Shown one piece after another: positions 1 to 64,000 of a stretch of DNA of 64,000 bases. This stretch comes from Apostichopus japonicus (Eukaryota; Echinodermata; Holothuroidea; Aspidochirotida; Stichopodidae), in the NCBI RefSeq assembly GCF_037975245.1, contig NC_092569.1, positions 29,782,168 to 29,846,167 on the forward strand. The letters run 5' to 3'. A model generated the notes under the pieces. That model worked only from the letters and a program-made list of their open reading frames with translations, was not told the DNA's origin and did no database searches. Every line of letters begins with the position of its first letter. The first letter of the stretch is position 1. The position numbers and the translations under genes are program-made.

Positions 1-671
1 TCAGTGGAGTTGTCTCCAAATAATATTTAGAAAGTGAATCGTCTAGTCAGTTCGGTATCACATACGGACTTGGGAAATCAAATGTATGCCTACTGGACAG
101 AGCTTGCATTGGGCAGGATAAAGTTAAGGGTAGACCTGTATTCTAAGAAGCAAATTAAAACTTATGAGTGATGTCAAATTAGTCAGTCATATTTGGAGAA
201 AGAATAAAATTCTGTGATATGCAGATGAAATAGAAGAAAATATCACATTTTTGAGTGAACAATTGTTAGCATCTAACATCTATAAAAGGCCACCTGATTC
301 TATATATTCACTCTGATATTGAAGGTCACATCCTGTCTAACACGGTAAAACAAATTTGCAAAACAAATTATAACTAATTTTAATGTTACAATTTTTCCCC
401 AGACATTGAAGAATGTTATTAAATTGGACATTAAAATATAATGATATAATAGTAGGACATTAAATGTCTCAGTGAGGAAAAGCATATTATTGATAAAATT
501 TTTAATCAAAGAGAAAATAAAAGCTGTTAGCAAAATGCTGATCTACTGGTCCTGCTCTGTTTTGAAACATCAGGCCCTCAAAAGTTTAAGAAAGTTTTTT
601 AAAAGTGGTTAGTTTATTTATTATGGGGTCAAAACTATAACTTCTTTAAAGTTGTGTTTAAAAGTAAGTTG

Positions 672-710
672 GCCTGACGTTTCGATCCTAGCAGGATCTT
701 CTTCAGAGGC
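672..710 (-). ncRNA. Hammerhead-ribozyme-like motif, possibly a Penelope-type element remnant
   Basis: Read on the minus strand: GCCT (710-707), CTGAAGA (706-700, fits the CUGANGA core), a spare A, a 5-bp stem GATCC/GGATC with loop TGCTA, GAAA (683-680), C, GTC (678-676) and AGGC (675-672), which can pair with the opening GCCT. Helix III is almost absent. Known: Penelope-like retroelements carry hammerheads with a very short helix III. The same bases read as codons give SEEDPARIETSG, so a coding relic is an alternative. Confidence 0.4.
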
Positions 711-2586
711 TAAATGACAAGTAACAGTAACAGAAGGGACAAACATGCACAGAATACACACAGGTTAATGAGCATGGTGAACACAAAGATATAGATGTAA
801 GGGGATTAGTAGACAAGGTATGGAGAGCAGAAAGAAAGAAACCAGCAGGGGAAGAGGAGAGGCAGGAGATAAACAGTGGAGGGACAAAGTTATTATATGC
901 TTCTCATAAAGTAGGAAGATCTCATTTCCAAGAATATGTTCATCCAACTTCCAAGCTATGGTAAGCATGTTTCAAGATTTCTCTGTATTTTCCTAGTTCC
1001 TGATAGTAATTAGTTTGTTTATTTCAGTGTATATGTATGTTATATGTTAATTCCATGGAGCCAAATGACTTCACAGAAGTACCTTTTGTTTTTTTTGAGT
1101 TTACACATTACTTGGTTTATGACTTATGTTGTTTAATATCATTTTTTGTTGATGTTATGCCTTGATATATATCATAAGATTATTATTTATTTGTGAGTCT
1201 AAACCATTAGTTCAGTGTCCAATGGGTGAATCATGTTAGTTTGTAACAATTGCAATACCCATCAATATATCCAAAACTTGTATTTTTTCAAATATAAAGA
1301 GATTGATCAACACTGTTGACTCTTATAGTAACTTCGCTATCCCCAAAAATACCAGGGAATTGTCAACTACTTCAAAGAACGACTAATGCGCAGCTTATTT
1401 TAACTTGTCTAGTCGGTGCCATTTTTGTGTTTCCTTGTTGGTTTTGTCAGATTTCTGCCTTGCTTCTTGGCTTACTAAACAAGTCTTTTATACTTTTACA
1501 ATATTCTAATGATGAATCTGTTTGTGCTGCTTTAGATAGGTGATTTGATTTATTTTGTGTGTTGTTACCATATCGTCTTGCCCTGTGGTTGTGTGTATAA
1601 TAATATTGTGACCAGGTAACAGATAACCAGTGAAGTCAAAACAGTTGGCTCTGAGAGCAACAGAGATATCAGAAATTCCAGGCCTTATTTGGACACTAAT
1701 TCATGGAATGACCCAGATAAAGGTCATGTAAACTTGGCAAATTGGTGCTTTTTCTTTCTCTCCCCCCCCCCCCCCCTTTGGTGTAGTCATATTTCTGCCT
1801 TGCTTGTCTTTTCAGCTTCACAAAACTTGATGATGCTTTTATAATATTTTTCTTATCAACATTTTTTAGAGCATGGTTAGTCAATCTGAGTTCCTGTGTA
1901 AGTTGATGTTGGAAACCTCTCCTCAAAGCATACTTGTAAAAAAGCTATCAACTGTTCAACTTTGAATGGCTTATTTATCATTGCATGAACTGCCCACAAG
2001 GTTATTGTAATACCATTAAAGGTCAAAGGTTGGAAACCACAACACAACACAATAGGTATAACAGGCTTAACATCAACCAAGTGCTCTGCACCAGTGGTTT
2101 CTTTATTGATGTTAGTTTACTCTCATTAGAGGAATATAAATAGATAATATTAGTTTAAAAAGAGTCTGGCATCAGCTGGCAGGGGCCATAGGTTTCCTGA
2201 AAGATATAAGCTGAGTGCCAATCTGTGTTGGGGGAATGGTCCACAATGGTCCGCCTGGATAATGGTGAAGGCCATTTCTGGAAGCTGTCAAAAGAAGGTA
2301 AGACAATGGTGAAACTATGGCAAACTCATTAGTGATTGATATTTGGGCTTAGGGGAGTGAAAATGCTTACAAGCATGGTATTTGATGTGAACAATTCAAG
2401 GTGTTGTAGTGAGCTTTACGTGCCTACAGTTTACAACAACGGCCATACCTAGTAGATTATCATGATTTATATCACCAGTGTGTGATTCAGAGATAAATAC
2501 CAAGTTGGTGACATTATCAATGTGGTTCCAAGATGGGGCTGGTGGAAGTGGCATTTGCATGTCAGTGTTTTATGGTTAATTTATAG

Positions 2587-2965
2587 AAGGCATTGTGGTT
2601 AAGGCAGTGGACTTGTGATCTAAGGATTACAGGTTCGAGTCCTGGCCAGTTCATTGCATTGTGTCCTTGGGCAAGGCACTTTATCTCCATTGCCTCTCTT
2701 CACCCAGGTGTATAAATGGGGACTTGCGAGGTAACTTTTAAATATAGTTGCGTGTGCCGGTTTGTGGCTGCACCCTCTTGGGAAGTCCCTACGGGGACAC
2801 ATGGTTGTGGTGCACTGTGGTGCCCCAGGAGAGATTGATTGAATTGTGTACACTTTGGTGTGTAGGTGTGACAAGTTACCAATGACCAGGGTTAAGTTGT
2901 ACATGCTATGGTACACTCTTTGGGGTGTGGATAGCATTCTAAATGATGGTTTATAAAAATAATAA
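2587..2965 (+). mobile_element. tRNA-derived SINE
   Basis: A-box-like TGGTTAAGGCAGTGGACTTG and B-box GGTTCGAGTCC at the right spacing give a tRNA-like head. Next comes a conserved-type body (GTGTCCTTGGGCAAGGCACT) and an A/T-rich tail (AAAATAATAATAT). Ends are approximate. Confidence 0.75.
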
Positions 2966-5568
2966 TATAAATTCAGAACTAGTGCACTCTGACAAAGTTG
3001 TGTGGTAGCTAATGTGTTCTCTCATTGGTTTAGTCAATGTAGGCTTTATAATGTGGGCATTGAGTCACATAACTCATGAATGTTTACTGTATCTTGGTAA
3101 CAACTCTTTCGGTGCAATAATTAAATAATATACCTTGTGTAAATTTCGTTTTTATATGATAATATATATTAGTGTTCTAACTTATTCAGCTGATTATTAA
3201 CACTGCATAGAACTTCCTTTGTTCTTTGATTTTCTGACAGTAAGAAAAAACAATATATCTATGATTGTTCCTTCTCATGTTCTGCCATTACTGATGAAGA
3301 CTATTTAATAATTGCTGCTAGTTCAAATATGGAGTTATCTGGGAGAACTATCTTGCAGGAAGGTGTACTAGAAGGTTGGTAATTGTTAAAGAAATCAATT
3401 TATCAAACCACATGTGGTACGTACATATCATAATACCAGGGAAACTTCGGTCACACATTCCATCACAAACCAACCAATACTTAGAGGGACACTGTAAATC
3501 GAATTAACTTACAGACCACCATAATCCATGTCATAACATTCCTCACATATACAACCTTGTTCCAGTATTTTCTGTACAGCAAACTCTCTCATTCATCCAT
3601 ATTTCGTTGGTACTTTTTTTCGGTTAACAAATCTAAATGTTTCACCATGTTGGACTCCTTCCTTTCTCAGGAATAGTGCAGAAGCACATTATGATAATTG
3701 TGATTGTTAGCCACCTAGTACCGACAGAGATGAATTTTACCAAACATAAGTTATTCATTATTATCAGCAACTCTAAAGGCTCAGCTATGGCTGAATGGAA
3801 TTTGTAATTAATACCGAAAGAGGCTTAGTAGCCCAATGTATCGATGATTGGTGCCTTAAAATTATGTTATATTTCACTATTTTATGTCTTTATCCATTCA
3901 TAAATTCTATCATTGATAGAAAAGGAAGTTAACTTAAAAGTCATATTAAAATGTTACTAAAAGATAAGGATGAACAAATAACACAGTAGTAAGTTTTGAT
4001 AGTACTGTATTGCAATAACAGTGTGTGTGATTAATAACAAGACTCTTGAAAAGTAAAAGTACTGCATCTAACTTTTCTCTACAACTATTAAGATATTTGG
4101 TCTAGGTTGGATACAGTATATTAAAATATTAAAAAAGTATTAATCCAACTTATAATGAATACAGATAGTACTGGTTAGATAAAAAAAAAATTAGACAACA
4201 TTTAATGTCACCTTATTAAGTTAATGTAAAATTAAGAAAATATGAAAGGAAAGAGAATATATAAATCAGTGGTAAAAATATATTACAAATTTATGAGATT
4301 AAAGTTACTTTTCTTTGTCTGTTTTTTTTGTCTTTGTACAATTATTAAAATGAAGCCATGATTAAACTAGCAATATATCATGCAATTAATTGTAACCTAA
4401 GTTTACTTCACATGTATCTAGTAGTTCCAATCCTTTCTTATCCTCTCTTTGGGATGTGGGGATCTAATACTGGAATCAGGTTGAAGCCTAACAGAGTGTT
4501 CCACCCATCAACAAAGACCGTAACCATCATCCTGGTTAACAAATATTATTCAATGTAAAGATCAGGGCAAGTCAATCCATACGTCAGGTGTTGTTGCATG
4601 ATTGCATGAAGAATACCTACAGAATCTTGCAATGTGAAGTCATGGAGGGAGGGAGGGGTGAATAAAGTTAGCGGGATTGGCATATTGTCCATGTTTACAT
4701 GGTGTGCAGCATTACATTGTTCACTTAATTGTCAAAAGTATCATTATTTTATAGTGTCATCGTCACATAAATTATGGCTTTAATTGTCAAACTGAGGAGG
4801 AAAATGTTTTTTTGCTTATGAAAAAAGTATTTTCTAGAAGACCAATGGATTATTACCTTTCAGTTCATAATTTATCTGCTTTAAATAGCAAATACTCATA
4901 CTAAGCAATTTGTGCTTACTTAGATGATGTCAACAGAATATCGCCACTTGCGATATTTGATAAATTAACCTTTTAAAAGTGATATTTGAAAGCGATATTT
5001 GCACTTAAAAGCGATATTCGATAAATCAACCTCTTAAAAACTCAAAAGTGAAAACCGTTCTGCAAACTGCAAAAGAAATAATTTCCCACATACAGGTAGT
5101 CGGATAAAATGTTCCTTACAGCATCTCCCATCTTGAACATACCATAGCACTTGGGATCATCTTAACAAAGTCTGTCTAAAGCATTGGTCCTTTAGTGTCT
5201 TACACTGGATCCTACAACCTGTGTCAATACACCTACATAGCAAAATAATTTACTCATTATTAGTTGAAGTAAATAATCTGTTAAACAATAATAATTATAA
5301 AAATAATATTGAGGTTTGTATAAAGTGCAATTTCACAATCTGGTGGTACAATGATGAAGTTGGAGTTAATGAATCTCCTTTTGGAACAAGCAAATGGTTT
5401 CAGCCAATCCAGTACTTATAATTAATAAATAATGTGAGAATGTTACTGTATGTGACCAAACACACAGCAATTCACATGTTAAATGCATCATGATTTCTCA
5501 TCACCACTGCCTATTTACTGAACCTACCACACAATGGTAGGCACACATTCCTGAATGAAACATTACAA

Positions 5569-5731
5569 TTAATCTACAGTACCCAACTTATGAATGTGTT
5601 TATAACCTGAACTGTCACCTAGGCTATAGTATCCTACCACACCCGCTGTATGTCATAACTTATGAATGTCCTGTTTCTGACCTGTCACCTACAGTAGACT
5701 ATAGTATCCTATTACACCCGCTGTATGTCAT
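5569..5731. repeat. 75-bp tandem duplication reaching the XKR stop codon
   Basis: CACCCGCTGTATGTCAT occurs at about 5640 and again at about 5715; the preceding CTATAGTATCCTA and ACTTATGAATG segments are also doubled. The second copy covers the stop codon of the XKR gene (5728-5730). Confidence 0.75.
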
Positions 5732-7655
5732 GGATTCTCCGGTGTACTCATAAGCCTTGACACCCTACTGGCCACTATGTCCGTCGGAATTCTGTTAAAT
5801 GATCTCCGTGACTTTTTGAGTTCCGTTTTGGGGGTGTTGGTCATGCTCTCTTTTATATCTTCAATTTTCACGTTCCCAAATGATTTCCTTGGTTTACATC
5901 TCTGGTTTTCTTTACCAGCGTCCGAGGACTGCTTGTACTTCTGTGGCCTTTGGTTTTTACCGCTCTGAATTTCACTCAGTGGGCTCGTTTGTCCGGATAA
6001 AATGTTATCGGTATTTTCATGCCGACGTTCGATGTCTGCCTCTTCAGTTTTGTCATTTCCAAAGTGTCTGTTTGTGTCACCGACTTCAGGGACAGGCTGG
6101 ACTTCAGGTATTATGACCGGTTTAGATACTTTTAAGTGGGGTATGCTATCACAGGTACCAGAGTTTCTACAAATATCGATGCCAGACCTTGTACTACCAC
6201 CCAACATAGGTAGCGTAGATTTGTTTAAGTCAAGTTCATTCCCACGTACAGACACCTTTTCCTCGAGGGTGGAGTTACCACTTTGACATTTTACCCCTGT
6301 AATTTCATGCTGACCCGAACGCTTGAAACTGAGGGCGCTAGCTTCAGCTGAATGATATCTCTGATGTGTCGTTGGTTGGCTTTTCTGCGTTATGTCGTTG
6401 ATACGTAAAGCAGATTCTGGTTCCTCTCGAAAATTCACAGCATTTTTTGCATCTAAGTTTGTCATTGCTTCGCTTGAATTTGGTTCTGGTGTCATAGTAT
6501 TTCCATGTGAACCCATACTCAGCCTATGTCTAATCGATTGGATACCGGGCTTCAATGCAGCGGAGTTTACTTTGACAAGTCCAGCATCACTCGTAGTTTG
6601 TGAATTAGCTATCTTGGACTCTTCATTTAAGGATCCTTTATTCCCAACACTGGTTACCGTTTTCATGTTCTCTTTGCCACCAAGAGGCGATGAATCACTT
6701 AAATTACTGTTTGACAAACGTAGAGCCTCAAAAACTTTCATTTTGGCTTTGACATTGTCTACAGGTAACTTTAGGAGGTCCTTCGGTGTCCCCAAAATGC
6801 CAATTTTCTTGGAATCAATCGTTGCTGTCCCCTTGGGAGTATTACATGACTCCCGTTGCAAGCGTGTGACTCCAACCGTTCCGTCATTCTCACCCTTGTC
6901 TTCAAACCGGAGTTGCCTCCTGAAGGATCGGTGCATTTTACGATCGGCTCCTCCCTTCAGTAACTTTTTGCTGACAGAATCGACTCTCAAAAGCGACTGA
7001 GGCTTTCGTTCGTGTTCCCTGCTTAGAGCAGAGTCCGGAATATTAGCTACTTCAGCACTGGCACATTGGCCGCTCACCCTGTTGACAAGATCCTCTCCTA
7101 TGGGGAGGTCATCAGGACTAAGAAAATTAAAGAAATCTCTCGTTAAACTCTTCCTCTCTCTGGCAAACTGATCCATCCAAATAGACGTAGAATTAGTTTC
7201 CGAACTCTCAGTAAACACAAGCCCATTAACAGACTTAGCCAGAGATATTCCACAGCTCTTAGATGCATCGTTATCATGGAGAATGCAACTATCACTCTGG
7301 GTCCTCTGAAGTCCTTTCGACTGCCGCTCATCACCACCGATGTGAGATGTTTCATCGTGGTAGGTAATACTCGATAACAGCTTCGACTCCGGAGATAGCG
7401 GCCTGGACACCGGAGTTGTGAATTGCGAGATTGGAAGAGCGAGGGCGCTCTGATGATTAACAACTGATCCAACACATGGTGAAGGTGTGGGAGAACGAGG
7501 GCTGATTTCTGCCTCTAACCCTCTGCCTTTTGAGATGTTCAAGATATCTTCATGTTTAAGGCACGGCTGATGTTTGCTTGTGTCACCCCTACTACAGCAG
7601 CTAACTGATGAATGCGGATGTAGGTATCGGTAATAGAGAACCATACTGGTTACAC
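5728..7655 (-). CDS. XKR exon 6, end of core and 640-residue tail
   Basis: Acceptor TTCTTCAG before 7655. The first residues (GVTSMVLYYRYLHP) close the XKR core; the rest, about residues 355-984, is hydrophilic and rich in Ser, Thr, Asn and Lys, with basic patches (KMHRSFRRQLRFED and, near the end, KKSRRSFNRIP) and proline-directed sites (SPRSPTPSP). No known domain was recognised. The exon is visibly richer in CpG than the flanking introns and fully open for 1.9 kb, so it is real coding sequence. The TGA stop is at 5728-5730, on the edge of a 75-bp tandem duplication. Confidence 0.85.
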
Positions 7656-10600
7656 CTGAAGAAGAAAGAGAGAGTGTTGGTGAAAACTCTCCTTACTCAT
7701 TAAGGCATTATTACTGTATATCTAGTTGGGTGTGGGAGCCATCTTGAATAAAATCAAATATTGGTCACTTCTGATTCCAAATATAAATTTATGAATAGAA
7801 ACTTGACTCAAGACATGTTAAACAAATTAGAAAAGAGCAAAGAAAATGTTTGGCTACACATCTGTGTGTCCCCTCGGACAAGTTACAAGTTACCTTGCAG
7901 ATCCCCATTTATACATATACATACATATAAGAGGGCAAGGCATTATGTGCGAAGTTTAGTAATTTTATCTTTTCTTTATTATATCCATACTAGATTTGCA
8001 AAATGTCTTAAGTACCAAACGAGTAAATTCTTGAAGGTACAAGCACAATGCTATCAAGTAACTTCCAAACTTGTAGAAAGAGCTAGACAAAGGTGTGAGA
8101 AGAGGTAGAAATTGCCATGGTATATGTATAAGTTATAAGTATAAGTTGTAAGTATAAGTTATACGTATAAGTATAAGTAAGAGGGCAAGGCATTAAGTGT
8201 GAGGTTCAGTATTTTGATCTTTCTGTAATAGTACCCATACTAGATTTGAAAATGCTTTAAGTACCAGAACGAGTACAAATCCATTGAAGGTAAGTACCAG
8301 TACAGGTTATAACGCTGGAATACGAATAATAATAATAATTAAATTTGTATAGCACAAATATCCAGAAAAACTGTTCCATGTGTTTCACAAACAAAGTATG
8401 TATGCAAAAGATGAGATTTTAGAGTACACATTTACCAAAAATCTGAATTGCTATAGTTACTAGTGTTATCAAGAGATGACAATAAAACTTTTGAGGAGAA
8501 AGGGTTTGACGCCGATTATGTTCTGCCTTAGAGGTGTGACCTAAAGGATGGAATTGGTTAGTCCTGGACTTTATGTTCTAATAAAAGATAAACTAAAATA
8601 ACAATACAACAAACAATACTGTGTGCAAAATGTATCGTTATGTAAGTTTACCTTGTGTTAGAAAATTCAAATAATATGCAAAATATTCTAACGACAAAGC
8701 AGCTGTAAGCATGTTATAAATACAGCTGGCTACTCACCGACAAAGAAACCACCAAAGACTATCGTGAAGCCAATCTCGGTGTAGATGCCCTTTCGAACAG
8801 CAGAAAAGTTCCAGAGGATCAAACAGAAAACATTCTCCACGAAGATGACGGAATAAAAGATGAAGACACGGTACCTTGAAGTGCCTTCCTTCAGATTAAA
8901 GAAGCAGAAAATGTAAACCACAGCGATGACTGCGTTAAAGAGACGCTCCTCGAACCAACTGCTGCAAAAGTCAGTGTTTTGAAGGAAAACCCAAACGGCC
9001 ATCACGAACCAATGAATGGCTAAATATGGGAGAATATGAGAAAGAATTAGAAGACTTAGTTAGAAACGAATCATTTACAATTTAATGAGTTACCACTGTA
9101 TATCGGTATCAAAGACAAATCTTGAAATTTGAAATAACATACCACCATGCTGTCTAAAGGAGGGAATGACATATCTAAGCAGGTATCTCTTTTTGAGGGT
9201 CAGATTGACAGATGTTTAAGACTGCATTGCTATGAAAGATTGTATCAATTTGGTGATATCTGCAAACATGTCAACTATTTTTGGAAGGAGTTAAGATAAT
9301 AAATGACAGAACAACACATCAATCTATTCAAATAATCTTTCATTCTCTATGAACATTAAGTATTTGTTGTGGAACTGGAACAACAGACTGTACCCAAGTC
9401 AATGCACAACAGGAAAAGGTTACACTGCAAACTAACAGTGAGTTTCTAAGTAACATAATCAAATATCTTACTGATGACTCTAGAGCAGGGGTGGGCAACC
9501 GTTTTGAATGAATGGGCCAGATATAAGGAGTGAGAAATTGACTGGGCCGCACCTAATCAACGACCTGCTGTTGATTTCAAATATTTGATTCCGAGGACTT
9601 TCAAGCAATAGGTGTGTGTACTTAATCTGTATTCACAAAAACATAATGTCAATACAGTACAGTTGATAATTATCGGGGATAATAGGCCTACCTGACATAG
9701 TGCTGATGAATTCTAAGCAGCTAGCTCGTTTTTTGTGATGATGTAAATTAGATTTTTTTAAACTTTTTCATGAGACATCTCACAGGCTGCACAAAAATCA
9801 CTGGCACGCCGCATGTGGCCCACAGGCCGTAGGTTGCCCACCCCTGCTCTAGAGGAATATATGTAATAAATATCTTACTGATGACTAGGAATACATAAGC
9901 TTTGAAGACGGTGGCAAAGAGGACGAGAGCAACGACCCTGGATGATATCATGCCGATCCGCCAAACCGCTTGCAATAACACTCCAGGCCAAGAGACAACT
10001 TTCTTATCCTCTCGGACTCTACGATGTATTCTGCTATAGACAGCAATGGCCCAGCACAGGGAGACCAAAGACACGGTGGCTGAAATGCCTGGAATGAACA
10101 AACACCAAAATTTAACATAGCAAAAGTTAGATAAAGAAATCCTTAAAAAATTAATGAAAAGAGTTAACGTTTAGGATGATGATATTGAGCACCATGTCAG
10201 TGTACTGTCACTTCAAACAAGAACTAATATTGTAACTTTGTGTATAAACAAATTACCGTACGAAAAGCTACAAAACAGTTTCTTGGAGTATGGAGATGGT
10301 TTGTCGATCAGGAGAACTAAAACAGGATATCTAAGAGGGTACAAGAAATACTGATTATAGTCAAGAAGATCAGTTCTTCAGAAAAATATTCATACAGTCA
10401 GGGGACTGTCAGGCTAGCAAAGACCATATCCAATAAATTAATATAAGGATTACAAACAAAAACAAAAAATGGCACAAAATAGAAAAAAAAAATACATATG
10501 AAATTCTGAAATAAGGATTTTGATTGCACATGATCCCTGAGCCTATATTGTTAATGAAATGTTCTGCACTTGTAAAGAGACCACACACTGTGATGAAGTA

Positions 10601-13516
10601 GAATTTTGCAGCCAATTAATTTTTACTAAAATATCTGCAAAATTTCCTAAAAAGTCCCGAAACCAGACACAATTTTAGAAGCAGTATACTATTCTTTTTA
10701 AACTACTGTACCTGTAAAGAAATTTTCCTCGTTGGTTGCCACCATGATGTAAAGTTGTAAGACGACCTGCGGAGCTGACTCCATGAATGACTCAAATAAC
10801 CTTAACATACAGACGTCACTCTGTTGATGATAGAGCAAGTCAAAGTCCAGAGGATCCCGAGATTTCTTGGCGGTCATCCCAGTTTGAAGGACAATGACGT
10901 ACCTGAGATCAGCAACAATTAAAATCAATGTCAGAAGAATTCAAGATCATGGTCAATTTTGTACTTAAATCCCTGAAAACGGTGTATATTACAGTATGCT
11001 AGAGAATTTAAAATTGTCACCTGCCCTGTAGTCAAATTTATTTTGTACAAATATGCCTGGATCAAGTTTCCTTAAATTGCCAATATTTCATTGCCTAACA
11101 TGAACTTTCTTTAGTCCAGGCTCAACATTGCCTTTAAGACTTTCAACGGTTACACGGAGAATTCATTCATTAATGCATTAAAGTGGAAGCAGTCCAAGCA
11201 CTGCATGTACAGTACACATGTTAAATGTTCCTTTTAGACAGGATGTAAAGTAGTCAAATTACTTTCAGGAGAAATTTATACAGACCACAAACTACACAAT
11301 TCATTCAAACTTACTGTACATTATTTGGCTGCTTGAGCATAGCTTATTACTCACACTTCATGACTGAACATGTGCTGTGCTAAAGCCTGAAACAGTATGA
11401 AATACAGTTGCAACTCATCATTTCAGGTCACCTGTAATCTTACAGTGAAATTTATGGCAAAGATTATAATCTAAAAAAAAAAACTTGAATTGATCAGCAA
11501 CAGTTTCAATTTACCTGTACAATGGTCCCAATTGAAGACAATGAGCAATCCACTTTGTTCTTGAAAGATCCTCATCCATCTGGTACCATCTCATACTGAA
11601 GAACTGAATGATGAAGGACGGAAGCATAGTGAAGGACAGAGTCAATAAACCCCAAGCATACTCCCCAGTCGCAAAGTACTGGCATGTCACCAGTGTATCT
11701 GTAAATGAATTTCATAGAAATATAACATTAAGCCTCGAAATGCATCATGTTTTTCGCCCCACGACAACTGGACAAAGATGGAAACGAAAGTTGTAACCGG
11801 CATGTTCTGTGTCTGTTTCTCGGTTAAAATATATAAACAGATAGAGTTGTTAACCTGTCGTTTATTATTAACCCTATGAGTTCCTTTAATTCCCCTGTAG
11901 CCATCATGAAGGCTTCAAAGTTAGTATTTTAAGACCAGCTAGCCCAGTCCTAGATAACTTTATACTGATTGAACTTCATCTTTATTTCTTCTTTTTTTTC
12001 TATCCTGACTTTACCTTAATTTGGAGAGAAAAAAACATTCATTACAAAATCAAATGTAACTCTTCATTGTCTAATTGGAGTGATGAATTTGTTGATATAC
12101 TGTAGCCCATAGATGCTTCATATAGTCTAACCAGTTATCGGCCCTCAAGGCAAGATTTACTAAGCATACCCAAGCTCTAAGTTACATGGGCCTACACAAA
12201 GCTACCGAAAGTCCAATAATGTACAGTAATCTGACAATTGAACAACTTGAAAATTCATTGAAGGACTACCTACTATCTGCTATGCAAGCTTGGAATCCTT
12301 TTTTTTAAAAGGATATATATTTGTACTGAAGCAGGTTACTTTCTTTAGTAAGACTAAGAGTGGTTGTAGGCCTAGGCTAGGCTGCTTTAATGGGTTAAGA
12401 TTGTACTTTTCATTTTTTTCATATGTATATTTTTGTGTGTATTCCTGTGCTGTGTGTATTCCTGTGCTGTGGTTTCATTACTATGGTTGGGCTTTCCATG
12501 GGGGACAAACTAAAACGAATGACAGCGAATGACCGAATGACAATTGACTTTGTACAGGGTTAATTATCATTTGTGAATGACAGCGAATGACAACGAATGA
12601 CAACGAAGGACAGTATTGAGAAGAGATAGAATGATTAACGGAGTGAAGTAAATGCGGTTTTTGGTTTTATGCGCAAAAATGATTTGAGGAAAATCGCATG
12701 TTACGTGGTTGCAGGGTTTTGGTGTAAGTTACGGATAGAAACCACAGGGAAAGTTTTTGTGTCAGAATGCGCTTGAGTGTTGTGCTTTTTACCTCTGTAG
12801 ATTTATGTAGAAAGATAACTGAAGCCGTTTCAAGATTATAGTATTGTTAGTTTCTAATAATTAATAAAATCAAACTTACAATTTCGCTTACTATAAGGTG
12901 CGTTTTTATCTTGTCCGTACATTACTAGATCTAGATACCCACGAAGTCTGAACTGTGATATACCCGGTTGAAGCAAATGTCTGTGCTGTCGTTACTGTCA
13001 TTCGTTTTAGTCAACGCAATATTTTAGTGTGTAAAACATATTGTCATTCGTTATGTGTAACGCAATTGTCATTCGTTTTAGTAACACCCTTCCATGGGGC
13101 ATGTGCCCTTCTTGGCGCACCCTGTTATTTTAGTGATGTTTTTAAAGACTACAGTACTAGTACTAGGCCTAACGTTAGGCCGTAGATTAAAATTTACATT
13201 TAGGCTAGGCCTATCACTACGAGTATAATGTTAGCCTAACCAGTTAGCAGAACTAACCACACCATGCTCTTGAATGATTGGAGCTACCAACAGGTAGCCT
13301 ACGCTTATATTGTAACAAAAATGTGTCCACTAGGCTATGGGTAAAGTTGATCTTACCGGTTACAAGGTCAGTTACAAGCGTCAAAATTGAAATAAGAACA
13401 ACCCCTGCCTCCAACCAGTTGAACGTCTGTTGTTGGTGGAAGAAATGTTTTTCACACTCTCTGCACGGAGGTATAGTTTCGTCTAAATGACATAATTCCT
13501 CGTCACCCGATTCCAT
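5728..13516 (-). CDS. XK-related (XKR) family membrane protein with very long C-terminal tail, six exons
   Basis: XKR proteins are multi-pass membrane proteins; several are phospholipid scramblases that expose phosphatidylserine, some after caspase cleavage of the tail. Exons (minus strand): 13357-13516, 11515-11698, 10712-10902, 9879-10088, 8738-9019, 5728-7655. Phases match at every junction (1, 2, 1, 1, 1), all introns are GT-AG, and the CDS sums to 2955 nt (984 aa). Family hallmarks are the N-terminal helix beginning FNWLEAG (about residue 30), RWYQMDED in exon 2, LRLFESFMESAPQVVLQLYI in exon 3 (the most diagnostic XKR segment), HWFVMAVW in exon 5, and YYRYLHP closing the core at about residue 352. 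The core is about 350 aa, normal for the family; the roughly 640-aa Ser/Thr-rich tail is not. The start ATG at 13516 has A at -3 and G at +4. Family assignment is confident; the paralogue is not resolved. Confidence 0.9.
7924..8300. repeat. Diverged direct duplication, about 240 bp apart
   Basis: In XKR intron 5, AGAGGGCAAGGCATTA, CCATACTAGATTTG and TTAAGTACCA each occur in the same order in two copies (7929-8040 and 8170-8295), separated by TATAAGTA simple repeats. Confidence 0.7.
8318..8400 (-). mobile_element. 3' tail of a retroelement (SINE or LINE)
   Basis: Minus strand reads GTGCTATACAAATTTAATTATTATTATT, the kind of GCGCTATAnAAAT plus (ATT)n tail seen in many non-LTR elements. Only the tail region is recognisable. 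Confidence 0.45.
8738..9019 (-). CDS. XKR exon 5, C-terminal membrane helices
   Basis: Acceptor ATATTTAG before 9019, donor GTGAGT after 8738. Opens with TIHWFVMAVWVFLQNTDFC and carries at least three hydrophobic helices, ending at FGGFFVG. Confidence 0.9.
9486..9846. mobile_element. Non-autonomous hAT element in XKR intron 4
   Basis: Terminal inverted repeats CAGGGGTGGGCAACC and GGTTGCCCACCCCTG bound a 361-bp element, flanked by a perfect 8-bp target duplication CTCTAGAG (9478-9485 and 9847-9854), which fits the hAT TCTAGA preference. No transposase is encoded. Confidence 0.93.
9879..10088 (-). CDS. XKR exon 4, two membrane helices
   Basis: Acceptor ATTCCAG before 10088, donor GTAAGAT after 9879. 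Encodes GISATVSLVSLCWAIAVYSR, a basic loop (IHRRVREDKK), and a second hydrophobic segment. A hAT element lies 32 bp beyond this donor. Confidence 0.9.
10712..10902 (-). CDS. XKR exon 3, family signature
   Basis: Acceptor CTCAG before 10902, donor GTACAG after 10712. Carries LRLFESFMESAPQVVLQLYI, the strongest single match to the XKR family in this gene. Confidence 0.92.
11515..11698 (-). CDS. XKR exon 2
   Basis: Acceptor TTTACAG before 11698, donor GTAAAT after 11515. Encodes DTLVTCQYFATGEYAW, a hydrophobic helix, then FSMRWYQMDEDLSRTKW, the loop that is conserved in XKR proteins. Confidence 0.88.
12502..13089. mobile_element. 588-bp MITE-like DNA transposon in XKR intron 1
   Basis: Ends GGGACAAACTAAAACGAATG and the inverse of GTCATTCGTTTTAGTAACACCC are inverted repeats with a shared ACTAAAACGAATGAC core. 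A target duplication TTCCATGG lies at 12494-12501 and 13090-13097 (8-10 bp depending on where the G run is cut). Subterminal GAATGACAACGAATGACAACG repeats. Could be hAT or Mutator-like; no transposase is seen. Confidence 0.85.
13357..13516 (-). CDS. XKR exon 1 (start codon, first membrane helix)
   Basis: Codons 1-53 plus one base. Acidic, Cys-rich start (MESGDEELCHL), then the hydrophobic stretch FNWLEAGVVLISILTLVTDL. The donor GTAAGA follows 13357. Codon 54 is completed by exon 2 as Asp. Confidence 0.85.
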
Positions 13517-15227
13517 GATTTCAATTTTAAGTGTCAGTTGGCCTAATATTTCGCTATAACACAATTTACATTGCAAGAACACACAAAAAAAGGTTTTGTT
13601 CAGATCTAACTTAGTCGAGTTTAGCCTAGCCTAACAGTAACACTACTAATGTACTAGGCAATGCAGACAGCATCTCATGTTTTGAAATGTACAGTGTAAC
13701 TTTGTACAGGTGCTACAACAAAAACACTCGACATTTGAATTCGCCGTAAAAATAAGTTGCGCATGCGCATAAGTGTAAAACATTTTTCTTGCGGGCTGGC
13801 AAACAAAGTGGAATCTATATCGCTGAGTAAAAGTAACCTGATTGCACATACATCAGAAAACATTGTCAAAGGTTTTAAGAAATGAAGTGGATCGGCAGTT
13901 GCCAATAGCAGGATGGTCATGAAACAAAGGGCCACTACGGTGGTAACCGTTGTCTGCAAAACAGGCTATTTCATGTGTCAACTACAGCAATGCAAAGAAC
14001 TTGAATTTATAATACTGTGATGTCATCATGGGGTGCTACCATATAAAGGGATATTCCCAAGTTGACAGACAATGTGAGATTTATATGGAAGAGATATATA
14101 TATTCCACATTGTTTGTTGAAAACATTATCTCAATGAGTTGTCTCTCTAACTCAATAAATTGTTGATTGAATGGAACCTAGTATTTTGACTGGCTATTTC
14201 GAGTCCATCACAGTAGGTGAGTGAATGGTCCGTAATCTTTAATTTTTATAATGTAATCTTGTTGGTTGAATTATTCTTGCCACCTGATACTTTGGAACTT
14301 CTGCTTAGCTGTTAAGTTTTTCTGTATTTAGAATTCATCACCTTAGACAAGAAAGGTTTTTTAAGAGATCAAAAACCCTGTAAATTACAGTAGTTTCGTC
14401 ACCGTCTACATGTATTCGTCAGAGTTGAAGTGACTTGACCTCACTGTCCATTAGAGTTCTCTATGAAGGAACTATACTGTCCATTTACATAGGGCGCCAT
14501 CTATTCGGGTTTCACGCAGACGCGTACTGCAAGCTAACGGATTCCGCGTGCACACATGACGGGCGAGGGAATAGATCAACCCTTCTGGCATCAACTCTGG
14601 ATCCAAGAAAGGTTATGTTTGGAAACGCCCTATTCAAAAACAATTTCATTATTTTTTTTGCCTTTCACAATGTGAACACAAACATTCAAACATGAAGTAT
14701 GGGATACAAAATTGCAGTAAGTATATAATTATGATAAACTATAGCAAAAATAGTTTGCTTGTCAAGCTACATGACCGTGACAAAAATATAACGTAAGATA
14801 AGAAAAGAATAATCAATAAAACCATGAATAGAAAACGCAGATACGTGAATATAAGGTATGAAAAACGTAACAATAATTTTTATAAATGACTGTATTATGT
14901 CGTTAGTAAGCTGAATGACTACCAAACAGTAAAATAACAAGCATGCCAAAACAAGTCGAAGTATTACTAGATTACTGTTTTTGTAGATATCCGTAAGATA
15001 TCCGTAACTAAACAACACTTTTGTGGAGTTTTGAGATCCGTACCGTGACACGGGAAATGTACGCGCATATCGCCACTTTGCACCTTACCTTGATTTCGTT
15101 CCTTCACTAATTCTTGCTATAGTCGTAACAAGAACAATGTGTTGCCTCATGTTGGCAGCCTCAGTTAACAGCAAAGCATAAAAAGCTGCATTTTAGCCGA
15201 GTCATATAAACACCGACCTAACATATC

Positions 15228-16293
15228 CAGGGACGTCGCTAGAGGGGGGGGGGGGGGGCAAGGCAAGGGGGGGTAAAATTGACGATAGTTGGAAAATTGG
15301 AGTGCGACAGTCGGGATTTCCGAATGTCCCACTCTAGTTTATTTAGGCTTATTCATATATTCCTGTGATTGTGACTGACCTAAAAATTGAAAAATTTCGT
15401 TCAAAATTGACGTCAATTTACCTTTAATCAGTCAGTTATTTACCACGTTTTCCTTGCCACTTTGAGAAATTGTATCTCGCGATTCTTATACTCCACCATA
15501 CAAAACTTCGTATGATTTTGAATACTCCAAAAAAATGCCTAATAGAACTACCGCCATAAGCGTAGGAGCCCAATTTGATGGGGGGGGGGGGGCTGTAACG
15601 ACTTGCCCGAAAAATATAACCAAAATTTTTCGCGCGCTTCGCGCGCGTATCACAAGTTTATGTGCATATCATATAGGCATGCATCGGTTTTTACATCGGA
15701 TGCCAATAACATACAATCATTTTTCGTCTTATTACCCTTTTCAATTCAATTCATAAGACTTTTATTTCAATCGCTTGTATTAAAGTATGCAATTTCACAA
15801 TAGATGTGGGTAAATGTACAAACGAACATAGAGATTAAGGAATGCCAACAAGAAGCTCTATAGAGCTTGTAAAAGCTCTGTATGGAGCCATAGCCATATT
15901 GTTTAGAATTATTGAGGAAGTCTTTACAATATTAATGGTAATAATAATATAAGTTTAACCATTGAAAAACACATTGCAAATGATCTTTCTTTCAGTAGGT
16001 ACCCGAAAGTCATCAACATATTGCCCGAATTTGCACAAAAATATTTGGTTGGGTGGAGTTGGGGGGGGGGGGGCTAATAAGTTTGTGAAGTGAGTGCCAG
16101 TGGGTACAAATGTATCGAAAAAAGTCGCGAAAGATGGGGTGTCTGACTGACCGTATCGTTGACGAGTAGCGCGGGGATCGGGGGGAGGGGGGGGGGAACA
16201 AGGCAGCAGTCGGAATTTTCTACTTCAAAACCCATCCAGTTGGATTTTCAGCCACTACACCCCCAATCATCAGGCCTTAGCTATACGTCCCTG
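15228..16293. mobile_element. 1.07-kb hAT-like non-autonomous element
   Basis: Imperfect terminal inverted repeats CAGGGACGTCGCTAG and CTTAGCTATACGTCCCTG. Flanking 8-mers AACATATC (15220-15227) and AACACATC (16294-16301) differ at one base, as expected for an old target duplication. Several long poly-G runs and a CGCGCGCTTCGCGCGCG palindrome lie inside. Confidence 0.78.
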
Positions 16294-17656
16294 AACACAT
16301 CTAAGTTCAACACGAACATTATGAAGCTAATTTCGCCATCCAGACTATACACATATTATCCTACCTACGATTACCTGCGCACAACATGCATATTATACCT
16401 TATATCATATGCCATTAGAAAAGCATTTACCACGGCTCCTATAAGATACAAGTGGAAATTATAAGAACTCAATCAATTTATATAGTACTATACTTTAAGA
16501 GGAAATTTAACACTATACACCCCTGCCCACCATCAGCAAAATGCATCCCATCAGAAATAATATCATTAATTGAAGCAACGAATAAAAAGGGCCTATAAAA
16601 GATTTAAGTCTTGAGGTACACCACTACCTTAAGACACCCTCTCAAGATAAAGCAACCACCATACAACAAAATAAAATAAGTTAATTTAACTACTAACAAA
16701 TATCCATTGGGCCATTTTTTAGCTTACTGCAAAACACCTTGATTGGGGAATCTGATCAAAATTGGTTGAAAAATCAAAGATATCAACTCAACTATCAATA
16801 GCTTTGTCTGGTCAACGGACTAGGGACACTCTGGCCCTGCCTAATCAAAGCAGTAATATGGCAAGTGTTTGATAAGACTTTTTTATAAATGGATTCCATA
16901 ACCTTTGACACTGGTTTGGACCGGCGGTCTATAACGACAAGACAGTGACGTATCACCGGTGTTGAAAATAGCAGTGATAATAACCTATATCCATTGCAAT
17001 TTGTATTATGTAAGAAACGACCGGAGCCAGGAATTCTTGAGTTGGGAGCGACAGCAAAACTCGCGCGATACTCGTATCCATGTTAGTAAGTTTTGTACAC
17101 GCAATGGTGGGTACTGTAGTCTGTGGTGGTCGGGGAACAGATTCCATGTGTTCCAACCTGATGCAAGGGAGAACGTCCCCGTCCTTGTGAACCAATCATA
17201 CATTGTGTATCACTTTTAGAGAAAGCGCAACTATTTCTTCGCCACTTTGCTCAAATTAATGTTTACTTGAGAAAACTAAATTGCCGTATAAAGTTCAGGT
17301 TAAAACGCGTGTCATAAAATATGAATCCATGCAATACGCTTGCCGTGCGGTGTACTCTTCGCCGATTTGGAGAGCAAAGGGCATTTGCGGCTGCGAGTTG
17401 TTTTCTTTTCACTTTATAAATCAAAGTACTAAATACATAAAGCAACCCCCCCCCCAGGGGGTAAAACAAGGACAGCAAAGATGAGAGATGACACGTGACT
17501 GAGATCTGTTTTGTTTCATTCTCTTATTTTGTTCTCCGTTTAGAGAGATACTTATTACATAAAACACAAGTAATAATGGTTGATGGCGACTCTCATTTCC
17601 ATCTGCAATGCAGGGACAACGAAATGGAACACAATATATCGGAGAGAATATTGCGG

Positions 17657-17763
17657 TATAGGCCCTCTGCAAACACATAGGCGAAATATAGGCCCACTGT
17701 AAACACATGAAAATGCATAGGCGAAATATAGGCCCACTGTAAACACATTAAGATGCACAGGCG
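17657..17763. repeat. Three-copy 30-40-bp tandem repeat
   Basis: Units of TATAGGCCCACTGTAAACAC with or without GAAAATGCAT, ending AGGCGAAA. Confidence 0.8.
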
Positions 17764-19454
17764 GCAATATTTGTCGAAGCTGCTGCATATTAACATATTT
17801 TGTTAAAATTGAAACAATAAGCTACACAATATTCTAGTTAATGTGAATGGTTTTTAAAACTCAAAATTAGTGCACATCATACCACACATACAGTGAAGGG
17901 GAGTATGTTAGGTTGTCTACACAGACTAACCAAGGTTTATTTACTTGCGTGAATCTTAACTACTCATTCAAACAGAAGCTTTATGAACACACGACACACA
18001 ACTGGAAAATATTATTCAGTGTATAAATGGGAGGGTTGGAGACCGGGTGTGTGTGTGGGAGGGGGGGGGTGAGAGGGTAGTGTTCTTGATTTCCTAAAGA
18101 TATCAAGGCCCACACAACTTTCATATATCACCATACATTTTTTTGCATAGGCCCAATATATAAACAGTGTTTTAGAAGCATTTTCTTTTCCGTCACAGTA
18201 CAAGCAAACCAGGAGGATGTCACAGACTCTCATAATAGTGGGTATTAACTTCTTCGCATTTGATTTGGTGAAAAACGTTTTAAAACAGCAACGTCACCTA
18301 CTCACAGGACTGGAAACTATATGGAGGGGGAGGGGGTGAGTATCGTGAAGTACAAGTGGGGAGTAGAAAATCTAAAAATAACAATAACATTATTTTGATT
18401 AATTTAACACTTGTAGAGCATTTAGTATTGTGGTATGTGTGCTAATCTAGATTATGTGGAATTATTCTGTGATTTGAAACATTGGGAGTAATTTTAAATC
18501 TAAAGCGATGTTGCAAGAGTGTTTCCATGGCAACACTTCACCACCACTTCTCACAGAGAATGAAGACATTCAAGTCTATTTTGTTTCATGTTTTTTTTTT
18601 TCTCACAGAAATAAGGTTTTTTTTACTTCTTGTATATCACAAATAACTAGCAGGACAATTTATTTACAACTGCTGAATAAAATTAATATGTACAATTCTG
18701 CTTTCATCTTACTGCTTAACCAAATAAAACTGACATGTCAAGAAAAAGAAAGCAAGATGAATGTTTCTTTTCCAGCGAATTAAAAAAAAAATTAAAAAAA
18801 AAATCGGTCACACTTAAAAGGACTAAGAGGCGTGGAGGTCTGCCATGGCCCGGATGATTCAATGAGGAATAATTATGCAGATGACGTAATTAACGTCGAC
18901 CCGAGACAATTTTGCTGGGTATTTCCCAAGGAGAATAGACCCCTTGATTTACAAACCGCATCAGCAAAAGCAAAAATTACAAAATGGAAATGGAGAGTTC
19001 TTTTGCAGTTTTGGATTCCAAAAATGCTGAAATGAAATTCCAAACAGCAAATATTACTTTAACCGAGCTAAGAGCTGCCCTGAGGTAAAGAAAGAAAAAG
19101 AAAAAAAGCTGAATTTGTTATGGTTTGCCAAATAAAGGGTTATTGAACTACTGTCAAATTCCAAACACGTGACTAGCCAAACCACCAAAGATATTGTATC
19201 GACATTTGCATTGGTCGATACTAATATTATTGCATCAGGTACAGATCTTTTAATAATATTTCTTGCCACTGCACTGCTCAATTTTAATCTGCATCTTATG
19301 CATTTTTTCGTATGTCTGTAATGCATTGTCAACACATGTGACATGTTACTAAGTTTGGATTAATGGGTTTAAGCGACTGATGAACTGTTTCTATGGTAAC
19401 ATATATTGTCACCATGGTGAGTCAAATTAATGGCGACGAAACTACCCCCAAAAT

Positions 19455-19853
19455 ATTCTAACATAAACATGCGACATCTCTGCATATGAACTATTTATAA
19501 GTATATTCATAATACTGTGAGACATGCGTTCACCTTCTGACAATGTCATATGGGTGTGTTTTAACTTCTATGGACCTGCTAGAGTGGTATTCTAACATGT
19601 ATATGCAACATCTCTGCATATGAACTATTATAAGTATAATCATTATACTGTGAGACATGCTCTCACCTTCTGACAATGTCATATGGATGTGTTTTAACTT
19701 CTATGGACCTGCTAGAGTGGTATTCTAACATAAATATGCAACATCTCTGCATATGAACTATTATAAGTATAATCATTATACTGTGAGACATGTGTTCACC
19801 TTCTGACAATGTCATATGCATGTGTTTTAACCTCTATGGACCTGCTAGAGTGG
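19455..19853. repeat. 131-bp tandem repeat, three copies
   Basis: Each unit contains CATCTCTGCATATGAACTAT, CTGTGAGACATG, TTCTGACAATGTCATATG and TGGACCTGCTAGAGTGGT. Copies are about 90% alike by eye. Confidence 0.88.
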
Positions 19854-20466
19854 TAATGCCCAGAACTAAGAACTTTCCAATATCTGTTACATGATATACA
19901 ATATTGATTGATTGATTGATTGATTAATATCACACTATTGGCAGATATTGTGATTGTCAGAGTACAGATGTAAAGCCATATAAGCTATTTTCTTGTCTTT
20001 TCTTCCTTTTTTCCCCCAAACTTTGAAATGTTTATCATCAGTCCTGCACCAGGAGTTTCTGTGTTGTTTCTGTGTTATAATAATCATTAAATGAATAAAT
20101 AGTTTCTAGGGATTTCCACCATCTCACGTTGTTACACCCAACCTTCTAGTATTGAAATTATATAAATAGTACAAAGAAGTGAGAGAAACAAACAAGTGGA
20201 ATAGCACATCGAATCCAGAAATGACACCGTAGAGCCCTCCCAACCCTCACACCCCCCACTTTGAAAACAACCATGAAAATGTTAGGTTTGCATACACAAC
20301 TGCCTGTTAGTATTATTATCATTACTTTGTTAAATTTGAATAATGTACCAAACTCAGTTGATAATGTAAACCGGATAATGCAACTTAGATTAAAGCTTCA
20401 ATTTGTTCTCTTCAAAAATGGCATTGTAATACCGCAACGGTACAAAATAAGTTAATATCACCTGTA

Positions 20467-20512
20467 AGGTTAAAGGTCAAGACTCAAATTTAACCTGTAA
20501 GGTTAAAGGTCA
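20467..20512 (+). promoter_or_regulatory. Two DR1-type nuclear-receptor half-site pairs
   Basis: AGGTTAAAGGTCA at 20467-20479 and again at 20500-20512, inside a 33-bp direct duplication. The layout fits DR1 sites of RXR/HNF4/COUP-TF receptors. It lies about 1.3 kb past the ASXL stop. Function is inference from sequence only. Confidence 0.35.
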
Positions 20513-21764
20513 AGACTCATCTGAAGACCAGTCTAAAGGTAACAAACAATAAAGCAGGGTCAGTGAGTACCTCTCGCAAGAATATGAATATCAAACTGGG
20601 TTGTTTTTTGCAAGCACAACTTGTCTCACCAATGTCTGCTATTTTGTTAATTTTTGAAGCATTAAAAGCATAGTCCAAAAGTTTCATTTTGCAGTGAAGA
20701 AAAAGGATGCTTAGAATATGTCCCTCCTTCAGCAGTCACAAAGAAATGCTCACCTGTAAGTCCTGTATTACCTTTGTAATATGAGGAAACGGATGTTTTA
20801 ATATCTTCTGAAACATTTGTTACTGTTTAGTACAATGAAGACCTGGCCTACACGTACCACACTGTTGTACCACAGCTAGCTAGCTAGAAAAACATAATTG
20901 CATATACGAATCGAGATGAAACTGTTATCGTTAAATACCTATTGAAGCTAAACACCTGGTAATTGCATTTTATTGGACCAAAAGAAAAAGATAAGTCTGG
21001 AAGAGAACATTGCTCAAGAAACTGAACTGAAACTGGTGAGATTAGAAATATGGTTACAGAACGCAATCATATTCTTTGAAGGAGCGATTGTTTTACATTG
21101 TTTCCGAGAACGAATATCCATCTTTTATCATCGTGACAGCTTCATAGTTACATTTGTCAACATGTGTAACATGTCATTTGTGACCACCACTGCAATGTTA
21201 TACCATGTTCAATAGAGTAATAAAAGATACCTCATCTAAGACTTGTCTAAAGATTTAGTTGTATGTATGGTAATCCATACTAGCCCTCAAAATGTTAGCA
21301 CTTCCCAGACAGATTTTTAAAAGTAATTAAAAGAGGACAATGTTAAAACACTTGAAAAAAAGTGAACAAGTTTTCTGATTTATGAGAAAAAGGACACCTG
21401 GTGATGCCCTACTGTGTATGCTCTTTTTCTGCCCAGCATATTGAAGGAGGAGCGATAGTTATTCAGTTTCCAGTATTAAAGAGAATGATTCTAGTTTGAT
21501 AATTGCTACGGGATATATGTTAAGAGATGGGAAGTTAGAGAGATAGGTATCCATTACTCCATTAAACAGATGCATGGCTGTGTGTATGTCAGCACATTTC
21601 TGTACACTGACTTATCCACACAGATGTAGCTTTCACTGGCAAACGCCATCTGTGTTTACAACCAGGCAACTTGACACTCCTCATTAAAACCAGATAGAAG
21701 TTTTACGTAAAAAAAAAATAAAAAAAATAAAAAAAATTCAATCAATCATACAAATAAATATTAT

Positions 21765-23771
21765 TTACCTAATCAAACATGAAACACACAAATTGGATGA
21801 ATTGATACAGTCATGGTGGCAGAATGCACCACATCCTTTGCAGGACACTAGGCCCTTTAGTTTACAACTGCTGCAATCTACGGACGGTCCATTCTTGGTA
21901 TCCGTCGGGTCTTTGGAGGAGGTCACATTGGCAGCCACTATTTGATTCGCACTCGTACTCTTTATACTCTTGACCGGCGAGGGCGACGCGGAACTTAAAA
22001 ACAGATTGGCTTGAGCACCCTGGCCGCCCGCAGTGCTAAATAAGGGCTTGCTGGAAGAGACGATGGTGGGAGGGGGGTGGGATGATAGTGACGAGGAGTT
22101 TGACGAGGAGTGTTTTAATTGGTTGCTTGTGACAGTTGGCAGAAGCTGAACCATGGTAGTTTTGGCAGATAGTCCAGGTGCCGTAGCAAAAGTCGTCTTA
22201 CTCATGAGCGAGTTAGCTGGATGTTCCTTGGACGATAACGAATGCATTGTGACCTGGGCCTGCCCTAGACCAGTCTGTTCCGTTATACGGACAAAGTTGG
22301 GTTTGCTAGGGTCCACGGCATAGACCTTAACGACTTGGGTGCTCTCCACTTGAGAGGGCCGGATCGTCTTCCGTTCGCTATTTACGGATGGTCTCATGCT
22401 AGATATCGAGGGTGTGGCCGCCAATCCTATAGAGGCCGCTCGGTTTGCAGCTACCAAGGAATTAACTTGGGTGGTGCTGATACAGTTTAAAGCACTACTT
22501 GAAACAACATTTGGGAGGTGACTCCTCGACTTAGCGACGTTTGCACTCGTCGAACTAATGAGTTCAACCTTTGACGTTGTGACTGTTCTAGATTGGCTAT
22601 TTACATTTGGTTGACTAACAATTACCAGCGACATCCCCGGCTGAGCTTTGATGATGATTGGCTTCACCGTCTGGTGAGGTGGCTTCTCTGAGGACACTGC
22701 CACTGCCACAACTTGATTTGTCCTCCCAGATATTTCTCCAGATTGATTCGTTACTAACGCTGTCACGCTGGAGAGGTCACCGAGTTGATTATTGAGCAAA
22801 GCAGACACAGCGGTAGCGTTAGTGGGAACTATTGATTTCAGTTGTGTGAGATTGTGAGGTCGCCCCCTACCTAAGATAGTTGGGACATGGCCATAGGGCC
22901 GAGCAGTCCTCTCGGGTGGCGACCTCTGTTGAAGCTTGGCACTAGTTTGTGCTTTTATCTGAGCTAATGTCTTAGTCTGCCCGTGAGCAGCCTGCACTTT
23001 GGCTAACATTTGAGTTTTGATCTGCGCTAGCGTCCTTGTTTGCCCCTGTTTCATACCAGTTCCCTTGACCTGAGCCACTGTCCTTGCTGAAACAATACTA
23101 CTCTGTGGACTACCGAGAGGCCTCTGTAGACCTCGACCGAGGCTAGTGGGAGGTTCCTCACTCTCCTGCTTGATGCGTTTCTCCAAAGGAACATCCCCCC
23201 TTCCCCTTGGCAAGAGCGCCTCACCTGGACGTTTCAAATTCAGCGAAGGCAATATCCGGCCCGTGTTTAAAATGCCAGTTATTGCACCCGATCTCTGCTT
23301 TTCTACAAATCCTTTCTCCTTCTGAGTTGCGTTAGCTATGTCCGTCAAGAGTTTACTACAGACGTAATCGTTCCTCTGTTTGGATTTCTTGGGAGAAGTC
23401 ATTTTGAGGTGTTTGGCATTCTGCGCAGCGGCTGCTGCTGCCTTCACCTCCTTCAAATTCAGTTTCAGGATGATCTTGCCGTGCCTTTCTGGTTTGACCT
23501 CCATCTGACCTGGAGGTGTTGGTGGTGGTAGGGGAGGAATACCAGGAGATCGTGGACCCTTCTCCTTCTTGACCGACTCCTGTCTGGCAGCGACCGCCTG
23601 CTTTGGAGGTTGTTCGCTCACAGAATGCTTTGTGCTGGTTCTCGATTCGCAGTGCACCACGGGAGCACTACGCCTGGTGGATTTCTTTGGAGGTGAGCTT
23701 AAGAGCGTAGCGTGGAGATTTGCTAATGGGTTCACGTACGACTGTCCCCAGAAAGGCTCAAAGTTTGCCCT
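21765..23771 (-). CDS. ASXL: ASXL exon 10, disordered region and C-terminal PHD
   Basis: Acceptor ATCTACAG before 23771, TAA stop at 21765-21767. Starts [13 protein letters not shown], which continues WK from exon 9. A Ser/Thr/Gln-rich middle follows, with poly-Ala ([11 protein letters not shown]), a proline tract, and two related segments [18 protein letters not shown] and [18 protein letters not shown]. The last 38 residues are the ASXL-type atypical PHD, with paired cysteines in CSSC, CKGC and CVSC and the CHHDC core. Confidence 0.95.
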
Positions 23772-26700
23772 CTGTAGATAGAGAGGAAAAAGTATTTTAT
23801 GAACACTGTTCGTATCCTCTACTACTAGTACAGGCCAAGATCTGACAGTGTCAATAAACAAGCAAAGTGATCGGAACAAATGGGTGACTTAATCAATTAA
23901 ATCTTGTAGAAATCTGGTATCTGAAGTTTCCCATCTTAAGATACTGTGTTTACACTGTTTCAAGAAGTCAACAACTGAAAACAATTCAATGTAACAAAGA
24001 TATTCAATTGTTTAGACTAATACAATAACAAACCAAGCTTGTCAGTGTTCAATCCAATGCAGAGAAGTTTGTGTCACAAAATGTTACGACAGTTTCAGCC
24101 CAAAACCCAAGGCAGAAAGAAGTGTCATTCAGTCACTTGTTTTAATTCCACAACTGCAACACAAAATCTAAAAGAGTATATTTTCAATTACTGCTAGGAT
24201 GAAATCTGCTATAACCCTCCCTAGTAGTGATCGACACCAAAATCTCCCTCCTGTAGAGACGCAAGTGACAAAAACCTGAGTGTCGAAAGAAGGATTGGAA
24301 AATTCAACAGCAGCTCACTACTCCCTAGCTCGCAACCTCATTACTCCAACCCCCCCCCCCCAACGGGGTAAATGCTGCATATGACATTTCAATGCAAGGA
24401 AGGTTTCCTCCTACTGTCTTTCATGAGAGGATTAAGTAGCAAATGATCCAAATGGATCAAAATATTCTACTAGTTTGTAATCAACTGCAGCTTTAGCTCA
24501 TGATTTTCATGCCCCCCCCCCCAAAAAAAACACTTATGTACAGCTGAGCCTCCCCACCCTGCCTCCACAGTCATCATACCTTCCATGGGTCTACTTTGGA
24601 CCTCTCTTTCATCAACTCCTGCTGAAGCCTAGCCTGCATCTCTGGGGTGAATTCTCCATTTTTCAAACGGGTCCTCCACTGACTGCATGCCTTAGCAAAG
24701 AACTCATTGTCTAGAGCTGCTGCTCTCAGCCTGAGGGAGAGAGAGGGTGGAGCGCAAAAAAAGATAATAAGAAAATAAATAGCATCTATGATTAGGGCTT
24801 TCTCAATAGACACCATGACTTGGGAATAAGTGTCCCACATTTCATTCTCCTTTCGTATCCAAAACTTGAACTAAGCCGATCCAACTCTAAAACATAATTT
24901 CAAGTGGATGTGAGTTATGAGCACTTACACTTGAGTCTAGCAACATTTGTTGTTTTTCGATGAATTGCTATCAATTTAGTCGCAGGCAATGACGGTCATG
25001 TGGCCAGTGAAGGGACGTAAGTTTTTATAACAGCATGCAATCTGATGACAAGTAGAGCTCATTCCATATTGTAGAGAAGCCTTCAAAGTCACAAGCATAA
25101 CTTTTTTATGAAGATGCAGGATATAAAGTACTCATATCACATTGACATTAGATGGTACAAGATACTCATTCCAAATTGTAACAAATGTCCTCACAATAAC
25201 CAATATAACGTTGTGATGAAGATACAGGATATGGAGCACTCATATCACGTTGACATTTGAAAGCAAAGGGTACTCATTCCAAATTGTAACAAATGTCCTC
25301 ACAATAACCAATATAACTTTTTTATGAAGAAACAGGATATGGAGTACTCATATCACATTGACATTAGATGGCACAGGATACTCATTCCAAATTGTAACAA
25401 ATGTCCTCACAATAACCAAAATAACTTTTTTATGAAGAAACAGGATATGGAGTACTCATATCACATTGACATTAGATGACACAGGGTACTCATTCCAAAT
25501 TGTAACAAATGTCTTCACATATAACTGTTTTATGAAGAAACAGGATATGGAGTACTCAAATCACATTGGCTTAAGATGACTAAGGGTAGTCATTCCAAAT
25601 TGTAACAAATGTCCTCACAATAACCAATTTACTTTTTATGAAGATACAGGATATGGAGTACTCATATTTGAGTACTCTCAGATGCACTAACCTATGCACT
25701 TCAACATTTACGTAAGTAGCTCATGATTACCGAGGTGACATTAACTGAGAACTCACCTCAGATTGCTATCAGGTGTCTTAACGGTGTCTACTTCTGGTAG
25801 TAGCCTCAGAAGTTTGTACTGGTGTTGAAGTGGTAGACTGTTGAAAGTGTGCTTGTTGATAAGATTCTGTCAACATAATTAAAACTCTAAAATAATCACC
25901 TAAGAAAAATGACAAAGTTTTGTGAATTAACCAAGGCATCTGGAATATCTACAAACTCGGGAAATAAAGTATAATTAATATGGAGAACTTGCAAACTTTA
26001 CTTCAACAAAACAGGGAAGTTGGTTGGAAACAAGGCTGATCGGACTCAAATTTCTGATCGCATTTTCAATTTGTGTGTCATTGAACCAGAGATTGCTGTA
26101 ACTGGGATGACACTTACCTTGGGGTTAACATGAACCAGTTTGGAGTCAGGGGTCTCCAAGTCCACAGACAGACTTCTCCTCTCTAACCCTTTCAGGCTCA
26201 GCTTTCTGTTCCTCTTGGGGAGTCTTCTCCGTGGTTGCTGGGTTGCAAGAACAATTATTTATACATATGTTAATTGCTTTTTAATTTAGGCCACTTTTTT
26301 CTAGTTGCAACAGGTGGAAAATAAAGATGGAAAGAAAATGTAAAAAGAAAGCATCATAAATAGTAACTACATTTTTGTGCAGGGCTAGTGTCATTGAGGC
26401 ATCACACATTAGACAGAACGGCGGCCATCTTAGCTCTGGTCAAATTTAATAGTTCTGATTTCTCTCAATCGACATACGATTTTGGAAGAGTGAAATTGAG
26501 ACTCTTTGTGTCTTTGACCAAATTGAACCAGTGACCTAAGGGTTCCAAGCCCCTGCACTCTACCAACTGTGCTATCCAACCTTTAGTTGGCACCGATCCC
26601 TGTATGTGTTATATATGTGTTCCGACCATTGAACCAAGGGTTACAAGTCCTGAGTTCTACCAACTGTGCTATCTAGCCGTTAGTTGGCACCAATCCCTAT

Positions 26701-29700
26701 ATGTGTTATATATGTTTTATATATGTGTTCAGACCAGTGCCCTAAGGGTTACAAGCCCCTGCACTCTACCAACTGTGCTATCTAGCCTTTAGTTGGTGCC
26801 GAACCCTATATGTGTTATATATGTGTTCGGACCATTGACCTAAGGGTTACAAGTCCTGAGTGTTACCAACTCTGCTATCTAGCATTAAGTTGGTGCCGAA
26901 CCCTATATGTGGTATATATGTGTTAGATATGTGTTTGCACCAGTGACCTAAGGGTTACAAGTCCTGAGTTCTACCAAATGATCTATCCAGCCCTTAGTTG
27001 GTGACGATCCCTATATGTGTTATATGTGTGTTATATATGTGTTTGGACCAGTGACCTAACGGTTACAAGTCCTGTGCTCTCCCAACAGTTCTATACAACC
27101 CTTAGTTGGTGCCGATCCCTATGTGTATCCATTTCTAATGCTAATATGAATATCGCAATTGATATTTTATATTTTAAATATCATCTGCAAGTCTTGCAGT
27201 TTCCTAAATTTTCAAAACATTAAATCTACACATTACCACAAACACTCCTTTTTTCATCTGTACGGACTTTCAATAAAATTCTAGTATGAAAAGACCTCCT
27301 TTCACAAAAATTTATTTTTGGTCTGGACTTCCATACTCCACTCATTATAAATACTTGTCCAGTCTGATACTGGGATTTTAAACTTCTCACCGATCCTTGG
27401 TATTAGCTTATTCCTTGTAATGAATATCGCATCATCATTTACACACTTGGATTGACTATTACCTTGCCATGGAGAGAGGCCAATATTTCACTAATTGTTT
27501 GGGGCCGTCTAGAGTTACCAAAGAAATCCTCTTTCTGACCTGTCATGTGAAAAACAATAGAAGGTATATAATTAAAATGGAATTGAAATTTCACCAATTA
27601 AAAAAAAAGAAAAGAAACTGTAGGCAACATTTTTTAGTAAAGAATGTTCACATCATTTTTAAGAGATAAAATGTGATACTTGGATTGTAAGTATCAAAAG
27701 TTGCAGTATACTAATGCTTTGTCCCAGGTAAGGTGCAAACTGACGTTTGCTGGCAACTTTGATTCAGATGAAGAACAGGTTTGAGGAAAATGTTACCAAA
27801 CTTATTATTATATTATTATTATTATTTGTTTTATCACATAGTATAACAAGGTGAACAAGACAATATAACTGCAAATAAGTAAAAAATGTGAAAGGAAGTA
27901 AACTAAGAAATCCTTTTGGGCTTAATCGAATAGAGTACTCCCATCAAAGAAAATAGATAACCTTAACACCTATAAAAGAACTACCCCCCCCCAAAAAAAA
28001 AATTAGATAACCTAAACATGTACTATTAATCAATATTTTACACTTTTCAGTAATATACGGTAAGAAAACAGTTGACCGAACCTTTAAAACTGCACTCCTA
28101 AAATAAACAATCTAACGCACCTGCCAATTATGAACTTCCCTTTGTTAGCGAGAGGATGGAAATTCTTGGACATGAAAAGGTAAGGAGGTATGAAAGAGAG
28201 AAAGACAGGACCACTGATCAAATTAAATTGGTTACCGTTGGTTTCTCCTTCGGGTGGCTTCAAAGGCTTTAGAATAATTCTCACAGCCTTCCTCCTGTGA
28301 TGCTTGTGATGGTGATGATACTTTGGTCGCAGGACTCTCTCACTTTTCCGCCGAGGAATGGAACTCTCGTCCCCATTGATTGCCAGTTTACTTCTGTCCT
28401 TGGAATGATGCCGCGAGTGAGATCCAGGCAGCCGTTTACCGTCTGGAAATTCCAGCATGTTACGGTCTGACGAAGGGTTGATGATGTTGGTGGATGTGGT
28501 GTCCGGCCGAAAGCGCAACAGAGAAGGGATGTACTGATGAGCTTTCGGTGGTAGCACACACAGAGCTGGAAGACGAGACGAGAAGTAAATTACAAGTAAA
28601 ACCAGTGGAATCTTCAAGATGGATGTCGATCACTTTAGCGCATAATTTCCATAAATGGTAGAAACATGAAAGACGGTGTAAGACTAATAACGTTCTGTTA
28701 TCTTGGTCTGGCAAAATCAAACCAGAAACCACAATGGTACCATAACACTTCAAATGATTTGCAACAAAGAAAAAAAAAGGGGAACATGACATTTTTGGGA
28801 CACAACATTTTCTGCTTTGGATTAAATGGCTAATAATTCAGATATTGGGAGCACAGCAACAGTTGTAACTACAATGATCTCTTTGACTGAGGGTAATCAA
28901 TTGTACATATATGCAAACAACACAAGGCTTAAACAATACAATCAAAGATACAGCTATAATGTATTCAAGGGTAATTGTTACCAACATCGTTCACCCGCTT
29001 CTTAAGAAATGAAACCAGACTTTTCTCCAAGACATAAACGACATTGTATGGTTTTCTATGAAGCCTACGTGTACACTAGTTAGGCTAGCTTACTATTAAA
29101 CATAGTAATCTTAATAGTTGTAACTCTTGCATATAATGTATGCTAAGCCCTTAACGTTAATTGGTGGTGAGGGTGGGGGGGGGGATGCTGAAAGAGAACT
29201 GAAACCCAAACATGGCTTGCTGCAGCCAAACCTTTTCACCGTAGTTTGATTTATATTGCTAACTTTTATCTCGTGTCTTAAAAAAACTTGCTTGCATAAG
29301 TTATACCTGGACACAAGAAGTGTTGAAATAAGGGCTATTCAGAAAAACTTCAACAACATATCAAGACCTAGAAAAGAGGGCTTTGCCCCCTACTTATCCA
29401 GACTGCATGGGAACCATGTGCAGTGGAATGTAATGACACAAAAGACTAAAAGTACATAATTGTCAATACAACCATCCCTATCTTTGGTCAGTTTTACCAT
29501 CATTTAATCAACCAATCAAAAAAATTATATAGCTCCTAATATCCAAAGTCAAGCAAAGCAAGAGGTGCTTAGAGTCAAGAAACCATGCTTATTAAGTCCA
29601 AGCCTCTGCCTTTAGCAATGAGTATTACAGTGTGCCCTTAAATGAAGAGTAAAGCCAAGCCTCTGCCTCTGGTCACTTTCACCTTTGACCATTGTATATC

Positions 29701-32700
29701 ATTATGTAAATCCTGGGCATCAACTTAAAGCTTTCAACTTACGACGTTTCTTCATGGGGATGTATTTTTCATCATGGATTGGTCCCTCTGTGTCCAGGGA
29801 AGCATCTAAGGGTTCATCACTCTTAATTTCCAGGAGATCTCTAGCTTCTTGGGGTAAGTCTCTCTAAAAGGAGGAGATGTGAAAAATAATTACCAAAAGG
29901 TTCTATCCTCTCCATCTATCTATATAGATAAAACTTTGGGATAAATTGCTATCTACAAAACTTAGTAGTTCCAGGAGAAAGTAGCAGACATCTTCACTTT
30001 GGCAACTTTCTGCCCAGGGCTACTTTCCCTACAAATTGGTCATTTTATAATACGATTTCTGCAATTGGATGAGTCTATACCGATCCGACTGAGGATTAAG
30101 TCACAGTGTGATTCTGCACTCAATGTCCAAAACCTGACAGAATTGAAATGGTAACGGTACAGTGCAAACTGCTATGGCGTGTAAGCGACCAAAGGCTACG
30201 TAGTGTGTGAGGATTCATGCATGGCGATACTTCAATTTATCTGGCATTTACTTACCATCTGCACTTTAATATCCATAATATGATAACCCTAAATACATTA
30301 TGAGGCCCATGCTTGTGTCTGGGCAAATCCATTTTCATATTGTAAATGTCATCATTTTTATCTAATATCCGTCTTGAGATAAACATTTGCAGTATCCACT
30401 TTCTGAAAATTCTGCTCTTTTAACAGGCGGATAGAGCATCGATGATGTTTGAAACATCTTTTTCACTGTAAATAGAATTCATACAAACTAAAGCAAACTC
30501 TAGCATCATCACTGGATGGTACCGAAGACGGTTATTCCAAAATGATACAGAAAATGTTGCAGCACTATGGGTTTTCTCTTTTCCCATGTTGGTCACATTT
30601 TAGCAGTTGTGCCACTTGATCTATACAGTGACCATTTTAAATTTGACTCAACATCTTTAGATCTTACCCAGTGGCGGAGCGTCCATACAGTCAGAGGGGC
30701 GGATGCCCCCCCTGACAGACTCAAATGGACTGCTGGCGCCCTTTTCAGCTTTTTACCACTTTTTACTTATTTGCGACTATTGACTTTTTTATTGCGCTCT
30801 CAAATACCTATTGACATTTGTCACATTTCGTTGGTGTAATTTTCTGACAAAATGGCAATGACACCTACTTATTCTTCGTTTCTCTGCAAATTAGCAAGGC
30901 CCAGAAAAGGGTAATTTCCGGTGATCTAGGGAGTATCTTTACTCAAAAAATTTCTGTACGCTCCACGCCAACCTGTGGTGGTGCTTTGCTTAGATACTGT
31001 AGTGTCGAAAGCGACCCTACAGATCATTCTCACCCCCCCCCCCGACCAATAAACCTAGCTCCGCCACTGATCTTACCCTTAGTCCATAGACACCATTCAA
31101 ACCGACCACTTTGTAGAATAGACTCTGAGGCCCTCTACTTCCAATGTGAAGCATCGCATTGAGACACGCTTCAGATCCATTTCCACTGTAAAGAAAAAAA
31201 GATGATTGGGAATTATAAACTACTGTGTTGTTTGGAGCCACAGAAAATACCTGCAAATAAAAAAAAAAACAACAACAAACAAACAAAAGACAAAAGCACG
31301 CCAAGAACTGTGGTTTCAACAAGGGACTTACTGATTTGCATGTGAGTTAATACTATTGAATATGCATAATATGTTAAAATAGTAAATACACAGAGTTAGT
31401 GTTTAACAGCAAAGATTCAGATCTGTAATTTGTTTCTCCCTTCTTTTGGTATCCTAAAGCAACTTTTCCAATTGATACATATTTATATATTACAGTATAT
31501 CGGCTGATAAATTTCCCATAAACAATGCTGTTATCTTGATGAGGCCTTGTCAAATGATTATTTTTTATCAATACACAATATTTACAGTGTTTGGGTGATG
31601 AAAACATTGACAATCTATTAATAGAATCATTCAGATATTACTTGATCTGTCACATTTGTTTTAGTGAAAGTCTGTGTCTAAGTTTGATCGACTGACTTCT
31701 TGTTTTGAGTGATATATACTCCGTAGATCGGGTCAAATTGCTCACCAAAAATAAGTAACGTCACTCGTTGATACCCAATCTACTCTACAGTGGTAAGTTT
31801 TGGTGTTTTTACACTATTTGTAGCTTTAGAAACCATTTTGCACTTTTACATTTCGCAAAGGCAAACGTGTGAGTACATCTAGATACTTAGTACGCAGGCG
31901 ATTAAAGTACTACCACCACAGCAGCATGAGTACAAGTAGAATTCCCAAGTTTGATATGAGCGGTTAAAGAGTACTGTACAAGAAGACTATAAGGCTCTAA
32001 GCAAGAGTATGAAGTTAGCACAAAGTCCTATGTACTGTATGCAGTACATCAGATAAGTTTTCAAACATCCCACTAGCATGAGTAACACCAATTACAAATC
32101 CATGAGTGCAGGTGAGAACAGGTTAGTATGGGAGAGTACGGGTAAAGTCAACTACTGTATGCTAGAGAACAAGTACAGGTACATACAGACTCACTACAAA
32201 TCTACACAGTGAATACAGTCACATACTGTTCCTTTCTTTACATACATGAAGGATATTATATATGACCTTGAGATACATCCGCTCGATGGTGACTTTCTAG
32301 ATCGACTCATTTGCATGTCTGTGAATGAGTCTGACTGGACAAGGAAACACCAAACACTTTCAAGTAGTTTATTTAAATACCAATTTGAAGACAATATACC
32401 ATCTTGTCTACAACATACAGTATATGTGCACTGCTATCCACCTACAGTAGCTTACAACAATTAGTAACACTTTAACACAGAGTCTGACAGAACATGAGGA
32501 ACATAACAGTAGAGTATGGTTGTGAATAAGTCTGTAAGCAGTTTTATTGTACTGAATGCATACTGCTTGATACTGTACTGCACCTATATTTTTCTTATCG
32601 GCAAAAAAAAAAGGTGCAGAAACTGAACATAGGTTTAGAATATAAGTCACACAGGATGAAATCAGGTGAACATTGTTCGATTGTACATTAATCAGATTAT

Positions 32701-35700
32701 TCATAAGTTTGCTTTTGCATTCGCATGTCCATACAGATGTTGAATGTCCAAAATAATATATGGAAGACAGATTAGAACTGAAATGTTTAATATTTTATCT
32801 ATTTCAACTTGTAATAATTTGATCAAAAAAATGAAAAGAGTCTGATAGGTGTTACCCACATGTATGGTATCATTACAACTACAACATTACAACTATTGCA
32901 CAATTTATATGATCTACAATACCCAAACAAAAACAAAAATTTCCTTTTTTGATTATCTATCTCGGCAATGGAAGAATGCATTCACGATGCGGTCTAAATA
33001 TCCCAGAATTTGGTAACGTTTCATATATTCCACTCAAAATCTGGAATTTCAAAGGCTTTACAGGGTGTGAGTACAGTAACTCCAAGTTGGAGATATAGTT
33101 CTAAAGCTCACAATCAGTAAAAACTCAAACTCACAATGGGAAAATCAAACAAACCAAAAGGCAAAAACAAATCTTGTAACAACTAAATCAATTTGTGAAT
33201 TCTTTTTCATACATTTTTAGAACAAAAAATTGAAAAATCAACATAACTTCTAAATCCATATCATGCATTCAAAAAAAATCACAGTGAATTTTGGAAGGCA
33301 GGTTCCGCAGGTACAGTACCCAATTCACGCCCACAGATCAGTAAAGTACTGGCAATCTCTACGTATATATTTAGTCTGAACTGTGACAAATTGATTCCTA
33401 TGGACACAGTACAAGTCATGCATTTCATTGAAACTCATTATGAAGGTATGGAATGCATCACATTACATCTACACACTGATTATTTCATTCCAAATGACTA
33501 AAATTATGGGACAAACATTGGCCGTCACCAAATGCAAGTTTAGCAAAGTTAGTATATATGTACTGTTCGGTGTAGTACCTATCACCTGGACAGTTGTCTG
33601 TCATAACTCTTGCACCCAAAAATTGATTATTCTAAATTTGAAGATTTTAGTCATAAATACAAAAATTACCAAGTGCAACTGTTAATTATGAGATTAATGA
33701 AATTGACGTGCATTGTATTCTTTAATGTGTAACAATGCTTCATGTTAAGTTAAGGTGACAATACCACACTCCCATCACATGGTGTTGTCTGTAGCAATTA
33801 CAGTTTACACTACTACTCCTTCAGCACATTGTATTTGAAAAACCAGTGCTGTGATCGAGGTGATAAAGGCGGTGACATTTGAAGCAATGAGGCTTAGCAA
33901 TCAGGAGGTTTGGGGTTCGATCCCTGGCCAGGTCATAGTAAGGTGGTTGCTGAAGCGTCTTAAAAAATGACTGACTGATTATTATTATTATTATTACAAA
34001 TATATACCAAGTGGTGTGTACACGCTGACATCAAATGTATGATGGGAGTTAAGTGAACTTTCAGATGTGAAAGAAAAGGAAAACCCAATTTTCATAAATT
34101 TGCAAAATAGTACTTTTTGTTGTCCTTCAATATATATTTTAGCTCTGTCTTTAAGCTAACAGTTTTCTTGCAGTAAATCAACATTTTGTGACAAGATTCA
34201 GAATTGAGCAAAACAGTACTCCTTTTTTTTTCCACTTTATATTTTGAGCCTTGTTCCGTTTTCACTGATCAGTTATTCAAAACTTAAAACCTGTGATAAT
34301 GTAAATTAAGCAAAATACTGTACCAGTAGAAATGTGGCTTGTTGTCAGATACGGTACTATGGAATGACTGTAACCTGTCGATAGTACTAGATACAGATCC
34401 AGTGCTGGCTGGATTGATTCTTCTCAAAAGAATTTACCGGTCATCAGATATCAATGAATGATGGAAGTTGGTAATATGATCCCCCATACCAGGGCCAATG
34501 CAATTTCTATGACGCAGTACCGTATCTGATATATTGTGACATCTGACTTCGGAAACTTTTCCCAAAACCTTAAAAACCAACGAAATTCCAGGCGGAATGA
34601 AAATCACCATGGAATTATACTTGCAAAGCCTTGGCAAATGGTAGATTTGGAAGAAAGAGTCAGTGGGCGACCGTTGACCCTGAAGCAGGTCAGCTGGGAG
34701 GGGGGGGGGGAGGTGCAGAGTGCCAAAATTACCAGCTTTTGTTAGCTACAGGTAGATTAATTTGAGTGCAAATATATGTACAGTATAATGGAGACAAATA
34801 AGACAGGAGTGAATAATAAAATAAAGAGATTGTACTGAATATTACAGTAAGTGTGGTCAGTACTGTTCCCATACTACAATTTAGCATTCGCCCCTGGCAA
34901 CTGGAAAGATTTAAAGGTCATCACTGCAGGAAAGGCAAGGTTTCCACTACAGTAATTACAAAATGTTGAAAAATGAAGGGGCGGAGGAATGGGGAGACGA
35001 GGAGTTGGTGAATTCACAGCAATCTTACCAGAAGAGTGGGAAAACCCTAGATGTTTGGTGATCAGAAATTTAACATTTAAATTTTGTTGCCATGTAATAA
35101 ATTATGCCGTTTTTACAGTACAGGAGGTATTAGTGGATAGTGTGCTGAGAATGGTGCAACTGAACAGGGAACATAAGCCTACGGTATGTAATGGTCCTGA
35201 TAACTTGTCAAACGGCTGTTCCTTTAGATCCATGAGAAAATACATGCAGTGGAGTTTTCTTTTAGTGTTTAAATACCTCATACCACCAGCTAAATCAAAC
35301 AGTATTCCTTCAAGCAAAAATATGCACAGCAAAAAAGAAGAAGAAAAAGGAACATTAAAATAAAAATAAATCATACATTGAAACTGTTGCCATAACAGCT
35401 TACTGTACATACACGACATATCAAAAAAGAATGAAGAAGGAAAGAAAATGAGAGATGAGAAAATCCCAAATTGACCCCTGGAGGAGGCTAAATCAAGTGG
35501 CCCCTGGTTTAACCAATGAGTCCAATTGAAACTATAGTAGGTGCTAGTTTCACAAAAGCGACTCTTGGCTGAAAATATCTTAACATCACCCGAGGTTGTA
35601 CCAGTTTTAGGTCTGTACATAATTAATCCAATACTTTCAACTACTGCATACATGTACTGCCTGTACTGCACAGGAAACATGAGAGCACTAACACTACTGA

Positions 35701-38700
35701 TCCGTTTTGGATCCGAAGTCTTGATTATGGATCACCAACAGTATAGAACTTTATAGTACACAGTTAAAAGTGCACCATCACCATGCATTCTGCATTCATC
35801 ACCAATGCTATTAGTAGGACTTACACTGTAGAGTCAATGAATTCATGTGAAATTTGTTCATTTTAAATTTTAGAATTTAGATGTTGTCAAAACAGCAAAG
35901 ATCATCAGTATGTTCCCCCTAAATAATAGATTGGTCAAATAGTACTCAAATACATGTGTATGTGTATTCTCATAATTAATAGACTTTACCTCTAAAATTA
36001 GAAATATTGCACACTTGCTAAATTAGAGACCACCGATCGCCCAAAAGACAAACTGGTTTGACAAAGGGCTGTTGAACGTTTCTTCTAAGTTCGAACATGA
36101 GTGACCATTGTTTTATATTTCATCTAGCATATTTAAGGCTAGATACTGATGACCTTCAAATGATGCTTAAATGAGGTGTTGAATAGAGGTGCTGAAATTG
36201 TGAATGAACAAGACTAATGTAGATCTACACTATAGTAGGCTACAGTACAGTAAAATATTAGTGTAAAGAAAAGAAAAGAAAGAGAGAAAAACAAGTGAAA
36301 GTCAAACATGTTGAATGAAGCAAAGTGAGTATAAAACAAAACCAGGGCCAAAAAGTAAAAACAAAAAATGCTGCACAACTAAGAAAGACAATTTAGTTAA
36401 AATAAAACAAACTATAAGAGACATAAATCTCACCGTCTGCAGGTACAGCACAGAAGAGCACAAACATGCAAAATAGAGAATATACATGGACATTAATTAC
36501 ACATAATAATTACAATAATAATAAATAAAAATAGTAGTAATAATAACGAATGCTGCAATATACACATAGATTAAAGGTTGCATGTAATATACAGATCCTT
36601 TATTGCATGCATCTAACACACTCCACTTAAGGAGGAACATGCCAGAGAAACAGAGCATACAATTTGTAAAAGTTATAATTAATAACACATTAATAAATGG
36701 CAGTGCCAAGATACAGACTGACATACAGTATAAATGGATCGTACTGTACATGCATGCTTCACTTAGACTGTACGTGTACAAGCTGCACAAATTAAGGGAG
36801 AACAAGCCATGGTGAATTCATTAGAAAAATATTGCAAGGTTTTTGTGTACATGCAAACTCTTCTCCTGGAAGCAGCTTCACCAAAACATTTTTAATGTAT
36901 TGATGGATTGGAGTATAACTGAGATGAAATAACATTACTTGCCACACAATAGAACCATGCCCCTCTTCTCCCTCCCCCCCCCCCCCCCGAACCTGCATCT
37001 GTTTTGTTTTTATGATGTAAAAAACCTCATTGTGTACATGCAAACTGTACTGTACACACTAACATATATATAGGACAAAAGCTGCAAATTTCAGTCCTAA
37101 TTTCACTTCATTTTACCATCGATGGCATTGAACAACTTGCCGATAAACGTACAAAAGTCTTGTATGTAGTTATATGAATTGTGTGTACATACTGTATGTT
37201 TATGATGTCTTATACATGTACTGTATTTACATACTGTACTCAGCTTCTTATTGTACATGTGACTCACAGTATATAATTTACCACACTCAATACTGTAAGG
37301 ACTGCAATGTACAGCAATTAATGCACTGTGCTGTACTGTACAGTACAGCACACTACATTAGTGTCTTTAGTGTAGTTTGGTGCTCATCTACTCACTCAAA
37401 GAGTAGTTATTAATGACAGTGCAGTAACTTCAGAAAGTACTGTGTGTCAAATATGTGTGTTTTCTGAGAAAATAACAATTCAACATTTTATATGCATTTA
37501 TTGCAAAATTGGTCATCTTGTGTCATTTTTTTAAACATGGAGAAAACATACTTGGAGGCTTTCAGTGATACATATTGTATACATACATAGTGTTAGATTT
37601 ATAGTGTGAAATGAAATGTATCTATGGTTTCTTAAAATCGGCTGAATTCTGAAGAGGTATAACAATCAAATTTGTGATTTTTGTGTACAATTTTGAAATT
37701 TGTCTCTGGTCAATTCCCTCTAAAACTGCTCCAAGCCTGATGAATTAACAGTAAGTCAAAATCAGTATTGTCTCTCAACTTGGATCATGTACATACATAT
37801 TAATGTTGAACACAAAATACAACCTACTGTACAGTACTGTACAGTACTGTACACCGATTAAAGAGTGAAATACCTTGTCAGCTATATGAACACCCACGCA
37901 ATGTACATTTTGCCCTGCATGTAACATTTTTTGGCTGTTTTAAATTGTAGTTTATTGGAACATTGTGAGACAGTGCCCCCGCACTGCAGTATGAGACGGG
38001 TAAGTGTCCTGGAAGTGTGGGCGCAGTACTATCGTTTCCAGCCATGCACAGTAGGTTAATAGGCAGATACGAAAGTGCATACAGTAGTACAGTATCTTTA
38101 TGTATGTAGAGTTGGAGGCAGGTCAGGGAGCAATAAGAAACGTCTCTTTACAATGTAAGAAAACAATTCAATAGTATGTGAAACTACTGTACTGTAAATA
38201 TAGCACAACCAATTGATACAAAGCTGGGCAGGAAACAAACACAGTTCATGAGCAATGGGAGGAAAGGAGACTATGTGTGGAGTACTATCACAGGCACTAG
38301 TACTGTATATAGTCTAGGCATGTATGTGAGTTAGGCTAACTTTGCACACTAGTTAATATGGAATTATAATATATATCTGTTATCCCATCTGAAAATGGGC
38401 AGAATGCTATATATATGTACAGTAAGTGTAGGAGGGCAATGGGACAAAATAGACCTCAGATCCTTCAAGAACTGCTACACATAATTTGAACACTGACTAA
38501 AATTCTCCGACTGATACCATATATGTGTGTGATCGATTATATAACATACGATGTTCTCTGTTCAAGTCATGAGACATTAAAGGGTGTGAAGACTCGCGCA
38601 GAAAGAAACGTCTAATGCTGGTAATCTGACCTATTTTCGAGTGAGGTGTAACAGAAATGTTAGGCACCACCATCGATCCCAGAAAATACACACACAGCTT

Positions 38701-41700
38701 GCTACTGTCGGTAAAATTAGACACTAGTGTACAGTCAGTACATACAGCTGCGGTCGATACCCACAGCACAGTGTGCAAACGATACAGCGATGGACATCTC
38801 AGGTCCAGCTAAAGATAACAAGGTATCACATTTCATCACTCTCTGCATTTAGTGCAAGCAACGGAAAGTTAACTTTTTAAAGATGGCGGCACGCTGTTTG
38901 GGACAAGTCTTCAATGCCTTTATTGTCATTAATGCCTAATTTTCTTGGAATATTTCAGTTCAGGTTTTATCGAAAGGGAAACTAAACAATGACTGAAATT
39001 TTTCCTGAAAGTTACTTGATTTTACAGTAAATATTCCATCCATTATATTTGAAATATCCTGGAATTTATTGCTTTTTTAAGAGGAACAGGATAAACAGTC
39101 GTCACATGGAGTGAAAGGCAGGTCAGTTTGTCACTTATTTTTTCTTATAGCTTTCAAAGATCATCATTATTTTATCAAGTACTATTCTGTTCAGTCACAT
39201 TTGTTCAATTCACTGTACATAATATATTCAGCATATTCTATCACAGCTAAGTAATAAAGCTTTCTCTTCTGAGATGTTCATTAGTGCATTAAGAGTGGAA
39301 CATTGCTGGTTTGAGCGGTAGCACGTCATTGACACATCTTTGTATGCTTCCATGTTACTTGTACTGTACTTTCAATACGTACAGAATATGAGCCCACAAA
39401 TGCTGGGTTAAAAAAAAAGAAGTTCACACCCAAGTTGTATCACATTGTGCATATATACACAACATACATTGCTACATCATGCAACTTTTGGGTTATAATG
39501 TGTTCAACAGTTTACACATGTATATAAAGTGCTTCAAATATATGGTCAATTCCATGATAAGGTCAACATCATACCAAAAAATTTAAAATCAATGTACATT
39601 AAAATTGTATAAGTTTCCAATAAATAGAATACTTGTAGTTACTAAAAATATTTTTTTCACCCCAGAAACATCATTTGTTTGATTATGGGGTCGGTAATAA
39701 CAAATGGTTCCCGTAGTAACTAAATTATGAAAAATACAGTGAAATTTCATTTTGTGCAGATTTGTACATATTAATCATAGGTATCATCAGTGTTTTGGAC
39801 TAATTATATTTGCTATAGCATAGTGCTCACTTAATAGCTTCAATTTTTTTTCTACATCAAGGCATTAGACAATAGTGGTGAATTGAAAACACCCTCCATT
39901 TACTGTCACGCGAGTCACAAAATTTACTGTTTTTGTTTTTTTTTCTCCTTGCCTGCACAATAGTTTTACTCCAAATAATGAATATCAAGTCTTCACATAG
40001 ATACCAAAAGGATTACTGAATTTTCCTTTCCAGAAGATATTCAAATTTTGCGGAAAATCACCCTTTACGAATGTCACGCGAGTCACGTCACGCGAGTCAC
40101 GTCAATTCAAGATAGTGTTTCTACCTATTAACTGTGTGTTGGACTAATTATATTTGCTATAGCATAGTGTTAACTTTATAGCTTCAATTTTTTTTTGACA
40201 TCAAGGCATTAGACAACAGTGGTAAATTGAAAACAGTAAACACCCTCGATTAACTGCCACGTGAGTCACAAAATTTACTGTTTTTTTTTTTTTTCTCCTT
40301 GTCTGCACAGTAGTTTTACTCCAAATAATGAATATCACGTCTTCACATAGATACCAAAAGGATTACTGAATTTTCCTTTCCAGAAGATATTCAAATTTTG
40401 CAGAAAATCACCCTTTACGAATGTCACGCGAGTCACGTCACGCGAGTCACGTCAAATCAAGATAGTGTTTCTACCTATTTACTGTGTGAAATTTGCAGGG
40501 ATGTTATAGTTTGATGAATGAATCACTGATTGAAGATATCATATATGCATTCCCCTTTAATTAGGCAACTTGAATAATATGGGCACACATAATGCAACTA
40601 ATTATGATAATTTCATTTGAAGTATCAGAATTTAAAATCATGAATATTTATTCGCAATATACTGTAATGCCTATTTTATCACCACATTTGGAAAGTTAGC
40701 ACTTGTCATTGATTTTTAAGTAATATACAAAAACATAATATATATTTGTATCTGGCAATGCCATGTGCTATGACTTGACAACCTTAAGGTTTTAACTGCT
40801 CAATCATTCCCAAAATCCTATGAGCGAATGTATCTTCTCAAATATTACACTTTTGGTTTATTCAAATATGACAAATGAGAATGGTAATTTGAATCACATT
40901 TTGATAGATCTCTTTCTTCTATAACTCTCAAATGAGTGACTTCAACAGACTAAATGTTGTTACAAATATTAATTGACAAGATATATTGCCTGAACAACTG
41001 TACTACCCGTACAGTATATTACCTACTGTCTGCAGTCATGAAGGTAACTCGGGGAGGTAATATCATCTGGACATTCCCAAGGGAAGTACCTTTTGGACAC
41101 TTTCTAGACCAATGAATGTTATATTTCACTATGCAAGATCTATACCTTTGATTCACTACTGCATTTGGTCTAGAACTATCCGAAAAGTGAACTAGTCACG
41201 CGAGTCACGTTTTCTTGTCACGCGAGTCACAATACATCTTCATCGTTATTTTCATGCGTTACAACATTTTTTCAAAGTTGCATAGCAATTGAGGTAGAGG
41301 TGTTTTTCAACTTCGGTATGATTACAAAAAGTGATTGGAAATATTTTAATAAGACATAAGAAATCGAACATTTGTGTGTGCATTCTGATTTTTGCTAATA
41401 GTAACTGTCACGCGAGTCGCGTTTAGTTTTTCGCCAATTTCACCCCCAATACTTGAGGTATAAATATTTTTTGTCTACTGTTGTAAGCATTAAGGCTTAC
41501 CTTACTGACTACATGACTGCTTTTTCCCAGGTAATTTCTTTATTTGTTTAATGATATTAAATAGAGAGGAATTTTAGTAAAAATGTCACGCGAGTCACCG
41601 TGGAATTGACCATATTCAAGTTTAGGTTTGAATGTGTAAATTTCATGCACATGTTAAAGCTCAATATCATTATTGCACGGTCCTCAAATTTTAGCAAGTC

Positions 41701-44700
41701 AAAAATAACGGTCACTTGTCACGACCTGTGTGCAAATTAAAACCTGTAACTATTTTTAGAGCCTCTTTCAAAGAAATCTTTCTCGCTGAGACATATTGTC
41801 TTGCTAAATTGAACACTCGTCAATGTCTGGAAAAAACAAAATGATATGCAGCACCTCCAGAAAATTTATCTTGAAAAATTTTAAATAAATTTTGACCATG
41901 TTAAAAAAAAGTGGATGTGATACAGATGAGCTTTACGTACAGTACAGTGCGACTCAAAAACAATAGCCTCACCTCACATCCTTCAGTTTCAGTGCCTGAA
42001 TATCCCTTAATATCTCACGGAAGCTCAGAGGTCTGTTGGGGTATTTCTTTAAAACCTGAAATCAAATTAAATTTTAGGAAAAGAAAAGAGAAAAAACGTT
42101 AAGCACATTATGAATTATACATGTATATAAATATGATTTTAAGTGTTAAAGGTATTACAATGTATACAGTGCAGTATGATGTAAGAACTGCATAACAATT
42201 TAACCATTTAACTGAATATAACATGATACCGTATGCTGTTCAAACGGACCTATGAGAAGAGGGCAAATTCAAGGACAAAACAGGGACACTGCTGTGCGGG
42301 TGCAAAATTTACCAGAAAGTGTTCACTGTACACTATGTGCATGAACAGTACAGTACGCTTACTGTAAGTCACATGTATATGAACAGTAAAAAAGAATAGT
42401 CTGGGGTGATAATTTATTTGTAACAATTTGTGTCATTCTGCGATAATTTGTTAATGATGATTGAAAATCAGTCCGATATTATAAGCATGCCCCCACCGCC
42501 CCCCCCCCCCCCCACCAACCTCCCTTTGTAAATGCCACTGATTTAATTTCCCCAAAAGGTAAAGTCAATGGAATCCTACCCAACCTAAGCTAAAAATAAA
42601 GAAAATGAAATGAAAACAAAAGACACAAAGGTTGTTGTCAATCTGCAACAATGACATACCCAAGTCATCAACTAACTGTATGCTACAAACTGTGTCAACT
42701 TTAGATCCTCACAAACATTAGGTTAGGAATCAAATGTAACATTTCACCATACGATATATAGTAAACATGTTCCTCTACAGTGAAATTTATACACATGTAG
42801 CCTATCCTTGCAAATTGCCTCTAAGTGCACATAGCTCCTTTCTCTATCCCACCCCCCTCCCCCCCAAAAAAAACAACAACCATCCTCCTCCTCATCCAAA
42901 CAACTCAGACGACTGTCAGACAACAGTAGCACTTGGCATCAATACGACTTTATCAGACATAGATGCATCTACAGTACTTAGGAAGCCCAGAGTTCATACT
43001 CTACTGGCTGGCTATAGGATGGCAGTTTGTTTCTCTTTTGTGTATTAACAAGGAAATTTCCATCATTCTTCCATTCCAAATTCTACTGTATTCCACGCCA
43101 AATTGCTACTGAATATGTCAACCATCATCCAAAATGAGCCCAAACTGCTCCTTGGACGTGCCGGCTGTTACTCAACCTTATAATACTGTGCTGTACAGTA
43201 AGCCATTCAGCTTTCAACACAAATGTGTTCAATCTTACATGACTGTCTTCTATGCAGAATGAGGTAAGATGTGGGAGGGGATGGGAGGTGGAGTGGGAGG
43301 AGAAAAAGGGATAAAAGATACCTTATCAAATGTTATAACTTGATTGTGGGCAAATTATCACACTTTGTGAATGAGATGAAGTCCTTGTATAGTCATGATT
43401 GGCAGCTGTTCCTGCATGTTTATACAGTATGTGAATGGATACCATAAATAACCAGACGTGCACAGGCTTTCTGAAAGCAAAATTATTCGTCAAATAAGAG
43501 TGGCTGTGAAAGGCTTGCTGCTGTTTGAACAGGAGTGGCTGTGACTTGACCTTCATAATACTGGGGACTGATGTGCCAAAAAAAACACCATTTAAATTGC
43601 TTCTAGTCCCAATCTTAAATTTACTGTACAGTAGTGAAGCTACTATGACTTATTATCAAGCTACATTTAAGCTGGGCTCTGTATAATTATCAGAATCCCA
43701 AAATTCTGTATTCAAACAGCTACGTACATCAGCAGGCCCACTATATTGCACAATGAACACAAAAGTTAAAAACTTAAAGAGCATACATGTATAAAGGCTT
43801 ACATAAAAGATAGGTCAAAGTAGTCTACTTTAACATATTGGTATTCACTACAACTACAATTATAAATAAAATCAAAAGGATCAGAATAAAGGGGCTCACT
43901 TTCCAAACTTTCGCTATGTCTACAGTTAGCTGTTCAAACAGGTTAAACTTAATCAATTTGATCAAAATTCGGTGAAGGAAAACAAACACAGAGGTAGATT
44001 AAAGTTAACTAATTTAAGGAGGCAAGTACTTATGGATGCCAGCACAGAGGAGTGTTATTTTCTCCATTATGCCAATTAGAGATATTTCTGCTCATGATTG
44101 GCAGATTTTGCCAAATAGACTAGATGTATGTATTGCAAAATCCAGAGAACTTCAATTCTTGCTCACGTCCTTGTCATAAGTTACAGTACTGCTCCGAAGA
44201 AACCTAACATTTGCGCTGCATGGAATGCAATAATCAGTTATCATGCTCATGTCCTCTTGTATAGGAATGCAATTATCGTGGTCATTGCGATAAACTGTCT
44301 ATCTGAGAGTGAATTCCGCGCAATGAACAAAGTTAACTTTATTCATCTCTGCAGAGGTGAGAAGTCCAATGTTTGGTCCGTGCAAGCAATAGTTGTAATC
44401 CTAGTTAATGCTATTCATGCAAGTCACAAAGCAATTAGATCAGAGTGATGTGACAAAATCAGACTTAACCCACTTAAAAAGGCGTTGATTGAGTTCCACA
44501 CACTAAGGCTACTTCGAAACAGAACTGTTTGGTTAAAACCGGCAGTCAGGGTAATGAAATAATCTTGTGGCAAAGCATGAAATGAATTCAGGAGCATTTA
44601 TATTTCAAATCGTTACCTGCCATGTGCTGATTTATCTATGCATATATAAATATGCATTTATATTTATTTCCTTTACAACAATTTTTTTGTTTTACTGAAT

Positions 44701-45183
44701 CAACCCAGCCACTGTAGGGCCTCTACAACCGTACTCAATCTAAATTAACGTTCCCTATGCCAAGTCTGTATCTTACTAGTGTATGGATATTGGTGAAAAA
44801 GTTTATTGTAATTAAGTTTAATTTTAATGGGCACGAATTATTTAAAATAAATATATGAACGATCATCAAACTAACGTGTCTTTTTTGTTGCTAATGTAGA
44901 ACAGCAACAAGATCAAAGAGAGGGCTAAGAGTAGTCTAGGCCTAGTATAACAAGTAATTGTTTTCCGTGTTGGCATAGGCCTAGGCTAGCTTGTACTGAC
45001 AGATAGTGCAATGTACAGTACATTCGTTAGTCTGACTACACAGTACACATATCTGTACGTAATACCACCATATAAAGTGACTCGGGCCAAAGATGGGAGT
45101 GGAATGAAGCTCCGATTTCTTCTTACCAGTTCGGAGGCCTCGATCCAAGTTCTTCCTTTTTGGCGCCTCTTTCTATCCTCCAT
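21765..45183 (-). CDS. ASXL: ASXL (Additional sex combs-like) chromatin regulator, ten exons
   Basis: ASXL proteins bind and activate the BAP1 deubiquitinase, which removes ubiquitin from histone H2A, in the nucleus. Exons (minus strand): 45127-45183, 41973-42055, 31077-31185, 29743-29863, 28236-28565, 27463-27539, 26118-26237, 25757-25866, 24580-24730, 21765-23771. All junctions keep frame; the CDS is 3165 nt (1054 aa). Domains: HARE-HTH, about residues 11-83 ([30 protein letters not shown]); DEUBAD, about 288-386, with the NEFF motif and [13 protein letters not shown]; an internal repeat of TLAQIKA-type segments near the start of exon 10, resembling a motif in vertebrate ASXL proteins; and an atypical PHD at 1017-1054 with Cys/His ligands. 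It is shorter than vertebrate ASXL1-3, mostly in the disordered middle. A possible AATAAA signal lies about 0.8 kb past the stop (20974 to 20969). Confidence 0.95.
24580..24730 (-). CDS. ASXL: ASXL exon 9, DEUBAD second half
   Basis: Encodes [20 protein letters not shown], then [20 protein letters not shown] and KVDPWK. The NEF motif, which contacts BAP1 in this family, is intact. Acceptor CCCTCAG, donor GTATGA. Confidence 0.95.
25040..25675. repeat. About 110-bp tandem array in ASXL intron 8, roughly six copies
   Basis: Units share CATTCCAAATTGTAACAAATG, CTCACAATAACCA, ATGAAGAAACAGGATATGG and AGTACTCATATCACATTG. It lies between the two DEUBAD exons. Confidence 0.88.
25757..25866 (-). CDS. 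ASXL: ASXL exon 8, DEUBAD first half
   Basis: Encodes [20 protein letters not shown] followed by RLLPEVD and SNLR, the first DEUBAD helices. Acceptor TTGACAG, donor GTGAGT. Phase 2 out. Confidence 0.93.
26118..26237 (-). CDS. ASXL: ASXL exon 7
   Basis: 40 codons, from [19 protein letters not shown] to [15 protein letters not shown]. The ETPDSxLVxxN segment matches the start of the ASXL DEUBAD region. Acceptor AACCCAG, donor GTAAGTG. Confidence 0.88.
26519..27125 (-). repeat. Tandem array of tRNA-Thr-like 5' halves, about six units of 100-110 bp
   Basis: On the minus strand each unit holds GATAGCACAGTTGGTAGAG (D-arm and A-box), then AGGGG-CTTGTAA-CCCTT (a 5-bp stem and 7-base loop with UGU in the anticodon position in several units; UGG in the rightmost), then AGGTCAC and an (A/T/G)-rich spacer with TATATGTGTTATATATG. 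Only the unit at the right end carries the GGTTCAATT B-box-like part, so the array looks like an amplified piece of a tRNA-derived SINE. Confidence 0.75.
27463..27539 (-). CDS. ASXL: ASXL exon 6 (77 nt, 26 residues)
   Basis: A short exon found by phase: exon 5 ends in phase 1 and exon 7 needs phase 0, and this segment starts in phase 1 and ends in phase 0. Acceptor ATGACAG, donor GTAATA. Encodes [20 protein letters not shown] and then SLHGK. Support is the frame, splice sites and absence of stops; homology is not certain. Confidence 0.7.
28236..28565 (-). CDS. ASXL: ASXL exon 5, basic linker
   Basis: Acceptor GTCTTCCAG before 28565, donor GTAACC after 28236. Encodes a His/Lys/Arg-rich linker ([20 protein letters not shown]) ending PPEGETNG. 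The RIILKPLK segment resembles the VVLTPLK segment of vertebrate ASXL linkers. The reading frame stays open past the donor, but phase agreement with the next exon supports this end. Confidence 0.82.
29743..29863 (-). CDS. ASXL: ASXL exon 4
   Basis: Acceptor CCTTTTAG before 29863, donor GTAAGT after 29743. Encodes [18 protein letters not shown] and onward to YIPMKKR, an acidic linker after the HARE domain. Phase 0 in, phase 1 out. Confidence 0.85.
30669..31069. mobile_element. 401-bp hAT-like element inserted on the ASXL exon 3 splice donor
   Basis: Terminal inverted repeats CAGTGGCGGAGC and GCTCCGCCACTG. The 8-bp target duplication ATCTTACC (30661-30668 and 31070-31077) is the donor itself: on the minus strand it reads GGTAAGAT, whose first G is the last base of exon 3. 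The intact copy next to the exon keeps splicing possible. No transposase. Confidence 0.92.
31077..31185 (-). CDS. ASXL: ASXL exon 3, HARE-HTH second half
   Basis: Acceptor TTCTTTACAG before 31185. Encodes [20 protein letters not shown] and onward to YGLR. The last base and the donor GTAAGAT coincide with the target-site duplication of a hAT element. Confidence 0.93.
33850..33997 (+). mobile_element. Short tRNA-derived SINE
   Basis: A-box-like GTGATAAAGGCGGTGAC, B-box GGTTCGATCCC, short body and an (ATT)n tail. In ASXL intron 2. Confidence 0.6.
34345..34529. repeat. 185-bp fold-back with perfect 14-bp inverted ends
   Basis: TCAGATACGGTACT (34345-34358) and AGTACCGTATCTGA (34516-34529). No clear target duplication; may be a small MITE. 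Confidence 0.55.
39544..41611. mobile_element. 2.07-kb inverted-repeat element with ten GTCACGCGAGTCAC motifs
   Basis: ATATGGTCAATTCCA (39540-39554) and TGGAATTGACCATAT (41601-41615) are a perfect 15-bp inverted pair; ATAT on both sides may be a target duplication. Inside, a 344-bp unit is tandemly doubled (39795 and 40139). The 14-mer GTCACGCGAGTCAC occurs eight times exactly and twice with one or two changes, the last 2 bp from the right terminal repeat. No transposase frame is seen. A non-autonomous DNA transposon of unknown family is the best reading. Confidence 0.65.
41973..42055 (-). CDS. ASXL: ASXL exon 2, HARE-HTH first half
   Basis: Acceptor GATTTCAG before 42055, donor GTGAGG after 41973. 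Encodes [20 protein letters not shown] and onward to LKDV; the split codon joins exon 3 as Ser, giving [17 protein letters not shown], close to the vertebrate sequence. Confidence 0.92.
45127..45183 (-). CDS. ASXL: ASXL exon 1 (start codon)
   Basis: 19 codons, [19 protein letters not shown], then donor GTAAGA. The basic start followed by TWxEA is typical of ASXL N-termini. Phase 0. Confidence 0.9.
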
Positions 45184-48100
45184 TGCTTGAATGAAAACTT
45201 AAAGTGCTCTTCCCAGGCATCAATGGCCGTTCGGACTTTCAATTAGCGTTCAAAAATCGCGATAAACACGGTCTCCGTTTGTAACGGCAACGCCATTTGT
45301 ATTCAACGTTCAATGCGATATGTGGTACACTCGATGTAGGCATATGTCTACAACACACAAGTTGACCTTTGACCTCCTTGTACCTAATTAACAATGCAGC
45401 TATAACTGTTCGTAAACAAAAAGTGGGGACGACGAAAATTTGGAAAGTAACCCTGAAAGACGTAGGAGTTTCCTCCGTCCTGTACAGTAAGTGTCAATTC
45501 CAACCATAACACATCGATATTGTGCACCTGCGTAATTCTAGGAAGCTTTGTGACTGGTCTTACGCAGAAGCATACGTGTGAATGCAGTCCCAGATTGTTA
45601 CTAGGTTATTCCAAACATTTATCCCTAACGAAGCGTTATACTGTAGGGGTTCTGGGCTAGGCTACGTCTAACGTACCTTGACCAAGTGATTGCGACCGTG
45701 TTTATTTATGGTATACATAAACCCTAAGTTAATTACGTTAGATACATGCATCATGTATGTGGACCTGTCCTACGTTATGCTGTATGTGGACTAGTTAGGC
45801 CTCCTATCGGCCTTGCCAACATTATGATGCGAAATATCATTACAACCAATTTTTACCAAGCTAATGATCATTTTCCCTTTACGTCCCCAGTTGGCACTTA
45901 GGCAAATGTCAGTAGCCACTAGCATGAGCCCAATGTTACTTCTTTGCTTGCCTAATAACATTCACTTAAATTGCCAAAGACAGTCAAGTATGTGAGAATG
46001 GCAAAACAGCTGCCAAAGAGCAAGATAGTGTGAAACTGCGATTTAAGAATTACTTTTTTGGAGCATTCTGCGCAAGAGTTTAACAAAATGTCAATAAAGA
46101 AGTTACATTTGTACCAAAACTAACATGAATGATATAGCCTAGCCTCTCTGTTAGTTATGATACTTCTTCATATGCAAGTGTGATCCACTAACCATCACGT
46201 TATCATCATTGATTTTACATAGTGGGAGAAGGTGCAGTCACAATCCCAAAACCAATCAGTGCAATGTTTCAAAGTAATCTTTTCGAAAGAACAACTAAGT
46301 TATACAGCTTGACCTTCTTTTAGAAGTACTAGTATGGTGGCATATGGTAACTTGACATGTTCCCTAACTTTGAATACCGGATATATGTAGCTGGCAAGCT
46401 GCACAGATAGACACCGGGTTCGACCATGTTTTGAAGTGAATTGTAACCATTTCTTAATGCAGTTGTTATCTACACAGCCTCAACAAAAACTGATATTTAA
46501 CTTAATCTGGTAAAAAAGAAAACATCAGTTATGTGTAGCCTATTCTGAGTCACTTTCATGAAATTATTTCACACATTTACCTAAAGGTATATATATACAG
46601 TTAACTTTAAATAATGCATGTGTGAAGTTACGGAGGTGTTTCATTCCACTGAGTTTTTTTGACTGAGACCTTTAAATACAAGTATCTGTTTCATTCTGCT
46701 GATGCCTGATGAAACCATCAATGAAACTACACAGTTGAATGATAGAAGTTAATGACAGAAAACTTTATTACCAGATTTTATGATGATGGCAAAGTCTCTT
46801 AAATTGTCTATATTTGTTTTAACAAATGTTATGTTCTTTGACTATGTCATATAACTTTGTTTACTATTTATATGTGATTAGCCTACCCCATATGCAAATT
46901 GAAAGACATAGTTTGTCCCTTCTTTTGGTAAATTTTAAGAGCTGCCTTGTTACTGGTAGGCCTTTGTTCAAACTTATTAAATCAGCTCGTAAGTTAGATA
47001 GTTGTGTGAAAGAGACAAAATGATTTTCTGCTTTCTTCTATGACAGTTATTTGTTTGAGTGGGTATATAGTCTGGTACAATGTACAGTGATATATCTAGA
47101 TCAGTTCTCAACCACATGATAAAACTACTTAGACTCTGCAGCTATTTGTTCACAGTAGCTTTGATAGACTTTAATGTTAACTCTATTTGTCTTTGCAAAC
47201 TATGGAAAATTGCTTGCAGATGAACTAAGTTATATCTAGGTAATGATATGTTTCATTCATTGGTGATTGCATTCTAGTAAACCATGTTTTATTATACTTG
47301 TGACCTACAGTACAGTTTATCCAGGATGGTCTGCGAGTAGCCACGAGAATGGAAAATTCTGAGATTGCAGGTTTGTAACTTGAAAGTGCCTCTGAAAGTT
47401 GCTTACAATTTATCACTCACTCAAGTTGCATAGCCCTGATGAAATTATGCAAACATTTCAAATGTGTTGCATTTCAAGGTCAAATCAACAGCCACATTAT
47501 AATAGGAAAACTGTGTGCTTTTGAAGAACATATATCGTGATGATAATATCAAAGATCGCCCATTGTGCTCCATTTCCTAGAGAACAACAAAGTTTTGTTC
47601 TCTAGTAAAAATGGTGCAGTTACCGGTTATATTTTAGCACTACCAAATAATGACTGTAACACTCTTCAGCCCTGATGCTAATTAGGCAAATTAGATTAGT
47701 ACCTCTGATACTGTGTGTTGTCCCCTTGAAAGTCTGTGCTACATACATGTAAGAATGAATTCTGGTTTTGGGGAAAATGAGCCACATACTACTGTAACCC
47801 ACAGGCTGTTTGACGGTTCTAACCAGGAACCATTTGATGGAACCAGTTTATTTATTTGTGATTGTTTAGAGTAACAGTAACATTGGTATTTTAGTAGGAA
47901 GGGATAGTTACCTATAACTTATTACATGTACAGTAGATATATGCATCAGACTCTCTTTCAGTTTTAAGTATTCAAATAATGTTATATTATATTTTATGGC
48001 TGAGTCATTGGTATGGGAGTGGGGCAGGGATGGGGGGGGTGGGTTGATGTTTGTGAATATCAACATTTTCCTGTTAAGTCTTGTTCATAAGTTGATAGAA

Positions 48101-48210
48101 CCAACTTTCATTTGGTAAGACTCTTTATAATAGATTTTGACCACGCCTACAGTATTTTACCCTGTTACGATTCATAGCAAGAGTTAACGTTTATTTCCAA
48201 CACAGTCAAA
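45184..48210. promoter_or_regulatory. Head-to-head intergenic interval of ASXL and the coiled-coil gene
   Basis: 3.0 kb between the two start codons, which point away from each other. CpG density is locally raised at 45190-45350 next to ASXL exon 1. No TATA box or CpG island is convincing by eye. It should contain both promoters and 5' UTRs. Confidence 0.6.
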
Positions 48211-48292
48211 ATGGCCGAAGAAAATATCACAGCTGAAGGAGACCACTTACAAGAGGATGAACAGCAAACTGTCATAGAGTCTGAATGTCTTG
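48211..48292 (+). CDS. Coiled-coil gene exon 1 (start codon)
   Basis: MAEENITAEGDHLQEDEQQ to ECL, then donor GTAAGT. The ATG sits in AAAATGG, a good eukaryotic start context. Acidic leader. Confidence 0.75.
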
Positions 48293-51200
48293 GTAAGTAA
48301 GAAACAAGGTTCTGTGCAGCTTAGATGTACATGTGCTTTGCTTTGTATGTATTTATCATTTATGAATGCCGACAGTTCAAAATGAGGGGATTTAAGAAAG
48401 GGAACCACCATGGAGGACATGAAGATGCTTTAGACATTGACATTGAGGTCAACAAATGAAATAAGCATCTAAAAATATTATGTCACTTTTGTCAGCCTTG
48501 ACACAACCCAAAAGCAGAAAGGTTGTTATGCCTTGCCTGGAGAAATGATCAGAGAGGCATATTGACTCTTAAAGAGGGTTGGGAGATGGTGGGGGGGGAC
48601 CCTTAGGCACTTACATCATCTGCCTATTGGAAAATCGAGCACTGAATGAACTGTTCTCATGCGTACATTGTTAATTACAGACAAGTAGCAAACTTGGTCA
48701 AAAGTGCATGAATTCATGACAGGAAAGGGAATAAAATCAGTGAAATTTATTTTAATAACAGAAACAGGATCTTAAATCAGTGAATACTGCAAGGAAGACA
48801 GAAATATGAATGAAGTTGGCAAAAGTTTATTAGGAATTGTATAGTTTCTTAAAGTGAAGAAACAAAACGAGCTAATCAGAAATAAAACAACCATTCATTT
48901 TATGATTAATGATAGTTTGCTAATTATCCATTTTGCTTTCACCTTGCGCTCCTCAGATGTGGTTTATCCATTGCCCGACGGATGGCCCCGTCTGCAAGAG
49001 AAGCTCTTCAAACGAAGGAACTTATACTTTCGTAAACCTACATCCCCGAGTATCAGTAATGTGATCCACCATCTTCAGCAACTCCAAGATAAGATTGAGG
49101 CGTGGAGTAGAGAGGTGGAACTTGAAATTTTAAGCCAGAGATCTTCGTCTTTGAATTCAGTGGTGGATGATGGTCCGAGCTATCAAGAGGGACGCCATGG
49201 ACTAGGGAGCAAACTCTCAGCAGGTCAGACCCCATTCACTCAGTTAATAAACATGTATTTAACATTAATTTAACCAATCATACCAACTTGACAATGCTTC
49301 CCCATTTATGCTCACACGGACATTACATTTGAACATTTCTGTATATTAAAATGATCTCAGGCACATACACACACACACACGTTGCTGTGTGTTTACATTC
49401 AGACCGAGGACCCCATTGTTTTTTCCATTGTTCAAATCCACGTACCCTAACCTTAACAATACCCCATACAATAGAATTCTTCTGAGGACGTGGTGATTCT
49501 TTAGAAATCACAACCGAGGACCTGGAATTTTTTTGTTCAAGTCCTTGGTCAGATAGAAAAACAAACGCACCCACGCTGCTGTGTGTTTACATTCAGACTG
49601 AGGACCCCATTGTTTTTTCCATTGTTCAAATCCACATACACTAACATTAATAATACCCATTTAACAAAATAATTCTTGGGAGGACGTGGTTATTCTTTAG
49701 AAATAACATCCGAGGACCTGGAATTCTTTTGTTTTTCAAGTCCTCAGTCAGCATACAAAACAAATGCACACATACACACATACATGTGTTCCTTACTTGT
49801 ATCACAATCTAAAGTAATACATTTTTAATTCCAGGCCGTAAACAGCTGCGGTTTGCTGCAGACTCTGCTCAGTCCAGTGAAGATGGAAGCATTTATGGGT
49901 CCAGACTGGAGAGTAGACCGGTTACTGAGGCATCGATTAGCAATGACTTACTTATCCAAGGCACCGGAGCATTCATGCCTCAAGGTATATTACTATAGGG
50001 AAACAGAGGAGGGTCGCTTTGATTTGCCTGATTTTCTTGCTTGTTCATTTGTTGTTGGTTTGTTGGCATTTTGGTCTAGATTTGTTTCTAAGAGGCAATT
50101 TCCTTCTGAAGTAGCTTCAAATTGCAGAAGAAGAAAAAAAACGAAGAGAAAACAAAGATGATCTGTGAATCTGCTAATTGGGCCAATTAATATGTTTGAG
50201 TTTTATACATTTTATGTATTTAGACCTCCTTTCGTACTTGTATTCATACCTGTTATATTCAGGGCAACTCTTTCAAATATTTTTTGGCAACAAATTATAA
50301 GAAATGATATGAAACTATCAGGTGGGAACACCATTATGTCAAATAATTTTTGAAAGTAAAAGCCAGTCTCTTGAAATCCTTTCCCTGCTACTTTCTGAAT
50401 TCTATCAATGAAACTGGGGTATGATTCCTTGTTTTATGATATGGTCAAAACTAGGGTTGCCTTTGATCGGTGTATCTAAACAAAGAAATCATTCAACAGA
50501 GAGGACTACCAGCAACCTGAAGTTAGATCATTGCTACCATGCATCAACATAATTACCTGTCATTGTACTTTGTCCTATTGTTATATTATCATGTACTTAA
50601 AATAATAGTTACTCACTTAAAATTCCAACCTATATTTCATGATGAAGATCTCCCGTCCGTGGAAATGCTAGACGATGAGCTGCCAAAGCTGGGAGCGGAG
50701 GATGTCATAGACGAAGTAGTGACCTTACTAGGTCGTCTGGAATCTGATCGTCAGGACACCGAGAGTTTACTGGAGAAGGAGAAGAAACGAGTGGTATGGT
50801 TACAGGGGAAGATAGACACACTAGCACACAAGAGACTCGTTGAGCTACCAAAAGCTGTACAGAAAGGTAGAATTGTTTCTTTTGATGTTTTGGGGTTTTC
50901 TTCTTATTTCTTCTAGATGTTTGATGGAATCATTCAAGGAAACATGTTTAGAGAGAGCTTAAATGCGTGGATAAAAGACAGTAACCAGCAAGGATAACTT
51001 GTGGGGGCTTATCAAAGGATAATTCAAACCATATCACAGTCTAACATACTGTTCTTGAAATTTGTAGCAGTACCTAGGCTAAACCCTCTTAGCATGCTTA
51101 GCCTAATGTACAACACTTTCATAGTAGTATGTAGGCTAGGCCTGCACCTTTTTGCATGTATGCTTTAATAGTTAAACATGTAACCTTTTCATAGCAGCAT

Positions 51201-51700
51201 CAAGGCCAACCCTACTTACCTCTTACTATGTTAGTATCGAGGTCTGTAGTTGTTACTATTCTTTATTAGTAAAGTTAAAATCAGCTTATTTGAATTTCTT
51301 TTATACACTACTTTGTAACAGAGTTGTATAGAGTATTCCATTTGTTTTGAGTTAATATGATGGATAGTGGAATTAACTCTCTCTAGGATGGGGCAATAAA
51401 GATAGAAAAAAAATTAGAAATTCATGACAACCTGGAACTGTTTCCATGAAAAACATTCTGAATTGTTGGCATAATTTTGATACCTTGACATCTTGTTAAC
51501 TCACTGTTAGATTTCACAGACCTGACTTGTAGAATCAACTTCAAACTTGGAGCTTGCCTTCTGTATGTTGCATCCAATTTGTGTACTTTGCTCCTGCAGT
51601 GCTTCTGAGAATTTTTTTTAAAACTGGATAAAAGCGCTTTACAAATGCATATATGATTCTATTATTATTATTATGATTATTATTATTAGTATTATTATTA

Positions 51701-51737
<37 letters not shown>

Positions 51738-54700
51738 GACTATTATTATTATTAATATCATCATCATTATTATATTATGATCTTTATGATTATTATTATG
51801 ATGATTATTATGATATCATTATTATAATGGGAATATCATTCTCTCCTCACTGTTTGCAGAGCACGAAGCCTGTGCCGCTGATATCGCAGAGCTCAAGTGG
51901 CATTGCTCATACAGAGGGCGACAGTTAACTAGAGTTAAGAACAAAGTTGAAAATGGTGAAATGTTAAATGCCAGGCTAAATGAAGACATCGCCTTCGTCA
52001 AAAAACATTGGTAAGGAACGCTTTATTAGAGGCAATATATACTCTGCACATATAAAACTATAGATAGAGGGAGGGATGTTGGGTGGCCTTTCTAAGATGT
52101 GATGTTACTTCTTGTATTCTGTGAAGCACTCCATTTCTTCTAATAGTTTATATTTGCTTTACTCATCTCTTGCCCATTTCCAGTCTACTTATGCACTTTG
52201 CCATCTATCTAACCTGTGAAATTGATAACGTTGTAGCACTGCGCCCCCACTTTTCCATTCGAACATACCATGCAGAGATAACCTATTTGGTAAAATTTTC
52301 TATCAAGAACATCCACTTGTTATTTCTAAAGTCAGATCAGTAAGCTGTTGTATCTGGAGCTGTAATCAATTCAAAGGCTGGTTGATAAAACAAAGGGGAA
52401 AACCCCCAAAATATGGCTTATTTGTCTAAAATTACTACTCTTTTATCAAATTATGATTTATCTGATGCTATGTTGTCAATCTATGATGTACAACCATGGG
52501 TTGTTTTGAACATTCAATCATGTGATCTTGCAATTATTTTCATTCCATGATATAGCATTTATCTGATGCTATGGTGTCATTCTAATGTGCAAGCCATGGG
52601 TTGTTTTCAAATCATTCTGTCATGTGATCTTGTATTTATTTTCTCTCCATATAGCATTTATCTGATGCTATGTTGTCATTCTAATCTGCAAGCCATGGGT
52701 TGTATTCATTTCATTCTGTCATGTGATCTTGTATATATTTTCTCTCCATGATATAGCATTTATCTGATGCTATGGTGTCATTCTAATGTGCAAGCCATGG
52801 GTTGTTTTGAACATTCAGTCATGTGATCTTGTATATATTTTCTCTCCATATAGCATTTATCTGATGCTATGATGTCATTCTAATGTGCAAGCCATGGGTT
52901 GTTCCATTTCATTCAATCATGTGATCTTGTAATTATTTTCTTTCCATGAGATAGCATTTATCTGATGCTATGGTGTCATTCTAATGTGCAAGCCATGGGT
53001 TGTTTTGAACATTCAGTCATGTGATCTTGTATATATTTTCTCTCCATATAGCATTTATCTGATGCTATGATGTCATTCTAATGTGCAAGCCATGGGTTGT
53101 TCCATTTCATTCAATCATGTGATCTTGTAATTATTTTCTTTCCATGAGATAGCATTTATCTGATGCTATGATGTCATTCTAATGTGCAAGCCCTGGGTTG
53201 TTTTCATTTCATTCAGTCATGTGATCTTGTATTTATTTTCTCTCCATGATATAGCATTTATCTGATGCTATGATGTCATTCTGTGATGTGCAGCCATGGG
53301 TTCTTTTCATTTCATTCTGTCATGTGATCTTGTATTTATTTTCTCTCCATTATATAGCCCTCTTGTGGAAGAAAAACTGGACTTAGAAATGGAAGCCATG
53401 AAAAGGATTGATGAGGCCCAGGACCAGGTGAGAGTTAAACATGGACCAAAAATGTGAATAAAGAACTTAAATAGTCCAGCATTTGAGAGGACAGGTATCT
53501 TTAAGGTTACCGCAAGACATAAAACCAATCAGCCACCCTTATATGCATTGGATGATGACCTTTCAATAGAGGTTGAAATGTCGTACATATACCTAGTTGT
53601 GCATTTACAAATAAGTAAATACGTTAGGCAATGTTTTGGAATTCCTCCCTCTTTTAAGAATTACTGACAAAGGGGTGGTTGCACTAAGCTTTATCCATCA
53701 TATTTTCATTTCAATTAATGTCTGTATGCTTGTAACATAATTAAGAAAATTCTTGAATGGAAGTGGGTATTGTGGGGTTATTTGGATGGGCATAACCATA
53801 AGCAGAGACTGATTTGGTCTAGAGGACTTGTTCCTTGGTAGTGATGATACTTCTACCTTCTTGGTATGTGATTTAATCTACTTTATGCTCCTTCTGGTAT
53901 GAAAGGACAGAATAGTTAACTACTTCATGATAATCAGTAAAAAAAAAAACTTGAAATAAGTTTACGTTATTGTTCTCATTTAACTTAAGACTATTGGTGA
54001 ACTTAATAAGATGGTTGAGAAGATGACCAAAACTCAAAATAAGTCACATGAGGCTCATGGGAAGGCTGACATGGAGAGAGCACACATTAAGAAGGAACTG
54101 GATTCAGTGAGAGATGCGCTGACTACAATCAAGTGAGTACTAAATGATAGTATTAGACCAGCATTTATTAACCTCCATTTGTCACAGGTAGTAATGACGG
54201 GATTCTCCCTAGCTCTAAAGACCAGCATTTATCAACCTGTGATGGTCATGGTATTATTGATGGGATTATCCCTAGCTTAGACCAGCGTTTAGTAACCTCT
54301 ATTTGTTACATGTTAGTTATGGTAGTATTGATGGCATTATCCCTAGATCAAATAATCGTTTATTAACCTGTGATTGTCATGGTATCATTGATGGGATTCT
54401 TCCTTGATTAGACCATCGTATATTAACCTCCATTTGTCACATTTTAGTTATGGTAGTATTGAAGGGATTATCCCTAGCTTGGACCAGCATTTATTAACCT
54501 GTGATAGTCATGGTATTATTGAGGGGATTATCCCTAGCTGAGACCAGCGTTTATTAACCTCCATTTGTTACATGTTAGTTATGGTAGTATTGATGGCATT
54601 ATCCCTAGATCAAATAATCGTTTATTAACCTGTGATTGTCATGGTATCATTGATGGGATTCTCCCTTGATTAGACCATCGTATATTAACCTCCATTTGTC

Positions 54701-57700
54701 ACATTTTAGTTATGGTAGTATTGAAGGGATTATCCCTAGCTTGGACCAGCATTTATTAACCTGTGATAGTCATGGTATTATTGAGGGGATTATCCCTAGC
54801 TGAGACCAGCGTTTATTAACCTCCATTTGTTACATGTTAGTTATGGTAGTATTGATGGCATTATCCCTAGATCAGATAATCGTTTATTAACCTGTGATTG
54901 TCATGGTATCATTGATGGGATTCTCCCTAGATTAGACCATCGTATATTAACCTCCATTTGTCACATTTTAGTTATGGTAGTATTGAAGGGATTATCCCTA
55001 GCTTGGACCAGCATTTATTAACCTGTGATAGTCATGGTTTTATTGAGGGGATTCTCCCTAGATTAGACCAGCGTATATTAACCTCCATTTGTCACATTTT
55101 AGTTATGGTAGTATTGAAGGGATTATCCCTAGCTTGGACCAGCATTTATTAACCTGTGATAGTCATGGTATTATTGAGGGGATTATCCCTAGCTTAGACC
55201 AGCATTTATTAACCTCCATTTGTCACATTTTAGTTATGGTAGTATTGATGGGATTCTCCCTAGATTAGACCAGCCTGTATTAACCTCCATTTGTCACATT
55301 TTGTGTTTATTTGTTTGGTTGGTATATGGAGGTAGTGATTGGTATATGGAGGTAGTGGTTGTTACATGGAGGTAGTAGGCAGTGGTTGGTATATGGAGGT
55401 AGTGGTTGGTACATCATGGAGGCAGTGTTTGTCATATGGTGCAAGTGGTTTATAGTACATGGAGGCTTTGCAGTTACATATATACGTTGGGTTAAATCTA
55501 TAACATACTTACATACAGGCAGCGTTTGTTTGATGTAAGCTGTACATGTTACAAAGAAGTGAGGTTTGTTTAATGTATAGAGGCAGTGCTTGTTACATGG
55601 AAGCTGTGTTTGTTTACTGATAAGCTTTTTATACTGTAGAACATAAATTGCTTTTTAAACTGTACATAAGTAATCAGTAATGGAAGGAAGCTTTGTTACA
55701 TATAAGTGTTGCTACTTAAAATACCTAATAGCTTTTGTCCATTTGGCTTTAAGGTCACTCAATGTAATTGTCTGTGGTGTTTAAGTTGTGTCAATATTAA
55801 AATCCTGTTTTTTTCTGATGATATTTACCTTCTTTCTACTCCTCTCTGCAGTCATGAGCTTGATGAAGCTAAAGCACTTCACACTTCTTACTGTCATAAA
55901 TGCAATGACCTGAGGAGGAAGTTACTTAACAATTCCCAGGAGAAGGTTGTGTTAGGTGAGTGCAGTGGACAGGGATAGCGAGGGAGAGGATGGGGGGGGG
56001 GGAGGGGTTATTCAGTAATGTGCAATATATGAGTAAGAGTTTGGCTAATTTGCATCATTGTAAAATACAAATATTCATGGATTTCCATGTTTTAGGCCGC
56101 AGAAATGGATGCTAAACTGAGCTTCAGAACAATACAGGGAAGAATAAAGTCACATTATGTCAAATGAAAGGCAGATGCGATATAGATGAAAGGCAGATGC
56201 GATATAGATAAGAAATGGGCAAGAATTCTGGGAAATGGTGAACAATTTTGGGGAATTTTTGGAAATACTGTACATTATTTTTGTATAACCATAGCTTTAA
56301 TGTATTTTTCTATCCTTTTATAAGTTTTATGGTATATACCTTTTAGGCGATATTTTTGTACTATTTGCTTTTGATTGTTTCCTGTATTTTAAATGTTTCC
56401 TGTGTATTAATTGTTTCAATCCCTGTAAAGCGCTTCGAGCAGCGTTGCTGATGAACACGCTATATAAGTACTATTATTATTATTATTATTATTATTATGA
56501 TTATGATTATTATTATTATTATATTATTATAAGGGGGAAATGATGTGACAAATTCCTATGGATGTATGTTAACATACAAGGTTTTACAAGTCAGTTTGGG
56601 ATGTCCTAGGAGGAACAGTAGTGGACAGTGATGAGCAATAATGAGAAATATGACAGTTTTGTAAGGTGTCTGGTGGTGATCACGGGGAATGAGGAATGAC
56701 ACTTCAACCTGGTAAGATGATCCATTCACATATGAGAGGTAATGTTTTGTCGCTAAGTTTTGTTAAGCAAACTGGAAGCCATTCCTATCATGCATACCTG
56801 TCTTGCAGAGAATCGCAACGAAAATGCGAGGGCAGCAGAGAAGATGGAGGGACAGAATGTGAAGCAGACACAAGATATGATAGTAGACGCAGAATTTGAG
56901 CATCGTCGACTGGCCGATCAAAACTACCAGTATAATGTTAAAATTGATAAAATGGTAGGCAAACTGATTCTCTTTTTATAAGTTTGGCAATGGCAGAAAT
57001 TAATTCTGCATTATTTGGGGGTATATTTTTAAGATGTTGGGTCCATTTGTGCATACAAATACATTTGGGTATATTTGGGTTCACATGCTCTCAGACAAAA
57101 GAATAAATTAATTAATGAGCAAGTTGAGATTTCTCAGATTCAAAGGTGACTCTTCATTGATACCCAAGACTATAATGAAAATGGATATAACTGAAGATGG
57201 GAACAGTGAACATTAAACATAAGGCAGGGGGGTGGGGGGGGGGGAGGTGGTCGCCTTGGCTCTTTCGCCTTGTAGTGGTGGAGAGGCTTGTGTGATCCAG
57301 TGACCTGGAGAGCTATGCTGGCTGGGACTTCAGTCCCTGGTAGGTTTAAACATGCCAGGTTGTAGGTTGGGCTGTAGGCTTATCACATACACCCTTAAAA
57401 AAATTACGGATTACAGAAACTGCAGACTTCAATAGAGCCCCTTGTAGGGCCTAAAACCTACAATACTCGGCCTTGTGTGCCTCTTGGCACAGAGAGCGTT
57501 AAGATTAGGATAAGGGGGTGGGGGTGGGGAGGGTTGGAAATGGTGAGATATGACAAAGAACAGAATTATCACACCCTTTTGGAAATGAAAGAAAACATGT
57601 TGTTTTGAAATACCCCAACAGTAGGCCGTATATACAAAATCTGGAGAGTTTTATGTTTTTACTCTCGGTCAACTCATCGAGTTCATTGTTTTTAGTTGAA

Positions 57701-60700
57701 AGGATTTATTTCAAACTTTAATAATCCTGGGTTGAAACTCCCATCCTTTGGTTATTCCTCACACTCAGACTAGCCACTCAAAACAGAGAGGAAAGGATTC
57801 TCAAATACTTGTATTGCTTCTTCACAAATGACAAATTTTGCTTTTTTTCTGTTTAATTTTGAAGTTAATGATATGAGGTAAGTTGCTATGAGTAGTGTTT
57901 TAGACTGGAATGATAAGCATCATTATTTATTTTATACTTGGGTGTCATTTCCAGAGAGGAGACATAAAGGAATTGAAAGAAGTAGCAGAGAGAACCAACA
58001 AGGAGAGACTGAAGGAGCTGAGAGGCAGAGAGCAAAGATGTAACGAGATGAGCATGGATATTGAAGACATCCAAGTCAAGCTCAAGCACTGGTGAATACA
58101 TATTCTGGGAGAGTCGGTCCTCATAATATTTTGATAAATCTTATTTGGAAGCTGTTACCTGCTTCATGGATGGATATTTAGGGCAATTACCCTCCTCACC
58201 CACCCCCCCCCCTTCCCCCATCCAAAATGGAAATCTTGGCAAATGGCAGTTTTGGTGACATTCATTGGTAGAATTGCTGTCATTCTATGTGATATTTGAG
58301 TTATTTAAAAGTTTTTGTGTTTTGATTTGCAATAATTCCTACCCATGCCTAGCTTCATTAATCTGTGAATATCTCAACTGTTTAAATTCACCATGGGGAC
58401 AGAGGATAGGTTATAGATTTATAGCTACTATTTAGCAAAAAAATCTTGATCAATATCAGGCATGTTGGCTTACCTTTAGGGAAAATCAGTTTGAGGAAAT
58501 GCCCGACTTTTGTTTCAGTGTCTTAAGAATAATAATTATTAAAATAATAATAATAATGGTGATTATAACGCGTGCATCTCCACCCGGAAGGGTGCTCAAG
58601 GAACGGGAGAGGAAAAGAGAAAAGAAAGCAAAAACGAATGAACAAAATAATCTTGACAATTTTTTCGAACAACAGCAAGAGGCAGAAAGTTGCTGATGCT
58701 AAGAATATGGAGCGAATAATACGGGAGATGAAGAAGGTGGAGACCCAACTGGAGGTTGTTGATGAGGAACACAGAAATACCAAGGTCATCAACAACAGTA
58801 TGAGAGGCAAATTCAATGGAGAAAAAGACAAAGTGGCACTTAAGGAAGACCAGATACAGGTTAGTGATTATTGCTAGGGAATCAGCTAAAACATAACCCA
58901 TCTGGAATAGTTGATGAGGAACACAGAAATACCAAGGTCATTAACAACAGTATGAGAGGCAAATTCAATGGAGTAAAAGACAAAGTGGCACTTAAGGAAG
59001 ACCAGATACAGGTTAGTGATTATTGCTAGGGAATCAGCTAAAACATAACCCATCTGGAATAGTTGATGAGGAACACAGAAATACCAAGGTCATTAACAAC
59101 AGTATGAGAGGCAAATTCAATGGAGAAAAAGACAAAGTGGCACTTAAAGAAGACCAGATACAGGTTAGTGATTATTGCTAGGGTATCAGCTGAACATTTT
59201 GGCAATACTAGGGATTCAGTTGAGACACATAACTTATGTACGATTGAATACTTGTAAACAATAACAGTTATCTATCATTGTAATCTGTAGATGACGATGG
59301 AAGGGTTACACAAACAGCACAAGGAAGAGACCCATGCCAGGACAATCCTTCAAGCTCGGATATTAGCAGATAGCACAGATTTCCAGAAGCTGCAAAGAGA
59401 GGCCAAGAAAAAGAGAGATAAAGTCGGCAAGAAATCCAACGAGATTGAAAATGTGGTCGCTGGAATCTTGAAGGAAGTGGAGAGCCAAAGGTCAATGAAA
59501 GCTGACCGATTAAAGGTAGTTAAATGATGCATGAGCTAGTTTCTGGCAATAGATGGAAATAATTACCTAGATACCACATAGTGTTTCCCTCAGATATAAT
59601 TATGTTATATCAATGCAATAATAATGATAATAATAATAACAATGTTGCATTAATGCCATAAACCAAATTTTCCATATTGAGCGAACATTTTTCCTGAAAG
59701 TTCCTTAAGGTTGATTAGAAGATATGTCTTAATGAGTATTGTGAAAGACTAACAACATTAGTGGCATCAAAATATTGCAACCCATGAAACCAAACATAAT
59801 GCTTTGTCTTAAAAGTTGATAATTGCTATGTTTTCTAAGCTTCAAAGAGCTGCTTCCTCTATAATATTAAGGATGATTTTTAGTTCCATTCTTGCTGGAA
59901 TACTGCATATCTGTTATTCTCATATCATTAAAACTATAAATTAAAAAAGAAAAAAGGTTCGCAAATTGATTTTACAAGTGCTTGGATTTGGGTTTCTAAA
60001 GATGTGAGGTTGAGAGGGGGTGGGATGGAGGGAGGGAGGGAGCGAGGGAGGGGGGGTGGATGGCAGTGGTAGTTGTAACAATATTTTTGTGTCCCTGCAT
60101 TTTCAGACCATATCCGATTTGGAGACCGTCATCGGTGACCTGAAAGTTAAACATGTTGAGACTGAGAACAACCTGAAGGAGAAGAAATCCAATTTAGAAC
60201 CAAAACACAAACAGTTACAGGTAAATAGAGAACAGGTTGTATGTATCAATGTATGTATTTCACATCCTCCTGCAAGCAGGAACTCGCGAAGAAGCCATCA
60301 TTGGCTTATCAAAGCCGCAAGCTGACCGAAGTCAGTCTCTTACATTCATATTTAACATCCATGATTATGAATTGTCAATTGTCAACAACTGTGTAACTGG
60401 ACGACATACATTAATCTTGGAGTGACTCGAACTCGGGGCCCTTATGATTGAATGGCACTGGCGTTAACCACTGAGCTAACACTCCATAAAAAGGTTGTGG
60501 AAACCTTACAGGTATAATTTTGCTAAAGAAAGGGACCTTTACATATCAGATTCCTAAAGGATGCAACTTATTGCATCATGGACACCACAATGTATTTTGT
60601 GCAATTCTGGTTAAGGTGCTAAATGTTGCTGTTCTTTTCCCATTGTTTTATTTTTATTATTTTATTTACAGACTGCTTACCTGGAAAAGCAGAAGAAGTT

Positions 60701-63090
60701 AGACTACATGGCAGCCAGGACTAACTTCATCCAGAATAAACTGGCAGAGCAATCCCAGTCTGAGAATTTTATGGACCGAGTTATAAAGAATACGAGTGAA
60801 GCTATCGAAGAACTCAGGTAAGTCACAAGTAACATATTAACACAAGATCTGAAGGTTTGTGGGGAATATGTCATTCCATGTTGGGTTTCCAGGCTGTATC
60901 AAGTGTAATTGGTATGGTTCTAGTCCGCACACTGAATTACAGTTATTGTATTGTAGCATCACACACATACACACATATACAAGTAAACTATTAACACAAG
61001 ATCTGAAGGTTTGCTTGGAATATGTCATTCCATGTTGGGTGGTTTCCAGGCTGTATTAAGTGTAAATGGTATGGTTATAGTCCGAACACTTGATTACAGT
61101 TATGGTATTGTAGCATCACACACATATACAAGTAAACTATTAACACAAGATCTGAAGGTTTGCTTGGAATATGTCATTCCATGTTGGGTTTCCAGGCTGT
61201 ATCAAGTGTAAATGGTATGGTTCTAGTCCGAACACTTGATTACAGTTATGGTATTGTAGCATCACACACATACACACATATACAAGTAAACTATTAACAC
61301 AAGATGTGAAGGTTTGCTTGGAATATGTCATTCCATGTTTGGTTTCCAGGCTGTATCAAGTGTAAATGGTATGGTTCTAGTCCGAACACTTGATTACAGT
61401 TATGGTATTGTAGCATCACACACTTACACACATATACAAGTAAACTATTAACACAAGATCTGAAGGTTTGCTTTGAATATGTCATTCCATGTTTGGTTTC
61501 CAGGCTGTATCAAGTGTAAATGGTATGGTTCTAGTCCGCACACTTGATTACAGTTATGGTATTGTAGCATCACACACATACACACATATACAAGTAAACT
61601 ATTAACACAAGATCTGAAGGTTTGCTTGGAATATGTCATTCCATGTTGGGTTTCCAGGCTGTATCAAGTGTAATTGGTATGGTTCTAGTCCGCACACTGA
61701 ATTACAGTTATTGTATTGTAGCATCACACACATACACACAGATACAGGGCAGCTCAACTGAACAGGGTAATTGCCTACCTACGACAAGTAATCCTAAAAC
61801 TGATCTATTTTCTGTCTCTTTCTCTTCCCCTTCGGTATCAGTGGTGACCTGGAGGAGCAAACCATCAAGTTAGAGACAGGCCAGAGGCAGGAAAAGGAGT
61901 TGAAACAGAACCTAACAGAGGTAGCAGCAAGACTGGAGAAAGGAGATGACCAGCATCTCGAACATATGGAAGCCAGGAGGATAGTCTTGGAGGAATTAGA
62001 GGTAAGAAGATGGAGACAGAAGAGGAAGTAGGGGTAGGAGGCATAAATGTATCCATAGAGAGGCAGAGGAAACTGGAGCAGAGATGGTGTAGTAGTTCAC
62101 ATAGTAGTAGTAGTTCACATAGATAGTTCACATAGTAGTAGTAGTTCACATAGTAGTAGTAGTTCACATAGATAGTTCTCATAGTAGTAGTAGTAGTTCA
62201 CATAGTAGTAGTTCACATAGATAGTTCTCATAGTAGTAGTAGTAGTTCACATAGTAGTAGTAGTTCACATAGATAGTTCACATAGTAGTAGTAGTTCACA
62301 TAGTAGTAGTAGTTCACATAGATAGTTCTCATAGTAGTAGTAGTAGTTCACATAGTAGTAGTTCACATAGATAGTTCTCATAGTAGTAGTAGTAGTTCAC
62401 ATAGTAGTAGTAGTTCACATAGATAGTTCTCATAGTAGTAGTAGTTCACATGGTAGTAGTAGTTCATATAGATCTGTTTTGAGTTTATCCTAGTGGTGCA
62501 AACGGGGTGTGGTGGGCTTAGGCTTTCAGTTCTGAAATTCCTTAATTCTATACGTTTGTGTTATTTCTTAATCTTCGGGTGAAAATTATTCACCAACCAA
62601 TGATTTTTGGTATGCATCATCAAAGTAATGGTTGAGAATGAAATAGAATTTGTATTATTAGTAAGAAACTAAAATAATCCTAAAATACTGGTAATGGGCT
62701 TTCTGGTTGAATTATACTTCGATAACAAAATTCCTTACATCATCATGTTGTTGAAAGTGGTCAAGATTTTGGGGTAGTGGGATGGAGAGCTTGGGGGGGG
62801 TGGATCATTAAGGCTGTGATATCTTACAAATAGAACAAGATTTGACTTAATGTGGCTGTTTGATCTTTATCACACCAGTCCTAGAAGCATAAAATCCATC
62901 TCATATTCACCTCAACAAAGTAAGGTATTTTTTCTAACAGGCTCAGCTGAAGGAATGCCTGCAAGAAAATGGTGACCATGCTGGAAAGTACAGGTTACTG
63001 CAGCAAAAGTTTTATCACCAAAAGACAGAATTACTGAAGGAGTTTGAGATCAGAATTGGACTGGAAGCAAGCCTAAAAGATCACAAACAG
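48211..63090 (+). CDS. Long coiled-coil protein, 5' part (16 exons); CCDC178-like by position
   Basis: Role unknown. Exons: 48211-48292, 48957-49223, 49835-49984, 50648-50866, 51860-52010, 53358-53427, 53990-54132, 55852-55955, 56809-56954, 57955-58091, 58676-58859, 59291-59515, 60107-60220, 60672-60817, 61842-62001, 62941-63090. All 15 junctions keep frame with GT-AG sites, giving 816 codons; no stop appears before the window ends. Residues 1-27 are acidic; about 28-60 hold YPLPDGWPRLQEKL and RRNLYFRKP; from about 180 on, almost everything is charged heptad-type helix (ELKWHCSYRGRQLTRVKNKV, KELKEVAERTNKERLKEL). It is divergent from ASXL. CCDC178 is suggested because I recall human CCDC178 as head-to-head with ASXL3; sequence homology was not tested, so no symbol is given. 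Confidence 0.85.
48957..49223 (+). CDS. Coiled-coil gene exon 2
   Basis: Acceptor GCTCCTCAG, donor GTCAGA. Encodes DVVYPLPDGWPRLQEKLFKR and a helix (VIHHLQQLQDKIEAWSREVE) followed by a Ser-rich stretch. Phase 1 in and out. Confidence 0.85.
49379..49770. repeat. Two tandem copies of a roughly 196-bp fold-back unit
   Basis: Each copy begins TGCTGTGTGTTTACATTCAG with GACTGAGGACC-type sequence and ends with an inverse such as GTCCTCAGTC; the palindrome GTGATTCTTTAGAAATCAC is inside. In intron 2 of the coiled-coil gene. Confidence 0.8.
49835..49984 (+). CDS. Coiled-coil gene exon 3
   Basis: Acceptor TTAATTCCAG, donor GTATAT. Encodes GRKQLRFAADSAQSSEDGS to GAFMPQ; polar, probably a linker. The frame that fits the neighbouring exons has no stop. 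Confidence 0.78.
50648..50866 (+). CDS. Coiled-coil gene exon 4
   Basis: Encodes DLPSVEMLDDELPKLGAEDV and a helix with EKEKKRVVWLQGKIDTL. Donor GTAGAA. The acceptor (ATGATGAAG) is weak, but it is the one giving the required phase. Confidence 0.75.
51600..51835 (+). repeat. Retroelement tail followed by ATT microsatellite
   Basis: AAAGCGCTTTACAAATGCAT followed by about 180 bp of (ATT)n with interruptions. It resembles the 3' end of a non-LTR element or SINE and ends about 25 bp before the exon 5 acceptor. Confidence 0.6.
51860..52010 (+). CDS. Coiled-coil gene exon 5
   Basis: Acceptor TGTTTGCAG, donor GTAAGG. Encodes EHEACAADIAELKWHCSYRG to NEDIAFVKKH. A long ATT microsatellite lies just upstream. 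Confidence 0.85.
52450..53357 (+). repeat. 98-bp tandem array, about nine copies, containing the exon 6 acceptor
   Basis: Unit: TTTATCTGATGCTATGGTGT, CATTCTAATGTGCAAGCCAT, GGGTTGTTTTGAACATTCAG, CATGTGATCTTGTATATATT, TTCTCTCCATGATATAG. The last, partial unit ends exactly at the AG of exon 6. Confidence 0.92.
53358..53427 (+). CDS. Coiled-coil gene exon 6
   Basis: 23 codons plus a split Cys: PLVEEKLDLEMEAMKRIDEA to QDQ, donor GTGAGA. Its acceptor (CCATTATATAG) is the final partial unit of a 98-bp tandem array. Confidence 0.85.
53990..54132 (+). CDS. Coiled-coil gene exon 7
   Basis: Acceptor TTAACTTAAG, donor GTGAGT. Encodes TIGELNKMVEKMTKTQNKSH to ALTTI, heptad-type helix. The repeat array of intron 7 starts about 20 bp after the donor. 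Confidence 0.85.
54150..55295 (+). repeat. Higher-order tandem array in intron 7
   Basis: Alternating 60-71-bp subunits (TATTAACCTCCATTTGTCAC type and TATTAACCTGTGATAGTCAT type, both with GGGATTATCCCTAG) form dimers and a higher-order period of about 262 bp. Open frames here are artefacts of the repeat. Confidence 0.9.
55852..55955 (+). CDS. Coiled-coil gene exon 8
   Basis: Acceptor CCTCTCTGCAG, donor GTGAGT. Encodes HELDEAKALHTSYCHKCNDL to EKVVL. Confidence 0.87.
56420..56533 (+). repeat. Retroelement tail with (ATT)n
   Basis: TGTAAAGCGCTTCGAGCAGC then ACGCTATATAAGTACT and (ATT)n, a typical non-LTR/SINE 3' end. Confidence 0.55.
56809..56954 (+). CDS. Coiled-coil gene exon 9
   Basis: Acceptor GTCTTGCAG, donor GTAGGC. 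Encodes ENRNENARAAEKMEGQNVKQ to YNVKIDKM, phase 0 out. Confidence 0.86.
57955..58091 (+). CDS. Coiled-coil gene exon 10
   Basis: Acceptor CATTTCCAG, donor GTGAAT. Encodes RGDIKELKEVAERTNKERLK to IQVKLKH; strongly charged helix. Confidence 0.87.
58676..58859 (+). CDS. Coiled-coil gene exon 11
   Basis: Acceptor GAACAACAG, donor GTTAGT. Encodes KRQKVADAKNMERIIREMKK to ALKEDQIQ. Its 3' half and donor are repeated twice more downstream at 152-bp spacing. Confidence 0.84.
58759..59165 (+). repeat. Exon 11 3' half plus donor, three copies at 152-bp period
   Basis: TTGATGAGGAACACAGAAAT starts at 58759, 58911 and 59063. Each copy runs through CCAGATACAG and the donor GTTAGTG. Only the first is in a usable exon; splicing the copies at the nearest AG (ATAG before TTGATG) would give 101 nt with an early stop. 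Confidence 0.9.
59291..59515 (+). CDS. Coiled-coil gene exon 12
   Basis: 75 codons, phase 0 at both ends. Acceptor AATCTGTAG, donor GTAGTT. Encodes MTMEGLHKQHKEETHARTIL to MKADRLK. Confidence 0.87.
60107..60220 (+). CDS. Coiled-coil gene exon 13
   Basis: 38 codons, phase 0. Acceptor GCATTTTCAG, donor GTAAAT. Encodes TISDLETVIGDLKVKHVETE to KHKQLQ. Confidence 0.87.
60241..60491 (-). mobile_element. tRNA-derived SINE in intron 13
   Basis: Minus strand starts with GTGTTAGCTCAGTGGTTAAC (A-box), then GAGTTCGAGTC (B-box), followed by an unrelated body. AGGTTGT lies on both sides (60234-60240 and 60492-60498), a likely target duplication. Confidence 0.75.
60672..60817 (+). CDS. Coiled-coil gene exon 14
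   Basis: Acceptor TTATTTACAG, donor GTAAGT. Encodes TAYLEKQKKLDYMAARTNFI to SEAIEEL. The 154-bp array of intron 14 starts within about 15 bp of the donor. Confidence 0.87.
60823..61750 (+). repeat. 154-bp tandem array in intron 14, six copies
   Basis: Units contain AACACAAGATCTGAAGGTTT, GTCATTCCATGTTGGGTTTC, CAGGCTGTATCAAGTGTAAA and CACACATACACACATATACA. It begins within about 15 bp of the exon 14 donor. Confidence 0.93.
61842..62001 (+). CDS. Coiled-coil gene exon 15
   Basis: Acceptor TCGGTATCAG, donor GTAAGA. Encodes GDLEEQTIKLETGQRQEKEL to IVLEELE. Confidence 0.87.
62085..62475 (+). repeat. Minisatellite of GTAGTAGTAGTTCACATAG units
   Basis: Variants with AGTTCACATAG, ATAGTTCTCATAG and differing numbers of TAG triplets alternate, with a higher-order period near 120 bp. 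Intron 15. Confidence 0.9.
62941..63090 (+). CDS. Coiled-coil gene exon 16 (last in window)
   Basis: 50 codons, phase 0. Acceptor TTCTAACAG, donor GTCAGT. Encodes AQLKECLQENGDHAGKYRLL to LKDHKQ. The next exon must lie beyond 64000. Confidence 0.85.
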
Positions 63091-63164
63091 GTCAGTATGT
63101 AGTTAAATAAAGAAGTATGCACACTATACTAATGTGAGGATATATTTCAAAACTACTAGAATGC

Positions 63165-64000
63165 AGTCCAGTTCGTCCAATCTACTACCATCAAATACAA
63201 TCTACAACCATCTAATCCAATCTACAACAATTGAATCCAATCTACAACCATCTTATCCTATCTACTACCATCTAATCCAATCTACAGCCATCCAATCCAA
63301 TATACTACCATCTAATCCAATCTACAGCCATCCAATCCAATATAATACCATCTAATCCGATCTATAACCATCAAATACAATCTACAACCATCGAATCCAA
63401 TATACAGCCATCCAATCCAATATACTACCATCTAATCCAATCTACAAACATCTAATCCAATTTACAACCAGCGATTCCAATATACAACCATCTAGTCCAA
63501 TCTATAACCATCGAATCCAATCTACTACCATCTACAACCATCTAATCCAATCTACAGCCATCCAATCCAATATAATACCATCTAATCCAATCTACAGCCA
63601 TCCAGTCCAATATAATACCATCTAATCCGATCTATAACCATCAAATACAATCTACAACCATCTAATCCAATCTACAGCCATCCAATCCAATATACTACCA
63701 TCTAATCCAATCTACAAACATCTAATCCAATTTACAACCAGCGATTCCAATATACAACCATCTAGTCCGATCTATAACCATCGAATCCAATCTACTACCA
63801 TCTACAACCATCTAATCCAATCTACAGCCATCCAATCCAATATAATACCATCTAATCCAATCTACAGCCATCCAATCCAATATAATACCATCTAATCCGA
63901 TCTATAACCATCAAATACAATCTACAACCATCTAATCCAATCTACAGCCATCCAATCCAATATACAACCAGTGAATCCAATATACAACCATCGAATCCCA
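63165..64000 (+). repeat. 17-18-bp minisatellite running off the window
   Basis: Units such as CCATCTAATCCAATCTACAG and CCATCCAATCCAATATACTA, with a higher-order period of about 240 bp. Begins about 75 bp after the exon 16 donor. Confidence 0.92.

Follow-up and report, generated by a model that had tools for sequence, protein, structure and literature searches.

The locus considered here raises the question of how a transposon came to lie exactly on the splice donor of a host gene, and why it might be tolerated there. The window, meaning the whole stretch of 64,000 nt that was analysed, is from Apostichopus japonicus (GCF_037975245.1, NC_092569.1, positions 29,782,168-29,846,167). It includes an element with perfect 12 bp inverted ends (CAGTGGCGGAGC and GCTCCGCCACTG), in which no coding capacity was found over its 401 bp, and the sequence ATCTTACC is present in identical form on either side of it (Table 1). 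On the minus strand ATCTTACC reads G/GTAAGAT, where the slash marks the exon/intron border, and its content is the final base of exon 3 followed by intron positions +1 to +7. The exon end reads GGA CTA AGG/GTAAGAT with the element next, so that exon 3 terminates in AGG inside the duplication. An earlier note had described the insertion as a hAT element whose 8 bp duplication comprises the last exon base plus the donor, and both parts of that description are borne out by the ends, the exon border and the family data below.

Table 1. Features of the window (positions counted from its first base) and related loci.
Feature	Position	Strand	Length	Content or basis
Non-autonomous hAT-type element (MITE)	30669..31069	.	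401 bp	Inverted ends, 8 bp duplication
Terminal inverted repeat	30669..30680	+	12 bp	CAGTGGCGGAGC
Terminal inverted repeat, opposite end	31058..31069	-	12 bp	GCTCCGCCACTG
Exon-side duplication copy	31070..31077	-	8 bp	Last exon 3 base + donor, AGG/GTAAGAT; first GT base 31076
Distal duplication copy	30661..30668	-	8 bp	Donor-like, TGG/GTAAGAT; first GT base 30667, +409 from exon end
In-element donor-like site	31025..31036	-		GGG/GTGAGAAT; first GT base 31033, +43
ASXL exon 1, coding part	45127..45183	-	57 nt	Start of HARE-HTH; Pfam over joined exons
ASXL exon 2	41973..42055	-	83 nt	HARE-HTH; Pfam over joined exons
ASXL exon 3	31077..31185	-	109 nt	End of HARE-HTH; phase 0 end
Probable ASXL exon 4	29743..29863	-	121 nt	Phase 0 start; inferred solely from splice signals and an unbroken frame
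Exon with DEUBAD (ASXH)-like ASXL peptide	25757..25865	-		Approximate borders
Open frame with ASXL PHD_3	21768..23888	-	707 codons	Pfam PF13922, E 4.1e-13
hAT transposase loci sharing stretches of consensus positions 218-333				L052, L053, L059, L065, L066

The host gene, on the minus strand, is Additional sex combs-like (ASXL). Exons 1-3 joined in frame gave a Pfam match to HARE-HTH (E 1.3e-13), exon 3 with part of the probable exon 4 matched ASXL1 in the PDB (E 5.7e-7), and 27 residues of the DEUBAD-like peptide matched Asx in the PDB (E 0.001). HARE-HTH, the DEUBAD-like peptide and PHD_3 thus lie in that order on one strand, as expected of ASXL, and the three parts would belong to one transcript. 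The probable exon 4 has a weak donor at its own end. A HARE-HTH profile search of the whole genome had no match at E 0.001, for which the spread of the domain across three exons is the probable reason. Nothing usable on the exon borders of human ASXL1 was found as outside support in the available portions of the literature.

Elements of the hAT superfamily are marked by CAG...CTG ends and by a duplication length of 8 bp. The genome (671,581,487 bases in 35 contigs) was searched with this stretch, and 40 of 4,040 first-look candidates were scored, all 40 being matches. These are the best matches to the present copy, which is itself included, and not a random sample, and many of them lie in one amplified flank (GCACCTA) and therefore do not represent 40 independent insertions. 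Perfect 8 bp duplications were found in 24 of the 40 copies, 21 at unshifted ends (19 distinct sequences) and 3 once one or both ends had been moved by 1 base; the imperfect ones had one mismatch (12 copies), two (3) or four (1). Since perfect duplications are this frequent in the family, the duplication at the ASXL locus is not a chance match, and its presence around the element is confirmed. The left 22 bases of the family, with up to 2 mismatches, had 1845 + 1768 = 3,613 genome matches against 0 for a backwards control, and no second copy of the family was found within the 64 kb window.

Three features expected of a non-autonomous hAT element, namely an 8 bp duplication, short terminal inverted repeats and sequence in common with transposase-bearing hATs, were found. 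With respect to the third, 5 of the 16 loci fetched for their hAT transposase matches contained stretches of consensus positions 218-333, a part distinct from the terminal repeat, at 77-92% identity. In two of these (L053 and L059) the shared stretch is found ~0.9 kb past the Dimer_Tnp_hAT domain, no more than ~50 bases from the point where the likeness of the two loci stops; the L053 protein includes DUF4371 (E 5.1e-19) and Dimer_Tnp_hAT (E 4e-8). Two further loci (L051 and L062) have only the first 10 bases of the element in common with it, at one end. No autonomous parent with both ends of the element was found among the 16 loci, which were taken from the matches listed; these loci are relatives of the element rather than its proven parent. 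The element resembles hAT MITEs in its shortness, in inverted ends beginning with CAG, in 8 bp duplications, in a family of thousands of copies, and in subterminal stretches common to hAT transposase loci of the same genome, and it differs from them in nothing of kind. Separately, two of the loci fetched include apparently complete hAT elements (L063, 1455-5939; L064, 145-4662) that are 99% identical, with ends CAAGGGCGGCGG, differing exact 8 bp duplications (GGTGTGTG and GATGGACC) and long open transposase frames (866 aa). This pair is a sign of recent hAT activity.

Compared with the consensus of the other 39 copies, to which it has a full-length match (93%), the present copy differs at 20 of 394 sites (5.1%), 8 of them in CpG positions and 12 outside, the family medians being 2 and 7, respectively. 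It is thus among the more diverged of the copies sampled, which would suit an old insertion. Elsewhere in the genome the element is carried in a ~1 kb composite repeat with the flank GAGTGTAGTAAGGG, present in hundreds of copies (L041-L044, L047-L050, L067-L075), and GCACCTA is another amplified flank of the family. Many copies therefore did not arise by transposition of their own.

Given these data, it is very probable that a member of this hAT family inserted at the border of ASXL exon 3 and intron 3, and that the exon-side copy of the duplication still serves as the donor. The ends, the duplication, the identity of the exon and its frame are established from the sequence, while the cut, the repair and their effect are deduced. 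A transposase would have made an 8 bp staggered cut that by chance ran from the final base of the exon to intron position +7, and through repair those 8 bases would have come to lie on both sides of the element. The exon-side copy would continue as donor, with the exon before it unchanged and the intron unchanged to +8, and the element and the second copy of the donor would be excised together with the rest of intron 3, now ~1.2 kb. Tolerance would then come from the register of the duplication and not from any seeking of donors by the element, and the likeliest account is that the insertion was tolerated because of its own duplication.

The earlier note had further proposed that the insertion created a second donor about 400 bp into the intron and left the original donor intact. 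The former agrees with the distal copy, found 409 nt on from the exon end. The latter stands as regards sequence: the exon-side donor is kept from the exon through to intron position +8, because the first base of the element is C, the base that also stood at +8 of the intron before insertion. It does not stand as regards identity. On hAT insertion each flank retains one strand of the old site and the other strand is made by repair, and hence neither copy is "the original".

The earlier note mentioned neither a further donor-like site within the element, at +43, nor the frame shift that both extra donors would cause. The +43 site reads GGG/GTGAGA, where the family consensus has GCGAG and a CpG change in this copy has given GTGAG. 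In the 40 copies the bases after CATTCT were CG in 15, CT in 13, CA (the state of this copy) in 3 and CC in 2, and were not found in 7. A C-run (G on the gene strand) immediately before this site, at 31033-31043, varies among copies, and its length would fix the frame of any transcript using the site. The extensions from the +43 and +409 sites (43 nt and 409 nt) each exceed a multiple of 3 by 1 and run into stops at codons 105 and 103, respectively, and retention of the intron gives 102 codons before a stop, so that all three products end at codon 103-105, just past HARE-HTH. The probable exon 4 stays in frame only with splicing at the exon side, and since either extra donor would shift the frame and truncate the protein, exon-side splicing is likely the working route.

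The relative strength of the three sites bears on an alternative in which the exon-side, +43 and +409 donors compete and the sites brought by the element are used in an appreciable fraction of transcripts, giving a frame-shifted mRNA that is degraded or encodes a HARE-HTH-only protein. Scored with a donor matrix, the exon-side site reached 8.82, the +43 site 8.86 and the distal site 7.32, the remaining ASXL donors scoring 9.23, 11.34, 5.02 and 12.00 on the same matrix. Energies of pairing with U1 (-8.9, -9.3 and -9.2, in the same order) do not separate the sites and are slightly better at both extra ones. Modelled folding of the naked RNA paired the inverted ends with each other (0.94-1.00 over the 12 pairs) and gave a local openness of 0.077 at the exon-side donor, 0.060 at +43 and 0.020 at the distal site, the donor of the empty site, where there is only one, having 0.089. 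The mean unpaired fraction in the global fold of the same model (0.48, 0.43 and 0.51, respectively, and 0.30 for the empty-site donor) gives the exon-side donor no edge over the distal one. The matrix score and local openness relative to the distal site thus favour the exon-side route, and the score of the +43 site, the U1 energies and the global fold count against it. Competition among the donors accords with these last points and with the fact that both extra frames end, at the codons given above. However, losing full-length ASXL is expected to carry a considerable cost, local openness and matrix score are both lowest of the three at the distal site, and there is no sign of upkeep, the 20 differences from the family being those of any ageing copy. 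Such competition is therefore considered improbable. Still less probable is an elaboration of it, in which the exon-side donor, the CpG-born donor within the element and the duplication-born donor form a switch that sets how much full-length ASXL is made relative to a product that is degraded or comprises HARE-HTH alone.

Very little credence is given to the proposal that the insertion is harmful to ASXL and exists as a rare allele, present by chance in the animal sequenced. The assembly represents one haplotype, and an empty allele could exist unseen; a 241-base query of the joined flanks matched this locus alone in that assembly, in two halves, and thus met no empty allele there. However, the 5.1% divergence, with more non-CpG differences than the family median, fits an insertion of some age, and the donor remains undamaged.

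The element is almost certainly not an intron of its own, whether introner-like, recursively spliced or a twin intron, with the duplicated signals as both splice sites: the geometry of a duplicated signal with inverted ends is that of some introners, at least as these are presented in the accessible part of one report (PMC9860276), but the element ends on the gene strand in CACTG directly before the distal donor (CACTG/GGTAAGAT), so that the acceptor AG needed for a recursive splice site or twin intron is missing, and although an introner-like splice site does lie in the duplication, coding is not resumed after the element, the next probable exon being ~0.8 kb beyond.

The preferred reading, with insertion on the ASXL donor and continued use of its exon-side copy, has the donor hit by chance, and targeting of donors by the family was looked for in the flanks of other copies. 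The pattern GTAAG at 0-3 bases from the element end had 692 matches (reversed-pattern control, 1), and the longer GTAAGGG was present in 89 of 100 of the GTAAG matches listed. Among 10 loci fetched from that list, partly picked for variant spacers, 8 belonged to one ~1 kb composite repeat and 2 did not. Likewise, GGTAAGNN plus the element end had 10 matches (control, 0), namely this locus and 9 others, all 9 in the composite repeat; the scrambled control word GGATAGNN had 2.

With words that include the last exon base, GGTAAGN{0,1} at the element end gave 4 matches (reversed control, 1) and GGTGAGN{0,2} gave 5 (reversed control, 2). Nine such loci were fetched, and in seven the right end and the duplication were found, with 8 of 8 bases matching in five and 7 of 8 in two; two of the seven (L076 and L077) have one flank in common. 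Of the remaining two, one was without the element, and in the other (L084) the right end was not found. In none of the seven was a frame open across the 240 bases before the site, a test that short exons could escape, while at L084 one frame was open through them. An evident exon at a donor-word site was seen at the present locus only, though short exons elsewhere could be missed. In terms of independent contexts, GGTAAG had 4 (this locus included) against 4.5 expected and GGTGAG 4 (L084 included) against 2.8 expected, and the scrambled GGATAG in one register had 2 matches against 1.5 expected; the context counts are low-end, as the words and 10 bases of the element end had to match exactly. 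Donor words are not clearly enriched in the duplications, and targeting of donors by the family is not supported. The number of introns, computed from a total of 19,828 genes and the mean lengths of transcripts, exons and introns as published, is ~101,000, and on this basis 3,613 insertions at random would give ~1.6 duplications over donor positions -1 to +5, or 2.2 over +1 to +5, both figures being high-end because some copies spread inside larger repeats. One insertion on a donor is therefore about the chance expectation.

Huff et al. in 2016 reportedly described introner elements with splice sites derived from target-site duplications, and Giroux et al. in 1994 are said to have described maize Ds as a transposon insertion with a splice-like target. 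As far as the accessible part of the source goes, introners copy a splice site via the target duplication and some take their donor from it (PMC9860276). The present element is similarly a DNA transposon with a target duplication that copies a splice signal, whereas introners split an exon with an intron that was not there before; at ASXL the insertion lengthened an intron already in place, and each copy is a donor. Insertion of a transposon into AGGT has been set out as a model of intron gain, in the part of that source available (PMC3443670). The model shares with this locus a splice-like target and a signal duplicated on each side, but at ASXL the element entered a functional donor, and the distal copy is a surplus donor instead of an acceptor. 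The available portions of a study of mulberry, with MITEs at alternative splice sites (PMC6593561), and of three further papers (PMC7789003, PMC12403724, PMC10901741) do not describe the present situation. A literature search for exactly this situation found no description, which does not prove its absence in print. The locus is thus a new instance of a known phenomenon, in which prior cases concern the birth of introns and here an existing intron grew.

Eight duplicated bases suffice, with none to spare, to reproduce a complete donor (-1 to +7). Even where a gene is among the most vulnerable to insertion, a transposon can therefore be close to neutral, with an extra donor as its trace. Taken alone, the case leaves current views of splicing and of transposition as they were.

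A second, different hAT-like element lies at 9486-9846 of the window (within 9440-9900). It is 361 bp long, with ends CAGGGGTGGGC and the duplication CTCTAGAG, and 40 of 887 candidates were scored, all 40 being matches. It lies ~31 bases after a donor-like site of an XK-related exon, and the 17-mer TCATCAGTAAGATATTT, which includes that donor, is repeated just past the far side of the element. As TCATCAGTAAGATATTT is too long for the target duplication, the repeat probably stems from an earlier tandem duplication of the region around the donor.
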